A DNA stretch of 64,000 bases from Rhizobium bangladeshense (GTDB taxonomy: Bacteria > Pseudomonadota > Alphaproteobacteria > Rhizobiales > Rhizobiaceae), in NCBI RefSeq assembly GCF_017357245.1, contig NZ_CP071614.1, positions 248,001-312,000 of the forward strand. The letters run 5' to 3'. Made by a program: the position numbers and the translations under genes. This document shows positions 1-64,000 of the stretch, piece after piece. The notes under the pieces were generated by a model. It made no database searches. It was not told where the DNA came from and worked only from the letters and a program-made list of their open reading frames with translations. Each line of letters opens with the position of its first letter. The first letter of the stretch is position 1.

Positions 1-300
1 GGCATTTGGGCAAGCGGCGCCAACTACTACTACGAAGAGTCCGAATGGACGATCGCAGCAGAATATGCCTTGAAGATCAACGATAAGTGGAAGATCACTC
101 CCGGCTTCCAGTACTTCGAGAACATCGCTCTCGAAGCTGACGGCAATGGCTTCACCGGCGGAAGCGCCTACACGACCGGTGTGACGATCGACTACCAGAT
201 CGTCGAAGACCTGCGTTCGAAGCTCAGCGTGCAATATCACGATGAGGACGAAGGTGACGACGAAGTGTTCGGCTTCCTGCGCTTCCAGCGCGATTTCTAA
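1..300 (+). CDS. Outer-membrane porin, C-terminal part (RopA-like, 5' truncated)
   Basis: The reading frame is open from the first base and ends at 298-300. It encodes the last 99 residues of a beta-barrel porin of the Rhizobiales porin family, which forms diffusion channels in the outer membrane. Alternating aromatic and polar strands are visible (SGANYYYEE, then KWKITPGFQYFE), and the protein ends in FQRDF. The C-terminal phenylalanine is the recognition signal for the BAM assembly machinery. The acidic turn near DEDEGDDEVFGF is typical of RopA-type porins. The start, signal peptide and most strands lie outside the window. A strong terminator follows 23 bases after the stop. The family assignment is firm; which porin paralogue it is cannot be told. 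Confidence 0.88.
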   Translation, partial: GIWASGANYYYEESEWTIAAEYALKINDKWKITPGFQYFENIALEADGNGFTGGSAYTTGVTIDYQIVEDLRSKLSVQYHDEDEGDDEVFGFLRFQRDF

Positions 301-323
301 GATCGTCTGATTGCAGCGAGTGG

Positions 324-350
324 GGCGCGGCCTTTGGGCCGCGCCTTTTT
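324..350 (+). terminator. Rho-independent terminator of the porin gene
   Basis: A perfect 9-bp stem GGCGCGGCC / GGCCGCGCC (324-332 with 337-345) with a TTTG loop is followed by TTTTT at 346-350. It lies just after the porin stop. The T tract abuts the stop codon of the converging ptsN-like gene at 350-352, so the stem may also serve as the end of the kdp-ptsN transcript. Confidence 0.9.
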
Positions 351-805
351 CATGCCCGTGAATCGGCGATGAAGCCGGAATAGAATTCGTCCGCCGTCCT
401 TGCCTTGCGTATGGCGGCCAGCAAGCCATCCGATTGCAGCCTCCGGGCAATGGCAGACAGCACGTTCAGATATTCGCCGCGGTTGTTCTCCCCGAAAAGC
501 AGCACGAAGGCGATGTCGGTCGGGATATCGTCGATCGCCTCGAAATCCAGTGGCTGCGCGAAACGGATGAGGACGCCGCGCGGGCTCGTCATGCCCTCGA
601 TGGCGGCATGCGGAATGGCTATGCCGTTGCCGATGCCCGTGGAGCCGAGCCTCTCACGCGCTTCGAGCTCCTTCAGGATGATTTGGCTGTCGACGGAGAA
701 GGCCCTGGCGGTCTTTTCGGCGATAATCTGCAGCGCGCGCCATTTCGTCGGTGCCGAGACGCCGATGAAAGTGTGCTCCGGCCGGATGATGTTGGGAAGG
801 TTCAT
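350..805 (-). CDS. ptsN: PTS IIA-like nitrogen-regulatory protein (EIIA-Ntr, PtsN family)
   Basis: A 151-residue EIIA(Fru/Ntr)-type domain, the usual length for PtsN. The phosphorylation-site motif GIAIPHA places the active histidine at residue 66, preceded by ERLGSTGIGNG as in PtsN. The protein is the terminal phosphoacceptor of the PTS-Ntr chain (PtsP, PtsO, PtsN) and acts by binding other proteins, not by transporting sugar. The start chosen is ATG at 803-805; the upstream frame has no PtsN similarity. It lies 41 bases downstream of kdpE on the same strand and is probably the last gene of the kdp transcript. In E. coli dephosphorylated EIIA-Ntr stimulates KdpD (known), so this placement suggests a dedicated potassium-sensing copy (inference). 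It may be a second paralogue beside the usual rpoN-linked ptsN. Confidence 0.88.
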   Translation of the reverse strand: MNLPNIIRPEHTFIGVSAPTKWRALQIIAEKTARAFSVDSQIILKELEARERLGSTGIGNGIAIPHAAIEGMTSPRGVLIRFAQPLDFEAIDDIPTDIAFVLLFGENNRGEYLNVLSAIARRLQSDGLLAAIRKARTADEFYSGFIADSRA

Positions 806-846
806 GGCATTCTCGATAAGTGTTGTCGAACACCGGGAGAGAGAGA

Positions 847-1539
847 TCAGTCCGGTTCCCTGAGCCGATAGCCGACGCCGGTCTCGGTGGTGATATAGTG
901 CGGCTGGTCGGGACTTTGCTCGACCTTTTGCCTGAGCTGCCTGATGTAGACGCGCAGATATTGCACATCGGCTGCCGGCCCCCATACCTGCTTTAAGAGA
1001 AACTGGTGTGTCAGCACCTTGCCTGCATGCTGGGCGAGCACGCGCAGGATGTCATATTCCTTCGGCGACAATTTAATCTCCTCGCCGTCAACCTTGACGA
1101 TGCGCTTGACGAGGTCGACCGATAGCCCGCCAGTCTGGAAGATCGCCTTTTCGCCCTGCTGCTGCAAGCGATGGCGCAGCGCCACGCGGATGCGGGCACC
1201 AAGTTCGTTGATGCCGAAGGGCTTGGTGACGTAATCGTCGGCGCCGCTTTCCAGCGCCTTGACGATGCCTGCCTCATCGGTGCGGCTGGACAGGATGACG
1301 ACGGGTATGGAATGCCCTTCGTCTCGCCATGCCTGCAGCAGGTCATGGCCCGATATGTCCGGCAGGCCGAGATCGAGCAAGATGAGGTCGGGCCTGGAGT
1401 CGGCGACCGCCTGACGCGCGCTCGAGGCATTCGGCGCCTCCTGTACTTCATAGCCTTGTGCGGTCAGGCCGACGCGGAGCAGTTTGCGTATCGGAGGCTC
1501 GTCGTCGACGACGAGGATTTTGACGGCTGAACCGGTCAT
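847..1539 (-). CDS. kdpE: Two-component response regulator KdpE
   Basis: A 230-residue OmpR-family regulator. The N-terminal receiver domain shows the acidic pair D12-D13, the phosphoacceptor D56 in LILLDLGLPD, S84-S85 and K106 in YVTKPFG. The C-terminal winged helix (about 130-230) ends in TGVGYRLREPD, as in KdpE. It receives phosphate from KdpD and activates kdpFABC under potassium limitation or salt stress. The start codon overlaps the kdpD stop by four bases (ATGA), so translation is coupled to the sensor. The receiver and effector domains are complete and nothing is unusual. Confidence 0.96.
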   Translation of the reverse strand: MTGSAVKILVVDDEPPIRKLLRVGLTAQGYEVQEAPNASSARQAVADSRPDLILLDLGLPDISGHDLLQAWRDEGHSIPVVILSSRTDEAGIVKALESGADDYVTKPFGINELGARIRVALRHRLQQQGEKAIFQTGGLSVDLVKRIVKVDGEEIKLSPKEYDILRVLAQHAGKVLTHQFLLKQVWGPAADVQYLRVYIRQLRQKVEQSPDQPHYITTETGVGYRLREPD

Positions 1540-4244
1540 TTGAGTTCATCCAGTTTCGGTATGTCGTTGGGTTTCGGCAGACGGATGGTGAAGACCGCGC
1601 CGGGGCGGCTCGCCCGGTTTCCGGCGGTGATCGTGCCGCCCATCGCCTCGATGAAGCCGCGGCAGATGGACAGGCCGAGGCCGGTGCCGGCGCGCACCTG
1701 ATCGCCCTTGCGCACACGGTAGAAGGTGTCGAAGAGACGGGTGAGATCGGCCGCCGGAATGCCCGGGCCCTCGTCCGTGACTTGCAGGACGACGTTATCG
1801 GCATCGGCCCAGCCCTCGATGTGGACCACCGATCCCTCAGGGGCATATTTCGCGGCATTGTCGAGAAGGTTGAAGATCACCTGCTCGAACAGGACGGCAT
1901 CAACACGCACCATCGGCAGGTCAGCGGGAAAACTCGTCTCGGCCTTGTGGTGCTCGAGGATCTTTCCGGCGCGGCGCAGCGCACTGCCGACGATATCGCC
2001 GGGATAATGCAGCGCGAAATTCGGCTCCATCGCACCGGATTCGATCTTGGTCATATCGAGAAGGTTGGCAATGAAACGGTTGAGGCGCTCGGATTCGTCG
2101 ACGACGGTGGAGAGCAGATCGCTGCGATCCTCCTCCGGCATGGCGGCAAAATAATTACGCAATGTGCCGGCGGCGCCGAGGATGGCGGCAAGCGGTGTTT
2201 TCAGGTCATGCGATATTGAGGTGAGCAGGGCCGAACGCAGCCGGTCCGCTTCGGCAGCGAGCCTTGCCCGGTCGACATCGGCAACGAGCTGGACGCGTTC
2301 GATTGCGAGGGCCGCCTGGTCGGCCAGCGCGTCGAGCAGCCGCTGCTGCTCAGGCGTCAGCAGCGGCCCGTCGCGGCGGTCGCTGTCGAGGCCGATGACA
2401 CCGACTGCGGTGCGGCCCGTTCTGAGGGGCACATAGAGGCGTTTGGCGCCGGGCAGGGTATCGGCGCCGCGGCCGGCGGCGTGATTGTGCTCCCAGGCCC
2501 AGCGGGCGGCGGCGATATCGGCATCGTCGAGCGTATCATCGGGCGGGTAACCGGCCTTGACGGCGATGCTGCCCTCTTCCGGCAAGAGCAACACGACGCG
2601 GACCTTCAGCATCGAGGCGAGCTGGAAGGCGGTCGCCCAGAGCACGTCGTCAAGCGTGCCGGTGCCGGCGAGCTTCTTTGAGAAAAGATAGAGATCTTCC
2701 GTCGTGCGCGCCCGCTGCCTGGCGGCGGCAGCCTGACGCTGAACGGTCGCGGTCAGGTTGCTGGCAATGATCGCGACGCCCAGAAAGAAGAATAGGGCAA
2801 GCACGCTTTCCGGATCGCTAATCGTCAGCGTGTAGCGCGGCGGCAGGAAGAAAAAGTTGAAGGACAGTGCACCGAGAATACAGCTGTAGAGCGCCGGCCG
2901 TAGCCCATGCAGGACGGCGGAGGTCAGAACCGCCATAAGGAAGACGAGTGCGAGGTTGCGCACGTCGAGCACCTGGTCGAGCACGATGCTGACAGCGAGC
3001 GCGACGGCGACATAGACGGTCGCCAGCAGATAGGCTCTGAAATCAAACTGGGGAGCGGAGGCCGCCGCCCGGACCCCGCGTGCGGTGGTGCCGTCCTTCT
3101 CATTGCCTGAAATGACATGGACGCTGATCTCGCCGGTCTTGCGGATCAGCTCGTCGGTGATCGAACGGCTCCACCAGTCGCGCCATGTCGCCGCCTTGGG
3201 AGCGCCGATGACGATGTGGGTGACGTTGTTGGCGGTGGCATGGCGGACGAGCTCTTCGGCCACTTCGCGGCCGGGAATGGTAATCGCCTCGCCGCCGAGC
3301 TGTTCCGCAAGACGCAGCGTCGCGGCAACGGTGTCGCGCTCGACTTCGGTCAGATTGACCGAACGGTTGGTCTCGACATAGACGGCGGCCCAGGGCGCAC
3401 GCAGGCGCGAGGCCATGCGGGCTGCATATCGCACCAGCGAGGCGGAGCGTGGGTGATGGTCGACGGAGACGAGGACACGTTCACCTGCCGCCCATGGGCC
3501 GGAGATCGCGTGAGCCTGCATATGGGTGAGCAGCTGATCGTCGACGCGCTGGGCGGTCTTTCGCAGCGCCAGTTCTCGCAGCGCCGTCAGGTTGCCCGGG
3601 GTGAAATAGTTGGTCAGCGCCCGCTCGGCGGTGCGGGGCACGTAGACCTTGCCGTCATGCAGCCGCTTGATCAGATCGTCCGGGGTCAGATCGATGATCT
3701 CGACGTCGTCGGCAAGGTCGATGATCGAATCCGGCACCGTCTCACGCACGCGGATCCGGGTGATCTGAGAGACGACGTCGTTCAGGCTTTCGACATGCTG
3801 GATGTTGAGCGTCGTGTAGACGTCGATGCCGCGATCGAGCAATTCCTTGACATCGAGGTAGCGCTTCGGATGACGGCTGCCCTCGGCATTGGTATGGGCG
3901 AGTTCGTCGACCAGCACGAGATCGGGTCTGCGGGCGAGGATGCCGTCGAGGTCCATTTCCTCGAGCGGGCGGCCCTTATAGTCGATTTTGGCTCGGGGGA
4001 TGATCTCGAAACCGGCGAGCAGCGCCTCGGTCTCCTTGCGGCCGTGGGTTTCGACGACGCCGATGACGACGTCGAGACCGTCGGCGATCTTGGCACGGCC
4101 GGAGATCAGCATTTCGTAGGTCTTGCCGACACCTGGGGCGGCGCCGAGGAAAATCTTCAGACGGCCGCGCATCTCTGCCCGGGCTCTTTCGAGAAGGGCA
4201 TCGGGCGAGGGCCTGCCGGCCTGGTCGCGATTGTCGTCTGGCAT
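1536..4244 (-). CDS. kdpD: Osmosensitive K+ channel histidine kinase KdpD
   Basis: A 902-residue sensor kinase of full length. Visible in order are a Walker A motif GAAPGVGKT (about 34-42) in the KdpD cytoplasmic domain, a UspA-like domain (about 245-370, starting RVLVSVDHHPRSA), a four-helix membrane block around 395-500, a GAF-like segment, and the kinase core. The kinase core has the phosphorylated histidine in SHDLKTP at about residue 678, the N box NLLDNAAKYAPEG, and the G boxes DEGPGIP and GTGLGLSI. The start MPDDNRDQ at 4244 is preferred over an in-frame ATG nine codons upstream because KdpD homology begins right after it. The gene follows kdpC after about 290 bases that hold a RIME-like repeat, and overlaps kdpE by four bases. 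It senses low K+ and phosphorylates KdpE. Confidence 0.96.
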   Translation of the reverse strand: MPDDNRDQAGRPSPDALLERARAEMRGRLKIFLGAAPGVGKTYEMLISGRAKIADGLDVVIGVVETHGRKETEALLAGFEIIPRAKIDYKGRPLEEMDLDGILARRPDLVLVDELAHTNAEGSRHPKRYLDVKELLDRGIDVYTTLNIQHVESLNDVVSQITRIRVRETVPDSIIDLADDVEIIDLTPDDLIKRLHDGKVYVPRTAERALTNYFTPGNLTALRELALRKTAQRVDDQLLTHMQAHAISGPWAAGERVLVSVDHHPRSASLVRYAARMASRLRAPWAAVYVETNRSVNLTEVERDTVAATLRLAEQLGGEAITIPGREVAEELVRHATANNVTHIVIGAPKAATWRDWWSRSITDELIRKTGEISVHVISGNEKDGTTARGVRAAASAPQFDFRAYLLATVYVAVALAVSIVLDQVLDVRNLALVFLMAVLTSAVLHGLRPALYSCILGALSFNFFFLPPRYTLTISDPESVLALFFFLGVAIIASNLTATVQRQAAAARQRARTTEDLYLFSKKLAGTGTLDDVLWATAFQLASMLKVRVVLLLPEEGSIAVKAGYPPDDTLDDADIAAARWAWEHNHAAGRGADTLPGAKRLYVPLRTGRTAVGVIGLDSDRRDGPLLTPEQQRLLDALADQAALAIERVQLVADVDRARLAAEADRLRSALLTSISHDLKTPLAAILGAAGTLRNYFAAMPEEDRSDLLSTVVDESERLNRFIANLLDMTKIESGAMEPNFALHYPGDIVGSALRRAGKILEHHKAETSFPADLPMVRVDAVLFEQVIFNLLDNAAKYAPEGSVVHIEGWADADNVVLQVTDEGPGIPAADLTRLFDTFYRVRKGDQVRAGTGLGLSICRGFIEAMGGTITAGNRASRPGAVFTIRLPKPNDIPKLDELK

Positions 4245-4404
4245 GTGTGTGGTCTTTCTGCAGATGGCCACCGAGAATGCGTTACGTCCGTACCCTCATC
4301 AACTCAGTGCAGCCGAGGTGCCGGCATTGTTTGGTTCAGCTGGCGGGCCGAAATTCCTGACACAAGTGTCTTCACCGTAAGCGGTGCGTCACGCCCGCCC
4401 AACC

Positions 4405-4498
4405 CTCCGTCATGCTCGGCCTTGAGCCGAGCATCCACTGCCGCATCCACCGGTAGCTGCGGCATGGATCCCCGGGTCAAGCCCGAGGGATGACGGAG
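4405..4498. repeat. RIME-like intergenic palindromic element
   Basis: A 94-bp palindromic mosaic between kdpC and kdpD. The ends are a perfect 9-bp inverted repeat, CTCCGTCAT (4405-4413) and ATGACGGAG (4490-4498). Inside are three hairpins: GCTCGGC/GCCGAGC (4414-4420, 4426-4432), GCCGCA/TGCGGC (4440-4445, 4458-4463) and CGGG/CCCG (4473-4476, 4482-4485). The architecture and wording resemble the intergenic mosaic elements (RIME) described in rhizobia. The rest of the 294-bp kdpC-kdpD gap shows no gene. The element may attenuate or process the transcript between the pump and sensor genes (inference). Confidence 0.7.
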
Positions 4499-4538
4499 AG
4501 TTGGCCTTGTCGTCAAGCCGCACTAAACCTGCCAAACT

Positions 4539-5108
4539 TCACTCAGTCATAGAATTATCAAGGCTTTGGTTCAACGCCAGAACATTGACGGTGGGTTCGC
4601 CGAGGATGCCGAGTTCGCGGTCGTGAATGGCGCGGTCGACCAGCGCCTTGACCTTCCCCTCATCAAGGCCTCGCGCCTTGGCGACGCGCGGCACCTGGAA
4701 GTAAGCGGCCTCGGGCGAGATATGGGGATCGAGCCCGCTGCCCGAGGCGGTGACGAGGTCGGCGGGCACTTCGGCGTTCGGGTTCGCCGCCTTGGCGTCT
4801 TCATAATCGCCCTTCACGCGGTCGATCAGCTTTTGGCTGGTCGGACCGAGGTTCGAGCCGCCGGAGGCGGCGGCATTGTAGCCGTCGCCGGCGGCCGAGG
4901 GACGGCCGTGGAAATATTGGTCGCTATTGAAGGCCTGGCCGATCAGCGTCGACCCGATCACCTGGCCGTTCTTCTCGATCAAGCTGCCGTTTGCCTGAAT
5001 GGGAAAGAGCGCCTGGGCAGCACCTGTCATCGCAAGCGGATAGAGAAGTCCGGTGATGGCCATGGTGGCGACGATCATCACGACTGCCGGGCGAAGTTCT
5101 TTCAACAT
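4539..5108 (-). CDS. kdpC: K+-transporting ATPase subunit KdpC
   Basis: A 189-residue protein with one N-terminal membrane helix (about 8-30, [20 protein letters not shown]) and the periplasmic KdpC domain. Family marks include [19 protein letters not shown] and [14 protein letters not shown]. It is the small subunit that assists ATP and K+ handling in the KdpFABC pump of the inner membrane. The ATG at 5106-5108 gives the standard KdpC N-terminus MLKELRPA. It sits 20 bases after kdpB in the same direction. Confidence 0.96.
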
Positions 5109-5128
5109 GTTCTTGCTCCTTGACGTGT

Positions 5129-7189
5129 TCAGGCCAGGCCGAGGGCCGCGACGGCCATGTCGATGGCCTTGATGCCGATGAAGGGAACGATGATGCCGCC
5201 GAGGCCGTAGATCAGCAGGTTGCGCGACAAGAGCGCGCCGGCGCCGATCGGCCGGTAGCGGACACCCTTCAGCGACAGCGGGATCAGCGCGATGATGATC
5301 AGGGCGTTGAAGATGATCGCCGAGAGGATGGCACTCTGCGGCGTCGACAATCCCATGATGTTGAGGGTGCCGAGCTGCGGGTAGAAGGCCAGGAACATCG
5401 CCGGGATGATGGCGAAGTACTTGGCGATGTCGTTGGCGATCGAGAAGGTCGTCAGCGCGCCGCGCGTCATCAACAGCTGCTTGCCGATCTCGACGATCTC
5501 GATCAGCTTCGTCGGGTCCGAGTCGAGATCGACCATGTTGCCGGCCTCGCGGGCGGCGACCGTGCCGGTGTTCATGGCGACGCCGACATCGGCCTGGGCA
5601 AGCGCTGGGGCATCGTTGGTGCCGTCGCCGCACATGGCGACGAGCTTGCCCTTGGCCTGTTCGTCGCGCATCAGCGCCAGCTTCATCTCCGGCGTCGCCT
5701 GGGCGAGGAAGTCGTCGACGCCGGCCTCTGCGGCGATGGCCGCTGCCGTCAGCGGGTTGTCGCCGGTGATCATCACCGTGCGGATACCCATGCGGCGCAG
5801 TTCGGTGAAGCGTTCGCGGATGCCGCCCTTGATGACGTCCTTCAGCTGGATAATGCCGAGCAGCCTGCCGTCGCGGGCAACGGCGAGCGGCGTGCCGCCT
5901 GACTTGGCTACCTCGTCTGATATCGACTGCAGCTCGCGGACGAGCCCGCCGCTGTTCTTCGAAGGCGCGTTGCCGTTGACATAGGCAAGCACGGTATCGA
6001 CGGCGCCCTTGCGGATCGAGGCGCCTTCGAGATCGACGCCGCTCATGCGGGTCTGGGCGGTGAAGGGCACGAAGCTAGCCTTGAGGCTCGCCATGTCGCG
6101 GCCACGGATCGCATATTTTTCCTTGGCGAGGACGACGATGGAGCGGCCTTCCGGCGTTTCGTCGGCAAGCGAGGCAAGCTGGGCGGCATCGGCGAGTTCC
6201 TGCTCGGAAACGCCGCGCACCGGGTGGAAGGCCGTCGCCTGGCGGTTGCCGAGGGTGATCGTGCCGGTTTTGTCGAGCAGCAGCGTGTCGACGTCGCCGG
6301 CTGCCTCGACGGCGCGGCCGGACATGGCGAGCACGTTAAAGCGGACGAGGCGGTCCATGCCGGCAATGCCGATCGCCGACAAGAGCGCGCCGATCGTCGT
6401 CGGGATCAGCGTGACAAAAAGCGCGACGAGCACAATGATCGGGATCGAGCCGCCGGCATAGATGGCAAAGCTCGGGATCGTCGCGGTGGCAAGCACGAAG
6501 ATCAGCGTCATGCCAGCGAGCAGGATGTTGAGTGCGATCTCGTTCGGTGTCTTCTGGCGCTGCGCCCCTTCGACAAGCGAGATCATCCGGTCGAGGAAGG
6601 TCGAGCCGGCGGCCGCGGTGATACGCACGCGGATCCAGTCTGAGAGCACCTGGGTGCCGCCTGTCACCGCCGAACGGTCGCCGCCGGATTCGCGGATGAC
6701 GGGGGCGGATTCGCCTGTGATCGCCGCTTCGTTGACGGAGGCCACGCCTTCGATGACTTCACCATCAGAGGGGATGATGTCACCGGCCTCAACGAGCACG
6801 ATATCGCCGATCTTGAGGCTGGTTCCGGGCACCATGCGGTAGTCGGTGCCATTGTTGGCAGTGATGAGCTTGGCTTGGGTTTCGGTGCGTGCCTTGCGCA
6901 ATGAATCCGCTTGCGCCTTGCCGCGGCCTTCGGCGACGGCCTCGGCGAAATTGGCAAAGAGCACGGTAAACCAGAGCCAAAGGTTGATCTGGAAAGAGAA
7001 GCCGAGATTGCCGTTGCCGGCGATGAGGTCGCGCAGGAAGAGGACGGTGGTCAGCACGGAAACGGTGGCCACGACAAACATGACGGGATTTCTGACAAGG
7101 GCGCGCGGGTCGAGCTTCTTGAAGGCGGCGCCAACGGCCGGAATGAGAATGCGAGAATCCATGATGCTCGCGGTCTTTGCCTGGCTCAT
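5129..7189 (-). CDS. kdpB: K+-transporting P-type ATPase, catalytic subunit KdpB
   Basis: A 686-residue P1A-type ATPase. The phosphorylated aspartate is D306 in DKTGT. The actuator motif TGES is at 158-161; its serine matches the residue used for inhibitory phosphorylation in E. coli KdpB. The hinge motif [16 protein letters not shown] is complete. Membrane helices lie near 36-52, 68-85, 222-275 and in the last 110 residues. It hydrolyses ATP to drive K+ uptake through KdpA. The start is supported by GGAG a few bases upstream. It is downstream of kdpA with a 65-base gap. Confidence 0.97.
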
Positions 7190-7254
7190 AAGAGACTCCA
7201 GCTTTGAAAACGGGGATGGCGGTGCAACTTGTTACGGAGCGTCACGGCATCACC

Positions 7255-8958
7255 TCAGAAGGTCTGGCCGGCAATCATGACCAGATGCTCGACGATCGGG
7301 CCGAGGGCCAGCGCCGGGAAAAAGGTCAGGCCAGCGACGATCAGGATCGTACCGACGAGCAGACCGACAAAGAGCGGACCGTCCGTCGGGAAGGTACCTG
7401 CTGAAGCCGGAACGGCCTTTTTGGTGATCAGCGAACCTGCGATGGCAAGGGCCGGTATGATGACCAGGAAACGGCCGGCAAGCATGCCGATGCCGAGTGT
7501 GATGTTGTACCAGGGCGTATTGCCCGTGAGGCCGCCGAAGGCCGAGCCGTTATTGGCCGCGGCCGAGGTATAGGCATAGAGGATCTCGGAGAAGCCGTGC
7601 GGGCCGGCGGTGCCGATCGAGGCGACGGCGCCTGGCAAGACCGTAGCGATCGCGGTGAAAACGAGCATGGCGAGTGGCAGGCAGAGGATGGCAAGGACGG
7701 CCATCTTCATTTCCTTCGCCTCGATCTTCTTGCCGAGATATTCCGGCGTGCGGCCGACCATCAGGCCCGCGACGAAGACGGCGACGGTGATGAAGAGGAG
7801 GATGCCGTAGAAGCCGGCGCCGACACCGCCGACGATGATTTCGCCGAGCTGCATGTTGATCAGCGGGATAAGGCCGCCGAGTGCGGTGAAGCTGCCATGC
7901 ATGGCATTTACCGCGCCGCAGGACGCAGCTGTGGTGATGACGGCGAATAGCGAGGACAGCACGATGCCGAAGCGGACCTCCTTGCCCTCCATGTTGCCGC
8001 CCTGCAGACCGAAAGCATGCATCAGTGGATTGCCGGCGGCTTCCGCCCAATAGGTGACGATGACGCCCGCAATGAAGAGGACACCCATGGTGGCGAGGAT
8101 CGCCCAGCCCTGGCGCTGATTGCCGACCATGCGGCCGAAGACGTTGGTGAGAGCCGCTCCGATCGCGAAGATCGAGACCATCTGGATCAAATTGGAGAGT
8201 GCGTCGGGATTTTCGAAAGGATGGGCGGAATTGGCGTTGAAGAAACCGCCGCCGTTGGTGCCGAGCATCTTGATGGCAAGCTGCGAGGCGACGGGGCCGA
8301 CCGCGATCGTCTGCTGTGTGCCTTCGAGCGTCGTCGCATTGACATAGGGGCCGAGCGTCTGCGGCACGCCGAGATAGACGAAGACGAGCGTCAGCACGAT
8401 GCAGATCGGCAGCAGGATGTAGAGCGTGCCGCGGATCATATCCACCCAGAAATTGCCGATCGCCTTGCCGGACGACCGTGCAAAGGCACGAATGAAGGCG
8501 ACGGCGATGGCCATGCCGGTTGCGGCGGAAAGGAAATTCTGCACCGTCAAACCCGCCATCTGCGTGAGGTAGGACATGGTGCTTTCGCCGCCGTAATTCT
8601 GCCAGTTGGTATTTGTGGGAAAACTGACGGCGGTATTGAAGGAAAGCTCCGGCGGGACGGCGGCCATGCCGGCCGGATTGTAGGGCAGAACGCCCTGCAG
8701 GCGCATCAGCGCGTAGAGGACGAGGACACCGAGCAGGTTGAACATCAGCATGGCGAAGGCATAGGAGGTCCAATGCTGTTCTTCTCCTTCGCTGGTGCCG
8801 GCCATGCGGTAGAGCCCGCGTTCGATTGGTACGAGGACGGGCGAGAGGAAAGTTCGCTCGCCGTTATAGACATGCGTCATGTAGCCGCCGAGCGGTTTGA
8901 CGAGCAAAAGGACGATCCCGCAATAGAGCAGGATCTGAAGCCATCCGTTGAGGGTCAT
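7255..8958 (-). CDS. kdpA: K+-transporting ATPase, channel subunit KdpA
   Basis: A 567-residue integral membrane protein of the SKT superfamily, with K+ selectivity-loop motifs from the four pseudo-repeats: [46 protein letters not shown] and [12 protein letters not shown]. The N-terminus [14 protein letters not shown] is typical of KdpA. It binds and translocates K+ in the KdpFABC complex. It follows kdpF by 66 bases. The ribosome site directly upstream is weak, so translation may depend on kdpF translation (inference). Confidence 0.97.
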
Positions 8959-9024
8959 GGATTTAAACTTTCAATAGCCGGCTAGTTCTCGGTCGCACGT
9001 GCGCGGCCTGGAAAGCGCCGGTTT

Positions 9025-9114
9025 TCAGAAGCGTTCTGGGCGTAAGAGAGCGTAAGTGAGGTAAACGGTGAGAAACACGGTTACGGCGCCGCTCAGGACA
9101 TAATCGAGGGTCAT
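9025..9114 (-). CDS. kdpF: K+-transporting ATPase small subunit KdpF
   Basis: A 29-residue peptide (MTLDYVLSGAVTVFLTVYLT then YALLRPERF) read directly from the sequence between kdpA and the next small peptide gene. It is a single hydrophobic helix with the C-terminal LLRPERF motif characteristic of KdpF, which stabilises the KdpABC complex. A good ribosome site (AAGGAGAAACG) lies just before the ATG at 9112-9114. It is 12 bases downstream of the preceding 27-aa reading frame. It is so short that automatic gene callers commonly miss it. Confidence 0.93.
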   Translation of the reverse strand: MTLDYVLSGAVTVFLTVYLTYALLRPERF

Positions 9115-9126
9115 CGTCGTTTCTCC

Positions 9127-9210
9127 TTAGAGCCTGTCGCAGGTTCCGACATAGGCAAAGCACAGCGCGAAAAATAGGAACGCGGTGCCGAGCAGAATGG
9201 TATCCATCAT
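9127..9210 (-). CDS. 27-aa single-helix membrane peptide upstream of kdpF
   Basis: The reading frame gives MMDTILLGTAFLFFALCFAY followed by VGTCDRL: one hydrophobic helix and a short charged tail. GGAG lies 8 bases before the first ATG; the second ATG (9205-9207) is an alternative start. The stop is 12 bases before kdpF, so the peptide is the first product of the kdp transcript. Its size and topology match KdpF (one helix, arginine near the C-terminus) but the sequence differs. I recall similar unnamed peptides ending in CDRL in front of kdpF in other proteobacteria, which would support a real gene. No function is known; a stabilising or regulatory partner of the pump is inferred. Confidence 0.75.
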   Translation of the reverse strand: MMDTILLGTAFLFFALCFAYVGTCDRL

Positions 9211-9365
9211 GATCGTGACTCCTGTTGTTCTGTTGGAGTCAGACAAGACAAAGGGCCGCCGTTGGAGACTGCCTTTCATGCTTTCTGGCGTGGAGATGAT
9301 CCTTGGATCTCTCGGGCACCAATATGGAGCCGGAGCGCATAAAGGTTCGAGACGGCCGAAACGGC

Positions 9366-9378
9366 ATCAATATAAAAA
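9366..9378 (-). promoter_or_regulatory. A/T-rich candidate KdpE site in the kdp upstream region
   Basis: The 227 bases between the kdp operon and the CopC-like gene contain no gene. Read on the minus strand, the only A/T-rich island is TTTTTATATTGAT at 9378-9366, inside ATTTATAAGATTTTTATATT. It resembles the T-rich KdpE box known upstream of kdpF in enterobacteria and lies about 155 bases before the first start codon. No convincing -35/-10 pair could be fixed. The site is only a candidate. Confidence 0.3.
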
Positions 9379-9437
9379 TCTTATAAATGCTTTCAGGCGG
9401 CTAGAGCGGAAACGAGAACCTGGCGCGATCTTGAAAA

Positions 9438-9800
9438 TCAAGGCTCGACCCGGAACTGGTAACGGCCTTCGGCGCTGCGGCCGTCCATCGAGAGGACGCG
9501 CCAGTCGAGGGTGTAGAGGCCAGGCGCCATGGCGGGATCGAGCGGGATCTTGAAAATGGATCCGTCGGGGCCGGAGAGGAACGGCTTGCCCAGGGGAAGC
9601 GTCCTGCCTTGAGGATCGAGCAAGGTGGCGGTCGAGCGGGCAAGATCGACGGGACCGCTGAAGGTTAGCTCGACATTGGCCGGTACGAGCTCTTCTTCCT
9701 GCTGCTGTGAGGGCAGTGATGCTTGTTCCAGCGCCGCGGCCGCCTGGTTGGCGGCCAACAGCAGCGATGCGAACAGGCAGAATGACACGACCGACTTCAT
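9438..9800 (-). CDS. CopC-like periplasmic protein lacking the copper histidines
   Basis: A 120-residue secreted protein. The signal peptide covers about residues 1-22 (MKSVVSFCLFASLLLAANQA), followed by a CopC/YcnJ-type immunoglobulin-like beta domain with PANVELTFSGPVD, GPDGSIFKIPLD and GLYTLDWRVLSMDGRSAEG. In copper-binding CopC the mature protein starts with histidine and carries the motif DGH. Here the mature start is A-L-E-Q and DGH is DGR, so both histidine ligands are missing. It is probably not a normal Cu(II) carrier. It stands alone, without a copD gene, upstream of kdp in the same direction. The start is ATG at 9798-9800; an upstream in-frame ATG would put residues before the signal peptide. 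Confidence 0.75.
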   Translation of the reverse strand: MKSVVSFCLFASLLLAANQAAAALEQASLPSQQQEEELVPANVELTFSGPVDLARSTATLLDPQGRTLPLGKPFLSGPDGSIFKIPLDPAMAPGLYTLDWRVLSMDGRSAEGRYQFRVEP

Positions 9801-9875
9801 GATGGCTTTCCTATATTGCCGTTCCACTGGCGCCGGGAGCCGTCATGCTTCCGGCGCGCCATGCGGGCCTGCATG

Positions 9876-10061
9876 CTAGTAATGCTGCCGGGGGCGATTT
9901 CGATCCCGCGTCCGCAGAATGACGCGCATTGGCAGCCCCGGGTTGTCCCTCTGAAGGGCGGCGTTCCAATCGGCCACCAATCTGCGCCAGAATTTTCGGA
10001 GCGGTCTCAAGATCCTCGGGGAAAGCCGGTCTACGCGAACATTGTCGTTGTCATGCTTCAT
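9876..10061 (-). CDS. Candidate 61-aa basic protein
   Basis: A reading frame of 61 codons starting MKHDNDNVRVDRLSP, rich in Arg and Lys (RPLRKFWRRLVADW) and ending RNRPRQHY. GAAGGG lies about 9 bases before the ATG. No domain is recognised; the LRKFWRRL segment could form an amphipathic helix. It occupies part of the 499-base gap between the CopC-like gene and the polyol dehydrogenase. The rest of that gap (9801-9875, 10062-10299) shows no other gene or clear promoter. It could also be a chance frame in G+C-rich DNA. Confidence 0.4.
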   Translation of the reverse strand: MKHDNDNVRVDRLSPRILRPLRKFWRRLVADWNAALQRDNPGLPMRVILRTRDRNRPRQHY

Positions 10062-10299
10062 AGCTTTATCGCCCTTCTAGCCTGCCGGTGGCTGATGATT
10101 AAGACTGTACTCCGCGCTGTGCCCTTCCGGAATCATACAGAGGTCTATCGGCAGTTATCTTTCGGGCTACGCATCTGAGCATTTCGTCGCGCGGTGGGCA
10201 AAAGCTTGCGTCGGCGATTGAATTGAAGCGCCTTACCATCTTATAGTCGCCTCAACGGCACCCTCTGAATCTCCGGGGCCATCGAGAAGGAAATCGACA

Positions 10300-11343
10300 A
10301 TGACCAAAGTCCGTGCGCTGGTGCTGGAGCGCCAGCATGAGCTTGCGCTCCGCGATATCGATCTGCCCCTGGAAACGGGACCGGGTCAGGTAAAGATCAA
10401 GATTCATACCGTCGGCGTCTGCGGTTCGGACGTTCATTATTACACCCACGGCAAGATCGGCCCCTTCGTCGTCAACGCGCCGATGGTGCTCGGCCATGAG
10501 GCGGCCGGCACGGTGGTCGAGGTGGGGGCCGGTGTCACACATCTGAAAGTAGGCGACCGTGTCTGCATGGAGCCCGGCATCCCCGATCCGAACTCCAAGG
10601 CGAGCCGGCTCGGCATGTACAATATCGATCCCGCCGTCAGCTTCTGGGCGACGCCGCCGATCCATGGGGTGCTGACGCCCGAAGTGGTGCATCCTGCCAA
10701 TTACACTTTCAAGCTGCCCGACAATGTCAGCTTCGCCGAAGGCGCCATGGTCGAGCCCTTCGCGGTCGGCATGCAGGCTGCGGCCAAGGCGAATATCGCG
10801 CCCGGCGATACCGCCGTAGTGCTGGGAGCCGGGCCAATCGGCACGATGGTGGCGATTGCCGCCCTCGCCGGCGGCTGCGCCAGGGCGATCCTCGCCGATC
10901 TGGCGCAGCCGAAACTCGATATCGCCGCCCAGTACCAAGGCGTCATTCCGGTCAACATCCGCGAGAAGAACCTGGTCGAAGAAGTCGCCCGGCTGACCGA
11001 CGGCTGGGGTGCGGATGTCGTCTTTGAATGCTCGGGGTCGCCCAAGGCCTGGGAGACGATCATAACGCTGCCGCGCCCGGGCGGCGTTATCGTCGCCGTC
11101 GGCCTGCCGGTCAATCCGATCGGCTTCGACGTTTCGACGGCATCCACCAAGGAAATCCGCATCGAAACGGTGTTTCGCTATGCCCATCAATATGAGCGAT
11201 CGATCGCCCTGCTCGCCTCGGGCCGCGTCGATCTGAAACCGCTGATATCGGAGACGTTCAAGTTCGACGATTCGATCAAGGCGTTCGATCGCGCGGTCGA
11301 AGCCCGGCCGAACGACGTGAAGCTGCAGATCGTCATGGAATAG
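10300..11343 (+). CDS. Zinc-dependent polyol dehydrogenase (xylitol/sorbitol dehydrogenase type)
   Basis: A 347-residue medium-chain dehydrogenase. The catalytic zinc ligands are C41 in [11 protein letters not shown]66-E67 in LGHEAAG and the glutamate of MVEPFAVG. The nucleotide-binding fold has VLGAGPIG. The structural-zinc lobe with four cysteines is absent, as in sorbitol dehydrogenases without structural zinc. It should oxidise a polyol such as xylitol or sorbitol to the ketose with NAD+. A GAAGG ribosome site precedes the ATG. It appears monocistronic and faces the dedA-like gene tail to tail. The exact substrate cannot be fixed. Confidence 0.85.
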
Positions 11344-11358
11344 GGCGCTGCAGCGCTG

Positions 11359-11925
11359 CTATGGGTGGCCGCTGAGCTTCATTCTGCGAAAGACAAGAGC
11401 CGCGCCCGCGACTGCAGCCGCGGCTCCGAGCGCGATCAGCAGATGTCGGTGGAGGGGAAGGTGTCCCAATGTCTGCTGGATACCGTGGCCGAACAGATAA
11501 CCGAGTGCGGTGAAAAGCTGCCCCCATACCAGCGCGGCTACCGCATTCAGGACAACGAATTTTGCGGTCGCGATCCGCGTCGTGCCGATGACGATCGGGC
11601 TGATCGTCCGCAAGCCGACGAGAAAACGGAACGCCAAGATGAAACCGGTCTGATATTTTTCCAGCAGCCGGGTTGCCCGGGCAAGGGCAGGTCGCTCCAT
11701 CAGCCGGCGGACGGGAGCCCATTGGCCAGCATAACGGCCGGCGAAGAACCAGAACTGATCGCCGGCGAAGGAGCCTGCGACGGCCGCGAGCGACGCCGAC
11801 CAATAAGAGAGCAATCCGCGGTGGGCAATCACGCCGCCAAGGAAGGCGGCCGTCTCGCCTTCGAAGGCTGCGCCCAGGAAGATCGCAAGCAGGCCATAAT
11901 TCTCGATCAGCAGTTCGATGGACAC
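11359..11925 (-). CDS. DedA-family membrane protein
   Basis: A 188-residue inner-membrane protein with the DedA (SNARE-associated) fold: GAAFEGETAAFLGG in the first re-entrant segment, the helix break GDQFWFFAGRYAG, the signature FRFLVGLRTISPIVIGTTR, and two terminal helices ending in a basic tail. DedA proteins are thought to move lipid carriers across the membrane and support proton-motive force and envelope stability. The gene starts 22 bases after the end of the disulfide reductase gene on the same strand, so the two may be cotranscribed. The exact lipid substrate is unknown. Confidence 0.85.
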   Translation of the reverse strand: MSIELLIENYGLLAIFLGAAFEGETAAFLGGVIAHRGLLSYWSASLAAVAGSFAGDQFWFFAGRYAGQWAPVRRLMERPALARATRLLEKYQTGFILAFRFLVGLRTISPIVIGTTRIATAKFVVLNAVAALVWGQLFTALGYLFGHGIQQTLGHLPLHRHLLIALGAAAAVAGAALVFRRMKLSGHP

Positions 11926-11947
11926 GTTCCTGGCCCAGAGGTCGGAG

Positions 11948-13309
11948 CTAAACCGGCTTCAAATCCCCAAGCAGCGTCGGGATCAGCTCCGACACCGTCG
12001 GGTGGATCGGCACCGACCATTTCAGCGCGGGATAGGTCGTTCCCGCGTTCATCGCATCGATCAGGCCGTGGATCACCTCGTCACCCTCAATGCCCAGGAT
12101 CGCGGCGCCGAGGATCTCTTTGGTCTCGGCATCGGCAATCACCTTCATGAAGCCCTTGGTCTCTCCGCGTTCATTGGCCCGGCCGACGCGGCTCATCGGC
12201 CGGGTCGAGACCATGATCCTGCGGCCGGAGGCACGCGCCTGCTTCTCCGTCATGCCGACACGGCCGAGCGGCGGGTCGATGTAGAGCGCATAGGCCGGGA
12301 TGCGGCTCGAGACCTTGCGGTCGTCGCCATCGAGAAGATTGGCGGCGGCGATCTCGAAATCATTGTAGGAGGTATGCGTGAAGGCCCCGCGGCCGTTGCA
12401 GTCGCCGAGCGCGAAGATGCCCTCGACATTGGTGGCAAGCTTGTCGTCGACGGTGATATAGCCGCGCTTATCAGTAGCCACGCCGGCGGCGTCGAGACCA
12501 AGGTCGTCGGTGTTCGGTTTGCGGCCGGTGGCGATCAGCACATGGCTTGCTTCGATCTCCGCCGCGCCGGCGGTGACGCTTATTCCGCTGCCATTACGAG
12601 CGAAGGCGATGTCGGCGGCGTCGGTATAGACGTCGATGCCTTCGGAGCGGAGGATGTCGGCGATGGCGTCCGATATATCCTCGTCCTCGCGCGAGGCGAG
12701 TTTCGGGCCGTGCTCGATGACGCTGACATCGGCGCCGAAGCGGCGATACATCTGCGCAAATTCCAATCCGATATAGCTGCCGCCGATCACCGCAAGGTGC
12801 CGCGGCAGCGTGTCGAGATCGATGATCGACGTGCTGGTGAGGTAATCGACCTCGTCGATACCAGGCAGTTCGGGGATGACGGGCCGGGCGCCGACATTGA
12901 GGAAAATGCGCGGCGCCGTCAGTGTCTCCCCATTGACGCGAATGGTCTTCGCGTCTTGGAAACGGGCATGACCGTAGATCACGCTCATGCCGTCCATGCT
13001 GTCAAACCATCCGATCAGGCCGTTGCGGGCATTCATCGTCACCGTTTCGGCCCGGGCCCTCACCACCTTCATGTCGATGCCGATGTCGCCCGGGATATTG
13101 ACGCCGTAGGCAGCGCCGGTTCTTGCGACATGGGCGGCGCGGGCGCTGGCGACCAGCGTCTTGGTCGGCATGCAGCCGGCATTGACGCAGGTGCCGCCGA
13201 GATATTTGCGCTCGACGAGCGCTACCTTCATGCCCTTTTCGACCATGCGGGCGGCGAGGAACGGGCCGGCCTGGCCGGCGCCGATGACGATGGCGTCGAA
13301 GCTCTTCAT
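11948..13309 (-). CDS. FAD-dependent pyridine nucleotide-disulfide oxidoreductase (mercuric reductase-like)
   Basis: A 453-residue class I flavoprotein disulfide reductase. The FAD motif GAGQAG starts near residue 11, and the redox-active pair is in GGTCVNAGCMPTKT. The NAD(P) motif GGSYIGLEFA, the second FAD motif GIFALGDCNG and the C-terminal His-Glu dyad of HPTVSE follow. It resembles mercuric reductase without the N-terminal metal-binding domain and without the terminal Cys-Cys, so mercury reduction is unlikely. A general disulfide or quinone reductase role is more probable. It overlaps the DUF4126-like gene upstream by four bases, showing a two-gene unit. Confidence 0.85.
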   Translation of the reverse strand: MKSFDAIVIGAGQAGPFLAARMVEKGMKVALVERKYLGGTCVNAGCMPTKTLVASARAAHVARTGAAYGVNIPGDIGIDMKVVRARAETVTMNARNGLIGWFDSMDGMSVIYGHARFQDAKTIRVNGETLTAPRIFLNVGARPVIPELPGIDEVDYLTSTSIIDLDTLPRHLAVIGGSYIGLEFAQMYRRFGADVSVIEHGPKLASREDEDISDAIADILRSEGIDVYTDAADIAFARNGSGISVTAGAAEIEASHVLIATGRKPNTDDLGLDAAGVATDKRGYITVDDKLATNVEGIFALGDCNGRGAFTHTSYNDFEIAAANLLDGDDRKVSSRIPAYALYIDPPLGRVGMTEKQARASGRRIMVSTRPMSRVGRANERGETKGFMKVIADAETKEILGAAILGIEGDEVIHGLIDAMNAGTTYPALKWSVPIHPTVSELIPTLLGDLKPV

Positions 13310-13767
13310 GATACGGCTCCCGCGATCAACACGGCGCCGACAACTGCAACGGCATCTTCAATGAGGGCGGCGGGCAGATCCTTGCCGAAGGCGGCGGCAA
13401 TCCTGGCGCGGAGGGCGGCGCCGCCATAGGTGCCGACGACGGCGCCGATGACGCCGGCGATCAGCCCGCCGAAAAGCAGGCTGCTGGCTGCCCCGATCGT
13501 GGCGCCGGCAAGGGCTCCCGTGATGATGCGGGCGGCGAACTGCACCGGCACCTTGCGCGACGGCGTCGACGGCAGCTGGTCGGTGATCAGTTCGACGACG
13601 GCGAGAACCGTTAAGATCCACGGCGTCCACCGGTAGCCCATGAAGGCAAGCGGCGTCTGCGACACGTCGATCCAGCCGAGCGCCGCACCCCAGGCGACGG
13701 CAGCTGGCGCGGTCATGGCGCGAAGGCCAGCAATAATGCCGATCAGCAATGCAAGAAGCAAAAACAT
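13306..13767 (-). CDS. DUF4126-like small membrane protein
   Basis: A 153-residue hydrophobic protein with about four membrane segments (residues 2-20, 45-62, 80-115, 135-152), rich in Gly and Ala. Marks are GLRAMTAPAAVAWGA near the N-terminus and ELITDQLPSTPSRK in a loop, which fit the DUF4126 family. The function is unknown. Its stop overlaps the start of the disulfide reductase gene by four bases, so the two are translated together and may act together at the membrane (inference). Confidence 0.75.
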   Translation of the reverse strand: MFLLLALLIGIIAGLRAMTAPAAVAWGAALGWIDVSQTPLAFMGYRWTPWILTVLAVVELITDQLPSTPSRKVPVQFAARIITGALAGATIGAASSLLFGGLIAGVIGAVVGTYGGAALRARIAAAFGKDLPAALIEDAVAVVGAVLIAGAVS

Positions 13768-13857
13768 GCGCGATCCCCTCGTTGCCGGCCTTTGAGCCGC
13801 AGCAGGGAAGGTTGCATATTGTCAGGCGCGTGGCAATTCGCCGGCACCCGCCGATTT

Positions 13858-15045
13858 TCAGTTCGCAAAGGCGGCGATGCCGGTGATCGCCCGGCCAATG
13901 ATCAGCGCGTGGATGTCGTGCGTGCCCTCATAGGTGTTGACCACTTCGAGGTTGACGAGATGGCGGGCGATGCCAAATTCGTCGGAGATACCGTTGCCGC
14001 CGAGCATGTCGCGGGCGGCGCGCGCGATGTCAAGCGCCTTGCCGCAGCTGTTGCGCTTGAGGATCGAGGTCAGCTCCACCGGCGGATGGCCTGCCTCCTT
14101 CATGCGGCCGAGCCGCAGGCAGCCGTGGAGGCCGAGCGCGATTTCCGCCGCCATGTCGGCGAGCTTCTTCTGGATCAGCTGGTTGGCGGCGAGCGGCCGG
14201 CCGAACTGCTTGCGCTCGAGCGTGTATTGCCGGGCTCTGGCATAACAATCCTCGGCCGCGCCAAGCGCGCCCCACGCAATGCCGAAGCGGGCGGAGTTGA
14301 GGCAGGTGAATGGGCCTTTGAGGCCGGTAACGCCGGGCAGCAGGTTCTCCTCGGGCACGAAGACCCCATCCATCACGACTTCGCCCGTTATCGAAGCACG
14401 CAAGCCTACCTTGCCGTGGATGGCAGGCGCCGAGAGCCCCTTCCAGCCCTTTTCGAGAATGAAGCCGCGGATGAGGCCATCCTCGGTCTTTGCCCAAACA
14501 ACGAAGACATCGGCGATCGGCGCATTTGAGATCCAGGTCTTCGAGCCGGTGAGGCTGTAGCCGCCGTCGACCTTCTTGGCGCGCGTCACCATCGAGCCGG
14601 GGTCGGAGCCATGGTCGGGCTCGGTCAGGCCGAAGCAGCCGATCCATTCGCCTGTCGCCAGTTTCGGCAGGTATTTCAGCTTTTGTGCCTTGGAGCCGAA
14701 GGTTTCGATCGGCACCATGACCAGCGAGGACTGCACGCTCATCATCGAACGGTAGCCGCTGTCGACCCGTTCGACCTCGCGAGCGATCAGGCCGTAGGCG
14801 ACATAACCGAGACCGGCGCCGCCATAATCGGGTGAAATCGTCGGGCCGAGCAGGCCGAGTTCGCCCATTTCGCGGAAGATGGCCGGGTCGGTCCTTTCAT
14901 TGCGAAAGGCGTCGAGTACGCGGGGGGCGAGTTTTTGCTGCGCATAGGCATGGGCGGTATCCTGCACCATGCGCTCCTCGTTGGTCAGCTGCTCCACCAG
15001 GCGCAATGGGTCGGCCCAGTCGAAAACCTCGCGCGTATGCTGCAT
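13858..15045 (-). CDS. gcdH: Glutaryl-CoA dehydrogenase (acyl-CoA dehydrogenase family)
   Basis: A 395-residue acyl-CoA dehydrogenase. It carries [16 protein letters not shown] (the flavin/substrate loop of glutaryl-CoA dehydrogenases), [28 protein letters not shown] and the C-terminal [20 protein letters not shown]. The catalytic glutamate is in TYEGTHD, at about residue 373. It oxidises and decarboxylates glutaryl-CoA to crotonyl-CoA in lysine and tryptophan breakdown, using FAD. It is transcribed alone, divergently from a cupin gene, with 171 bases between. The nearby LysR gene could regulate it, as GcdR does in pseudomonads (inference). Confidence 0.92.
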
Positions 15046-15216
15046 GGCGGCGTCTCCTCACCATTCATCAGGCTGCCTCGTCAACTGGCCATAGACCCGC
15101 CCATCGACCGCGTCAACAGAGGGCGGTTCGATGGAAAAGAAGGGGGCCACCATCTTTTCAAAAGCTGCGGCATGATCCACTTTGCCCGCGTTCGATTCTG
15201 GAATGAGGAGGCGGAA

Positions 15217-15555
15217 ATGTCATCAAGCGATCTGTTCGTATCGGCCGAAGGCGCCGAATGGGTCACTCCGGAGCCCGGCGTCACCAGACGCATCATGACC
15301 TATCTGCCCGAGATGATGATGGTGGAAGTGGCGTTCGAAAGCGGCGCCGTGGGTGCTGCCCATTCGCACCCGCACATCCAGGCAAGCTATGTCGCAGAAG
15401 GCAGCTTCGAGGTGACGATCGATGGAAGGACCCAAGTGCTGCGGCAGGGTGGCAGTTTCATTGTGCCGCCCAATCTAGTGCATGGCGTCAAGGCACTGGA
15501 AAGGGGCCGGCTGATCGATACCTTCACGCCGCACCGGGCCGAGTTTCTCAAGTAG
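15217..15555 (+). CDS. Cupin-domain protein
   Basis: A 112-residue single-domain cupin. Motif 1 is HSHPHIQASYVAEGSFEV, with two histidines and a glutamate as likely metal ligands. Motif 2 is GGSFIVPPNLVHG, with the third histidine. The ATG at 15217 is chosen because GAGGAGGCGG lies just before it, and the longer upstream frame runs into the divergent promoter region. Such small cupins bind a divalent metal and are often sugar- or pectin-derivative-related (KdgF-like) or regulatory. The specific role is not visible. It ends back to back with the LysR gene, with no gap. Confidence 0.8.
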   Translation: MSSSDLFVSAEGAEWVTPEPGVTRRIMTYLPEMMMVEVAFESGAVGAAHSHPHIQASYVAEGSFEVTIDGRTQVLRQGGSFIVPPNLVHGVKALERGRLIDTFTPHRAEFLK

Positions 15556-16509
15556 TCAGCTTTCGGATTCCGACCTGCGTGTGGAATTTCCGGCGACGAT
15601 ATAAGGCGGCACGAAGCGCGCATCTTCGCTACGCACGGCCTCGCGCAGGAAGTCGATGACGGCGCGCACGCGCGGCGCCTGTTTCAGGTCGCGATGGCAG
15701 GTGATCCAGTAGTGGCGCTTGAGGTCGATCTCCTCGGGCAGCACACGCACGAGCTCCGGATAACGGCTGGCGAAGAAATAGGGCAGGATGCAGAGACCGA
15801 GACCATTTCGGGTGGCGGTGAGCTGCGCGAAGATGCTGGAGCTCTGGAACTGCGGCTTGATGCGCGGATGCACATCGCTGAGATAATCCAGGCCGGGCGC
15901 GAAAATCATTTCCTCGATATAGCTGACGAACGGATGTTCAAGCAGATCGTCGCGGCAGGTGATGGCAGGCGCCTTTGCCAGATAGTCGCGCGAGCCGTAA
16001 ATCTGCAGGTGATAGTCTGTCAGCTTCTCCGCGAAATAAGGCCCGCCTTTAGGCTCGTCGAGCACAACGGAAAGATCGGCCTCCTTGCGCGACAGCGACA
16101 TGATCTGCTGGATCGTCACCAGCTCGAGCGAGAGATGCGGATGCTGGGCGGCAAACCGCGGCAGCACGGTCGCGAAAAAGAAATTGGCAAAGCCTTCCGG
16201 CGCGCTGAGGCGCACGAGGCCGCGCTGCGCCATCGAACCGTCGGCAAGGTCGGCGCGTAGCCGCTCGGTTTCCTGCTCCATCCGCTCGGCCGTCTCGATG
16301 AAGCGCGTGCCCATGGCGGTCAATACGTAACCGCGCGGATTGCGCTCGAACAATTTGACCTTGAGTGCAAATTCCAGCCGGTCGATGCGGCGTGAGACGG
16401 TGGCATGGCTGGAGCGCAGCTGGCGGGCGGCCGTCGAGAGCTGGCCGGTGCGGGCAACGGCGAGAAAAAACTGCAGATCGTCCCAGGTAAATTGTGATGA
16501 ATTGCTCAT
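15556..16509 (-). CDS. LysR-family transcriptional regulator
   Basis: A 317-residue LysR-type regulator. The N-terminal winged helix (about 8-67) contains LQFFLAVARTGQLSTAARQL and the recognition helix SSHATVSRRIDRLE; it is followed by a linker helix and a substrate-binding domain (about 92-295). The start ATG at 16507-16509 fits an AAGGGA site 6 bases upstream; an ATG two codons earlier would have no spacing. The gene converges on the cupin gene. Its target may be the cupin, the glutaryl-CoA dehydrogenase or itself; no inducer can be named. Confidence 0.85.
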   Translation of the reverse strand: MSNSSQFTWDDLQFFLAVARTGQLSTAARQLRSSHATVSRRIDRLEFALKVKLFERNPRGYVLTAMGTRFIETAERMEQETERLRADLADGSMAQRGLVRLSAPEGFANFFFATVLPRFAAQHPHLSLELVTIQQIMSLSRKEADLSVVLDEPKGGPYFAEKLTDYHLQIYGSRDYLAKAPAITCRDDLLEHPFVSYIEEMIFAPGLDYLSDVHPRIKPQFQSSSIFAQLTATRNGLGLCILPYFFASRYPELVRVLPEEIDLKRHYWITCHRDLKQAPRVRAVIDFLREAVRSEDARFVPPYIVAGNSTRRSESES

Positions 16510-16754
16510 CGCCATTCCCTTCGTTCAACAACCGGCAACAAATAACATGATCCACCGCGATTGAAACAATTCATTGTTTTATCTCTATTTTTACCTTCGA
16601 TAAGTGGAGTCGCGGCTGACGGTTCGGATGAAGCCTTGGTCTTGATGAGCCCGATGCCTCGGCAGCGACAACTCCGTTGATTCGTCGGCGGCAGCGCTTT
16701 CAGCTTCCATGCGTGAATGCTACACGGCCGCGTTTGCATCCTGAGGAAATATTG

Positions 16755-16994
16755 ATGAAAAAATTGGTTCGCCTGCTGCTGACGATCGCTCTCGCTTTCG
16801 TCGTGATTATTGGTTTTCGTTGGTATCGCTACGTCACCAACACCGACAGTCCCTATGACGAAGTCGGCATCACGCTCAACACGGCCATGCCTAGCCCGAT
16901 CAATGCCTGGGGCTGCGCCAAACTGAAGGAAAGCTTTGGCGGCGCCTTGCCTCCCTATGGCTGCGCGGCTGACAATGGGACGCAATGGAAGTGA
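16755..16994 (+). CDS. Small exported or membrane-anchored protein
   Basis: A 79-residue protein with a basic N-terminus and one hydrophobic helix (MKKLVRLLLTIALAFVVIIG), then a short extracytoplasmic part. That part contains GITLNTAMPSPINAWGC and a second cysteine in PPYGCAADNG; the two cysteines could form a disulfide. TGAGGAAA lies before the ATG. The hydrophobic stretch could be a signal anchor or a signal peptide. I do not recognise a family with a known function. It stands alone, transcribed divergently from the LysR gene. Confidence 0.65.
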   Translation: MKKLVRLLLTIALAFVVIIGFRWYRYVTNTDSPYDEVGITLNTAMPSPINAWGCAKLKESFGGALPPYGCAADNGTQWK

Positions 16995-17321
16995 GGGCAG
17001 CCTGAACGCGCCGAAATCCCGCCGGGAGCCGAACGGCCGAAGGATGATTGTTCCGTTCGTCCATGCCTGCACAATCGCGCAAACTGCCCTAGTTCTAGCG
17101 CTGAGCGCTGACTCCTGGCGCTTCCTGAGCTTTGGATCGAAATCGTGCAGCTTTCTTTCTGTGCAAAAATGAACAGATACTGTTTGGAATTAGTTGTAAA
17201 CCACCCGTTGCTTCAGGCGAGAATTTCCATGATCGTAGGACGAGGGGCGGTCGTTCTGAGGAGTGCGACCGGCCAAATCTGAACAGACCCGCAATCTGGC
17301 TCATCTCTGGGAGGAGAGAAT
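16995..17321 (+). other. Intergenic region upstream of the ABC transporter operon
   Basis: This 327-base stretch has no gene I can support. Its second half (about 17145-17220) is A/T-richer than the surroundings and should hold the promoter of the five-gene transporter unit. No convincing -35/-10 pair or sigma-54 signature could be fixed. A good ribosome site (GGGAGGAGAG) lies directly before the substrate-binding protein start. Confidence 0.6.
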
Positions 17322-18527
17322 ATGCGTAAGAATCTCATTGCATCAGTTGCATTTCTGCTTGCGAGCAGCACGGCGGTGCTCGCGCAGAGCGCGACCGACG
17401 GCAAGGTCAAGATCGGCATCCTGAACGACCAGTCGGGCGTCTATGCCGACTTTGGCGGAAAATCTTCCGTCGAGGCTGCCAAGATGGCGGTCGAGGATTT
17501 CGGCGGCAAGGTGCTTGATGTGCCGGTCGAAATCGTCGATGCCGACCACCAGAACAAGCCGGATATTGCCTCCAACATCGCCCGCCAATGGTATGACACC
17601 GAGCAGGTGGATGCGATCATGGAATTGACGACCTCCTCCGTAGCGCTCGCTGTGCAGGCGATCGCCAAGGAGAAGAAGAAGATCGACATCGTCACCGGCG
17701 CGGCGACGACCGATCTTACCGGCAAGGCGTGCTCGCCTTACGGCTTCCACTGGGCTTACGATACGCACGCTCTGGCCGTCGGTACCGGCGGCGCGCTCGT
17801 CAAGCAGGGCGGCGACAGCTGGTTCTTCCTGACCGCCGACTATGCCTTCGGTTATTCGCTGGAGCAGCAGACCAGTGAATATGTCAAGACGAGCGGCGGC
17901 ACGGTCGTCGGCGCCGTCCGCCATCCGCTGTCGAGCCAGGACTTCTCATCCTTCCTGCTGCAGGCGCAGTCATCGGGCGCCAAGGTGATCGGCCTCGCCA
18001 ATGCCGGCCTCGATACCTCGAACGCCATCAAGCAGGCGGCCGAATTCGGTATTACCCAGAGCGGGCAGCATCTGGCGGCGCTGCTCTTCACGCTTGCCGA
18101 AGTCCATGGGCTCGGCCTCGAGGCGGCGCAGGGCCTGACGCTGACGGAGGGCTACTACTGGAACCGCGACGACGAAAGCCGCGCCTTCGCCAAGAAGTTC
18201 TTCGACCGCACCGGCAAGATGCCGAACATGGTCCATGCGGGTACCTATTCGGCGGTGACGCAATATTTGAAGGCGGTTCAGAAAGCCGGCACCGACGAGA
18301 CGGAAGCTGTCGCCAAGCAGCTGCATGAAATGCCGGTCGACGACGTCTTCGGCCGCGGCGGCACCGTCGGCGCCAATGGCCGGATGATTCACGACATGTA
18401 TCTGCTGCAGGTCAAGAAGCCGGCCGACAGCAAGGAGCCTTGGGATTACTTCAACGTTCTCGCCACCATTCCCGGCAAGGAAGCCTATATCGATCCCGCC
18501 AAGAGCGGCTGCGATCTGGTGAAGTAA
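17322..18527 (+). CDS. ABC transporter substrate-binding protein, branched-chain amino acid type
   Basis: A 401-residue periplasmic binding protein of the Leu/Ile/Val (family I) fold. The signal peptide is about residues 1-22 (MRKNLIASVAFLLASSTAVL), and the mature part starts near SATDGKVKIGILNDQSG. Characteristic motifs are GVYADFGGKSSVEAAKMAVED and HWAYDTHALAVGTGG. It collects the substrate for the two ATPases and two permeases downstream. Family members carry branched-chain amino acids, amides, urea or small carboxylates; the sequence alone does not tell which. A strong ribosome site precedes the ATG. Confidence 0.9.
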   Translation: MRKNLIASVAFLLASSTAVLAQSATDGKVKIGILNDQSGVYADFGGKSSVEAAKMAVEDFGGKVLDVPVEIVDADHQNKPDIASNIARQWYDTEQVDAIMELTTSSVALAVQAIAKEKKKIDIVTGAATTDLTGKACSPYGFHWAYDTHALAVGTGGALVKQGGDSWFFLTADYAFGYSLEQQTSEYVKTSGGTVVGAVRHPLSSQDFSSFLLQAQSSGAKVIGLANAGLDTSNAIKQAAEFGITQSGQHLAALLFTLAEVHGLGLEAAQGLTLTEGYYWNRDDESRAFAKKFFDRTGKMPNMVHAGTYSAVTQYLKAVQKAGTDETEAVAKQLHEMPVDDVFGRGGTVGANGRMIHDMYLLQVKKPADSKEPWDYFNVLATIPGKEAYIDPAKSGCDLVK

Positions 18528-18532
18528 GGACG

Positions 18533-19318
18533 ATGGCGGTTTCCGCGATTGAAACTCAGGCCAAGCCGCGGGTGGTATTGTCAGCCCGCGGCCTGCGCCG
18601 CGATTTCGGCGGCTTCACGGCGGTGAAAAACGTCGATCTCGATGTGCACGACGCGAGCGTGCATGCGCTGATCGGCCCCAACGGGGCCGGCAAGACCACG
18701 GTCTTCAACCTGTTGACGAAGTTCCTGCAACCGACGGCAGGCACGATCACCCTGCTGGATACCGATATTACCGGAACGCCGCCCGACAGGGTGGCGCGCA
18801 TGGGACTGGTGCGCTCCTTTCAGATCTCGGCGGTCTTCCCGCATCTCTCCGTCCTCGACAATGTGCGCGTGGCGCTACAGCGGCCGAACCATCTGTCAAC
18901 GCAGTTCTGGCGGCCGCTGTCGGCACTCGACCGGCTGAACGAGCGCGCCGAGCAACTGCTTGCGAGCGTCGGCCTTTCCAAGGAGCGCGACCATTTCGCC
19001 GCCGATCTTTCCTATGGTCGCAAGCGTGTGCTTGAGATCGCCACGACGCTGGCACTCGATCCGAAGGTGCTGCTTCTCGACGAGCCGATGGCTGGCATGG
19101 GCAATGAGGATGTCGGCGTCGTCTCCGCGATCATCCGTGACGTCGCGCGTGACCGGGCGGTGCTGATGGTCGAGCACAATCTTTCCGTCGTCGCCAATAT
19201 CTGCCAGCACGTCACCGTCTTGCAGCGCGGCGAGATCCTTGCCGAGGGCGACTATGCCACCGTCAGCCAGGACGAGCGCGTGCGCGAGGCCTATATGGGC
19301 ACGGAGGAGCAGCACTGA
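18533..19318 (+). CDS. ABC transporter ATP-binding protein, LivG type
   Basis: A 261-residue ATPase. Walker A is GPNGAGKTT. The LivG-type insert follows (TDITGTPPDRVARMGLVRSFQ). The signature region is degenerate, with LSYGRKRVLEIATTLA in place of LSGGQ, and Walker B is VLLLDEPMAGMG. The ATG at 18533 lies 5 bases after the binding-protein stop, preceded by AAGGACG; homology starts right there. It powers the transporter with the LivF-type ATPase that follows, sharing one base with its start. Confidence 0.9.
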   Translation: MAVSAIETQAKPRVVLSARGLRRDFGGFTAVKNVDLDVHDASVHALIGPNGAGKTTVFNLLTKFLQPTAGTITLLDTDITGTPPDRVARMGLVRSFQISAVFPHLSVLDNVRVALQRPNHLSTQFWRPLSALDRLNERAEQLLASVGLSKERDHFAADLSYGRKRVLEIATTLALDPKVLLLDEPMAGMGNEDVGVVSAIIRDVARDRAVLMVEHNLSVVANICQHVTVLQRGEILAEGDYATVSQDERVREAYMGTEEQH

Positions 19319-20019
19319 TGGCCGCTCTCCTCGAGGTCAAGGGCCTCAACGCCTGGTATGGCGAAAGCCACATATTGCACGGCGTCGACATGCATGTCGG
19401 CGAGGGTGAAACGATTACCATTCTCGGCCGCAACGGCGTCGGCAAGACGACGACCCTTCGCACCATCACCGGCATCGTGCGCGCCCGCAAGGGCAGGATC
19501 AGCTTTGCCGGCAGCGACCTGATACAGGTGCCGCTGCACAAGACAGCACACCGGGGCATCGGCTTCGTGCCGGAGGAGCGCGGCATCTTTTCCACGCTCA
19601 CCGTCTCGGAAAACCTGCTGCTGCCGCCCGTCGTGGCGCAGGGCGGCATGACGTTGGACGAAATCTACGAGCTCTTTCCCAATCTCTACGAGCGCCGCGG
19701 CAGTCCGGGCACCAAGCTGTCCGGGGGTGAGCAGCAGATGCTGGCCATCGCGCGCATCCTGCGCACCGGCGTCAGGCTGCTCATTCTCGACGAGCCGACG
19801 GAAGGGCTTGCCCCGGTTATCGTCCAGCGGATCGGCGAGGTGCTGAAAAAACTCAAGGAGCGCGGCATGACGATCCTGCTCGTCGAGCAGAATTTCCGTT
19901 TCGCCAGCCGTATTGCCGATCGCTTCTATCTGATGGATCATGGGCAGATGGTGTCGGAATTCCCGGTAGGCGAACTGCCGCAGCGCATGGATACGCTGCA
20001 CAAGGTTCTGGGAGTGTGA
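19318..20019 (+). CDS. ABC transporter ATP-binding protein, LivF type
   Basis: A 233-residue ATPase of LivF length. It shows Walker A GRNGVGKTT, the LivF-type HRGIGFVPEERGIF, the signature LSGGEQQMLAIARIL and Walker B LLILDEPTEGLAP. The start codon shares its A with the stop of the preceding gene, so the two ATPases are made at similar levels. It forms the nucleotide-binding dimer with the LivG-type subunit. Confidence 0.92.
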   Translation: MAALLEVKGLNAWYGESHILHGVDMHVGEGETITILGRNGVGKTTTLRTITGIVRARKGRISFAGSDLIQVPLHKTAHRGIGFVPEERGIFSTLTVSENLLLPPVVAQGGMTLDEIYELFPNLYERRGSPGTKLSGGEQQMLAIARILRTGVRLLILDEPTEGLAPVIVQRIGEVLKKLKERGMTILLVEQNFRFASRIADRFYLMDHGQMVSEFPVGELPQRMDTLHKVLGV

Positions 20020-20023
20020 CCAG

Positions 20024-20911
20024 ATGACGATGATCTTCGGCATTCCCCTGCAGGCGCTGCTCGGCCAGTTGCTGATCGGCCTGATCAACGGCTCGTTTTA
20101 TGCGCTGCTCAGCCTCGGCCTCGCCATCATCTTCGGCCTGCTCAGGGTGATCAATTTCGCCCACGGCGCGCAATATATGCTCGGCGCCTTCGTTGCCTAT
20201 CTGCTCTTGACCTATGCCGGCATCGGCTACTGGCCGTCGCTGATCCTGGCGCCTGTTATCGTCGGTCTTGCCGGAGCGGTCATCGAGCGGCTGTTCCTGC
20301 GCCGGCTCTATGACCTGGATCCGCTCTACGGCCTGCTCTTCACCTTCGGGCTGGCGCTCTCCGTCGAGGGCACCTTCCGCTATCTCTACGGCTCATCCGG
20401 CCAGCCTTATGCGACGCCGGCTGCCCTTGCCGGCGGCGCCAATCTCGGCTTCATGTTCCTGCCGATCTATCGCGGCTGGGTGGTCGTCGTCTCGCTCGTG
20501 GTCTGCCTCGGCACATGGCTGCTGATCGAGAAGACCAAGCTCGGGGCATATCTGAGGGCAGCCACGGAGAACGCCGTGCTGGTGCAGGTCTTTGGCGTCA
20601 ACGTGCCGATGCTCCTGACATTCACTTATGCGCTCGGCGCCGGTCTCGCTGCCTTTGCCGGCGTGCTGGCGGCGCCGATCTACCAAGTCTCGCCGCTGAT
20701 GGGCTCGAACATGATCATCGTCGTCTTCGCCGTGGTCGTGGTCGGCGGCATGGGGTCGATCATGGGCGCGATCGTAACCGGTTACGTGCTCGGCATTGCC
20801 GAGGGCCTGACCAAGGTCTTCTATCCCGAGGCCTCCAACACGGTGATCTTTGTCATCATGGCGATCGTGCTTCTCATCAGGCCCGCGGGCCTCTTCGGCC
20901 GGGATGCTTGA
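20024..20911 (+). CDS. ABC transporter permease, LivH type
   Basis: A 295-residue inner-membrane permease with about eight helices. It carries the family sequence LINGSFYALLSLGLAIIFGL near the N-terminus and RAATENAVLVQVFGVN in the cytoplasmic coupling loop. It begins 4 bases after the LivF-type gene. With the LivM-type gene downstream it should make the membrane channel. This half of the pair is intact. Confidence 0.92.
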   Translation: MTMIFGIPLQALLGQLLIGLINGSFYALLSLGLAIIFGLLRVINFAHGAQYMLGAFVAYLLLTYAGIGYWPSLILAPVIVGLAGAVIERLFLRRLYDLDPLYGLLFTFGLALSVEGTFRYLYGSSGQPYATPAALAGGANLGFMFLPIYRGWVVVVSLVVCLGTWLLIEKTKLGAYLRAATENAVLVQVFGVNVPMLLTFTYALGAGLAAFAGVLAAPIYQVSPLMGSNMIIVVFAVVVVGGMGSIMGAIVTGYVLGIAEGLTKVFYPEASNTVIFVIMAIVLLIRPAGLFGRDA

Positions 20912-20912
20912 C

Positions 20913-21901
20913 ATGGCTGACATCACCGAAACCATCCGAACGGAAAAGAGCCGGACCGCCCTGTCGGTGCAGGCGGGCTTCCTTCTTGCGGGACTGCTGT
21001 TCCTGTTGCTGGCGCCCTTCTTCTTCTATCCGATCTTTCTGATGAAGCTTCTCTGCTTCGCACTCTTTGCCTGCGCCTTCAATCTGCTGCTGGGCTATAC
21101 CGGCCTGCTTTCCTTCGGCCATGCCACCTTCTTCGGGGGGCGGCCTATTTCACCGCCTATACGGTGAAATCCTGGGGCCTGCCGCCGGAGCTCGGCATCC
21201 TGATCGGCGTGGCGGGGGCGGCCTTTCTCGGGCTGGTCATGGGCTTCTTCGCCATCCGCCGCCAGGGCATCTATTTTGCGATGATCACGCTGGCCTTGTC
21301 GCAAATGTTCTTCTTCTTCTGCCTGCAGGCCGAGTTCACGGAGGGCGAGGACGGCATCCAGTCGGTGCCGCGTGGTCATCTCTTCGGCTTTATCGACCTG
21401 AACAACTCGACCAACATGTATTATTTCGTGCTGGCAGTGTTCCTCGTCGGCATCCTGATCATCTGGCGATTCATCAATTCGCCCTTCGGCATGATCCTGA
21501 AATCGATCCGCGAGAACGAGAATCGCGCCACTTCGCTCGGCTATTCCGTCGCACGCTACAAGCTCGGGGCCTTCGTCATGTCGGCAGCGCTGGCGGGGTT
21601 GGCCGGTGCGATGAAATCCCTGGTCTTTCAGTTCGCGACCTTGACCGACGTCGCCTGGCAGATGTCGGGCGAGGTGATCCTGATGACGCTGCTCGGCGGT
21701 ATCGGCACCTTGGTCGGGCCGCTCTTCGGAGCCGGGCTGGTGGTGGCGCTGCAGAATTATCTCGCCACGTCGGAATTTCCGGTGACGATCATCACCGGCG
21801 TCGTCTTCATGATCTGCGTGCTGATCTTCCGCCGCGGCATCATCGGCGAATTCTACGCCTCGCGACTGGGTCGGAATCTGGGCTTCGTCTATCGCCGCTA
21901 A
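20913..21901 (+). pseudogene. ABC transporter permease, LivM type, interrupted by a one-base frameshift
   Basis: The gene begins at ATG 20913 (MADITETIRTEKSRTALS) and reads correctly through LLSFGHATFFGG. At a run of six G (21135-21140) the frame is lost; the first frame stops at 21167. From there the LivM sequence continues in the next frame (KSWGLPPELGILIGVAGAAF to GFVYRR) to the stop at 21899-21901. Adding one G to the run restores an uninterrupted protein reading FFGGAAYFTAYTVKSWG, of about 330 residues, the normal LivM length. No other disabling change is seen, so this is either a recent mutation, a slipping homopolymer or a base-calling error. As written, the transporter would lack its second permease. 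Confidence 0.88.
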
Positions 21902-21945
21902 CGGGCGTCCTTTGAGACAGGCGGCGGCGTCGCGACGTTCCCTCT

Positions 21946-21960
21946 CCCCGACTCACGGGG
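21946..21960 (+). other. Short stem-loop between the transporter unit and the GMC oxidoreductase
   Basis: CCCCG and CGGGG (21946-21950, 21956-21960) flank ACTCA, with a purine/pyrimidine extension on both sides (CCCTCT before, AAGGGAGG after). There is no T run, so it is not a standard terminator. It resembles the short C/G-rich palindromes common in rhizobial intergenic DNA. Confidence 0.3.
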
Positions 21961-21997
21961 AAGGGAGGCGAGAAGCATCTGGAGTTTCGTGAGGGGC

Positions 21998-23593
21998 ATG
22001 GATCGCTACGACTATATCATCATCGGGGCAGGCAGCGCCGGCTGCGTACTCGCCAACCGGCTGTCGGCCGATGGCAGAAGCCGCGTTCTGCTGCTCGAAG
22101 CCGGTGGCAGCGACAACTACCACTGGATTCATATCCCGGTCGGTTATCTCTACTGCATCAACAATCCGCGCACCGACTGGTGCTTCACCACCGCGCCGGA
22201 GGCGGGGCTGAACGGCCGGGCGCTCAGCTATCCGCGCGGCAAGGTGCTCGGCGGCTGCTCCTCGATCAACGGCATGATCTACATGCGCGGCCAGGCGCGC
22301 GACTACGACCTCTGGCGGCAGATGGGCTGCACCGGCTGGGGCTGGGATGACGTTCTGCCATTCTTCCGCAAGTCCGAGGATTTTTACCGCGGCGCCGACG
22401 AAATGCACGGGGCTGGCGGCGAATGGCGCATCGAGAAGGCCCGCGTGCGTTGGGCCGTGCTCGATGCCTTCCAGCAGGCCGCCAGGGAAGCCGGCATTCC
22501 GGAGACGGAAGATTTCAACCGCGGCAGCAATGAAGGATCCGGCTATTTCGATGTCAACCAGCGCTCCGGCATTCGCTGGAACACGTCAAAGGCCTTTCTG
22601 CGCCCGGCAATGCGGCGCTCGAACCTGACGGTCCTGACCAAGGCGCAGGTCCGGCGGCTGCTGGTGGAGGAGGGGGCAGTTGTCGGCGTCGAATTCCAGC
22701 ACCAAGGCGCTGCGAAGCGCGCTTATGCGGCGAAAGAAACGGTGCTTTCGGCCGGTTCGATCGGTTCGCCGCATGTTCTCGAACTGTCGGGAATCGGCAG
22801 GGGCGAAGTACTCCGGCAGGCGGGCGTCGACGTCGTCAGCGAGGTGAAGGGGGTTGGCGAGAACCTGCAGGACCATCTGCAACTGCGCCTGGCCTACAAG
22901 GTGACGGGCGTTCCTACGCTGAACGAGAAGGCGACGAGGCTGATCGGCAAGGCCGCGATCGGGCTCGAATATCTCGTCCGCCGCTCTGGGCCGATGGCGA
23001 TGGCACCGAGCCAGCTCGGCATCTTCACCCGCTCGGGCCCCGACCGCGAAACCCCGGATCTGCAATATCACGTACAGCCGGTATCGCTGGAGAAATTCGG
23101 GGATCCCGTCCACCCTTTCCCGGCGATCACCGCGAGCGTCTGCAATCTGAGGCCGGAAAGCCGCGGCTCGGTCCACTTGTCGAGCCCGGATTTTGCCGCC
23201 CAGCCGACGATCAGCCCGAAATACCTCTCGACGCAGCGCGATCGTGACATAGCTGTGCGCTCAATACGTTTGACGCGCAAGATCGTCGCCCAACCGTCCT
23301 TTGCCCGTTTCAAACCGGAGGAGTTCAAGCCAGGCCCCCTCTATCAAACGGAGGCCGATCTGGAGCGGGCGGCTGGCGATATCGGCACGACGATCTTTCA
23401 TCCGGTTGGCACCTGCCGCATGGGCGTCGACAGGGACAGCGTCGTCGACCCCCGGCTGAAACTCAGGGCGCTCGGCAAGCTCAGGATCGCCGACGCTTCG
23501 GTGATGCCGTCGATCACCTCGGGCAACACCAATTCGCCGACGATCATGATCGCCGAAAAGGCAGCGGCGATGATCCTCGAAGACAACCGATAG
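21998..23593 (+). CDS. GMC-family FAD oxidoreductase (choline dehydrogenase-like)
   Basis: A 531-residue GMC flavoprotein. The FAD-binding motif [17 protein letters not shown] starts near residue 6. The first GMC signature [14 protein letters not shown] and the second [15 protein letters not shown] follow. Near the C-terminus are the catalytic histidine region HPVGTCRMG and SGNTNSPT with the second active-site residue. It oxidises an alcohol to an aldehyde or ketone; choline is only one possible substrate. ATG 21998 is used; GTG 21989, three codons upstream and closer to GGAG, is an alternative. It is followed after 9 bases by 3-hydroxyisobutyrate dehydrogenase, which suggests alcohol and hydroxyacid breakdown together with the upstream uptake system. 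Confidence 0.87.
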
Positions 23594-23602
23594 GAGAAGA
23601 CC

Positions 23603-24484
23603 ATGGCAAGGATCGCATTCATCGGGCTCGGCAATATGGGCGGGCCGATGGCGGCCAATCTCGTCAAGGCAGGTCACGAGGTCCTCGGCTTCGATCTCGC
23701 AGCCTCCGTGCTGAAGGCGGCCGAGGCGAGCGGCGTCAAACCGGCCAGCCATGCCAGCCAGGCAGTCAAGGACGCCGAGATCGTCATATCAATGCTGCCG
23801 CAGGGCCGTCATGTGCTGACGGCCTGGACGGACATCCTGCAAACCGCGGCGCAAGATACGCTTGTCATCGATTGCTCGACCATCGATGTCGAGAGCAGCC
23901 GCAAGGCGCATGAGATGGCCAAGGCAGCAGGCTGCCAGTCGCTCGATGCGCCCGTTTCCGGCGGGACCGGCGGCGCAAGCGCGGGTACGCTGACTTTCAT
24001 GGCGGGCGGCTCGGATGAGGCTTTCGCCAGGGCAAAGCCGATCCTCGAGGCGATGGGAAAGAAGATCGTCCACTGCGGCGAGGCGGGTGCGGGCCAGGCG
24101 GCGAAGATCTGCAACAATATGATCCTCGGCATCTCCATGGTCGGCGTCTGCGAGGCCTTTGTGCTGGCCGAGAGACTGGGCCTTTCGCATCAGGCGCTGT
24201 TCGACGTCGCTTCAACCTCATCAGGCCAGTGCTGGTCGATCAATACCTATTGCCCGGTGCCCGGGCCGGTGCCGACCTCGCCCGCCAATAACGGCTATAA
24301 ACCGGGGTTCGCCGCGGCCCTAATGCTGAAGGATCTCAAGCTCTCACAGGAGGCGGCGCTGGAAAGCGGCGCCTCCACGCCGCTCGGCGCGGAAGCGGCC
24401 CAGCTTTATTCGCTCTTCGAAAAGCAGGGTAATGGGGGAAAGGATTTCTCAGCCATTATCGAGATGTTCCGCGAAAAGGCGTGA
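23603..24484 (+). CDS. mmsB: 3-hydroxyisobutyrate dehydrogenase
   Basis: A 293-residue beta-hydroxyacid dehydrogenase of the usual MmsB length. It has the NAD motif GLGNMGGPMAANLVKAGH at the N-terminus, the substrate motif DAPVSGGTGGASAGTLTFM, the catalytic lysine region GAGQAAKICNNM and the MmsB-specific tail NGYKPGFAAALMLKDLKLSQ. It oxidises 3-hydroxyisobutyrate to methylmalonate semialdehyde in valine breakdown. AGGAGA lies before the ATG. It ends the plus-strand unit; the fhu genes converge on it. Other hydroxyacid substrates of the same family cannot be excluded. Confidence 0.88.
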   Translation: MARIAFIGLGNMGGPMAANLVKAGHEVLGFDLAASVLKAAEASGVKPASHASQAVKDAEIVISMLPQGRHVLTAWTDILQTAAQDTLVIDCSTIDVESSRKAHEMAKAAGCQSLDAPVSGGTGGASAGTLTFMAGGSDEAFARAKPILEAMGKKIVHCGEAGAGQAAKICNNMILGISMVGVCEAFVLAERLGLSHQALFDVASTSSGQCWSINTYCPVPGPVPTSPANNGYKPGFAAALMLKDLKLSQEAALESGASTPLGAEAAQLYSLFEKQGNGGKDFSAIIEMFREKA

Positions 24485-24494
24485 GCGCTACGGG

Positions 24495-26492
24495 CTATTC
24501 TCCCGCGCTCCGACGTGACAGCAGCCAGATCAGATAGGGGCCGCCGATCAGGGCGGCGAAGAGGCCGACCGGCACCTGATAGGGGTAGATGACGACGCGC
24601 GACAGCCAGTCCGCCGCCGTCAGCACACCGGCGCCGAAGAGAAGGCTCGCCGCAAGTTGGTGGCCCGGTGCGCGGAAGCCGGCTAGGCGCGCCAGATGCG
24701 GCGCAATCAGGCCGGTGAGGTTGAGCGGCCCGACCAGGAACGAGGCGATTGCTGTCATCAGCGCGGCGAGGATGGCGAGCACCAGGCGGCTTGCTCCGAC
24801 GGGAAGGCCGACGGCGCGGCTCAAACCGGCCCCGAGCGGCAGGATCGTCAGCCAGCGGCTGAGGAAGGGTAGCGGCGCAGCCAACAGGACGAGCGAAGTG
24901 GCGGCCGTCCAGGCTTCGAAGGCGCCGGCGCGGTTGGTCGAGCCGGAAAGCCAGGTCAGCAGGATGTAGCCGCGCATATCGCCCTGGGCGAGCACCATGG
25001 TTACAACAGCCATGGCGAAGGCGCCGATGCCGACGCCGGCCAGCAGCATGCGTTCCGGCGAGAATTGCGCGCGCGCCGAAATGGCGATCATCGCGACGAA
25101 GGCTGCCAGTGCGCCGATCGCCATGGCGGCGAGCATGATGGCTGGCGAGGGGAAGCCGAAGAGGAAGAGCGCCACGGTCAGACCCGCGCCGGCGCCGGCG
25201 CTGACACCGAGGACCTCCGGGCTCGCAATCGGATTACCGGTCACGCGCTGCATGATGAAGCCTGCGGCCGCCAGCATGGCGCCAGCGCCTGCGGCGGCGG
25301 TCGTCCGCGGCAGGCGGAAGGGCAGGAGGTCGGCCAGGAGAGCGCCGGTCGCGACATGCCAGCCGTCATCGGCAGGGCCGACGGTGAGGACGAAGGCAAA
25401 GAGCAGAGCGAGCGCAATCAAGAGGATGGCAAAGGTCTGAAGCGGTTTTGCCAGCCTCTTCGAGGCTCCGGCCGGCCGGGCGGCAACGGCTGAAACGGAA
25501 TGGATGCGCGGCAGCAGGAAGAGCAGCAGCGGCCCGCCGAGGAGGGCGGTCGCCGCCCCCGTCGGCACCAAATCGGTGAAGCCGGCGCCGAGGATCTGGG
25601 TGAGGCAATCCGTCAGGAAAAGCAGCCCGGCGCCGGTCAAGGGAGCCGTCATCATCAGCTTGTCCGTGCCGCGCGCCCCGGCAAGTCTTGCGATCGGCGG
25701 GGCGGCGAGGCCGAGGAAACCGATTATACCGACCTCCGACGTCACCGAAGCGGCGAGCCAGACGGCGAGAGCGACGATGGCGAGACGGGTGGAGTGCAGG
25801 GCAAGGCCGAGGCTCCGGGCGCCGCCGTCGTCGAGCGCGAGGATGCGGAGCGGCCGCACCAGCAGCAGGGCCGCGAAGAAGCCGAGGACAAGCCGGGGGG
25901 CGAGCGAGGAGACGGCGTTCCAATCCTGCTGACTGAGCGAGCCGGCGCCCCAGATATAGATCGACATGGCATATTCGCCGCGCGCCAGGATCAGCGTGAC
26001 GCTGAGGGCCGAGGCGATGAGGCTGACGATCATGCCGGAAAGAGCCACGGTTACGGGATCAAACCCGCGCCGCCAGCTCAAAGCCAGAACGGCGGCGACC
26101 GCCGCGACGCCGCCGCCAAAGGCGGTCATCTCGCGAGACAATCCGATGAGCAGCGGCGAGACGCTCATAGCCGCCGTCATCGCCAGTTCCGCCCCGGAGG
26201 CGATGCCGAGCGTGGAGGCATCGGCGATCGGGTTGCGCAGCACCCGCTGCAGCAATGCGCCGGAAAGGCCGAGCGCAGCGCCGGCGATCAGAGCCAACAT
26301 GGCGCGGGGCATGATGCCGTCCCAAAGTAGCACGCTGTTCAGCAGCGCTGCATCGGCGTCGCTATGTGCAATCTCGGGACGCGTCACGACGAGGAGCGCG
26401 AAGGCAGCGAGGCAAAGCGCTGCCAGTATCAGTCCGGGAACGAGCACGCTTGCGCTTCGCGCCGGGCCGGGCCGGTTAACCATTCCATGCAT
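24495..26492 (-). CDS. fhuB: Ferric-hydroxamate ABC transporter permease, fused two-domain FhuB
   Basis: A 665-residue permease made of two FecCD-type halves in tandem, each with about ten helices. The second half starts near residue 345, and the coupling-loop motif GNPIA(S/D)xxxLG occurs in both halves (NPIADASTLGI and NPIASPEVLGV). The fused arrangement is typical of FhuB. It carries ferric-hydroxamate siderophores across the inner membrane. The start MHGMVNRPG at 26492 is chosen because GGAGGGG lies 7 bases upstream; it overlaps the end of fhuD by 17 bases. Gene order is fhuC, fhuD, fhuB. Confidence 0.92.
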   Translation of the reverse strand: MHGMVNRPGPARSASVLVPGLILAALCLAAFALLVVTRPEIAHSDADAALLNSVLLWDGIMPRAMLALIAGAALGLSGALLQRVLRNPIADASTLGIASGAELAMTAAMSVSPLLIGLSREMTAFGGGVAAVAAVLALSWRRGFDPVTVALSGMIVSLIASALSVTLILARGEYAMSIYIWGAGSLSQQDWNAVSSLAPRLVLGFFAALLLVRPLRILALDDGGARSLGLALHSTRLAIVALAVWLAASVTSEVGIIGFLGLAAPPIARLAGARGTDKLMMTAPLTGAGLLFLTDCLTQILGAGFTDLVPTGAATALLGGPLLLFLLPRIHSVSAVAARPAGASKRLAKPLQTFAILLIALALLFAFVLTVGPADDGWHVATGALLADLLPFRLPRTTAAAGAGAMLAAAGFIMQRVTGNPIASPEVLGVSAGAGAGLTVALFLFGFPSPAIMLAAMAIGALAAFVAMIAISARAQFSPERMLLAGVGIGAFAMAVVTMVLAQGDMRGYILLTWLSGSTNRAGAFEAWTAATSLVLLAAPLPFLSRWLTILPLGAGLSRAVGLPVGASRLVLAILAALMTAIASFLVGPLNLTGLIAPHLARLAGFRAPGHQLAASLLFGAGVLTAADWLSRVVIYPYQVPVGLFAALIGGPYLIWLLSRRSAGE

Positions 26493-27351
26493 GCTCAAGC
26501 CCCTCCACCAGCAGATCGGCAAAGCGGCCCGCGGCCGGCAGCGCGCCATAGGGATTGACAGCGCCGAGCATCAGCACGCGCTTCTCACGCACGGCCGGCA
26601 ACGCGTTCCAGAAGCTGCTGGCGGAAAGTGTGGCGATCGCATCGGCTGGATGCGGCGGGATCATGACGATCCAGGCGTCGGGCATCGATGCCAATGTCTC
26701 GATCCCGACGGGAGCAGCGGCCGAGTAGCTGGTCGCACCCTGCCACGCATTCGTCAGGCCGACGCGCTTCAGCACCTCGCCGAACATGCTGTCGGAGCCG
26801 AAGACGCGGAAATGCCTGGCATCACCGAGATTGATCGGGATGACCGGCCGCCCGTCGCCGGCGGCGAAGAGAGACCTGTAGCGGTCGAGCCTGGCTGAAA
26901 GCCCTTCGGTCAGCTCCCTGGCAGCGGAAAGCTGCAGGCGCTCGCCGATCGCAAGCGTGACCTGTTCGGCCAGCGCGAAGGGGCTTTCGCCAGGCTTGTA
27001 GATCGCGTGGCTCTCCACCGGTGCAATCAGCCGCATGCGCTCGTCCGCCCAGGCATAGAAGTTCGAGTTGAAGATTAGACTGGGCCGCGCAAGCCGCAGC
27101 ACCTCGAAATTCGGCGTGCCTCGCAAGCCGAGATCAGCCACCGTCGCCGGCACTTCAGGCGTGACGGCCGCGGCGCGAAATTGCCGCAGCTCCGTTGCTG
27201 CAACGACGTTGGCGCCGGCTGCCAGCAGGGTTTCGAGCAGCGCCCAGTCGAGCGTGGCGACGCGTATGCCCTCCGCCGCCCGCGACAGCGCGGGCGCGGA
27301 AAGCGAGGCTGCCGCGCCAGCCAGAAACTGTCTGCGAGAGAAAGAAGCCAT
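26476..27351 (-). CDS. fhuD: Ferric-hydroxamate-binding periplasmic protein with Tat signal
   Basis: A 291-residue binding protein of the FhuD/BtuF helical-backbone fold. It begins MASFSRRQFLAGAAASLSAP, a twin-arginine (SRRQFL) signal, so it is probably exported folded. The core has VATLDWALLETLLAAGA, LGLRGTPNFEVLRLARPSLI and PINLGDARHFRVFGSDSMFG, typical of FhuD. It delivers ferric hydroxamates to FhuB. It starts 3 bases after fhuC and overlaps fhuB. Confidence 0.9.
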   Translation of the reverse strand: MASFSRRQFLAGAAASLSAPALSRAAEGIRVATLDWALLETLLAAGANVVAATELRQFRAAAVTPEVPATVADLGLRGTPNFEVLRLARPSLIFNSNFYAWADERMRLIAPVESHAIYKPGESPFALAEQVTLAIGERLQLSAARELTEGLSARLDRYRSLFAAGDGRPVIPINLGDARHFRVFGSDSMFGEVLKRVGLTNAWQGATSYSAAAPVGIETLASMPDAWIVMIPPHPADAIATLSASSFWNALPAVREKRVLMLGAVNPYGALPAAGRFADLLVEGLEHAWNG

Positions 27352-27354
27352 GAG

Positions 27355-28134
27355 CTACAAGAGATAGCTGACCGGCTCGTTTCGAACCGGATGCGGGAAG
27401 ACGCCCATTCCGACGCCGAAAATCGATTGCAGCCTGTCGGCCTGCATGATCTCGGCGGGCGTGCCTTCGGCAGTGATCCGGCCGCGATTGAGCGCGATGA
27501 TGGCATCGCAGTAGCGTGCGGCGAGATTGATGTCGTGCAGCACGATGACGATCGTCAGCCCGCGTTCGTGACTGAGTTCCTGCACCAGCGAAAGTACGCT
27601 TGCCTGGTGGGCAAGATCGAGCGCCGAGGTCGGCTCGTCGAGCAAGAGGCACCGTGCGTCCTGCGCGAGCATCATGGCGATCCAGGCGCGCTGGCGCTCG
27701 CCGCCGGACATGGCGGCGACGAGGCGATCGGCAAAATCCTCGAGCTCGGTGCGGACGATCGCTTCCTCGACCATTCGGCGATCGGTGGCGGTGAAGCGGC
27801 CGAGCGTGCCGTGCCAGGGGAAACGGCCGAGGGCGATCAGTTCGCGAACGCTCATCCCGTCGGTCGCCGGCGTGAATTGCGGCATATAGGCGACGTGGCG
27901 GGCAAATTCCCGGGCGCCCCAATCGCTTGCCGGCTTGCCGCCGAAGGAGACGGCGCCGGATTTCGGCGCGATCTGGCGAGCGATGATCTTCAGGAGCGTA
28001 CTCTTGCCGGAACCATTCGGGCCTACCAGTCCGTAAATTCGGCCGTGCTCGAGCGTCAGGTCGATACCGGACAGGATGGATTTCGGCCCGATGGCATAGT
28101 CGATTCCCGACAGGGAAAGGAAAGGCGAAGTCAT
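27355..28134 (-). CDS. fhuC: Ferric-hydroxamate ABC transporter ATP-binding protein
   Basis: A 259-residue ATPase of the iron-siderophore type. It shows Walker A GPNGSGKST, YMPQFTPATDGMSVRELIALG in the Q-loop region, signature MSGGERQRAWIAMML, Walker B CLLLDEPTSALDL and switch histidine in VLHDINLAARYCD. The tail (GVFPHPVRNEPVSYLL) is typical of FhuC. It is the first gene of the fhuCDB unit, 91 bases downstream of the receptor gene. No separate iron box was seen in that gap, so it may be read from the receptor promoter. Confidence 0.93.
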   Translation of the reverse strand: MTSPFLSLSGIDYAIGPKSILSGIDLTLEHGRIYGLVGPNGSGKSTLLKIIARQIAPKSGAVSFGGKPASDWGAREFARHVAYMPQFTPATDGMSVRELIALGRFPWHGTLGRFTATDRRMVEEAIVRTELEDFADRLVAAMSGGERQRAWIAMMLAQDARCLLLDEPTSALDLAHQASVLSLVQELSHERGLTIVIVLHDINLAARYCDAIIALNRGRITAEGTPAEIMQADRLQSIFGVGMGVFPHPVRNEPVSYLL

Positions 28135-28225
28135 AGTCTGCTCCAGGTTCGGCGCTGCAACGGCTCGAGGAGGGCTTGCCCTCCTTTCCAGCAGGTTCCT
28201 GCAAAACTAAACTTAGATTGTCAAC

Positions 28226-30397
28226 TTACCACTTTCTGCTGAGCTTGAATGTGACGGTGCGGGCATCGCCGTAACCGCAGACGGTCAGGCCGCCGCAGCC
28301 CTTGACATATTCCTTGTCGAAAAGGTTGGTGACGTTGAGGGCGGCGCCCCAGTTTTCCCGCTCGTATCGGATCGCCGCGTCGACGAGGGTCGCGGCGGGA
28401 ACCTTCTCGGTATTCGCCTCATCGGCCCACGACCAACCCTGATGGCGCACGCCAGCGCCGAAGCTCATGCCCTCGAAGGCGCCCGTCGTCAGCGTATAGT
28501 CGACCCAGAGAGAGGCGGTCACCTTTGGGATGAGATAAGGCGAATTGCCGACGAGCGCCGGATTGGCCTCGTTCTCCGTTACTTCCATGTCCGTATAGGC
28601 AAGCGATGCGAGAATCTTCCAGTTCTCGTTGATATTGACCTTGCCTTCGAGTTCGGCGCCGCGCGAAACGACCTCGCCAAGCTGGCTCTGGGCGAAGGTC
28701 GCCGGATTGGTGACCGTATTGTTGCGTTTGGTGATGTGAAAGAATGACGCAGTCAGCGAACCGTCGACGAAGGTGGGCTCATATTTGATGCCGCTTTCGA
28801 ACTGCTCTCCCTCCTCCGGCTCCAGCGCGCCCGATACACCGGTGCCGATCAGCGGATTGAAGAAAGTCGCGGCGCTGACATAGGGCGTCAGGCCGTTATC
28901 GAACTCGTAGGCAAGGCCGATACGGCCGCTGACAGCGCTGTCGTTCGATGTATAGCTCGTGCCGACGACTGCGTCGGCATCGGTGTCGACATAGTCGTAT
29001 CGGCCGTTCAGCGTCAACAGCCAGCCGTCACCGAAGTGGATCTGATCCTGCGCATATATGCCGAGTTGCTTCTGCGTGACGACCTGATCGATGGCGACGT
29101 CATTTGTCGGCTGAATGGCGCCGTAAATCGGATCGGTGGCGCTGATCGGCGTCGCGGTTGTCGGCCATGTCGGCCATTTCTGAACATGGTCGAGGCGGTA
29201 ATATTTGTAGTCGAGGCCGACAAGCATGCTGTGCGTGGCGCCGCCGAGTTCCGCTTCTCCTTCAAGCCGATTGTCGATACCGAAGGAATCGACGGCTGAG
29301 CGGCCTTCGAAGCCGATGCGGGCCAACTGATAGTCAGGGCCTGTCGGTATGCCGCCGACCCAGCCGTTCAGATAGGGGCCGATTTCATGCTTATCGAGGT
29401 GACCGTAGCGCAAGTTCTGCGAGAAGTTGATGCCATTGTCGAATTCATGCTCGAATTCGTAGCCGATCATCTTCTGCACATAGCTGCCGTCATCGATGCC
29501 GGGCTCGCCATAGAAGGCGTCGCGGTCGATCTTGCCGAAAGGCGCGTCCTCGACGGTGCCGACATAGGGGAAGAAGCCATTGCCCGTATGCACCTGATCG
29601 AGTCCGGCTAGATAACCCCAGGCGGTGAAGCTCGTGCTGTCATCCGGCGAAATGGTGAGCTGCGGCATGATGAAGCCGCGGAAGTCCTCGGAAAAGTCCG
29701 AATAATTATCGCCGCCTGCGATCTTGCCGGTGATGCGATAGCTCATCGTTCCGCTGGAACCGACCTTGTCGGAGACGTCGAAGCCGGTGAAGGCATTGCC
29801 GTTGCTGTTGATGCCGATGTCCGTATAGAAGAGCGGCTCGTCGAGCGGGCGCTTGCGGACGAGATTGACGATGCCGCCGGGGTTGGCTCCGCCGTAGAGT
29901 ACGGAGGCCGGACCCTTCAGCACCTCGACGCGCTCCAGCATGAAAGGATCGAGCTGAAAGCCGCCGAAGCCGTAGCTGAAGAGCGTCAGATTGTCGAAGA
30001 AGACGCCGGTCTGCGTCGCGTTGAAGCCGCGAATGTAGAACCAATCCGTATCGCCGTCGCCGCCATAGGGCTGCGCGGTCACCCCGGGCGTATAAAGCAG
30101 CACTTCGTCGATCTTATTGGTGATGCCACGGTCATCCATTTCGTCGGTGCCGATGACGGAGACGGATTGCGGGATTTCGTTGAGGGGGGTGTCGCTCTTC
30201 GAGCCGGTGGAGGAGTTCTTGGCGACATACCCCTTAACCGGGCTGGTCGCTGTATCGCTGCCGCCCTGAATGACGATCGGCGCGAGCTCGGTCGACGTCG
30301 CATCCTGCGCCGCGGCGGAGCCTGCTATCAGGCCGGCGATCGCCACGCCCGCCAATAGATTTGCCTTGAAAATGGGACCCCTGGTCTGCCCATGCAT
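28226..30397 (-). CDS. fhuA: TonB-dependent ferric-siderophore receptor (FhuA type)
   Basis: A 723-residue outer-membrane receptor. A signal peptide ends near residue 29 (AGSAAAQ). A TonB-box-like ELAPIVIQGG follows, then the plug domain (IPQSVSVIG, LYTPGVTAQP, VEVLKGPASVLYGGANPGG) and a 22-strand barrel ending VTFKLSRKW with the terminal aromatic residue. The barrel segments NLFDKEYV and GVRHQG are usual in siderophore receptors. It imports a ferric siderophore, most likely a hydroxamate because of the fhuCDB neighbours. Start ATG at 30395-30397 (MHGQTRG) is chosen because the signal peptide begins there. A RirA-type iron box lies 60 bases upstream. Confidence 0.9.
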   Translation of the reverse strand: MHGQTRGPIFKANLLAGVAIAGLIAGSAAAQDATSTELAPIVIQGGSDTATSPVKGYVAKNSSTGSKSDTPLNEIPQSVSVIGTDEMDDRGITNKIDEVLLYTPGVTAQPYGGDGDTDWFYIRGFNATQTGVFFDNLTLFSYGFGGFQLDPFMLERVEVLKGPASVLYGGANPGGIVNLVRKRPLDEPLFYTDIGINSNGNAFTGFDVSDKVGSSGTMSYRITGKIAGGDNYSDFSEDFRGFIMPQLTISPDDSTSFTAWGYLAGLDQVHTGNGFFPYVGTVEDAPFGKIDRDAFYGEPGIDDGSYVQKMIGYEFEHEFDNGINFSQNLRYGHLDKHEIGPYLNGWVGGIPTGPDYQLARIGFEGRSAVDSFGIDNRLEGEAELGGATHSMLVGLDYKYYRLDHVQKWPTWPTTATPISATDPIYGAIQPTNDVAIDQVVTQKQLGIYAQDQIHFGDGWLLTLNGRYDYVDTDADAVVGTSYTSNDSAVSGRIGLAYEFDNGLTPYVSAATFFNPLIGTGVSGALEPEEGEQFESGIKYEPTFVDGSLTASFFHITKRNNTVTNPATFAQSQLGEVVSRGAELEGKVNINENWKILASLAYTDMEVTENEANPALVGNSPYLIPKVTASLWVDYTLTTGAFEGMSFGAGVRHQGWSWADEANTEKVPAATLVDAAIRYERENWGAALNVTNLFDKEYVKGCGGLTVCGYGDARTVTFKLSRKW

Positions 30398-30456
30398 GTC
30401 TTCTATACCCCACTCGCGCCGCGGCAATGACGCGCGGCGAAGAACCTTGAATAAGA

Positions 30457-30471
30457 TGAGTGCTTAACTCA
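30457..30471. promoter_or_regulatory. RirA-type iron-responsive operator (IRO box)
   Basis: TGAGTGCTTAACTCA fits the IRO-box consensus TGA-N9-TCA of the rhizobial iron regulator RirA, and is also a TGAGT-N5-ACTCA palindrome. It lies 60-74 bases upstream of the receptor start codon in the 166-base gap before the AraC-type gene. RirA with iron would repress the receptor and probably the fhu genes downstream. Confidence 0.72.
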
Positions 30472-30563
30472 GTTTTAACGGAACGGCTTGTCTCGATCGG
30501 GGAAAATTGAACGTTTTTGGGCAATTCTCCGCAGTGTAAAGAATTGCTCAGTGAGCGTTGCTG

Positions 30564-31448
30564 TCAGGCAAGTTGAGCCTTCTTCCAGCTCGCCGGGGTG
30601 GTGCCGACATGTTTGCGAAAGACGCGGGTAAAATGCGCCTGATCGGCAAAGCCGGTTTCGGCGGCGATCGCCGTCAATGCATAGTCGCTCTCGACAAGCA
30701 GGCGCTTGGCCCTAGCGAGTCTGGCATTGGTCTGCCACTGGTGAGGCGCGATTCCGGTCGAGGCCTTGAAGGCATGGCTGAAATGCGATTGCGACAGCCC
30801 GGTCAGGCCGGCGAGCTCTTCGAGGCGGATATTGCGCAGGCAATTTTCCTCGATGAAGTCTGTGGCGCGGCGAAGCTGCCAAGAGGCCAACTTGCTGCGC
30901 TTGCGCGGAACGGCTTTGGAAAGCTTCAGCACGTCGATGATCAAAGCCAGAGCCAGGCCGTCGCCATAGAGATCGTGCAGCGGCTCCGGATTGAGGCATT
31001 CGGCAGCGACCAGCTGCGCCAGCGCCAGCACTCGCTCATCGGAAAAAAGAAGCCGTGGGCTTTCCAGGCGGCGCGGATCGATCTTCTCCGTCAGCCTGCG
31101 GCTGATCGTGTCGGCGTCGAAATGAAGGTCCAGGTGGCGCACCGCGTGCACGTCGGTCAGATCGGCCCAGACTTCCATGCCGGCCGGTACATAGGAGATC
31201 GGCCGTTTTTCCGTGTCCTGAACAGCGCCTTCCACCCTTGGCGACAGCTTGATGCGCGAATTGCCCGGCCCTCGCTTATCGAGCATGATGAAGAGCCGCG
31301 GATCCCGCGAGACATAATAGCCGCCGGCATAAGAGGCGCATTCGACGTCCCAAACATCGGCGACGATGCCGTTCCACAGGCGGCGATGCACGCCGCCAAT
31401 AACGGAAAAGCCCTGGATCTTGTTCTGCATCCGTGGTTGAAACGTCAT
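30564..31448 (-). CDS. AraC-family transcriptional regulator
   Basis: A 294-residue regulator. The N-terminal 190 residues are an unassigned sensing domain. The C-terminal domain (about 195-290) has the two AraC helix-turn-helix units: LEELAGLTGLSQSHFSHAFK and LTAIAAETGFADQAHFTRVF followed by HVGTTPASWKKAQ. ATG 31448 is chosen because GGAGGGG is 8 bases upstream; an ATG two codons earlier is too close to it. It precedes the siderophore receptor gene in the same direction. A role as siderophore-responsive activator of that gene, like known AraC-type siderophore regulators, is likely but not proven. Confidence 0.85.
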   Translation of the reverse strand: MTFQPRMQNKIQGFSVIGGVHRRLWNGIVADVWDVECASYAGGYYVSRDPRLFIMLDKRGPGNSRIKLSPRVEGAVQDTEKRPISYVPAGMEVWADLTDVHAVRHLDLHFDADTISRRLTEKIDPRRLESPRLLFSDERVLALAQLVAAECLNPEPLHDLYGDGLALALIIDVLKLSKAVPRKRSKLASWQLRRATDFIEENCLRNIRLEELAGLTGLSQSHFSHAFKASTGIAPHQWQTNARLARAKRLLVESDYALTAIAAETGFADQAHFTRVFRKHVGTTPASWKKAQLA

Positions 31449-31487
31449 TCTCATTTCCCCTCCGACCACGCGCCGGAAGTAAACCTT

Positions 31488-31502
31488 CTTGAAAATATCA
31501 AG
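31488..31502. promoter_or_regulatory. Palindrome upstream of the AraC-type gene
   Basis: CTTGAAAATATCAAG is a perfect 5-5-5 dyad (CTTGA and TCAAG) in an A/T-rich stretch 40 bases upstream of the AraC-type start codon. It could be an operator for this gene. It does not fit the TGA-N9-TCA iron box, since its TGA and TCA are 5 bases apart. Confidence 0.35.
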
Positions 31503-31576
31503 TTTATTACATCAGTCGGAAGCGCGTGACAACGTTCAATCCGGCAGCAGAGCCAAGATGAAAGCCGGCCTTGAGA

Positions 31577-32335
31577 TCAGACTTTTACGACCGAAAAGCG
31601 TAGCCTGTTCTCGGCGAGAAGGATGTCGACTTCGCCCGGCTCGCTCAGTTCGATCGCGCCGCTCAAAGTGCCTGTCGTGATCAGGGCACCCGCCTTCAAC
31701 GATGTTTGAGGCCGCAGCCCATCATTGGCGTATTCAACGAGCCAGGTAAGAACGTCGCCTTTCGGATGCTGCGCCGGGCCATCATAGATCGTGCGGCCGG
31801 CATGGGTGACCTTAAGCGGTGAGCCGGCGGCGGTGTCGACGGCGCTATTGTCCAGCTTCGGGCCGAGCACGTAGCCGCTGTTGCCGAGGCGGTCGGCGAG
31901 GAACAGCAGAAAGGAAACGCTGCCGCTTTCCTTGATCGCGCTCACCAACAATTCGGCGCCGAGATGGACGGTTGAGATCGCCTCGGTCACCTCCGCGCGG
32001 CTGTAAGGGCTGTCCGAGCGGACCGGCAGGTCCTTGCCGAGGCGCACGGCGATTTCTGTCTCGAACTTCAGCCCCGGATACCACGGGAGATCAGCGCCTG
32101 AGATGGCTTCGACATAGGGATGCAGCGGAGCTGTGACGGCCTGGCCCTGCGGCGATACCGTCACCTTCCACGCATTGCCGGACACGCCATCGGCCGCGGC
32201 CAGCAAATTCTGCGCCTCCATCGCCTGTTGAAGATCCCCCGGCAATGCGAAGGTGCTTGTTGCCTCCTGCCGGACGGCTTGGTGGAGGCTGTGAAGCCTG
32301 GCGGCCAGGGCACCCGGGTCGAATATCTCTGCCAT
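31577..32335 (-). CDS. 2-keto-4-pentenoate hydratase / FAH-family protein
   Basis: A 252-residue protein of the fumarylacetoacetate hydrolase/hydratase superfamily. It has KFETEIAVRLGKDLP with the acidic metal ligands (E-x-E), STVHLGAELLVSAIKESG, and the C-terminal GALITTGTLSGAIEL, which matches the turn before the last strands of hydratases. It is expected to hydrate a 2-keto-4-enoate or to cleave a diketoacid, using Mg2+ or Mn2+. It lies between the AraC-type gene and rhaK on the same strand, 79 bases beyond the rhaK stop. A part in rhamnose breakdown is not known for this locus, so the link is uncertain. Confidence 0.78.
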   Translation of the reverse strand: MAEIFDPGALAARLHSLHQAVRQEATSTFALPGDLQQAMEAQNLLAAADGVSGNAWKVTVSPQGQAVTAPLHPYVEAISGADLPWYPGLKFETEIAVRLGKDLPVRSDSPYSRAEVTEAISTVHLGAELLVSAIKESGSVSFLLFLADRLGNSGYVLGPKLDNSAVDTAAGSPLKVTHAGRTIYDGPAQHPKGDVLTWLVEYANDGLRPQTSLKAGALITTGTLSGAIELSEPGEVDILLAENRLRFSVVKV

Positions 32336-32414
32336 GCTGTTCTCCTCGAATGATTTTCGAGGTGCACAGTAACGGCGAGGCCGGAGCGAACAAGTGCCGT
32401 TTCGGGAAAAGCCC

Positions 32415-33794
32415 CTATTCCATTGCCTTGTACCAAAGACCGCGATAGCCTCTCAGGCCGGGGATATCGATCGGTGCAAAGTGCCTCTGCGCACCGGGCA
32501 CCGGCCGGATGCCGGCAAGCAGTGCGGCACCCTGGCTGGTCCCGGTTGTGCCGGGGAGGGCCATGACCTCGCGGCCCGCAAGCCCGGCAAGGAGTTTCAG
32601 ATAGGGCTCGTTCAGCGCAAAAGGCCCTTCGACGACAATAGGGCCCTTGGCGCCGATCAATCCGAGGCAAGCATCCGTCATCAGCGCCAGATAGAGGCAG
32701 GCTGCGGCATGGCGCGCCTCCCGGCCTGCTCCTTCCATGCCGATCCAACGGCATGACTTTCCCGGAAAGGGTCCGGAGCCCGGGGCGACGTTGGGCAGCA
32801 GCATCATATCCTTGCTAAGCACCGCACCGATGGCTGCCCATGCGGCTTCGTCGTCCACCGGACCGATCTCGGCGGAAAGAATCTCGAATTCCCGCCCGCC
32901 CATGAAACGCGATGAGGGAACGGCGCGGCCATAGGCGTCGACATTGGCAAGCGTGTCGCGGCTCGGATCAAGATGATCGAGATCGCCGCCGACGCCGAAA
33001 TTGATCACCCAGGTGCCTGTGGAGACGACGGCGAAGGGCGCCTCGCGACGGACCAGATGCGGCAGCAGCGATGCGTTGGAATCGTGGATGCCGCAATAAA
33101 CCGGCACGGGCGCGGAAAGGCCGAGCCCGGCGGCGATTGCGGGCAGAACAGGGCCGAGCGCATCGAAGGCTGAGCGGATCGGCGCCATCTGCGCGCGGAT
33201 GCCGAGCCGGTCGACGAGCGAAGAGTAGGTGCCGCTTTTCGGGTTCCAGAGATCGGTATGGCAGCCGAGCGACGTCAGTTCATTGGCGGCCACGCCGGTC
33301 AATCGCGCCGCCCAATATTGGGCATAGGTGAGAACGGTCTCGACCGCGGCAAACTGCTCCGGAAAGACGCTCTTCTGATAGTGCAGCTGCGCGCCGAGAT
33401 TGAGGCCCATCGGCAGGCGCGGCGAGAAGGTTTCCGCGAAGGAGGGGCGCAACGCCGTATACGCATCGCGGATTGCCTCCGGATATTCGTGCTCGTAATC
33501 GATCACGGGCATGGCGAGCGCGCCATTCCGGTCGAGCAGTGCGGCTGCGGCGCCATGCGTCGTGATCGAAATGGCGTCGAAGCCGGGGTCCCGCGCCAGG
33601 CTCTTCAGCGCATCGAGAGCGAAGGCCCAGAGCGCCTCTATGTCGTAATGCGGATAGGGGCCGGTTTTAACCGCAATGTTCGGCCGCTTCAGAACTGCGG
33701 CTTCGGCGCCGGTTCCGCTGTCGAGGACGACGACTTTGGCATTGGTCTTGCCGATGTCGAGAACGGCGATGCGGCCGAAGGAACTGGCGGTCAT
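32415..33794 (-). CDS. rhaK: Rhamnose kinase RhaK (FGGY carbohydrate kinase)
   Basis: A 459-residue FGGY-family sugar kinase. The N-terminal phosphate-binding motif is [17 protein letters not shown], followed by [12 protein letters not shown], the catalytic region [16 protein letters not shown] (aspartate of GIHDSN) and the ATP motif [10 protein letters not shown]. It is the last gene of the rhaRSTPQUK transcription unit known in R. leguminosarum. There the kinase is needed both for rhamnose catabolism and for transport activity (published for that species). It overlaps rhaU by four bases. Confidence 0.92.
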
Positions 33795-34111
33795 GGCATA
33801 TGAAAGACGGTGACGAGGTCACTCTGAACTGGCGAATTATCCGGATTGGTGGCCATGATGTCGGCCATATAGGCCCACCATTTCTTCATCACCGGATGCT
33901 CCGGCAGGCTCGCCATCGTGTGGTCATTCGGCCGCGTCAGAACGCCGAAGAGCGTATTGGTCTCGCGGTCGAGATGGATGGAATAGTCGCTGGCGCCCGA
34001 CTGGTGCAGGAGATCGACCAGTTCCGGCCAGATCTCGTCGTGGCGCTTGCGATATTCGGCTTCCATGCCGGGATTGAGCTGCATCTTGAAGGCGTGTTTT
34101 TCCAGGGTCAT
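33791..34111 (-). CDS. rhaU: L-rhamnose mutarotase RhaU
   Basis: A 106-residue protein of the YiiL/RhaM mutarotase family, normal length. It reads [20 protein letters not shown] at the N-terminus, contains the catalytic-site residues of [12 protein letters not shown] and SDYSIHLD, and has [14 protein letters not shown] in the C-terminal half. It interconverts the alpha and beta anomers of L-rhamnose, feeding the isomerase. Four-base overlaps with rhaQ upstream and rhaK downstream show tight translational coupling. Confidence 0.95.
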
Positions 34112-35115
34112 CGGGAGCTCATGAGCTTGATGCGGCGGGCCACAATCGGGATGGCAATGGTGATGATGAGAAGCAGGCCGATGAAGATCGACATGACGAT
34201 GCCCGGCACGTTCAAGAGACCGAGTCCGAAGGTGACGAGGCCCATGACGAAGGCGGCGATGACGACGCCGCCGATGGTGCCGGAGCCGCCGAGGATCGAG
34301 ATGCCGCCGAGAACGACCATGGTGACAACTTCGAGTTCCCAGCCTTGGGCGATCGAAGGCCGGGTCGAGCCGAGGCGAGAGGTCAGGCAGACGGCGGCAA
34401 TGCCGCTCATGACGCCGGTCAGCAGGAAGAGAATGAATTTGACGCGCTCGACCGGGATGCCGGAGAAGCGGGCGGCGAAATCATTATTGCCGATCGCATA
34501 GACCTGACGGCCGAAATTCGTCGCATGCAGCAGGATGGCGAAAAGGATCGCCAGCACGATGAAGAGTACAAATTCGAACGAGAACACCCAGACGACATAA
34601 CCCTGACCGAAATAGGCGAAGTCGGCGGGATATTTGCCGTAAGCCTGGTCGCCGAGCACGATGTAGGAAATGCCGCGGAACAGGCTCATCGTGCCAATGG
34701 TGACGACGATCGACGGCAGCTTCAGCACCGATACCAGCAGACCGTTGAAGATGCCGCAGGCAAGGCCGGTGCCGATGCCGATCAGCACCAGGCCCGGCGC
34801 ACCGATGCCGGCCTGCGCCGCCGCGCCCATCGCCGTCGAGGCAAGCGCGATGATGGCGGCGACCGAAAGGTCGATCTCGCCTGATATGACGAGCAGCGCC
34901 ATGGCGAAGGCGATCATCGCCTTTTCGGTGAAGTTGAAGGTGGCGTCCGACAGGTTCCAGGCATCGAGGAAATAGGGCGAGGCCAGGGAGTTGAAGATGA
35001 AGATCAGGACCGCGACACCGAAGAGCAGCACTTCCCAACTTGCGACGATGCGGCGGAAGGGCGTGCCGAGGCGGTCGGGAATGACGCGCTTTTCGCGCTT
35101 GGACAGGGTGCTCAT
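34108..35115 (-). CDS. rhaQ: Rhamnose ABC transporter permease RhaQ
   Basis: A 335-residue permease of the ribose/xylose (CUT2) type with about ten helices. It has [15 protein letters not shown] in the second helix, [17 protein letters not shown] and [19 protein letters not shown] in the EAA-like coupling region. It forms the rhamnose channel with RhaP. Its start overlaps the rhaP stop and its stop overlaps the rhaU start by four bases each. Confidence 0.93.
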
Positions 35116-36113
35116 GCTGCGGCCTCCGTTCTGATTTCGGCTGCGGCGCGGTCGCGCAGGATGATGCGCCCCCGGTTGCGCTCACGCCGGGCGTTGAAGG
35201 CGACGGCGAGAATGATGACGGTTCCGGAGATCGCCATCTGCGTAAAGGGTGAAATGCCGATCACCGGCAAAGCGTTCTTGATGACGCCGAGGAAGAGCGC
35301 GCCGAGCACCGTGCCGGCGACCGAGCCGACGCCGCCGGCAATAGAAATGCCGCCGATGACGCAGGCCGCGACGCTGTCGAGCTCGAAGCCGTTGGCGATA
35401 TCGACATAGGCGACGGCGTAACGCGATACCCAGAGATAGCTGGAAAGGCCGGCAAGAGCGCCCGACAGCACGAAAGCAAGGAATTTCGTGCGGCCGGTAT
35501 CGATGCCCGCATAGACGGCAGCCGTCGGATTGCCGCCGGTCGCATAGGCCGAGCGGCCGAACTGGCTGTAGCGCAGCAGCATGTACATCAGCGCGACGAT
35601 GATAATCGCAACCCAGCTCAGCACCGGAAGGCCGAGGATAGGCGTGCGGGGGACGGAGAGGAAGGTCGGCGTCATCTGGTGGGCGTTCACCCAGGCGCCG
35701 CCCGACAGCACGAAAGCCATGCCGCGATAGATGGTGAGTGTGCCGAGGGTGACGACGATCGGCGGGATTTCAAGGCGCCAGACGAGGAAACCGTTGATGC
35801 TGCCGAGAGCCGCGCCGATCAGGACCGCGGCAAGGATTAGCACGATCAATGGCAGGCCCGGAAATGCGGCATTCATCATCGCAATCGCCATGCCGGTAAA
35901 GGCAAGGTTGGCGGCCACCGAAAGATCGATCGATTTCGTCAGAATGACCGTCATCTGGGCAAGCGCCAGAATGATGAGGATCGCCGTGTCGTTGAAGATG
36001 CCGGCGAGATTGTCCGGCGTGGCGAAATCGGCGGCCCGCGTCGAGAAGACGGCAATCATCACGACGATGATGGCAAAGAGCAGGGTTTCACGCTTTCTAA
36101 TCAGTCTGGCCAT
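35112..36113 (-). CDS. rhaP: Rhamnose ABC transporter permease RhaP
   Basis: A 333-residue CUT2-type permease paralogous to RhaQ. It shows SIDLSVAANLAFTGMAIAMM, LGTLTIYRGMAFVLSGG, FGRSAYATGGNPTAAVYAGI and GGISIAGGVGSVAGTVLGAL. ATG at 36113 (MARLIRKRE) is chosen because GAGGTG lies 6 bases upstream. ATGs at 36119 and 36131 are in frame but less well placed; the latter would overlap rhaT by eight bases. Confidence 0.92.
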   Translation of the reverse strand: MARLIRKRETLLFAIIVVMIAVFSTRAADFATPDNLAGIFNDTAILIILALAQMTVILTKSIDLSVAANLAFTGMAIAMMNAAFPGLPLIVLILAAVLIGAALGSINGFLVWRLEIPPIVVTLGTLTIYRGMAFVLSGGAWVNAHQMTPTFLSVPRTPILGLPVLSWVAIIIVALMYMLLRYSQFGRSAYATGGNPTAAVYAGIDTGRTKFLAFVLSGALAGLSSYLWVSRYAVAYVDIANGFELDSVAACVIGGISIAGGVGSVAGTVLGALFLGVIKNALPVIGISPFTQMAISGTVIILAVAFNARRERNRGRIILRDRAAAEIRTEAAA

Positions 36114-36123
36114 GCCCATCACC

Positions 36124-37659
36124 TCATGCATTTCCGGTCGCCGCGCGCACCAGCGCTTCCGGCGAAAGCTGATCGCGCTCGAACAGCCCGGCCGACAGGC
36201 CTTCCTTCATGACCAGCACACGGTCCGACATGCCGATGATCTCAGGCAGTTCGGAAGAGATCATGATGATAGAAAGGCCCTCTGCGGCAAGCTCGCTGAT
36301 GAAGCCATGCACGGCGGCCTTCGAGCCGATGTCGATGCCCTTGGTCGGCTCATCGAGGATAATGACCTTGGGCATGGTGGCGAGCCACTTGCCGATGACC
36401 ACCTTCTGCTGGTTGCCGCCCGATAGCGTGCCGACCGGCACGGAGAGCGCGGCGGCGCGCAGATCCAGCCGCTCGGCATATTTGCGGGCGAGCGCGAATT
36501 CTTCCGCTGCCTGCAGAAAGCCCTTGCGCGAGGTGCGCGCCAGCGACGGCAACGTCATGTTCTGATAGATCGGCATCGGCAGCGCCAGGCCGTGGCGGCC
36601 GCGTTCTTCCGGCACGTAGACGATGCCGGCCTTGATGGCATCATGCGGCGAATGGATCGAAATTTCCCGGCCCTCAAGCGTCAGCCTGCCGGAGAGCGGC
36701 TTGGTAATGCCGAACAGCGATTGCGCGAGCTCCGAACGTCCGGCGCCGATCAGGCCGTAAATGCCGAGAATCTCGCCCTTGCGCAGCGTCAAAGAGATAT
36801 CGCGGAATTCGGTGCGGTGGCTGTATTTTCCGACTTCAAGCACCGGGCCGCCGATGGCGACCTCGATCTTCGGAAAGACGTTCTCGACGTCGCGGCCGAC
36901 CATCATGCGGACGATCTCGTCCTGCGGCGTTTCCTTGAGCTTGCCCCGACCGACGGCGCGGCCGTCACGGAAGACGACGAAATCGTCGGCGATTTCGTAA
37001 AGCTCATCGAACTTGTGGCTGATGAAGAGGATCGCCTTTCCCTGTTCCTTCAGGCCCCGGACGATGCGGAAGAGATCGTCGATCTCCTTGCGGGAAAGGG
37101 CGGCCGTTGGCTCGTCCATGATGACGATGCGGGCCTCGATCGACAAAGCGCGCGCAATCGCCACCAGATGGCGTTGCGCGATCGACAGGTCCTTCAGCCG
37201 GATGGTGGGATCGATATTGCTTTCGAGCGCGGTCAACAGCGCCTTCGAGCGGCTGTTCATCGTCTGCCAGTCGATGGTGCGCAAGCGGGTGCGCGGGGCG
37301 TGGCCGAGGAAGATGTTCTCGGCGACCGTCAGTTCGTCGAAAAGTACGGTTTCCTGGTGGATGGCGGTAACTCCGGCATCGATGGCAGCCTGGGCGCTGG
37401 CAAAGCTCGTCGGCTGACCATCGACGAGGATCTCGCCTTCGTTCGGTCTGTAGATACCGGTCAGGATCTTGACCAGGGTGGATTTGCCGGCGCCGTTTTC
37501 GCCGATCAGCGCCGTCACCGTGCCCGGGTGAAGCGCGATGCTGACATTGTCGAGCGCCTTCACCCCGGGAAAGATCTGCGAGATGCCGCGCATTTCCAGA
37601 ATGGCGGGCGCATCGCCGGTATTGCTGTCCGTGATGGGTTGTTGAAAGGCGGCGTTCAT
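36124..37659 (-). CDS. rhaT: Rhamnose ABC transporter ATP-binding protein RhaT
   Basis: A 511-residue protein with two fused ATPase domains, as usual for CUT2 sugar transporters. Domain 1 has Walker A GENGAGKST, signature-like LSIAQRHLVAIARAL and Walker B IVIMDEPTAALS. Domain 2 has a degenerate Walker A GLIGAGRSE, signature LSGGNQQKVVIGKWL and Walker B VIILDEPTKGID. Only the first site is expected to be fully active. The start is ATG at 37657-37659 (MNAAFQQPITDS); longer frames upstream are not homologous. It follows rhaS by 70 bases containing a strong hairpin. Note that E. coli RhaT is an unrelated symporter. Confidence 0.93.
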   Translation of the reverse strand: MNAAFQQPITDSNTGDAPAILEMRGISQIFPGVKALDNVSIALHPGTVTALIGENGAGKSTLVKILTGIYRPNEGEILVDGQPTSFASAQAAIDAGVTAIHQETVLFDELTVAENIFLGHAPRTRLRTIDWQTMNSRSKALLTALESNIDPTIRLKDLSIAQRHLVAIARALSIEARIVIMDEPTAALSRKEIDDLFRIVRGLKEQGKAILFISHKFDELYEIADDFVVFRDGRAVGRGKLKETPQDEIVRMMVGRDVENVFPKIEVAIGGPVLEVGKYSHRTEFRDISLTLRKGEILGIYGLIGAGRSELAQSLFGITKPLSGRLTLEGREISIHSPHDAIKAGIVYVPEERGRHGLALPMPIYQNMTLPSLARTSRKGFLQAAEEFALARKYAERLDLRAAALSVPVGTLSGGNQQKVVIGKWLATMPKVIILDEPTKGIDIGSKAAVHGFISELAAEGLSIIMISSELPEIIGMSDRVLVMKEGLSAGLFERDQLSPEALVRAATGNA

Positions 37660-37686
37660 CAGATTTCTACCAGTGTCGAATGGGAA

Positions 37687-37710
37687 TCCCGGCGGCCGCG
37701 CAGCCGCCGG
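37687..37710 (-). other. Intercistronic hairpin between rhaS and rhaT
   Basis: A perfect 9-bp stem CCCGGCGGC / GCCGCCGGG with a 6-base loop lies between the rhaS stop and the rhaT start. In the direction of transcription (minus strand) no T run follows it, so it is not a full terminator; the T run is on the other strand. Such hairpins after binding-protein genes typically protect the upstream mRNA from 3' decay, allowing more binding protein than membrane subunits. Confidence 0.65.
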
Positions 37711-37729
37711 GCTCTTTTTGTGCTCCAGA

Positions 37730-38725
37730 TCAAAAGACCTTGGAGAACTGGTCGATGTTCGAGGCATTATAGACGAAGGGATCGGCCATGGCGGCTTCGC
37801 CGTTTTCGCCGACCTTGATCTTACCCATGCGGCCGGCTTCGATTTCGCTGCCCGGCTTGCCATCGGTTTCGCCCTTGACGAGGCGATAGGCGATCTGGGT
37901 TGCGGAGTAACCGAGGTCGATCGGGTTCCAGATGGCGAATTCCTTCGTGGCGCCCGACTTGATCGCGCCGGCCATTTCCGACGGCAGGCCGAGACCGGTG
38001 ACGTAGACCTTGCCGACAAGGCCCTTGTCCTCGACGACCTTGGAGGCGGCCAGAACGCCGACGGTCGTCGGAGCGACGATGACCTTGACGTTCGGGTTCG
38101 ACTTCAGCAAGCCTTCGGCTTCGCGATAGGACTTATCGGAGAGGTCGTCGCCGTAGACCGTGGTGACGAGGTTGAGGCCCGGAAAGTCTTTGAGCTGCTT
38201 CTTCATCTGGTCGATCCAGATGTTCTGGTTGGTCGAGGTTGTAGTCGCCGAAAGGATGGCGAAGTCGCCCTTGCCGCCTTCGAGGTGATTCTTGGCGAGC
38301 GTCAGGCACATCTTGCCGATCAGCTCGTTGGAGGACGGGTTGAGCTGCAGGATGCGGCCTTCGGGTGCCACGCCGGAGTCCCAGGAGATCACCTTGATGC
38401 CGCGCTGGGTGGCCTTCTTCAGGGCCGGAACGAGCGCGTCGGGATCGTTGGCCGAAACGGCGATGGCATCAACGCCCTGGGCAATTAGCGAGTTGATGAC
38501 TTCGATCTGGCCTTCGGCCGTCGTAGACGTCGGACCGGTATAGATCACCTCCACGCCGCCGAGTTCCTTGGCGGCTTCCTGTGCGCCCTTGTTGGCGGCG
38601 TCGAAGAAGCCGTTGCCGAGCGACTTGACGACGAGGCCGATCTTGATGTCCTTGGCGCTTGCGGTGCCGGCCATCATGGCGACCGCGAGCGCTACGCCGA
38701 GCGCAAGTGTCTTTGCGAGTTTCAT
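37730..38725 (-). CDS. rhaS: Rhamnose-binding periplasmic protein RhaS
   Basis: A 331-residue periplasmic sugar-binding protein of the ribose-binding type. The signal peptide is residues 1-24 (ending AGTASA, before KDIKIGLVVKS). Core motifs are AISVSANDPDALVPALKK-like AVSANDPDALVPALKKA, VISWDSGVAPEGR and TGLGLPSEMAGAI. It binds rhamnose outside the inner membrane and docks on RhaP/RhaQ. It is the first transporter gene after rhaR, 47 bases downstream. This protein is unrelated to the E. coli regulator of the same name. Confidence 0.94.
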   Translation of the reverse strand: MKLAKTLALGVALAVAMMAGTASAKDIKIGLVVKSLGNGFFDAANKGAQEAAKELGGVEVIYTGPTSTTAEGQIEVINSLIAQGVDAIAVSANDPDALVPALKKATQRGIKVISWDSGVAPEGRILQLNPSSNELIGKMCLTLAKNHLEGGKGDFAILSATTTSTNQNIWIDQMKKQLKDFPGLNLVTTVYGDDLSDKSYREAEGLLKSNPNVKVIVAPTTVGVLAASKVVEDKGLVGKVYVTGLGLPSEMAGAIKSGATKEFAIWNPIDLGYSATQIAYRLVKGETDGKPGSEIEAGRMGKIKVGENGEAAMADPFVYNASNIDQFSKVF

Positions 38726-38772
38726 GTCACTTTCCTCCCGTTAAGATTAGACTTCCACACCTCGGCGGCGCC

Positions 38773-39585
38773 TCAGGCGACCGACGAGGAATCCTCCTTC
38801 ACAAGCTGGGCCACCGGGCTGGCGACGATGAGCCGGACGCCGGCATTCTCGACCATGCGAGCCGCCTCTTCCGAGATGCCGTCATCGGTGATGACCACAG
38901 AAACGCGGTCGAGCGCGCAGAGAATGAGGCTCGACCGGCGATTGAATTTGCTTGAATCGACCATGACCACCAGTTCGTCGGCCTGGTGCATCAGCTTCTG
39001 CTCGCTCTGGATTATGAGGGCATCCGCCTCCATGATGCCGAGCGGGCCGACGCCCTGCGCACCGATGAACATGCGTCGCGCATAAAAGTTGCGGATCGCA
39101 TCATTGTCGAAAGGCGACAGGATGAGACTCTGCTCGCGATAGATCGCGCCGCCGGGCACCGTCACCGTATTCTTCGAATGCTTCACCAGATGTTCGGCGA
39201 TGGCGAAAGAATTGGTCATGACCTGCATGCGATGGCCGGCCATATAATGCACCATCTGGAAGGTCGTCGTGCCGCCATTGATGATGATGGCGTCGCCGGC
39301 CTCGCAGAGATCGACCGCGGCGCGCGCAATTGCACGCTTTTTATCGATATTGACCGATTCTGAAACCCGGAAGGGTCGGCCAGCCAGGTTGCCGAGCTGC
39401 GGCGGATGCACCGCTTCGGCGCCGCCGCGGACGCGGCGGATCTTGCCCTGCACGTGAAGAGCCGCAATATCACGCCGGATTGTCGCCTCGGAAGCTTCCG
39501 TCAGCTCGGAAATATCCTGGATCGTGACAACGGACTTTTCCTGAACGGCGCTTAAGATGATGCGATGACGTTCGCGTTCGTGCAT
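38773..39585 (-). CDS. rhaR: DeoR-family repressor of the rhamnose genes, RhaR
   Basis: A 270-residue DeoR-type regulator. The N-terminal winged helix (about 1-57) contains VVTIQDISELTEASEATIRR with the recognition helix, then DIAALHVQGKIRRVRGGAE. The C-terminal sugar-phosphate-sensing domain has INGGTTTFQMVHYMAGH, MTNSFAIAEHLVKH and the effector-site sequence MVDSSKFNRRS. In R. leguminosarum RhaR negatively controls both arms of the rha locus. The effector is probably a phosphorylated rhamnose intermediate (family knowledge). It is transcribed divergently from rhaD across a strong inverted repeat. Confidence 0.93.
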   Translation of the reverse strand: MHERERHRIILSAVQEKSVVTIQDISELTEASEATIRRDIAALHVQGKIRRVRGGAEAVHPPQLGNLAGRPFRVSESVNIDKKRAIARAAVDLCEAGDAIIINGGTTTFQMVHYMAGHRMQVMTNSFAIAEHLVKHSKNTVTVPGGAIYREQSLILSPFDNDAIRNFYARRMFIGAQGVGPLGIMEADALIIQSEQKLMHQADELVVMVDSSKFNRRSSLILCALDRVSVVITDDGISEEAARMVENAGVRLIVASPVAQLVKEDSSSVA

Positions 39586-39630
39586 TGGGCCCCTCCTCTT
39601 GTCATATTTATTTCTTATCCATTAAAAGCT

Positions 39631-39701
39631 GTCAATCACAAACGATCATAAATTTTCATACTGCGCTGCACAATAATCGAATTTGATCGTTTTCGATTGA
39701 C
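39631..39701. promoter_or_regulatory. Operator pair and promoter between rhaR and rhaD
   Basis: GTCAATCACAAACGATCA (39631-39648) and TGATCGTTTTCGATTGAC (39684-39701) are inverted copies matching at 16 of 18 positions, 53 bases apart centre to centre (about five helical turns). A TTGACA (39697-39702) at the edge of the second copy, with GATACC 18 bases later, could be the rhaD -35/-10. The arrangement fits a DeoR-type repressor binding two sites and looping across the divergent promoters. Confidence 0.75.
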
Positions 39702-39784
39702 AAACTCCGTTTTGATGAGCGATACCGGTCGACGAAAAGGGCGCGAACCCTCGCGACCCGATGACGATTTCATGGGAGGATGAT

Positions 39785-41881
39785 ATGGCGGCGAACGTCC
39801 GGCTTCTGGAAAACCGGTGGGATGATGGTTACGCGGCAGGTCTCGACGAACCGGGCAAGCTGCTCTATCGCTCCAATCTGCTCGGCGCCGACAAGCGCAT
39901 TACCAATTACGGCGGCGGCAACACTTCGGCCAAGGTGATGGAAACCGATCCGCTGACGGGCGAGAAAGTCAAGGTTCTCTGGGTCAAGGGCTCGGGCGGC
40001 GATGTCGGCACCATCAAGCTCGACGGTTTCGCGACGCTCTACCAGGACAAGCTGGAAGCGCTGAAGGGCATCTACAAGGGTGTCGCGGACGAGGACCGCA
40101 TGGTCGGTTTCCTGCCGCACTGCACCTTCAACCTGAACGCTCGCGCCGCCTCGATCGACACGCCGCTGCACGGTTTCGTGCCTTTCACCCATGTCGACCA
40201 CATGCATCCCGATGCGATCATCGCGATCGCCGCGTCGAAGAATTCCCGGGAACTGACGAAACGGATATTCGGCGACGAGATCGGCTGGCTGCCATGGCGC
40301 CGTCCGGGCTTCCAGCTCGGCCTCGATCTCGAAGCCTTCGTCAAGGCCAACCCCAACGCCAAGGGCGTCGTGCTCGAAAGTCACGGCCTCTTCACCTGGG
40401 CAAACGACGCCAAGGCTTGCTACGAGCTGACGCTCGATATCATCAATAAGGCGATCGAATGGTTCGCTGGCCAGACCGAGGGCAAGACGATTTTCGGCGG
40501 CGCGGCCGTTCAGAACCTGCCGGTTGCCGAACGCCGCGCCATCGCCGCCCGGCTGATGCCCGAGATTCGCGGCCGTATCGGCAAGCAGGAGCGCAAACTC
40601 GGCCATTTCGACGATCAGGATGCGGTTCTGGAATTCGTCAATTCCAACAACCTGCGCCCGCTCGGCGCGCTCGGCACCAGCTGCCCGGACCACTTCCTGC
40701 GCACCAAGATCCGTCCGCTGATCGTCGAATTCGATCCCGCCAAGCCGGATGTCGATGCGATCGTTGCCGGTCTCGACAAGGCGCTGGAAGATTACCGCGC
40801 CGACTACGCCCGCTATTATAACGACTGCAAGCATGACAATTCGCCCGCCATGCGCGACGCCAATCCCGTCATCTTCCTTGTTCCCGGCGTCGGCATGCTG
40901 TCCTTTGCTCGCGACAAGGCGACTGCCCGTATCGCCAGCGAATTCTACGTCAATGCCATCAACGTCATGCGCGGCGCCTCGACGGTCTCGGAATATCAGG
41001 GCCTGCCGGAGCAGGAAGCCTTCGATATCGAATATTGGCTGCTCGAAGAGGCCAAGCTGCAGCGCATGCCGAAGCCGAAGAGCCTTGCCGGCAAGGTCGC
41101 CTTTGTCACCGGTGGCGCCGGCGGCATCGGCCGGGCGACGGCCGCGCGCCTGGTCGGGGAAGGCGCTTGCGTGGTGCTTGCCGATATCGATCAGGCAGCG
41201 CTTGAATCGACCGAATCCGAATTCGTGAAGAAGTACGGCGCGGACGCCGTGCGCACGGCGAAGCTCGACGTCACCAAGGAAGACGCCGTTATCGCCTCCT
41301 TCGCCGAATCCTGCGTCGAATTCGGCGGCGTCGATATCCTCGTCTCGAATGCAGGTATTGCCTCCTCGGCGCCGATCGAAACGACCGAGCTGTCGACGTG
41401 GAACCGCAACATCGACATTCTGGCGACCGGTTATTTCCTAGTCTCGCGTGAAGCTTTCCGCCTGTTCCGTCGTCAGGCGCTCGGCGGCAACGTCGTCTTC
41501 ATCGCATCGAAGAACGGTCTCGCCGCGTCACCGAACGCTTCCGCCTATTGCACGGCGAAGGCCGCAGAAATCCATCTCGCCCGTTGCCTGGCGCTGGAAG
41601 GAGCCGATGTCGGCATCCGTGTCAACACGGTCAACCCGGATGCCGTTCTGCGCGGTTCCAAGATATGGAGCGGCGAGTGGCGCGAACAGCGTGCGGCCTC
41701 CTCGAAGATCGAGGTCGACGAGCTGGAGGAACATTACCGCAAGCGGTCGATGCTGAAGCTCAACGTGTTCCCGGAAGATATTGCCGAGGCGGTATATTTC
41801 CTGGCGTCTGATCTTTCGGCCAAATCGACCGGCAATATCATCAATGTCGATGCCGGCAATGTCCAGAGCTTCACGCGCTAG
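39785..41881 (+). CDS. rhaD: Bifunctional rhamnulose-1-phosphate aldolase / short-chain dehydrogenase RhaD
   Basis: A 698-residue two-domain enzyme. The N-terminal class II aldolase (about 1-420) has the metal-site motif FTHVDHMHPDAI and the later LESHGLFTW histidine. The C-terminal short-chain dehydrogenase (from about 438) has VTGGAGGIGRATA, SNAG and the catalytic Tyr-Lys pair in SAYCTAKAA near residue 587. It splits rhamnulose phosphate to dihydroxyacetone phosphate and L-lactaldehyde, and oxidises the aldehyde or another intermediate. ATG 39785 is chosen for the GGGAGGA site upstream. It starts the plus-strand arm of the locus. Confidence 0.94.
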   Translation: MAANVRLLENRWDDGYAAGLDEPGKLLYRSNLLGADKRITNYGGGNTSAKVMETDPLTGEKVKVLWVKGSGGDVGTIKLDGFATLYQDKLEALKGIYKGVADEDRMVGFLPHCTFNLNARAASIDTPLHGFVPFTHVDHMHPDAIIAIAASKNSRELTKRIFGDEIGWLPWRRPGFQLGLDLEAFVKANPNAKGVVLESHGLFTWANDAKACYELTLDIINKAIEWFAGQTEGKTIFGGAAVQNLPVAERRAIAARLMPEIRGRIGKQERKLGHFDDQDAVLEFVNSNNLRPLGALGTSCPDHFLRTKIRPLIVEFDPAKPDVDAIVAGLDKALEDYRADYARYYNDCKHDNSPAMRDANPVIFLVPGVGMLSFARDKATARIASEFYVNAINVMRGASTVSEYQGLPEQEAFDIEYWLLEEAKLQRMPKPKSLAGKVAFVTGGAGGIGRATAARLVGEGACVVLADIDQAALESTESEFVKKYGADAVRTAKLDVTKEDAVIASFAESCVEFGGVDILVSNAGIASSAPIETTELSTWNRNIDILATGYFLVSREAFRLFRRQALGGNVVFIASKNGLAASPNASAYCTAKAAEIHLARCLALEGADVGIRVNTVNPDAVLRGSKIWSGEWREQRAASSKIEVDELEEHYRKRSMLKLNVFPEDIAEAVYFLASDLSAKSTGNIINVDAGNVQSFTR

Positions 41882-41929
41882 AGCAGTTCAGCAATAGTGC
41901 AGCGGTTTTGCGTCAAAGCAAACGGGCAG

Positions 41930-42088
41930 CTACTTCCTCAGGATCACCCATATTGCGTGGATGATCCCAGGCACATAGCCGCAAAGCGTCAGCAATATGT
42001 TGAGCCAGAAATGCAGGCCGATCCCGACCTGCAGAAATACGCCAAGGGGCGGCAGGATGATCGCAAGAAGAATGCGGACGACGTCCAT
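41930..42088 (-). CDS. PMP3/YqaE-family small hydrophobic protein
   Basis: A 52-residue protein with two membrane helices and the complete PMP3 signature: MDVVRILLAIILPPLGVFLQ, then GYVPGIIHAIWVI. Family members (yeast Pmp3, plant RCI2, bacterial YqaE) help keep membrane potential under salt and cold stress. The start is ATG at 42086-42088, behind an AGGAGC site. It lies in the 286-base gap between rhaD and rhaI on the opposite strand, so it divides an otherwise co-directional pair. The bases on the rhaD side (41882-41929) look like a degenerate rhizobial intergenic repeat. Confidence 0.92.
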   Translation of the reverse strand: MDVVRILLAIILPPLGVFLQVGIGLHFWLNILLTLCGYVPGIIHAIWVILRK

Positions 42089-42167
42089 CGTAGCTCCTGA
42101 GTTTTGAAGACATGTAAGAGTTAGAACGCAAACCACCGTTCTGTGGTTCGCGACGTGGGAGGAAACA

Positions 42168-43460
42168 ATGGCTGAATTCAGGATTGCGCCGGATCTGGTG
42201 GCGACGGAAAATGAAAAACGGACAGCGGCGCTGAAAGCCGATTACGAAGCACTGGGTGCGACGCTTGCGCGCCGCGGCGTCGATATCGAAACTGTCACCG
42301 GCAAGGTGGCTGAGTTCTTCGTCGCGGTTCCTTCCTGGGGCGTGGGGACTGGAGGCACGCGCTTTGCCCGCTTTCCCGGCACCGGAGAACCGCGCGGCAT
42401 CTTCGACAAGCTCGACGATTGCGCCGTCATCAATCAGTTGACCCAGGCAACGCCGAATGTCTCTCTGCATATTCCCTGGGACAAGGCGGATGCACGAGAG
42501 TTGAAGGCCAAGGGCGATGCGCTCGGCCTCGGCTTCGACGCAATGAATTCGAACACCTTTTCCGACGCGCCGGGCAAGGCCCATTCCTACAAATACGGCT
42601 CGCTCAGTCACACCGATGCGGCAACCAGGGCACAGGCGGTCGAGCACAATCTCGAATGCATCGAGATCGGCAAGACGATCGGCTCCAAGGCGCTGACGGT
42701 CTGGATCGGCGACGGTTCGAACTTCCCCGGCCAGAGCAATTTCACCAAGGCGTTCGAGCGTTACCTCGCCTCGATGGCTGACATTTACAAAGCCTTGCCC
42801 GACGATTGGAAGCTCTTCTCCGAGCACAAGATGTATGAGCCGGCCTTCTATTCGACGATCGTTCAGGATTGGGGCACCAATTACCTGATCGCCCAGACGC
42901 TTGGCCCGAAGGCATATTGCCTCGTCGATCTCGGCCACCATGCGCCGAATACCAATATTGAGATGATCGTTGCCCGCCTGATCCAGTTCGGCAAGCTCGG
43001 CGGCTTCCATTTCAACGATTCGAAATATGGCGATGACGATCTCGATGCCGGCGTGATCGATCCCTACCGGCTTTTCCTGGTTTTCAACGAGCTTGTCGAT
43101 GCCGAGCAGCGCGGCGTCAACGACTTCAACCCAGCTCACATGATCGACCAGTCGCACAATGTCACAGATCCGATCGAGAGCCTGATCAATAGCGCCAACG
43201 AAATCCGCCGCGCCTATGCCCAGGCGCTCCTCGTCGACCGTAAGGCGCTCGAGGGTTACCAGCACGACAATGACGCGCTGATGGCGTCGGAAACGCTGAA
43301 GCGCGCCTATCGCGCCGATGTGGAGCCAATCCTTGCCGAAGCGCGCCGCCGGGCCGGCGGCGCAATCGACCCAATCGCCGCCTATCGCGCCAGCGGCTAC
43401 CGCAAGAAGGTGTCGGACGAGCGTCCGGCGTCGGTTGCCGGTGGCGGCGGCATCATCTGA
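42168..43460 (+). CDS. rhaI: L-rhamnose isomerase RhaI (rhizobial type)
   Basis: A 430-residue sugar isomerase of the rhizobial/pseudomonad L-rhamnose isomerase type. It carries SLHIPWDKADARELK near the N-terminus, the metal-site motif SEHKMYEPAFYSTIVQDWG, the aspartate/histidine motif CLVDLGHHAPNTN and GGFHFNDSKYGDDDLDAG. It converts L-rhamnose to L-rhamnulose with Mn2+ or similar metals in the cytoplasm. A GGGAGGA site lies just before the ATG. It should be read from the rhaD promoter, or from one of its own between it and the antisense PMP3 gene. Confidence 0.94.
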   Translation: MAEFRIAPDLVATENEKRTAALKADYEALGATLARRGVDIETVTGKVAEFFVAVPSWGVGTGGTRFARFPGTGEPRGIFDKLDDCAVINQLTQATPNVSLHIPWDKADARELKAKGDALGLGFDAMNSNTFSDAPGKAHSYKYGSLSHTDAATRAQAVEHNLECIEIGKTIGSKALTVWIGDGSNFPGQSNFTKAFERYLASMADIYKALPDDWKLFSEHKMYEPAFYSTIVQDWGTNYLIAQTLGPKAYCLVDLGHHAPNTNIEMIVARLIQFGKLGGFHFNDSKYGDDDLDAGVIDPYRLFLVFNELVDAEQRGVNDFNPAHMIDQSHNVTDPIESLINSANEIRRAYAQALLVDRKALEGYQHDNDALMASETLKRAYRADVEPILAEARRRAGGAIDPIAAYRASGYRKKVSDERPASVAGGGGII

Positions 43461-43490
43461 GCTGCCCGCCCGGGTGAAAGCATTGCTGAC

Positions 43491-43514
43491 GGCAGCGCTG
43501 GCTAAAGCGCTGCC
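43491..43514. terminator. Stem-loop between rhaI and the converging CMD gene
   Basis: A perfect 9-bp stem GGCAGCGCT / AGCGCTGCC (43491-43499, 43506-43514) with loop GGCTAA lies between two converging stops. There is no T run on either side, so it would be a weak or factor-assisted terminator, or an mRNA end stabiliser. Confidence 0.45.
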
Positions 43515-43526
43515 GGCTACCGAACT

Positions 43527-43985
43527 CTACGGTTTCCAGGCGCCGGCAATCTGGCGGGTGGCGATGTTCAGCCGGTTCCACACATTGATATTCGCGATGG
43601 CGATGACGAGAGCTGCAAGGCTCCGGCCGTCATAATGCCGGGTCGCCTCGTCCCAAATTTCGTCAGGCACGGGGTCGGCGCGGTCGCTGGCGCGAGTCAC
43701 CGCCTCGGTCAAGGCGAGGGCTGCCCGCTCGGCATCGCTATAGTAGGGGGCATCGCGCCAGCCAGCGATGGCAAAGAGACGCTCATCGCTCTCGCCGTGT
43801 TTGCGGGCAATGCGCCAATGGCCATCGATGCAGACGCTGCAGCCGTTGATCTGGCTGGCGCGCAGATTGACGAGCTCGAGCAGCTTTGGCGAAAGGCCTG
43901 CTTCGGCCGGTACCTTGCCGAGTGCATTGAGCGCCTGCATGGCCGCGGGAAGGACAAGGGCGGGATTTCCCATTCTCTCCTGCAT
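43527..43985 (-). CDS. AhpD-like carboxymuconolactone decarboxylase family protein (ECF41 partner)
   Basis: A 152-residue all-helical protein with the redox pair and histidine of the AhpD core, INGCSVCIDGH (C-x2-C-x3-H), and the second half LTEAVTRASD plus LAALVIAIANINVWNR. Such proteins reduce peroxides or act as disulfide-based antioxidants. The start ATG at 43983-43985 has AAGGAG upstream. It is divergent from an ECF41-type sigma gene. Carboxymuconolactone decarboxylases are one of the enzyme types regularly found next to ECF41 genes (known), and the sigma promoter motif stands in front of it. Confidence 0.9.
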   Translation of the reverse strand: MQERMGNPALVLPAAMQALNALGKVPAEAGLSPKLLELVNLRASQINGCSVCIDGHWRIARKHGESDERLFAIAGWRDAPYYSDAERAALALTEAVTRASDRADPVPDEIWDEATRHYDGRSLAALVIAIANINVWNRLNIATRQIAGAWKP

Positions 43986-44030
43986 GATATGTCTCCTTGA
44001 TGCGTTTCGTGTTCGACGATCCGCCGGCCC

Positions 44031-44057
44031 TGTCACACCGGCCGGATTTCATTCGTC
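44031..44057 (+). promoter_or_regulatory. ECF41-type promoter facing the sigma factor gene
   Basis: TGTCACA (44031-44037), 16 bases, CGTC (44054-44057) matches the promoter consensus published for ECF41 sigma factors (TGTCACA-N16-CGTC). The start codon of the sigma gene lies 37 bases after the -10. This implies autoregulation. Confidence 0.8.
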
Positions 44058-44065
44058 ATGGCCTT

Positions 44066-44092
44066 GACGCAACCCAGCGGAGGAATGTGACA
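44066..44092 (-). promoter_or_regulatory. ECF41-type promoter facing the CMD gene
   Basis: On the minus strand TGTCACA (44092-44086), 16 bases, CGTC (44069-44066) repeats the ECF41 consensus exactly with the same spacer. It points to the AhpD/CMD gene 80 bases downstream. It is the mirror of the plus-strand promoter, centred on 44061-44062, so the two promoters stand back to back. Confidence 0.82.
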
Positions 44093-44093
44093 A

Positions 44094-44960
44094 GTGGACG
44101 AGAAAAGATGGCTGGCGGACGAATTCGAGGCGAACCGGTCGCATTTGAGGGCGGCGGCCTACCGTATGCTCGGTTCGCGCAGCGAGGCGGAGGATGCCGT
44201 TCAGGAGGCATGGCTGCGCCTCAACCGCACCGACACGACAGGGGTCGACAATCTCGGAGGCTGGCTCACGACCGTGGTGGCGCGCATCTGCCTCGACATG
44301 CTGCGCGCCCGCAAGAGCCGGCGCGAGGAGCCGCTGGAAATGCCTGTGCACGCGGCGATTGTCGATCCCGCCAAGGACCCGGAGCGGGAAGCCGCCTTTG
44401 CCGATTCGGTCGGTCTAGCGCTGCTCGTTGTGCTACAAACTCTGGCGCCTGCCGAGCGCGTCGCCTTCGTGCTGCACGACATGTTCGATCTGCCCTTCGA
44501 CGAGATCGCTCCGATCATCGGCCGTTCGTCCGCCGCCACCCGGCAGCTCGCAAGCCGCGCCCGCCGCCGCGTGCAGGGCACGGGCGAAGCGCCGGAGGTA
44601 GACCTCGGCCGCAAGCGGACGATCGCGGAGGCCTTTCTGACGGCGTCGCGCAACGGCGATCTGGGGGCGCTGGTTGCGGTGCTCGCCCCAGACGTCGTCT
44701 TCCGGCCGGATGCGACGGCTGCCCGATACGGCATCGGCGCAATGCGCGGCGCGACCGCCGTGGCCGAAGCCTTCAAGGGCCGGGCGCAGGCGGCTCAAAT
44801 GGCCATCGTCGAGGGTGAGCTCGGCTTTGTCGTGCTCGTCGGAGGCCAAGTTCGCGTGGCGGTGTCGCTGACGATCGAAGAGGGCCGGATTGCCGCAATC
44901 GACGCCGTCGCCGATCCGGATCACCTGGAACAGATCGAATTTTCGGTCCTTGACGACTGA
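44094..44960 (+). CDS. ECF41-type RNA polymerase sigma factor with C-terminal SnoaL-like domain
   Basis: A 288-residue sigma factor. Region 2 (about 10-78) has AAYRMLGSRSEAEDAVQEAWLRL and WLTTVVARICLDMLRAR. Region 4 (about 115-165) has LAPAERVAFVLHDMFDLPFDEIA and GRSSAATRQLASRARRRV. The extra domain (about 175-288) is a SnoaL/NTF2-like fold with FRPDATAARYGIGAMRG and DPDHLEQIEF at the end. In ECF41 factors this domain replaces an anti-sigma factor. The linker WLPEP motif is not seen, so it may be a related subgroup. The GTG start at 44094 has GGAGG 10 bases upstream. It is divergent from its likely target gene, with mirrored promoters between. Confidence 0.9.
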   Translation: MDEKRWLADEFEANRSHLRAAAYRMLGSRSEAEDAVQEAWLRLNRTDTTGVDNLGGWLTTVVARICLDMLRARKSRREEPLEMPVHAAIVDPAKDPEREAAFADSVGLALLVVLQTLAPAERVAFVLHDMFDLPFDEIAPIIGRSSAATRQLASRARRRVQGTGEAPEVDLGRKRTIAEAFLTASRNGDLGALVAVLAPDVVFRPDATAARYGIGAMRGATAVAEAFKGRAQAAQMAIVEGELGFVVLVGGQVRVAVSLTIEEGRIAAIDAVADPDHLEQIEFSVLDD

Positions 44961-45043
44961 GTGGGCGCCGATCTTCGAAACTAAGCTATTGCGAAGCGAG
45001 CGCCGGTTGCCGGCTGCTGATCGGCAAGCCGGTGTCATACTCC

Positions 45044-45086
45044 TTGACAGCGATGCTGCTGCCTTTATTCTATTATAAAGCTTTAT
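45044..45086 (+). promoter_or_regulatory. Candidate promoter and palindrome upstream of the amidohydrolase
   Basis: TTGACA (45044-45049), 16 bases, TATTCT (45066-45071) is a fair sigma-70-type promoter about 130 bases before the start codon. Immediately downstream ATAAAGCTTTAT (45075-45086) is a perfect 12-bp palindrome, at the expected transcription start, where a repressor could act. The remainder of the 241-base gap shows nothing else. Confidence 0.45.
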
Positions 45087-45201
45087 CTATCACAGTTGTG
45101 GAATTGACCAATTGTAGGGTGAGGCTCCATCCACGGCCTCCCTATCACCTTCCATGATAACCTGCAGACAGGTTCCCGCGTCTTCGAAAGGATAGCATCA
45201 C

Positions 45202-46410
45202 ATGTCCGGCGAACAGGCGAAGAAGCCGCTTCTCCTCACCAACGTCAGGCCGATCGCTTTCGGCGTCGGTTCAGGCGAGGGGCCGATCGACATTCTCGTC
45301 GATCCCGATGGCAGGATCGCCGAGATCGGTCCGTCAATTGTGGTCTCCGAGGAGGCAACACGCATCGACGGCAAGGGTGCTTTCGTCTCGCCGGGCTGGA
45401 TCGACCTGCATGTGCATATCTGGCATGGCGGCACCGATATCTCCATCCGCCCCTCCGAATGCGGTCTCGAGCGCGGCGTCACCACTCTGGTCGATGCCGG
45501 TTCGGCCGGCGAGGCGAATTTCCACGGCTTCCGCGAATATATCATCGAGCCCTCGCGCGAGCGTATCAAGGCCTTCCTGAACCTCGGCTCGATCGGTCTC
45601 GTCGCCTGCAACCGGGTCGCCGAACTCAGGGATATAAGGGATATCGATCTCGACAGAATCCTTGAGGTCTATGCCGAAAACAGCGAGCACATCGTCGGCA
45701 TCAAGGTACGCGCCAGCCACGTCATCACCGGCTCCTGGGGCGTCACTCCTGTCAAACTCGGCAAGAAGATCGCCAAGATCCTGAAGGTGCCGATGATGGT
45801 GCATGTCGGCGAACCGCCGGCGCTTTATGACGAAGTGCTCGAAATTCTCGGCCCCGGCGACGTCGTCACCCACTGCTTCAACGGCAAGGCCGGCTCGAGC
45901 ATCATGGAGGACGAGGATCTCTTCAATCTCGCCGAGCGCTGCGCCTCGGAAGGCATCCGCCTCGACATCGGCCATGGCGGCGCTTCCTTCTCCTTCAAGG
46001 TCGCCGAAGCGGCGATCGCGCGCGGGCTTCTGCCGTTCTCGATCTCGACGGACCTGCACGGACATTCGATGAACTTTCCGGTCTGGGATCTGGCGACGAC
46101 GATGTCGAAGCTGCTGAGCGTCGGCATGCCCTTCGACAAGGTCGTGGAAGCCGTTACCCACGCGCCGGCCTCCGTCATCAAGCTGCCCATGGAGGGCCGG
46201 CTTTCGGTCGGCGCTCAAGCCGAGTTTACCGTTTTCGACCTCGTCGACTCCGAGCTCGAAGCGACGGATTCCAATGGCGACCTCTCCGTCCTCAAAAAGC
46301 TGTTCGAGCCGCGCTATGCCGTAATGGGTGCCGAGGCCTTCGCCGCCAGCCGTTATGTGCCGCGGGCGCGCAAGCTCGTGCGTCACAGCCACGGCTATTC
46401 CTACAGATAG
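45202..46410 (+). CDS. Amidohydrolase/deacetylase-family metallohydrolase
   Basis: A 402-residue amidohydrolase. The metal-binding motif is DLHVHIW near residue 71. Further ligands are in MMVHVGEPP, VVTHCFNGKAG and the aspartate of ISTDLHGHSM, with the fixed lysine likely in GIKVRASH. Composite small beta domains flank the barrel (LLLTNVRPIAFG at the start; GRLSVGAQAEFTVFDL at the end). Relatives in the dihydroorotase-like/deacetylase group hydrolyse acylated small molecules, but the substrate is unknown. It converges with an IclR-type regulator gene 19 bases away. Confidence 0.83.
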   Translation: MSGEQAKKPLLLTNVRPIAFGVGSGEGPIDILVDPDGRIAEIGPSIVVSEEATRIDGKGAFVSPGWIDLHVHIWHGGTDISIRPSECGLERGVTTLVDAGSAGEANFHGFREYIIEPSRERIKAFLNLGSIGLVACNRVAELRDIRDIDLDRILEVYAENSEHIVGIKVRASHVITGSWGVTPVKLGKKIAKILKVPMMVHVGEPPALYDEVLEILGPGDVVTHCFNGKAGSSIMEDEDLFNLAERCASEGIRLDIGHGGASFSFKVAEAAIARGLLPFSISTDLHGHSMNFPVWDLATTMSKLLSVGMPFDKVVEAVTHAPASVIKLPMEGRLSVGAQAEFTVFDLVDSELEATDSNGDLSVLKKLFEPRYAVMGAEAFAASRYVPRARKLVRHSHGYSYR

Positions 46411-46429
46411 ATTCGGCTAACGGCAGCCG

Positions 46430-47269
46430 TCAGCGGTTGCGCCAGCCCATCAGTTTTTCGATCCGCTCCGCCGAACTGCGCACATGCGCCGTATAGTGGT
46501 TTTCGTCGGAAAACGCCTTCTGCTCCGGCAGCACGATCGAAATCGTGGCGACGCACTGCCCGTCGCGATCGCAGATCGGCGAGGCGATGCACGCGACCGC
46601 ATAGTCGGATTCGCCTGCCTGGATCGACAGGCGCGACTCGAAGGCCTTGCCGGCTGCTTCCGAGAGGGTGCGCGGATCGATCTCGGCGCGGCCGGTCGGC
46701 GACGAGCGGGCACAGCGCTTGAAAAGCTCGATGCGCTCTTCCTCGGGCAGGTGGCCGACGAGCAGGCGGCCCGACGCCGTCCAGTTGAGCGGCACCCGGG
46801 TGCCGACGCGAGACGCCACCTGGAAGTGGCTCGGGCCATCGGCCATCGCAAGCACCAGCATGTAATCGCCGTCGCGGCCGCAAACCTGCACGGTTTCGCC
46901 TGCCTGCCGACAGAGGTCATGCATTTCGTGGGTGGCGATGCTCATGAAATCCAGCGACCGGGCATAGGCAAGGCCGTAATGGTAGAGCCGGGCGCCAAGC
47001 CAGATCGAGCCGTCCGCCTGGCGTGTCAGCATATTCTTTTCGACGAGGTCGTCGACGATGACGTAGACGGTCGAAAGCGGCGCCTTCACCGCCTTGGCGA
47101 TGGCATAGACGCCGGCGGGCGATCCCGTCTCGTAGAGATGATCGATCACCTGAAGGGCGCGGTCGATGCCGCTGACGCGCGCGCGGCGCGCGCCCTTGCC
47201 GCCGACCTCGCCGGCAAGGCTGTCATCTTCGGAGTAAACTGCGGGCGATGTCTTTCCGTCCAATTCCAT
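46430..47269 (-). CDS. IclR-family transcriptional regulator
   Basis: A 279-residue regulator. The winged helix (about 32-90) has GIDRALQVIDHLYETGSPAG and APLSTVYVIVDDLVEKN. The effector domain (about 110-270) shows QAGETVQVCGRDGDYMLVL, GTRVPLNWTASGRLLVGHL and SDYAVACIASPICD, which is IclR-like. ATG 47269 is chosen conservatively; in-frame ATGs at 47278 and 47293 are possible, and none has a good ribosome site. The gene probably controls the adjacent amidohydrolase. A dyad lies just upstream. Confidence 0.85.
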   Translation of the reverse strand: MELDGKTSPAVYSEDDSLAGEVGGKGARRARVSGIDRALQVIDHLYETGSPAGVYAIAKAVKAPLSTVYVIVDDLVEKNMLTRQADGSIWLGARLYHYGLAYARSLDFMSIATHEMHDLCRQAGETVQVCGRDGDYMLVLAMADGPSHFQVASRVGTRVPLNWTASGRLLVGHLPEEERIELFKRCARSSPTGRAEIDPRTLSEAAGKAFESRLSIQAGESDYAVACIASPICDRDGQCVATISIVLPEQKAFSDENHYTAHVRSSAERIEKLMGWRNR

Positions 47270-47289
47270 GCACCTCATGAACACTGCGA

Positions 47290-47308
47290 CCATATTACAT
47301 TATTATGG
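47290..47308. promoter_or_regulatory. Dyad upstream of the IclR-type gene
   Basis: CCATATTACATTATTATGG has matching outer arms CCATA/TATGG and further paired positions inside, in an A/T-rich patch between the IclR-type gene and the divergent SDR gene. It is a plausible autoregulatory operator. It overlaps the most upstream ATG of the regulator, which speaks for a downstream start. Confidence 0.35.
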
Positions 47309-47415
47309 GACAGCGGGCGCTGTGGCAAATCCCAACATTTTGTAGGTGGCCGCATGGAATCTGGCTGGAACAACGAGCCGCAGCCTGAGTTTGTCCCTCA
47401 ACTCAGGAGGCTACG

Positions 47416-48273
47416 ATGACGAATTATCCAACACCCCCTTTCCCATCCCAGAAACAGCCGATGCCTGGCTTCACGGCGCAAATGGATCCGGTTCCCGATC
47501 ACGGCGAGAAAAGCTACCGCGGATCCGAGCGGCTCAAGGGCAAGCGGGCGATCATTACCGGCGGCGATAGCGGCATCGGCCGGGCTGTGGCGATCGCCTA
47601 TGCCCGGGAAGGCGCCGATCTGTTGATCTCCTATCTCGACGAGGATGAGGATGCCGACGAGACGAAGCGGCTCGTCGAACAGGCCGGCCGCAAGGCCGTG
47701 CTCGTCAGCGGCGATATTCAGGATCCCGCCCATTGCCGGCAGATCGTCGAGACGGCGGTCAAGGAGCTCGGTGGCATCGACATTCTCGTCAACAACGCCG
47801 CGCATCAGGCAAGCTTCAAGAGCATCGATGAGATCAGCGACGAGGAATGGGAACTGACCTTCAAGGTCAATATCCACGCCATGTTCTATCTCACCAAGGC
47901 TGCCGTAGCCCATATGAAGCCCGGCAGCGCCATCATCAATACGGCCTCGATCAATTCGGACAATCCGAACCCGACGCTGCTTGCCTATGCAACGACGAAG
48001 GGCGCGATTCAGAATTTCACCGCCGGTCTGGCCCAGCTTCTGGCCGAAAAGGGCATTCGCGCCAATGCCGTGGCCCCAGGCCCCATCTGGACGCCGCTCA
48101 TCCCCTCGACGCTTCCCGAAGACAGCGTCAGCAATTTCGGCAAGCAGGTGCCGATGAAACGGCCAGGCCAGCCGGCTGAGCTGGCCACCGCCTATGTCAT
48201 GCTGGCCGATCCCTTGTCGAGCTATGTCTCCGGCACGACAATCGCGGTCACAGGCGGCAAGCCGATCCTTTAG
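47416..48273 (+). CDS. Short-chain dehydrogenase/reductase, general-stress type
   Basis: A 285-residue SDR with an N-terminal extension rich in Pro and Gln (PTPPFPSQKQPMPGF), then the NAD(P) motif ITGGDSGIGRAVA, VNNAAHQ, the catalytic serine in INTASINS, and the Tyr-Lys pair in AYATTKGAIQ. The extension and the tail VSGTTIAVTGGKPIL mark the subgroup that includes Bacillus general stress protein 39 and E. coli YghA. The substrate is unknown. CAGGAGG lies before the ATG. It is transcribed divergently from the IclR-type gene. Confidence 0.88.
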   Translation: MTNYPTPPFPSQKQPMPGFTAQMDPVPDHGEKSYRGSERLKGKRAIITGGDSGIGRAVAIAYAREGADLLISYLDEDEDADETKRLVEQAGRKAVLVSGDIQDPAHCRQIVETAVKELGGIDILVNNAAHQASFKSIDEISDEEWELTFKVNIHAMFYLTKAAVAHMKPGSAIINTASINSDNPNPTLLAYATTKGAIQNFTAGLAQLLAEKGIRANAVAPGPIWTPLIPSTLPEDSVSNFGKQVPMKRPGQPAELATAYVMLADPLSSYVSGTTIAVTGGKPIL

Positions 48274-48282
48274 TGCATGTCG

Positions 48283-48303
48283 CCCGGAATTGGCGGTTCC
48301 GGG
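48283..48303. terminator. Stem-loop between the SDR gene and the converging oxoprolinase gene
   Basis: CCCGGAA / TTCCGGG (48283-48289, 48297-48303) with a 7-base loop, enclosed by TGCATG and CATGCA. There is no T run. The enclosing TGCATG...CATGCA frame is similar to a degenerate intergenic motif common in Rhizobium genomes, so it may be a repeat remnant acting as a terminator. Confidence 0.4.
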
Positions 48304-48366
48304 ACAAAGGCATGCATCAAAACAAGGAGCTGAAGCGCGTAATCACGTTCTGGTAGGATGGGCGCT

Positions 48367-51300
48367 TCAGTGAGGCTTGCCGTAGCCACCGCCGGTCGGC
48401 GTCGTGATGATCACGGCGTCGCCGGCGGCGAGCATTGCCTGATCGCAGCCTTCCAGCCTTTCGAGCTTGCCGTCTGCGCGGCGGATCTCGGTTTTCCCCA
48501 ATTGCCCGTCTTCCCCGCCGAAGAGGCCGAAAGGCCGGATCGTTCGGTGCGAGGAGAGAATGCTGCAATCCATCATTTCCAGGAAGCGGATGGTTCGCTC
48601 GGTCCCGCCGCCGGAGCTGTATCGTCCTCTGCCGCCGGAGCCCCGGCGGATGTGGAAGTCTTCCAGCACGACGGGAAAGCGGAATTCCAGCACCTCGGGA
48701 TCGGTCAGCCGCGAATTGGTCATGTGGGTATGCACGCCGTCGACGCCGCTGAAGCCGGTGCCGTCGTTGAGCAGGCCGGCGGGGCCGCCGGAGCAGATCG
48801 TTTCGTAATATTGATAAACAGTGTTGCCGAAGGTCAGGTTGTTCATCGAGCCCTGGGCCGCCGCGAGCGTCCCGAGCGCCCCGAACAGCGCATTCGTCAC
48901 ATGCTGGCTCGTCTCGACATTGCCGGCGACGACGGCGGCCGGATAGGCCGGGCGCAGCATCGAACCGTCCGGCACGATGATCCGGATCGGCCGCAGGCAG
49001 CCGGCATTCATTGGAATCGGCTGCTCGACCATGACGCGGAAGACGTAGAGCACGGCGGCGCGCGTCACCGGTTCCGGTGCATTGAAATTGGTCGGTTGCT
49101 GAGCGCTCGTGCCGGTGAAATCGACCGTCGCCTCGCGCGCCGTCCTGTCGACGGTGATCTTCACCTTGATGACGGCACCCTGGTCGGTGCGATAGGTGAA
49201 TTCGCTGTCGCTCAAGCGGGCGATCACCCGGCGAACGCTTTCCTCGGCATTGTCCTGGACATGGCCCATATAGGCTTCGACGACGTCGAGCCCGAAATGG
49301 GCGACCATCTTGCGCAGTTCCTGAACGCCCTTTTCGTTGGCGGCGATCTGCGCCTTCACGTCGGCGAGGTTCTGGGCGGGATTGCGGGCGGGATAGGGAT
49401 GGTCTCTGAGCATCGCCGCGAATTCGGCTTCGCGGAAACGCCCCTTGTCGACCAGCAGGAAATTATCGATCAGCACGCCCTCCTCGTCGACGACAGTCGC
49501 CCGCGGCGTCATCGAACCCGGCGCCTTGCCGCCGATATCGGCATGATGGCCGCGCGAGGCGACGTAAAAGAGGATGGTCTCTCCCGCATCGTCGAATACT
49601 GGCGTGACGACGGTGATGTCGGGCAGATGCGTACCGCCATTATAGGGCGCGTTGAGCGCGAAAACGTCGCCCGGACGAATGCGGCCTTCATTGAGGCGGA
49701 TGATCGTTTCGACCGAGCGGTCCATGGAGCCGAGATGCACCGGCATATGCGGCGCATTGGCGACTAGTGCGCCGGTGCGGTCGAAAACCGCGCAGGAGAA
49801 GTCGAGCCGCTCCTTGATATTGACCGAATGGGCGGTGTTCTGCAGCGTCACGCCCATCTGCTCGGCGATCGCCATGAACAGGTTGTTGAAGACTTCGAGC
49901 ATGACGGGGTCGGCGCTGGTCCCGATCGCGGCATTTCGGGAAAGTGCGGTCTCACGGGTGAGAACGATATGGTCGTGGCCGGTAAGGCGTGCGTGCCAGC
50001 CGGCCTCGACGACGATGGTCTGATGCGCTTCGATGATGAGGGCAGGCCCCTTGACGACGGCGCCCGGCTTCAGCGCATCACGCGTAAAAATGCCGGCCTC
50101 GTGCCAGGTTCCGCCGGAATAGAAGCGGGTCGTGCGAAGCGCTTCCGGCGCGAAGATCGCCGCCTGTGAGTCTGCCTCCTCGATATCGGCGCCGCCGCCG
50201 ATGCCTTCGACTTCGATGGAATCGACAACGACAGGCCGGTCGTCGAAGGTGAAGCCGAACTGCTTCTTATGGGCGACGGCAAAGGCTTGCGTCATCTCCT
50301 CCTGCGGCCCAAAGGCGACGGGCAGGGCCGTGTCGGTGCCTTTATATTGCAGGTGCAGGCGGGTGACGACTTCCATGTCGCCAGCTTCGACGCCCTGCAG
50401 CATCAACTCTCCGCGCACCTCTTCCTCCAACTCGGTCCTGATGCCGCCGATCGCCGTCAAGGCCGTGGAGAGTTCCGTCAACACCGCGCGCTGGCGTGTG
50501 GCGCGGATATCGGCGAGCCCCATGCCGTAGGCCGAGAGGATGCCGGAGAAGGGATGGATCAGCACCGTCTTCATGCCGAGGCTGTCGGCGACGAGGCAGG
50601 CGTGCTGGCCGCCGGCGCCGCCGAAGCAGGTGAGCGCATAGTCCGAGACGTCATAGCCGCGCTGGACGGAGATCTTCTTGATGGCATTGGCCATGTTCTC
50701 GACGGCGATGGCGAGGAAGCCGTCGGCGACCTCTTCAGCCGTCCGTCCGCCGCCGATATGCTGCGCCATCTCGGCAAAGGCGGAACGCACCGCTTCGGCA
50801 TCGAGCGGCTCGTCCTGCTCCGGCCCGAAGATCTCGGGGAAGAATTCCGGCAACAGCTTGCCGGTCATGATGTTGGCGTCGGTGACGGCCAGCGGTCCGC
50901 CGCGGCGATAGGATTTCGGGCCGGGCGAGGCGCCGGCCGATTCCGGGCCGACGCGGAAGCGTGACCCATCATAGCTCAGGATCGAGCCGCCGCCGGCTGC
51001 TACGGTGTGGATCTTCATCATCGGCGCACGCATGCGCACGCCGGCGACTTCGGTCTCGAAAGCGCGTTCCAGCTCTCCGTCATAATGCGAAACGTCCGTC
51101 GAGGTGCCGCCCATGTCGAAGCCGATCATCCTTTCGAAACCGGCGATGCGCGAGACCTCGACCGCGCCGACCACTCCGCCCGCGGGGCCTGAAAGGATTG
51201 CATCCTTCCCCTGGAAAAGATGCGCATCGGTCAGCCCGCCCGAAGACTGCATGAACATCAGCTTCGGACCTTTTCCTTCGACGGCGCCGAGTTCTGCGGC

Positions 51301-51978
51301 GACCTGATCGACATAGCGCCGGAGAACCGGGGACAGATAGGCATCGACGACGGCGGTGTCGCCGCGGCCAACCAGCTTGATCAGCGGCGAGACGACGTGC
51401 GAGGGCGAGACCTGCGTGAAACCGATCTCGCGCGCAATGGCGGCTGCCTGCTGCTCGTGCCGGGGATAGCGGTAGGCGTGCATGAAAACGATGGCGACGG
51501 CGCGCAGCCCCTGCTCATAGGCTGCTTCCAGTTCGCGTCGCAGATCGTCCTCCGAGAGGGGGCGTTCTATCGTGCCATCCGCCAGAACGCGCTCGTCGGC
51601 CTCGATGACATCGGCATAGAGCAGTTCGGGTTTAATAATTTTCTTGGCGAAAATATCCGTGCGGGCCTGGTAGCCGATCTCCAGGGCATCGCGGAAACCT
51701 TTCGTGGTCACCAGCAGGGTGGGGTCGCCCTTGCGTTCCAGCAGGGCGTTGGTGGCGACCGTCGTTCCCATCTTCACGGCGCCGACAAGATCGGAGGGGA
51801 TCTGCTGACCGGGCTTAAGGCCGAGCAATTCGCGGATGCCGTGCACCGCCGGGTCGCGATAGGCTTCCGGATTTTCCGAAAGCAGCTTGTGGGCGACAAG
51901 CGAACCGTCGGGACGACGGGCGACGATATCGGTGAAAGTACCGCCGCGATCGATCCAGAAATCCCACTGTCTGCTCAT
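48367..51978 (-). CDS. Fused hydantoinase A/B (5-oxoprolinase-type) ATP-dependent amidohydrolase
   Basis: A 1203-residue protein joining the HyuA half (about 1-680) and the HyuB half (about 690-1203), as in eukaryotic-type 5-oxoprolinase. The HyuA half begins with the ATP-site motif [12 protein letters not shown] and has [16 protein letters not shown] and [15 protein letters not shown]. The HyuB half has [36 protein letters not shown] and the glycine-rich end [11 protein letters not shown]. It hydrolyses 5-oxoproline or a related cyclic amide with ATP. It is monocistronic, divergent from a winged-helix regulator with a palindrome between. The substrate is likely but not certainly 5-oxoproline. 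Confidence 0.88.
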
Positions 51979-52007
51979 CTTCCAACCTCCTGGTTCCTGG
52001 AAATTTA

Positions 52008-52033
52008 TTGACGATTTATCGGTAAAATGTCAA
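52008..52033. promoter_or_regulatory. 26-bp palindromic operator in the oxoprolinase/regulator gap
   Basis: The sequence from 52008 to 52033 is a dyad matching its reverse complement at 20 of 26 positions. It has outer arms TTGAC/GTCAA, inner arms TTTA/TAAA and a CG centre. It lies in the 85-base gap between the divergent oxoprolinase-type and winged-helix genes. The outer TTGAC could also serve as a -35. It is the natural binding site for the neighbouring regulator. Confidence 0.65.
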
Positions 52034-52063
52034 CGTTGGCTTCTTGTTCATGGAGGAAAGGGA

Positions 52064-52591
52064 ATGGCAGGTGAGCGTATACAGCCGGCAATCGGGCCGA
52101 TCGTCTCCTCCGCACATCTGGCCGACGGCGCGCTTCCCGCCCTTTCGGAGCTGGAGTTCGGCCTGATCCTCGCCGGCAACGCCTTCGACCGCTGGATGGT
52201 GCGCTGCATGACGGCGGCGGGCGAGCCCGGCTGCGCCGCCATCGACGTGCTCGTGTTGCATTCGGTGGCTCACCGGCAGCGGCCGAAGCGGCTCGCCGAT
52301 CTCTGCAGCGTGCTCGGCGTCGACGATACGCATCTGGTGATTTATGCGCTGAAGAAGCTGGAAAAACGTGGTCTCGTGAAAAGCGCGCGGGCGGGCAAGG
52401 AGAAGTTGATCAGCGCCACAGACAAGGGCTTTGAAACCTGTCTGAAATACCGGGCGGTGCGGGAGGCGTTGCTGGTGGAGTCCATGAGGGGCATCGGGCT
52501 CGATGCCAGGGCGACATCGGCGGTCGCGGCCACGCTCAGGACGCTGTCCGGACACTACGATCAAGCAGCAAGGGCCGCCGCCTCTCTGTGA
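52064..52591 (+). CDS. MarR-like winged-helix regulator
   Basis: A 175-residue protein with a helical N-terminus and a winged helix at about residues 65-130: VLHSVAHRQRPKRLADLCSV, DTHLVIYALKKLEKRGLVKS and KEKLISATDKG as wing. This is the MarR arrangement. GGAGGAAAGGG lies before the ATG at 52064; a longer upstream frame would run through the operator and oxoprolinase start. It is divergent from the oxoprolinase-type gene and most likely represses it. Confidence 0.82.
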   Translation: MAGERIQPAIGPIVSSAHLADGALPALSELEFGLILAGNAFDRWMVRCMTAAGEPGCAAIDVLVLHSVAHRQRPKRLADLCSVLGVDDTHLVIYALKKLEKRGLVKSARAGKEKLISATDKGFETCLKYRAVREALLVESMRGIGLDARATSAVAATLRTLSGHYDQAARAAASL

Positions 52592-52643
52592 CGACAGCCC
52601 TTGTCGGGGGCAGGGAGAGATCCCCCGGTGTTCAGGCGGCTTT

Positions 52644-52859
52644 TCAGCCGAAGCAGGGCATCGCCGGCAGATTGGCGCGGCTCGCAAGCGCTCCGATCAT
52701 CTTGCCCACCGGCGTCGGGCGCGGTTCGCGTTTACCGGCGGCCGTCTCCAGGAGTTGCTTGAAGTCCTCAAGCTTCACGCCGTCGGCGCGCAACACCATG
52801 GCGATCAGGGGGTCGCGAAGGGCTTCGGATATCGTCAGGTCGTCTCTGGTCTTTCTCAT
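52644..52859 (-). CDS. Small conserved-looking protein (71 aa)
   Basis: A 71-residue protein starting MRKTRDDLTISEALRDPLIA with a helical middle (KLEDFKQLLETAAGKRE) and ending LPAMPCFG. A strong GGAGGACA site lies 5-12 bases before the ATG at 52857-52859. I recall such short proteins in Rhizobiales annotations but know no function. It is divergent from the TetR-type gene; two palindromic sites lie in the 127-base gap, so it may be a TetR target. The strong ribosome site and soluble helical makeup support a real gene. Confidence 0.7.
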   Translation of the reverse strand: MRKTRDDLTISEALRDPLIAMVLRADGVKLEDFKQLLETAAGKREPRPTPVGKMIGALASRANLPAMPCFG

Positions 52860-52941
52860 GGCTTGTCCTCCTTTCGTGGGCGGTCGCCCGTGTTCCACGT
52901 TTCGCTGCCAGCCCTCGGCATTGACTTTCGCGACCCGTGGT

Positions 52942-52982
52942 GTTACCGGTAAGTAACAATGCTGTTGTTACCGATCGGTCAC
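52942..52982. promoter_or_regulatory. Two TetR-type operators
   Basis: GTTACCGGTAAGTAAC (52942-52957) and GTTACCGATCGGTCAC (52967-52982) are related 16-bp dyads with a shared left arm GTTACCG. The second is palindromic except for one mismatched pair (T/C at position 3/14). Their centres are 25 bases apart. The second ends 4 bases before the TetR start codon, so binding would block transcription of the regulator and probably of the divergent small gene. Confidence 0.72.
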
Positions 52983-52986
52983 ATTG

Positions 52987-53610
52987 ATGTCAAGGACTTC
53001 GTCCGCAAAAAAATCAGAAACTTCGAATGAAATCTCCACAGCCGTTTCAGAAGATCGCATCCCGCCGCGGGAGCGCATCGTCTCGACGGCCCTGGAGCTT
53101 TTCCGTGAGCGCGGCATTCGCGGCATCGGCGTCGATGCCATCGCCGACGCCGCCCTGACCAACAAGATGACGCTCTACCGCCATTTCGGCTCGAAGGACG
53201 AACTCGTCTGCGAGACGCTGCGGCGTGCCTCCGAAAAGGCCGATGCCATCTGGCGCGATCTGGAGGCCGCTTATCCCGGCGATCCCCGCGCCCAGCTGGA
53301 CGCCTGGGTGGAGATGCGGGCGCAGTGTCTGAACGGCGAGCCGGCCGGCTGCGATCTCGCCAACGCCGCCATCGAGCTCAAGGGGGAGGGCCATCCCGCC
53401 CACGAAATGATCGAGCGGCACAAGGCCGCGCAGCGCGATCACCTCGCCGCACTCTGTTCGGCGGCCGGTGCGCGCGAACCTCAACTTCTTGCCGATACGC
53501 TGACGCTGCTGCTCGAAGGCGCGCGCGTCAGTCGCCAGGCTATGGGCGCCGCCGGCTGTTGCGGCCATTTCGCCAAGGCCTGCAGAGCAGCGATCGCTTC
53601 TTTCTCCTGA
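52987..53610 (+). CDS. TetR-family transcriptional regulator
   Basis: A 207-residue TetR-type repressor. The DNA-binding domain (about 28-75) contains RERIVSTALELFRERGIRGI, GVDAIADAAL and TNKMTLYRHFGSKDELV. The ligand domain follows (DAWVEMRAQCLNGEPAGCDL and LLLEGARVSRQAMG). The ATG at 52987 has no ribosome-binding site before it because an operator occupies that position, so the mRNA may be leaderless (inference). An upstream TTG codon adjoins it. The ligand is unknown. Confidence 0.87.
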   Translation: MSRTSSAKKSETSNEISTAVSEDRIPPRERIVSTALELFRERGIRGIGVDAIADAALTNKMTLYRHFGSKDELVCETLRRASEKADAIWRDLEAAYPGDPRAQLDAWVEMRAQCLNGEPAGCDLANAAIELKGEGHPAHEMIERHKAAQRDHLAALCSAAGAREPQLLADTLTLLLEGARVSRQAMGAAGCCGHFAKACRAAIASFS

Positions 53611-53673
53611 TAAGCCGGAACCTTACTGCATCCACACCGTTTTTCCATCACCGGACGATGCGGAGACCGGGAG

Positions 53674-53874
53674 ATGAACTACGGCTATCTCAAACGCCTA
53701 TACGCCAGACGCGCCGAGCTCGAAGCCAAGCTAGAGCTGCACGAGGCACGCTATTGTTTTGGCGAGGAAGAGGTCGATGACGGTACCGACAGCGACCTGC
53801 GTCAGCGATTGAGCGAGGTCTCCGAGGAAATCGCCGCGCTGGAGAACAGGACGGCGAGAGCCTTTCCGGGTTAG
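53674..53874 (+). CDS. Small acidic helical protein (66 aa)
   Basis: A 66-residue protein beginning MNYGYLKRLYARRAELEAKL, with heptad-like spacing of Leu/Ala that suggests a short coiled coil (ARRAELEAKLELHEARY and LRQRLSEVSEEIAALENR). The acidic centre is GEEEVDDGTDSD. CGGAG lies 9-13 bases before the ATG. No family is recognised. It stands between the TetR-type gene and the pilus locus. Confidence 0.6.
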   Translation: MNYGYLKRLYARRAELEAKLELHEARYCFGEEEVDDGTDSDLRQRLSEVSEEIAALENRTARAFPG

Positions 53875-53908
53875 ATTGGCTTCTGTGGGTGCGCCTGTGC
53901 GATTCAGC

Positions 53909-54439
53909 TCACTGCAGCTGCTGTCGGATCATGGGCAAGGCCATGGTCAGGAGCGTGGCGAAAACCATGATGACGCCATAGGGTATCTTCCGGCTCGTCC
54001 GAATTTCCGCAATGCGCATGAAGAAGGCGAGATGTGCAACGGGCAGCGGAACCGGCAGCCGCAGGGCCAGCAGCGTCGCGATGCCGAGGACAAGGAGCGA
54101 CACCGCAAACGGCAGCATTCCATGCCATCCTATAAATAGGCCGATCGGCAGGAAAAGCTTGGCGTCTCCTGCGCCAAACAGCCGGAACGCCCAGAGCGCT
54201 ACCCCAAGCATGAACATCAGCAGACCGGCCCCTATGTGGCCACCGATTCCGCTCGAAGCAAACAGCGCCGCGCCGACATCCTTGGAGCCAAGTATCAAGG
54301 CCGCCGCCCGCAGGGCATAAAGTGTTACGAGCGCGAGCACGACGGCGTTGGGGATCTTCCATGTACGGAAATCGCTCCAGGCGGCGTAGAGAAAAAGAAA
54401 TACTGCAAGCGAACTAATAATATCGACCATTAGCAGCAT
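53909..54439 (-). CDS. cpaA: Prepilin peptidase CpaA (TadV)
   Basis: A 176-residue inner-membrane aspartic peptidase of the short type without the methylase domain. The first catalytic aspartate is in AAWSDFRTWKIPN near residue 22 and the second in the GxGD-type motif FGAGDAKLF near residue 92. About six helices are visible. It cuts the leader of the Flp pilin and of TadE-like pseudopilins. It is on the opposite strand to the rest of the locus, with 258 bases up to pilA. The ATG at 54439 has AGAGG about 9 bases upstream. Confidence 0.92.
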   Translation of the reverse strand: MLLMVDIISSLAVFLFLYAAWSDFRTWKIPNAVVLALVTLYALRAAALILGSKDVGAALFASSGIGGHIGAGLLMFMLGVALWAFRLFGAGDAKLFLPIGLFIGWHGMLPFAVSLLVLGIATLLALRLPVPLPVAHLAFFMRIAEIRTSRKIPYGVIMVFATLLTMALPMIRQQLQ

Positions 54440-54584
54440 AGGCTACAACCTCTTGGGCTATTTTAGTCTTGCTATGTAAGTTATGGGCACTCGATTCCGG
54501 CGAACAAGTCGGTGTTTACGGTCGATTCTTCCATTTCCGTTTTAACCATAAAGTATAGATATCGCCAGTTCGCCTATAAAAGAT

Positions 54585-54614
54585 TTGACTAAATTAGACT
54601 TAACAGATTATTAA
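54585..54614 (+). promoter_or_regulatory. Candidate pilA promoter
   Basis: TTGACT (54585-54590), 18 bases, TATTAA (54609-54614) in a marked A/T-rich stretch 84 bases before the pilA start. The A/T-rich region 54440-54640 contrasts with the G+C-rich surroundings and must also hold the promoter of cpaA on the other strand. Confidence 0.4.
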
Positions 54615-54697
54615 TATTCCCAGTCGAAGGGGCGGTCTCGACGACAAGGTGCCGGGGGAAATTACGGCGCACTACTTACCTGGGAGGTAAATTCTCG

Positions 54698-54892
54698 ATG
54701 AAAGCATTTGTAAACAGCGTACGCGCTTTCGCGCGGGAAGAAGACGGCGTCGCACTTACTGAATACCTCATTCTGCTTGCCTTGCTGGTTGGCGGCGTGA
54801 TCACGGCGGTAACATTGGCCGGCACCAATCTGGCTGCCGTTTGGACGGCATGGGCAGGGTGGTTCACGACCGAGTTGGCTGTCCCAGCCTGA
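54698..54892 (+). CDS. pilA: Flp/Fap-type pilin
   Basis: A 64-residue Flp pilin precursor. A 17-residue leader ends in EEDG; cleavage after G17 gives VALTEYLILLALLVGG with Glu at +5 and Tyr at +6, the Flp signature. The hydrophobic helix follows and the mature part is short (about 47 residues). It is the structural subunit of the Tad pilus. A GGGAGG site lies 11 bases before the ATG. A stem-loop after the stop separates it from cpaB. Confidence 0.95.
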   Translation: MKAFVNSVRAFAREEDGVALTEYLILLALLVGGVITAVTLAGTNLAAVWTAWAGWFTTELAVPA

Positions 54893-54911
54893 TATTGGCG
54901 TTCGAAGAAGA

Positions 54912-54932
54912 GAGGGGTTTTGTTAACCCCTC
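54912..54932 (+). other. Stem-loop between pilA and cpaB
   Basis: GAGGGGTT / AACCCCTC (54912-54919, 54925-54932) with loop TTGTT, extended by imperfect purine/pyrimidine pairing (AAGA before, CCTTCT after). Without a T run it is more likely an attenuator or mRNA stabiliser than a full terminator. It would allow far more pilin than assembly proteins from one promoter. Confidence 0.6.
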
Positions 54933-54990
54933 CCTTCTAAATTAGCAAAAATGAATGGATGCACTCCGTCCAGTGTAGCGAGTAACCGCG

Positions 54991-55902
54991 ATGCGTTCGT
55001 CAACGATTTTAAGTCTGGTTATTGCGTTTGTACTTGCAGCAGCAGCAGTTTTCGGCATGCGCGCGTACCTCTCCGATCAGAAAGCCCGATTGCTGGCCAT
55101 GAACGGCATGAAGGCTGAGGAGAGAACACTTGTCGTCGCCGCCACGCCGATGCGCTTCGGTGATCGAGTTCGTTCCGAAAATCTCAGGGCCATTCCCTGG
55201 CCTTCCAATGAAACACCCGCAGGCTCATTCGTCAGCATCGAGGCGGTCGTTGGCAACGATGCCCAACCGCGTTATGCCATGGCGGCGATCGACCCTGGCG
55301 AACCGGTGCTATCCTCGAAAATCACCGGTACCGGCGAACGCGCGACGCTGTCGGCGGCGCTCGACCAGGGCATGAAGGCGATCTCCATCCGCGTCAACGA
55401 CGTGCTTGGCGTTGCCGGCTTCGTCAGGCCCTCCGATCGCGTGGACGTACTTCTGACGCGGGTCGTACGCGGGCCGGCAGGCAACGACCAGACCTTCGTC
55501 GACGTGCTGCTGCAAGGCGTCAAGGTGCTGGCGGTGGACCAGACGGCGGACGAACGCAAGGACGAACCATCCGTCGTCAAAACCGTGACTTTCGAGGTCA
55601 CGACCGATGAGGCCCAGCGCCTTACCCTCGGTTCCAGCATCGGCACGCTCTCGCTGGCGCTTCGCAATGTTGCCTCTTCCTCTATCGAGCAGACCCGGCC
55701 GATCACCATTGCCGACCTCGGTGGCGGGGCGATGGCGACGGAACTTAGCAAGGATCTGGAAAATATTAAGTTGCCAGAACCTGAAAAACAAGTGCAGATT
55801 GCGGAGCAGAAGGTCGAGCCAGTGTTGCCGGTTGAGCCAAAATGGGTGACAGTGGGAGTCTGGAACACGACGAAGCGCGAGGAGCACCGAGTCGGCCAGT
55901 GA
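54991..55902 (+). CDS. cpaB: Tad pilus assembly protein CpaB (RcpC)
   Basis: A 303-residue protein with one N-terminal membrane helix (about 5-24), a SAF domain (VVAATPMRFGDRVRSENLR to GEPVLSSKITG) and a CpaB domain (GMKAISIRVNDVLGVAGFVR, PSDRVDVLLTRV, then VTFEVTTDEAQRLTLGSSIG). It is a periplasmic component that works with the CpaC secretin. The ATG at 54991 gives the expected N-terminal anchor. Confidence 0.94.
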   Translation: MRSSTILSLVIAFVLAAAAVFGMRAYLSDQKARLLAMNGMKAEERTLVVAATPMRFGDRVRSENLRAIPWPSNETPAGSFVSIEAVVGNDAQPRYAMAAIDPGEPVLSSKITGTGERATLSAALDQGMKAISIRVNDVLGVAGFVRPSDRVDVLLTRVVRGPAGNDQTFVDVLLQGVKVLAVDQTADERKDEPSVVKTVTFEVTTDEAQRLTLGSSIGTLSLALRNVASSSIEQTRPITIADLGGGAMATELSKDLENIKLPEPEKQVQIAEQKVEPVLPVEPKWVTVGVWNTTKREEHRVGQ

Positions 55903-55957
55903 TATTTATGCGGCATGCCGCAGGTGCGGCCGGCCGAATGAGGGGGCAAAAGCAGGC

Positions 55958-57448
55958 ATGGCGAACGGCAAGGGAAGAAGCGCAAGGATGAAAAGCCTTG
56001 CGGCGCTAGCGGCAGTGTTTTCGGCCTGTGTGTGTTTAGGGCCCGGATTTGCCGGCTGCGCCAACGCACAGGAAAAGTTCGTCACGCTCGGCAAATCGGT
56101 CCAGCATGTGACCTTGCCTCCGAATGAAACGCTGACGCTGAATACCGGCCAGGCCTTCGGCGATCTCGTCATCGGCAGCGCCGATATGATCGACGTGGTG
56201 CCGCTTTCCGACCGGTCGCTGTTCATCCGCGGCAAGAAGACCGGGGCCACCAATATCTCGGTCTATGGCGATGATAAGTCGCTTCTCGGCGTCATCGACA
56301 TCCGCGTTGCCAGCGACTTCAGCGAAGTCGCCTCCGCGATTCGCTCTGCCGCGCCCTCGGCCCGGGTCAGGGTAATCAACTCCAACGATCGCATTCGCCT
56401 GACGGGCATCGTCCGTGACGGCATCGAACTGCAGCGGGTGATGGAAATCGCCCAGTCTTATTCCGACCAACCGGTGCTGAACCAGTTGCGTGTCAGTGAC
56501 AGCCAGCAGGTGATGCTGGAGGTCCGTGTCATCGAAGCCTCGCGCCAGACGGGTCGTGACCTCGGGATCGGTTGGTCCGGGTACGGCAACAACAACCGCA
56601 TCGGCAAGGCAACGACCAGCCAGGGAATCGCGGTGAACGATAACGGCAACCTAGCCCGTACCCTCCTCGATCCCAAGGGTGCGGCAACGGGTGCGCTGCC
56701 CTTTGGCCAGTTGATCGCCAAGGTGCTGGAAATCTCGGGCGGCCACATCGACGTGGTCATCAACGCGCTCGAGCAGAAGGGGTTGGTGCGCCGCCTGGCT
56801 CAGCCGAACCTCATCGCCATGAGCGGCTCGACCGCCAGCTTCCATGCCGGCGGTGAAGTGCCGATCCTAAAGACGACGAACAACGGTTCGACGGTAGCCA
56901 CCGAGACGGACTATCGTCCTTTCGGTGTGCGGCTGACCTTCAAGCCGGTGGTCCTTGACGACGGCGTCATCAATCTGGAGATCGAGCCTGAGGTTTCCGA
57001 GCTGGATCCATCGATCAACGTCAACGGCAATCCCGGGTTCATCTCCCGCGCTGCCAGCACCACGGTAGCGCTTCGCGACGGCCAGAGCTTTGCGATGGCG
57101 GGCCTGCTGCAGTCGATCAATGCCAAAGACATTCAGCAATTGCCGGGCCTCGGGAAGATACCGGTTCTCGGCGCACTGTTCCGTTCGACGAGTTTCCAGA
57201 AGAGGGAATCCGATCTCGTTATCGTCGTCACCCCGCACATAGTGCGACCGGCGCGGCCGGGCGAGGATCTCTACAGTCCGCTCGATCAGACACGTTCTTC
57301 CAACGACGTCGAGCTTTTCGCGCTCGGTGTCATGGAAGTCGACAAGGACATGCTCCGACGATTTCGCAACGGCGTAGGCGTGACTGGGCCCTACGGCCAT
57401 CGTCTAGACCTGAACCAGGGAGTCCAAGCCGTTGCTACAAAACGCTAA
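55958..57448 (+). CDS. cpaC: Tad pilus outer-membrane secretin CpaC (RcpA)
   Basis: A 496-residue secretin. A signal peptide ends near residue 36 (GCANAQ), then the pilus N-domain (SVQHVTLPPNETLTLNTGQA, GSADMIDVVPLSDRSLFI), a BON-like part and the secretin domain (QVMLEVRVIEASRQTGRDLG, LAQPNLIAMSGSTASFHAGG, VTPHIVRPARPGED). It forms the outer-membrane channel through which the pilus leaves. It follows cpaB after 55 bases and overlaps the lipoprotein gene by 17 bases. Confidence 0.94.
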   Translation: MANGKGRSARMKSLAALAAVFSACVCLGPGFAGCANAQEKFVTLGKSVQHVTLPPNETLTLNTGQAFGDLVIGSADMIDVVPLSDRSLFIRGKKTGATNISVYGDDKSLLGVIDIRVASDFSEVASAIRSAAPSARVRVINSNDRIRLTGIVRDGIELQRVMEIAQSYSDQPVLNQLRVSDSQQVMLEVRVIEASRQTGRDLGIGWSGYGNNNRIGKATTSQGIAVNDNGNLARTLLDPKGAATGALPFGQLIAKVLEISGGHIDVVINALEQKGLVRRLAQPNLIAMSGSTASFHAGGEVPILKTTNNGSTVATETDYRPFGVRLTFKPVVLDDGVINLEIEPEVSELDPSINVNGNPGFISRAASTTVALRDGQSFAMAGLLQSINAKDIQQLPGLGKIPVLGALFRSTSFQKRESDLVIVVTPHIVRPARPGEDLYSPLDQTRSSNDVELFALGVMEVDKDMLRRFRNGVGVTGPYGHRLDLNQGVQAVATKR

Positions 57449-57737
57449 GCGCCTCCTTCTCGTCCTTGCAGCCGCCGGCCTCGCCTCCGGCTGTGCCGAC
57501 TACATGAATCATCGCGACACGATCACCTTCGGGGCTGGCAATGCCGTGGAAGCAAACAAGGCCATCCATATCGAGGACCCGTTCCCGCCGGAAGCCCAGC
57601 GAACTCGAATCGCAAGCGACGGCAAGGTGATTCGCAGGGTGGTCACTCAATATCAGAACGGCGGGCTGGGCGTTGTTCAGCCGTCGCCGGCCATGGGGGC
57701 AAATGGGGCCTCCAACGGGGCGACTGCCAGCCAGTAG
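57432..57737 (+). CDS. Small outer-membrane lipoprotein in the position of CpaD
   Basis: A 101-residue protein starting with TTG (57432), with GGGAG 9 bases upstream, overlapping the end of cpaC. A lipoprotein signal LVLAAAGLASGC gives a lipobox (L-A-S-G-C) with the lipidated cysteine at residue 21. The mature part is only about 80 residues: YMNHRDTITFGAGNAVEANK, then RTRIASDGKVIRRVV. The sequence YMNHRDTI...GNAV...N is like the start of CpaD lipoproteins, but CpaD is normally about twice as long. It probably acts as secretin pilotin or a shortened CpaD. Confidence 0.8.
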   Translation: MLQNAKRLLLVLAAAGLASGCADYMNHRDTITFGAGNAVEANKAIHIEDPFPPEAQRTRIASDGKVIRRVVTQYQNGGLGVVQPSPAMGANGASNGATASQ

Positions 57738-57818
57738 CTGGCGATAGGGATGAACGACGGCAGCGCGTCGGAAGGAAAATGCACGGGGTCGTCACGGCGA
57801 TAGCGCGGTGATGGGGGT

Positions 57819-59429
57819 ATGCCAATGCTGAGCAGGATTGTCAGACGGTTCTGGAACGATCATCGCGGCTATGTCATCGCCTTGACGCTCATCGCCATGC
57901 CAATGCTTCTCGGCTTTTCGCTGCTCATCATCGATGTCGGCCGCAGCAGCAACCTGCATACTGATCTTCAGAACGCGGTCGATGCGATGGCGCTGGCCGG
58001 GGCCCGTGAACTCGATGGCCGCGATGATGCGATTTCGAGAGCGCAGACGGCGATCGAGAAAATCGCCAACAGCGCGGCTTTCTCCGGGGGTGGGACCGGC
58101 ATGTCCCTCGGCTCGAATATAGTCGTGACCTATGACGCCGGAAACGATGCGGGGAGCACTGTTACCGTGCTTTTCCTGAAGGACATCCCGGCCAACGACG
58201 ATACGCCCATCCCGTCTTCGATGGAAACGACGGTGGCCAGCGAAGCGTCCTACGCATGGGTCATCGCCAAGCCGCAGGCGATGCAGACGATCTTTCCGAT
58301 CCCGGTCGGCTTCACCCGCAATACGATCAACATCGCTGCCGACGCCGTGGCGGTATACCATGCCAGCGCCTGCGACGTGACGCCGATCTTTATCTGCAAT
58401 CCGTTCGAGCCGGCTGGAAACACGAGTGAAAGCGCCAGCGAAGATGCAGCTACGGCCTTGCACACCAACTTTGCGGCCGGCAACCTCTATGGCCGACAGA
58501 TCGAGCTTCACAGCACCGCTGCGTCCAATCCCGGCCCCGGCAATTTCGGCTTCCTGCGGACCCCCTTGGGCAATGGTGCGTCCGTGCTGGCGGAGGCTCT
58601 TGCCACCGGCAATCCCGGTACCTGCTATACACAGGACAGCCTCGACACGGAAACCGGTGCAAAGGCGGGGCCCGTCGAGGATGGCGTCAATACGCGCTTC
58701 GGCTTTTATTCCTCATCGTTCAACAAGGTGAACGGGAATTACCGTTACCGACCTGCCCAAAATGTACGCTCCGCTCAGACAATCGGCGGCGGCGGAAAGA
58801 AGGGCTGCGATACTTACAACCCGGTCATGGTCGGAGATGTTGTCGGCGATGCGACCAAGGCTTTGCCGCTCGGCTATGGAGCGGGCATGACTTCGCTTGC
58901 CGGTGGCAAGATCAGCAGCGGCAACAATTGGCAGTACGCGACCTATTGGAATGTCGCGCAAGGAACCGCTGCGCCCTCGACGAGCACGGTCCTCAGCAAC
59001 TACTCCAGTTATCCCCCGCAGGCGACGGGAACACCAAGCCAACCCTCCGCATACGATGTTTATCGTTACGAGCTTGCAACTCCCTCTCTCATCAACCATG
59101 CCTCGGCGAATGGTGAGACCGGAACGCCGGCAACGGGCGGCCAGTGCTATAGCGGACCGGACCTTTCGAACTATACGGCGGACGAATATGGCGATCGCCG
59201 CGAGATCTTCTCGGCCATTGTCAATTGTGGTTATGAAGCCTCGGTCGGCCATCTGAACGGTCACAAGGCTACGCGCGCCGTGGCCTTCGCCCGCATGTTC
59301 CTGACCAAGCCGGCGATCAAGGTTGGCGGCGAACGATACCTTTCTCTGGAGATGATCGACATCACCGGCAAGGGTGGTCGCGGTACGCTGGACGAATTCC
59401 TGCGGGAAGAAGCGGAGCTGGTCAGATGA
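57819..59429 (+). CDS. TadG-like pilus assembly protein
   Basis: A 536-residue protein with an N-terminal membrane helix (about 18-40) followed by LLIIDVGRSSNLHTDLQNAV and DAMALAGARELDG, the TadG/TadE-like N-terminal region. The rest is a large, Ser/Thr/Asn-rich extracytoplasmic domain with paired cysteines (CDVTPIFIC, GTCYT, GGKKGCDTY, GGQCYS, VNCGYE). No von Willebrand MIDAS motif is evident. It is probably secreted or anchored at the inner membrane to help pilus assembly. It overlaps the next gene by four bases. Confidence 0.85.
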   Translation: MPMLSRIVRRFWNDHRGYVIALTLIAMPMLLGFSLLIIDVGRSSNLHTDLQNAVDAMALAGARELDGRDDAISRAQTAIEKIANSAAFSGGGTGMSLGSNIVVTYDAGNDAGSTVTVLFLKDIPANDDTPIPSSMETTVASEASYAWVIAKPQAMQTIFPIPVGFTRNTINIAADAVAVYHASACDVTPIFICNPFEPAGNTSESASEDAATALHTNFAAGNLYGRQIELHSTAASNPGPGNFGFLRTPLGNGASVLAEALATGNPGTCYTQDSLDTETGAKAGPVEDGVNTRFGFYSSSFNKVNGNYRYRPAQNVRSAQTIGGGGKKGCDTYNPVMVGDVVGDATKALPLGYGAGMTSLAGGKISSGNNWQYATYWNVAQGTAAPSTSTVLSNYSSYPPQATGTPSQPSAYDVYRYELATPSLINHASANGETGTPATGGQCYSGPDLSNYTADEYGDRREIFSAIVNCGYEASVGHLNGHKATRAVAFARMFLTKPAIKVGGERYLSLEMIDITGKGGRGTLDEFLREEAELVR

Positions 59430-59905
59430 TGGCGCTCCGCGATTTCATCCGGCATCGGCTTTGTCTCGGCTTCTGGCGGCGGGAGGAAGGCGCAGTGCTT
59501 GCCGAAGCGCTGCTCGCGATCCCCTTTGTGACGCTCTTTGCGGCTGCCATATTGGAGTTTGGCAGCATCTTCTGGCAGCGCATGCAGATCGACGCCGGCT
59601 TGCGCGATGCAGGGCGTTACCTTTCGCGCTGCCGACCGTTGTCGGGAACCTATGTGCCGACATGTAACGAGGCGACTGCGAAGACGATCGCCTTTTATGG
59701 AACGCAAACACCTGCGGCAGACGCCGAACCCCGCGTACCTGACTGGAAGGACGCTGCCGACATCACCATCACTGCTCCGGATGCAGACGGCAACATCACC
59801 CTTTCGACTGCGCATCTCTACAAGAGCTCGCCGGTCTTCAGCTTCCTCGGAATCGACGCCATCACCATCAGTTCCTTTCACGAAGAGAGATACATCGGAT
59901 GGTGA
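59426..59905 (+). CDS. tadE: TadE-like pseudopilin
   Basis: A 159-residue TadE-family protein. The pseudopilin cleavage region is REEG22, then AVLAEALLAIPFVTLFAA with Glu at +5 of the mature protein, so CpaA could process it. IFWQRMQIDAGLRDAGRYL matches TadE. The extracytoplasmic part has a cysteine pair (SRCRPL, VPTCNE). It overlaps its neighbours on both sides (4 and 7 bases). Confidence 0.88.
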   Translation: MMALRDFIRHRLCLGFWRREEGAVLAEALLAIPFVTLFAAAILEFGSIFWQRMQIDAGLRDAGRYLSRCRPLSGTYVPTCNEATAKTIAFYGTQTPAADAEPRVPDWKDAADITITAPDADGNITLSTAHLYKSSPVFSFLGIDAITISSFHEERYIGW

Positions 59906-60522
59906 GCTTACGGGCAATCAAGGCATTCTGGGGCGATAGCAGTGGTGCCAGCCTCGTCGAAGCATTGCTGACCTTTCCGATCGTCATGCTGGTATTCGCC
60001 GCCTTCATCGAGTTCGGCTATGCCATGTCGCAGTGGAATCAGACAGTCAAGGCATTGCAATATGGTGCCCGTTTGGCGGCGGTATCCGATCCGGTGACGA
60101 CGAATTTCGATGCCGTTTTCCCGATCGAAGCTGCCGATCCACTCAACAACGGCAAAGCGGCGCCGAACGATGCAACAATATCCTCGACCTGCGGACCGGC
60201 TCTTGCCAACTGCACGGCGGCATTGAACCGGATTGTCCTCGGAAGCGACGGCGTTTGCCAAGCTGGAACTGATCCCCACCCCGGCATTTGCGACCTCAAT
60301 TGGCGCATCAAGCGGGAGAATCTGATGGTCACTTACCAGCGATCGGGGCTCGGTTATTGGGGCCGGCCGGACGGGCCCGTGCTGACGATGCGGCTGGAGG
60401 TGCGTGACGTCACCTTCGATCTGCCGATCCTCGGCGGGCTGTTGGGACTTAACGACATTACCGTCCCGGCCCATCCGGTGACGATCACGACGGAAGATCT
60501 GAAGACCTGTTCAACCTGCTGA
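59899..60522 (+). CDS. TadE/TadF-like pseudopilin
   Basis: A 207-residue second TadE-family protein. After DSSG16 comes ASLVEALLTFPIVMLVFAAF with Glu at +5, then EFGYAMSQWNQTVKALQYGA RLAAVSDP-type TadE sequence. The C-terminal domain is larger than in the first copy and carries several cysteines (STCGPALANC, GVCQ, GICDLNW) and ends in CSTC. It overlaps the preceding gene by seven bases, so the two pseudopilins are made together. Confidence 0.87.
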   Translation: MVSLRAIKAFWGDSSGASLVEALLTFPIVMLVFAAFIEFGYAMSQWNQTVKALQYGARLAAVSDPVTTNFDAVFPIEAADPLNNGKAAPNDATISSTCGPALANCTAALNRIVLGSDGVCQAGTDPHPGICDLNWRIKRENLMVTYQRSGLGYWGRPDGPVLTMRLEVRDVTFDLPILGGLLGLNDITVPAHPVTITTEDLKTCSTC

Positions 60523-60549
60523 CCCCTTGTTACGCGTAGGAAAGCGAAA

Positions 60550-61692
60550 ATGACAGCTCACATGAACATTGCCGCATCCACCAAGATCCTGGTTCTCTCC
60601 GACGACGCGGCGGCAGCAAGTTTCATGCTCGATACGTTCGGGTCGCTGTCGCGTTACGATGTCCGCCATCTCTCGCTGAAGGCACTCGGAGAAAAGGGCA
60701 GGCTCGACCCGACGCAGTTCGACCTGATCGTTCTCGACGTCGACAACGGGAAATTGCTGCAGCAGCCGGAGCTCTTCACCTTTCGCGCCAGCCATCGGGA
60801 CATCCCGCTCGTCGTCGTTTCCGAAGAGCTGCCCGACGACATGCTGCGGCTGCTCTTCCGCCTGAACGGCAATGACTGGCTGAGGAAACCGCTCGAGCGC
60901 CGCGCACTGATCGACATGATTTCAACCCATGCGCCAGGCACAGGGGCGAGCGACAGCCGCGTGCATGCCGTGGTCTCAGCCGTCGGTGGCGCCGGCGCCA
61001 GCATGATCGCTTCGTCGCTCGCGCATGTGCTGGCCCAGCCGACCAAGAATTCCACGCCGCGGATCGACTTGTTCGACACGGATTTTTGCTCGGGTGCGCT
61101 TGGCTATTATCTCAACCTTGTCAACGACTACGACTTGAAACCGGTTATCGCCAACCCTTCCCGGGTCGATCTGGAATTCATCGATCTGGTCAGAAAGCGT
61201 CATTCGGGGGGCTTTTCACTGCTGTCCTTCAAGCAGCCATCCGTCCTTCTGGCGCCGAAGGGCCGTGAACTCGTGCTGCGCATGCTCGACGTGGCCGCCT
61301 TCGAGAGCGACCACACGATCATCGACATTCCCTATTACGACACGCCGTGGAAATACGAGGTGCTCGCTTCGGTCAACAGCATCTGCATCGTCACCGAAAT
61401 GACTGTGCCTGCGCTTTCTCAAGCGAAGGATTTGTTTGCCAATCTGGTACGGCTGCGAGGTAATTCGGATCAGATTTTCATCGTCATCAACAAATACCGA
61501 AGCAAGCTTTTCGGCCTCGGCCTGCGCCGGCAACAAACGCAGAAGATATTCAAGGAGATCCCGACGCATGTCATCGGAGATGACTGGGATACTTTGAGCG
61601 AGGCGGTCAATCGCGGCGTGCTGCCATTTCAGGTGAATTCCAGGGCGCGCTTCTGCGGCGCGGTCGGTAAACTTGGGGCACTGGTGCGATGA
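60550..61692 (+). CDS. cpaE: Pilus assembly ATPase-like protein CpaE (TadZ)
   Basis: A 380-residue CpaE/TadZ protein. An atypical receiver-like domain (about 10-125, FDLIVLDVDNG and WLRKPLERR) is joined to a MinD/ParA-like domain. The nucleotide loop reads SAVGGAGASMIASSLAHVLA (about 143-162) and lacks the lysines of the normal deviant Walker A motif (KGGxGK[ST]). DLFDTDFCSGALGYYLN and DHTIIDIPYY are the later motifs. TadZ proteins localise the pilus machine at the pole. The stop overlaps the start of the transpeptidase gene by four bases. Confidence 0.92.
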   Translation: MTAHMNIAASTKILVLSDDAAAASFMLDTFGSLSRYDVRHLSLKALGEKGRLDPTQFDLIVLDVDNGKLLQQPELFTFRASHRDIPLVVVSEELPDDMLRLLFRLNGNDWLRKPLERRALIDMISTHAPGTGASDSRVHAVVSAVGGAGASMIASSLAHVLAQPTKNSTPRIDLFDTDFCSGALGYYLNLVNDYDLKPVIANPSRVDLEFIDLVRKRHSGGFSLLSFKQPSVLLAPKGRELVLRMLDVAAFESDHTIIDIPYYDTPWKYEVLASVNSICIVTEMTVPALSQAKDLFANLVRLRGNSDQIFIVINKYRSKLFGLGLRRQQTQKIFKEIPTHVIGDDWDTLSEAVNRGVLPFQVNSRARFCGAVGKLGALVR

Positions 61693-62261
61693 AGGCGATC
61701 GACAGTGGGCGCATAAGGTCCCGCGCCATCGATGCCGGCTTGGTGGTTTTGGCAATTCTGGCCGCTGCCGGGGATGCCGGGGCAGCCGGGCTTGTACCAC
61801 GAAGCCTCGGGCCGACGACAAGCGCCGTGGTGGCGATCGAAAAAAGCTACGCGGCTGGGACAATCGTCATCGTCACCGCGAACCGTACGCTGGATCTCGT
61901 CATCTCCGATGGACGCGCGATCCGCTACAAAATCGGCGTCGGACGAGACGGATTTCGCTGGAGTGGTACCGTTAAGGTTGGACGCAAGGCTGAGTGGCCC
62001 GACTGGCGCCCGCCTGCCGAGATGAAGGCGCGCTCAGCCGGACTTCCGGACCTGGTGCCTGCCGGTCCGCTCAATCCGTTGGGCGCTCGCGGGATCTATC
62101 TCTACAAGGACAGCACCGACACGCTCTACCGCATTCATGGAACGAACGAGCAGTCGACGGTCGGCGGTTTCGCGTCATCGGGCTGTTTTCGCATGAGCAA
62201 TGCCGACGTCATCGATCTCTATGAGAGGGTGAAAATCGGTTCCACGGTCATTGTAAAATAG
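61689..62261 (+). CDS. L,D-transpeptidase (YkuD family) inside the Tad pilus operon
   Basis: A 190-residue secreted protein with a signal peptide (about 1-33, DAGLVVLAILAAAGDAGAAG) and a YkuD catalytic domain. GARGIYLYKDSTDTLYRIHG carries the histidine near residue 149, and GGFASSGCFRMSNADVIDLY the catalytic cysteine near 165 (motif S-x-G-C-F-R-M, one spacing variant). RTLDLVISDGRAIRYKIGVG is the substrate-strand region. It makes 3-3 crosslinks in peptidoglycan or attaches proteins to it. It is translationally coupled to cpaE (four-base overlap) and ends 16 bases before cpaF. This implies a role in fitting the pilus machine into the cell wall (inference). Confidence 0.92.
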   Translation: MKAIDSGRIRSRAIDAGLVVLAILAAAGDAGAAGLVPRSLGPTTSAVVAIEKSYAAGTIVIVTANRTLDLVISDGRAIRYKIGVGRDGFRWSGTVKVGRKAEWPDWRPPAEMKARSAGLPDLVPAGPLNPLGARGIYLYKDSTDTLYRIHGTNEQSTVGGFASSGCFRMSNADVIDLYERVKIGSTVIVK

Positions 62262-62277
62262 TTCAGGGGTGGGAAGC

Positions 62278-63726
62278 ATGGCGACCGGAATCATTGGGCG
62301 TTTCTACAAGCATCAGCAGGAGCCTGAAAGCCGGGAACATCCGGAGGCGGCCGAACCGTCTCCAGTCGCTGTTCAGGACATGCCTGCTCAACCGGTCTCT
62401 GACAGCGCTACGGCGAGAGGCGAAGAAGCCTCGCTCGGGCCGGACATGGTTTCCGAACGGGTCAATCTGCACCGCTACCTGCTCGATCGCATCAACCTCG
62501 GGATCCTTGACACGCTCGATAATGAGGAGATCGCCACCGAAATCCGGCCGTTGGTCAAGGATTATATCCGGAGTAACAACTTCCCGCTCAATGCCAAGGA
62601 AATCAGCGATCTGATCCGCGATATCACCGACGAGATGCTCGGGCTTGGACCGATCGAGCCGCTGCTCGCCGACGACACGATCGCAGATATTCTCATCAAC
62701 GGCTACAACAGCGTCTATGTCGAGCGGAGCGGCAAGCTCGAGAGCACCGCCGTGCGGTTCAAAGACGAGGATCATCTCCTTCGGGTAATCAACAAGATCG
62801 TCTCGGCGGTTGGCCGCCGTGTCGACGAGTCAACGCCGATGGTTGACGCCCGCCTCAAGGATGGTTCGCGTGTCAACGTCGCCATCAGGCCGATCTCGGT
62901 CGATGGACCGCTCGTTTCCATTCGGAAATTCACCCGCAAGCCGCTGACAATGGAGCGCCTGGTGCAATATGGCGCGATGGCCGATGCGATGCGCATCCTT
63001 CTCAGCGCTGCGGTCAAGGGCAAGGTGTCCATGGTGATTTCAGGCGGCACCGGTTCCGGCAAGACCACCTTGCTCAATGCTCTCTCGTCCCAGATTTCTC
63101 CAAAGGAGCGCCTGATCACCATCGAGGATGCGGCCGAGCTTCAACTGCAGCAGCCACATGTCGGGCGTTTGGAAACCCGACCGCCGACGCTCGACGGACG
63201 CAACGAGATCCGCCAGCGCGAACTTTTGAAGAACGCTCTCCGCATGCGTCCCGATCGCATCATCGTCGGCGAAGTACGCGGCGACGAGGCGTTCGACATG
63301 CTGCAGGCGATGAATACCGGTCATGAGGGGTCGATGACGACCATCCACGCCAACACGCCCCGCGACGCCGTCGGCCGGCTCGAGCAGATGGTCGGCATGG
63401 CCGGGATGCCGATGTCGCAGTTGAGCATTCGCTCGCAGATATCGTCCGCCATCACCATCATCGTGCAGGTCCAGCGCCTGAGCGACGGCAGCCGCAAAGT
63501 TGTCTCGATTTCCGAGATCACCGGCATGGAGGGCGAAGTCGTGCAGATGCAGGAGATTATGAAATTCAAGAAAACCGGCACCGATGAAGGCGGGCGGATC
63601 CATGGAGAATTCCGCGCCACCGGCATCCGGCCGCGGTTCGTCGAGGAGTTTGCCGAACTCGGGATCGAGATCCCTGTGTCGATTTTTGAGCCCGGTAAAC
63701 CGCTCCAAACGGGACCTGTTCAATGA
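62278..63726 (+). CDS. cpaF: Tad pilus secretion ATPase CpaF (TadA)
   Basis: A 482-residue type II/IV secretion ATPase. A variable N-terminus (about 1-70) precedes [18 protein letters not shown] and the GSPE-type core. Walker A is [12 protein letters not shown] (near 255-265), the Asp box [16 protein letters not shown], Walker B-like [16 protein letters not shown] (near 323) and the His box [14 protein letters not shown]. It powers pilus assembly at the inner membrane. ATG 62278 is chosen; GTG at 62269 is in frame and possible. It overlaps tadB by four bases. Confidence 0.95.
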
Positions 63727-64000
63727 TGCTGACCCTGCTATACGCGGCCGTTTTCACCGCGGCCCTTGTTGCTGTCGAAGCGACCATGCGCGGCTACTTC
63801 AAGACATCCGAACGCCACCGCGCAGTGAACCATCGGCTGAGATTGCTCGAGGTCAGCGATGATCATCGCAAGACCTATAGCGATATGCTCAAGGAGCGCG
63901 GTGCCGGCGAAGGTTGGCGGCAAATCCCCGTGATGCAGCGGCTGCTGCGGTTCTACGCCCAGTCGGGCATCAAGTTCGATGCCAAGAGGTTTGCTCTCTT
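63723..64000 (+). CDS. tadB: Tad pilus inner-membrane protein TadB, N-terminal part (truncated by window end)
   Basis: The frame opens with ATG ATG at 63723, overlapping the cpaF stop, and stays open to the last base, giving 92 residues. It has an N-terminal helix ([20 protein letters not shown]) and a cytoplasmic stretch with HRAVNHRLRLLE, then PVMQRLLRFYAQSGIKFDAK, the usual start of TadB. TadB and TadC form the pilus platform in the inner membrane. The transmembrane core lies beyond the window. Confidence 0.88.
   Translation, partial: MMLTLLYAAVFTAALVAVEATMRGYFKTSERHRAVNHRLRLLEVSDDHRKTYSDMLKERGAGEGWRQIPVMQRLLRFYAQSGIKFDAKRFAL

Follow-up and report, generated by a model that had tools for sequence, protein, structure and literature searches.

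A putative symmetric bidirectional promoter between a SnoaL-type ECF sigma factor gene and a divergent CMD gene in Rhizobium bangladeshense

Here we describe a 62-bp module at positions 44031-44092 of the window (the whole 64,000-nucleotide stretch of Rhizobium bangladeshense DNA that was analysed), which, with a probability that we put at about 0.75, is a single bidirectional promoter, symmetric and interlocked, serving the SnoaL-type ECF sigma factor encoded next to it. Two complete copies of the ECF41 promoter are interlocked in mirror image, with their CGTC boxes 8 bp apart and the predicted start of each inside the -10 element of the other.

Results

Genes on either side of the module

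The module lies between two divergent genes, one for an ECF sigma factor that carries a SnoaL-like extension and the other for a CMD/AhpD-domain protein containing a CxxC motif; these identities agree with the sequence-only reading of this DNA, which took the latter for an antioxidant-type enzyme, a putative role. The presumed target gene, at 43527..43985 on the minus strand (152 aa, ATG at 43985), encodes a protein that matches the Pfam CMD profile with 74.4 bits (cut-off 23) and the NCBIfam ahpD_dom model with 59.4 bits (cut-off 27.8), and that has the CxxC of a COE neighbour expected of an ECF41 locus, here CSVC; a putative ribosome-binding site, AAGGAG, lies at 43993..43998 (minus strand). 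Similar DNA was found in 126 plasmid records, 122 of them from Rhizobium, the top one being from R. bangladeshense (97.9%), and all 15 annotated plasmids among the matches listed name the gene carboxymuconolactone decarboxylase. In the region next to the CMD gene (window 39761-43460), an annotated L-rhamnose isomerase gene, rhaI, adjoins it, and sigma, CMD and rhaI genes occur together within the plasmid match in 15/15 cases among the matches listed; the gene preceding rhaI resembles one for a rhamnose-pathway aldolase/dehydrogenase.

The sigma factor gene occupies 44094..44960 on the plus strand (288 aa, GTG start at 44094), and its putative ribosome-binding site, GGAGG at 44079..44083 (plus strand), falls within the spacer of the CMD-directed promoter. 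The ECF sigma2 and sigma4 domains score above their Pfam cut-offs (r2, 48.7 bits; r4_2, 40.1 bits), while SnoaL_2 in the C-terminus reaches 26.7 bits, 0.3 under the cut-off of 27, and the NCBIfam SigJ subfamily model (PRK09636) gives 250.7 bits, below its cut-off of 271. The structure of Mycobacterium tuberculosis SigJ (PDB 5xe7), however, aligns with the sigma over residues 9-277 (E 1.1e-42), SnoaL-like domain included, and because the alignment extends to residue 277 the protein can be taken to carry the C-terminal SnoaL-like extension typical of ECF41, the SnoaL_2 score notwithstanding.

Two interlocked promoter elements

The sigma-directed promoter consists of a -35 element TGTCACA at 44031..44037 (plus strand), each base of which is conserved in 22-25 of 25 relatives from the window's family, the Rhizobiaceae, and a -10 element CGTC at 44054..44057 (plus strand), present in 25/25. 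Its mirror image, the CMD-directed promoter, has an exactly matching CGTC at 44066..44069 and TGTCACA at 44086..44092 (both minus strand), the latter between the Shine-Dalgarno sequence and the start codon of the sigma gene. The two CGTC boxes are separated by the 8-bp centre ATGGCCTT (44058..44065), around which CGTCATGGCCTTGACG forms a near-palindrome.

The earlier claim that TGTCACA-N16-CGTC occurs exactly on both strands, at 44031-44057 and 44092-44066, was borne out, with both 27-bp matches at the correct coordinates, the plus-strand element facing the sigma gene and the minus-strand element the CMD gene. As had been recognised, the motif is the target promoter published for ECF41 (Wecke 2012, PMC3426412) and also that of Sinorhizobium meliloti RpoE9. 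Chance is an unlikely source of the pair, as the earlier reading had held, given that 0.03 matches are expected per window and that two were never seen together in 100 window shuffles. Across the genome (6,348,611 bases, 6 contigs) the sole exact N16 matches are this pair, and the backwards pattern, used as a control, gave one match. Taken together, the window shuffles, the genome scan and the reversed control of the phylum sample described below led us to reject a chance origin of the mirrored pair. The two-gene circuit that had been proposed remains the best prediction because the genome lacks a third exact site, an absence that refers to exact matches, about 100 chance hits being estimated at one mismatch. 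The sequence-only reading was thus right but understated: it missed the interlock and the fixed geometry, as well as the motifs reported before both genes in 2012.

Relaxing the spacer to N15-17 added six matches in the genome (L271-L276), which we rejected as further targets, since they are a repeat, lie in long open frames or look like a pho-box-like site. L271, L272 and L273 are copies of one repeat (contig C1, near 2814423, 2925287 and 3398054) that mimics the promoter motif with an N17 spacer; it reads TGTCACAG..ATCCAGCCAC and, about 80 bases on, has a stretch with CCTGTGACGAGCAC at its end. L274 and L276 are within long open frames, and L275, which no frame of at least 90 codons crosses, resembles a pho box.

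Predicted start sites

The start sites were predicted by analogy with RpoE9 and from the base preferences of one-way promoters. In S. meliloti the mapped start is 9 nt downstream of the RpoE9 motif, and the last base of the promoter as printed is a G, the ninth after CGTC (PMC6180224, PMC3616915); a start G has likewise been mapped at ECF41 promoters in two organisms (Wecke 2012, PMC3426412). G occupies the ninth position after CGTC in 15/20 exact one-way promoters upstream of less similar sigmas, and in 16 of 22 single promoters that belong to sigmas without the linker motif WLPEP, where it is always followed by A; of the same 22 promoters, 20 have A at position 1 and 16 have T at position 8. 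On this basis the sigma transcript is predicted to start at the G at 44066 (plus strand), in the minus-strand -10 element, and the CMD transcript at 44057 (minus strand), in the plus-strand -10 element, 9 bp apart. In the mirrored module this ninth position is occupied by the G of GACG, which is complementary to the last -10 base of the opposite promoter. Both transcripts would therefore begin with GACG, and the predicted leader would be 28 nt long for the sigma transcript and 72 nt for the CMD transcript. With starts at these predicted positions, the module would show the reciprocal overlap of -10 element and start on opposite strands that marks the bidirectional promoters of Warman and Grainger.

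A gap of 8 bp in the motif-first scan

When genome contigs were scanned for GTCACA-N16-CGTC and its mirror image at gaps of 0-30, at least 119 stretches were found (L033-L151). Among the matches listed, the gap between the two CGTC boxes is 8 in 106/119 pairs, the others being 9 (five), 11 (three) and 5, 10, 21, 23 and 24 (one each). The pairs listed span seven named phyla, with gap 8 in 44/54 from Actinomycetota, 48/49 from Pseudomonadota, 5/5 from Acidobacteriota, 4/6 from Chloroflexota, 2/2 from Myxococcota and 1/1 each from Dormiibacterota, Armatimonadota and an unassigned genome. Among these same matches 105 of the 106 gap-8 modules are distinct, and their median identity at unspecified positions is 37.5%. 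In two loci with gaps of 23-24 (L062 and L136), a GACG stands exactly 8 bp past the first CGTC, so that the mirrored -10 register is present, with the reverse -35 element spaced for a second box.

In 113/119 of the mirrored loci listed, the gene next to the pair encodes a relative of the window's sigma, and a CMD gene lies opposite in 70/119. Among the six listed without an adjacent sigma, L087 and L117 have fewer than 130 bases on the sigma side, and in L128 the sigma match lies 444 bp away. Of the 43 listed loci with a sigma and no CMD opposite, 32 have a divergent frame, 31 of which were scanned (L048 was dropped); these frames, which were chosen by length and some of which may be wrong, matched NmrA, NAD-binding and epimerase models four times each, perhaps in the same members, glyoxalase three times, MFS twice and other families once or twice each.

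When the gap-8 modules listed were oriented by the sigma gene, the consensus T at the first base of the -35 element was found on the sigma side only in 51/106 and on the partner side only in 5/106, counts that are descriptive, as the sequences are related; the partner-side base is often G. Translation signals may account for part of this asymmetry, because in the oriented profile of the matches listed the partner's -35 element often lies between a purine-rich stretch and ATG.

A gap of 8 bp in the protein-first searches

Since the scan selects on the motif itself, relatives were also sought by protein. In the Rhizobiaceae, 96/297 genomes match the sigma at E 1e-30, with identities that split into at least 56% and at most 44%. 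The close set comprises 25 loci (the window's own, L001, and L004-L027, the last a partial match), and all 25 have the mirrored pair at gap 8 and a divergent CMD gene. The module is 1-2 bp ahead of the sigma start in 24/25, and 15 different distances, ranging from 43 to 91, separate it from the CMD start. Pairwise identity is 0.94 in the elements and 0.64 elsewhere, a comparison that favours the elements, by which the module was found. Two members of the set, L019 (G194), where the split sigma gene gives two matches in different frames, and L005 (G250), where the match contains one TGA, both have the gap-8 double promoter.

The less similar family set holds 95 rows, of which 25 were fetched. 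WLPEP is present in all 25 sigmas, none of these 25 loci has a mirrored pair, and in 21 the CMD gene is upstream on the same strand, preceded in 20 of the 21 by the promoter with at most two mismatches. Mirrored pairs at gaps of 31-61 were found in none of 294 family genomes.

Four distant genomes supplied further relatives, as did the Kribbella family (38/38 genomes matched); all were picked because they contain scanned mirrored loci, a choice that biases the frequency of pairs and the gap size less so. With gaps of -4 to 120 allowed, the 45 protein-found pairs outside the close set have gap 8 in 32 cases, 9 in 12 and 69 in one, or 24, 12 and one once loci common to the motif scan are removed; six of the 12 gap-9 pairs are weak (3-4 mismatches). 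Only 2/2000 mononucleotide shuffles produced any pair in this search. The module mostly lies about 1 to 35 bp from the projected sigma start, and 111-156 bp in L172, L176 and L180.

A usable protein for the WLPEP tally was available at 146/149 protein-found loci. Among the 102 sigmas without WLPEP, the gap is 8 in 55 and 9 in 12, and 35 lack the pair; among those with WLPEP, 43 have no pair and one has the gap-69 pair. As 35/102 sigmas without WLPEP have no pair under the limits used, the pair is not obligatory for them, and 22 of these 35 have a single sigma-directed promoter. In a phylum sample the exact pair was present in 10/398 genomes (among them the window's own and three already known from the searches above), always at gap 8, and the reversed control gave none. 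A class-wide protein search at E 1e-55 matched the window's genome alone among 289, which makes the subgroup uncommon among the genomes sampled there. In all these counts, related loci do not represent independent events.

A sister subgroup of ECF41

The window's sigma lacks WLPEP in the linker between sigma2 and sigma4, which reads EEPLEMPVHAAIVDP, and DGGG and NPDKL in the extension, which has FRPDATAARYG and ADPDHL. Judged by these absences, it is not a canonical ECF41. The doubt raised earlier over the missing WLPEP was justified, the sigma grouping with relatives that lack all three motifs and retain the promoter. We assembled 252 sigma rows from the scanned loci (matches listed) and the protein-found loci, some loci occurring twice. 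Of these, 173 are paired at gaps 8-24, 169 without WLPEP, DGGG and NPDKL and four with WLPEP alone; the 174th paired row, the gap-69 locus L264, carries all three, and the 78 rows without a pair divide into 43 with and 35 without WLPEP. On a tree of 115 sigmas sampled from the 252, the mirrored state is clustered, with 9 changes vs 38.6 when shuffled. No single branch separates the WLPEP-type rows cleanly from the rest (2 are misplaced), and constraining the other 90 rows together was not rejected (p-AU 0.19). We place the window's sigma in a sister subgroup of ECF41 that shares the ECF41 promoter and that may coincide with one of the other SnoaL groups (ECF56, ECF205, ECF294 and ECF295).

Discussion

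We propose that RNA polymerase carrying the adjoining sigma would bind the 62-bp module in either orientation, one of which would lead to reading of the sigma gene, and hence to positive feedback, and the other to reading of the CMD/AhpD-like gene, with the SnoaL-like domain probably exerting control over the sigma. The 8-bp centre would equal the distance from the -10 element to the start G, so that each start base would pair with the last base of the opposite -10 element. The same few bases would then be melted in both open complexes, and only one direction could initiate at a time. As one sigma would feed both directions, competition may split the output between feedback and target. In the 25 family relatives the gap is constant at 8 while the distances to the CMD start vary, which argues for a bidirectional promoter.

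Why the register has been kept is a separate matter. Selection may have maintained it because each initiation would be a choice between feedback and output, in which case the register would mark an ECF41 sister subgroup without the WLPEP/NPDKL latch, and we give this reading an even chance; a start bubble shared by sigma and target could offer shared control, exclusion and lower noise. Alternatively, and quite conceivably, although we would put it somewhat short of even odds, the gap may be a by-product of the start site, a second promoter arising most easily at an existing CGTCA-N6-TGA register, because such a one-way promoter already holds three of the five mirrored CGTCA bases. The symmetry then need not have been selected for regulation, and the idea is compatible with the bidirectional mechanism and predicts the same starts. 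It is consistent with the GA at positions 9-10 after CGTC in 16 of the 22 single promoters, and the same logic has been published for sigma70 two-way promoters (PMC10268837, PMC12825309), but it accounts for how the pair arose and does not explain why both -35 and both -10 elements have been retained.

It seems improbable that two ordinary ECF41-type promoters were packed closely by happenstance, their fixed gap inherited without a role of its own. Divergent ECF41/COE pairs with the motif are indeed known (before 36 sigma and 41 COE genes of 55 pairs; PMC3426412), and the clustering of mirrored sigmas on the tree implies that ancestry accounts for part of the sharing. Neither promoter alone sets the distance between the -10 elements, however, yet it is 8 or, less often, 9; among the matches listed, which span seven phyla, drift has brought identity at the unspecified bases down to 37.5%, in the protein-found loci the distances to both genes vary, and no pairs at 31-61 bp were found in the 294 family genomes. 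Divergent genes often have a common operator, and the near-palindromic module might in principle be one, bound by a dimeric repressor or activator encoded elsewhere, with the likeness to a sigma promoter secondary. Among the matches listed, spacer position 1 is mirror-complementary in 72 vs 61 expected and the outermost centre pair in 93 vs 88.5, as an operator would have it, but the three inner centre pairs reach 31, 27 and 32 vs 36, 31 and 38 expected, 12/16 spacer pairs are under expectation, and a sigma gene of one subfamily adjoins in 113/119 loci. With so little mirror complementarity outside the promoter elements we rejected a dimer operator, which we consider very improbable.

Much of the arrangement is already known. 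Wecke 2012 (PMC3426412) described TGTCACA-N16-CGTC for ECF41 and found 55 divergent ECF41/COE pairs in 373 loci, often with the motif before both genes, so that finding two mirrored motifs between divergent genes of this kind is in itself no novelty. The ECF41 loci described there, with Bacillus licheniformis and Rhodobacter sphaeroides as study organisms, share with the window this promoter, a SnoaL-type extension, a CxxC COE neighbour and, in those 55, the divergent layout; they differ in that the tested promoters stand before the CMD gene, and in WLPEP and the C-terminal motifs, which the window's sigma lacks. M. tuberculosis SigJ, similar over residues 9-277, also has WLPEP, unlike the window's sigma. 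In the RpoE9/SMb20029 system of S. meliloti, RpoE9 uses the same promoter, with a spacer that starts with CCGGC as does the window's, and a CMD gene is the single target found, but CMD and rpoE9 are likely cotranscribed from one promoter (PMC6180224, PMC3616915). The fixed 8-bp geometry is apparently new as far as our literature searches reach. In the portion of Wecke 2012 available to us (PMC3426412), we found nothing on overlap of mirrored promoters, symmetry, palindromes, bidirectionality or the spacing of pairs; a search for ECF41 together with bidirectional promoters found no paper, ECF papers on divergent, overlapping or palindromic promoters did not, by title and opening of the abstract, concern a mirrored geometry, and for divergent ECF/CMD pairs in Rhizobium the S. 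meliloti work alone was found.

The closest parallel is provided by the sigma70 bidirectional promoters of Warman and Grainger, in which starts 7-25 bp apart and reciprocal overlap of -10 and start, both likewise predicted here, accompany the exclusion of one polymerase by the other (PMC10268837, PMC12825309). Those promoters have a near-symmetric TATAAT box and spacings of 10, 18 or 23 bp, whereas the module in the window would serve an alternative sigma and combines two full -35 elements with separate -10 boxes in a single conserved register, the starts being predicted to lie 9 bp apart. Competition between the two directions has been shown for sigma70, where it matters at high activity only and lowers noise (PMC12825309).

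Two-way promoters are reported to be widespread in bacteria, with variable spacing and a little-studied role. The module described here would be a naturally occurring example that prefers a single register; among the matches listed it accompanies one sigma subfamily in seven phyla, and in it a sigma and its output would have a common start site. A part of 62 bp allows direct tests of exclusion and noise control, and CGTCA-N6-TGACG between two -35 boxes offers a search rule for such circuits. It also sets apart a subgroup of SnoaL sigmas that cannot be controlled through the contact between WLPEP and NPDKL which has been proposed for ECF41.

Six genomes (G064, G075, G149, G207, G212 and G219) carry a sigma of the mirrored type together with a less similar relative of the ECF41 type, with a potential for cross-talk between the two; at the second locus of four such genomes, the same motif is absent before the CMD gene in L171 and present in L168, L169 and L170.
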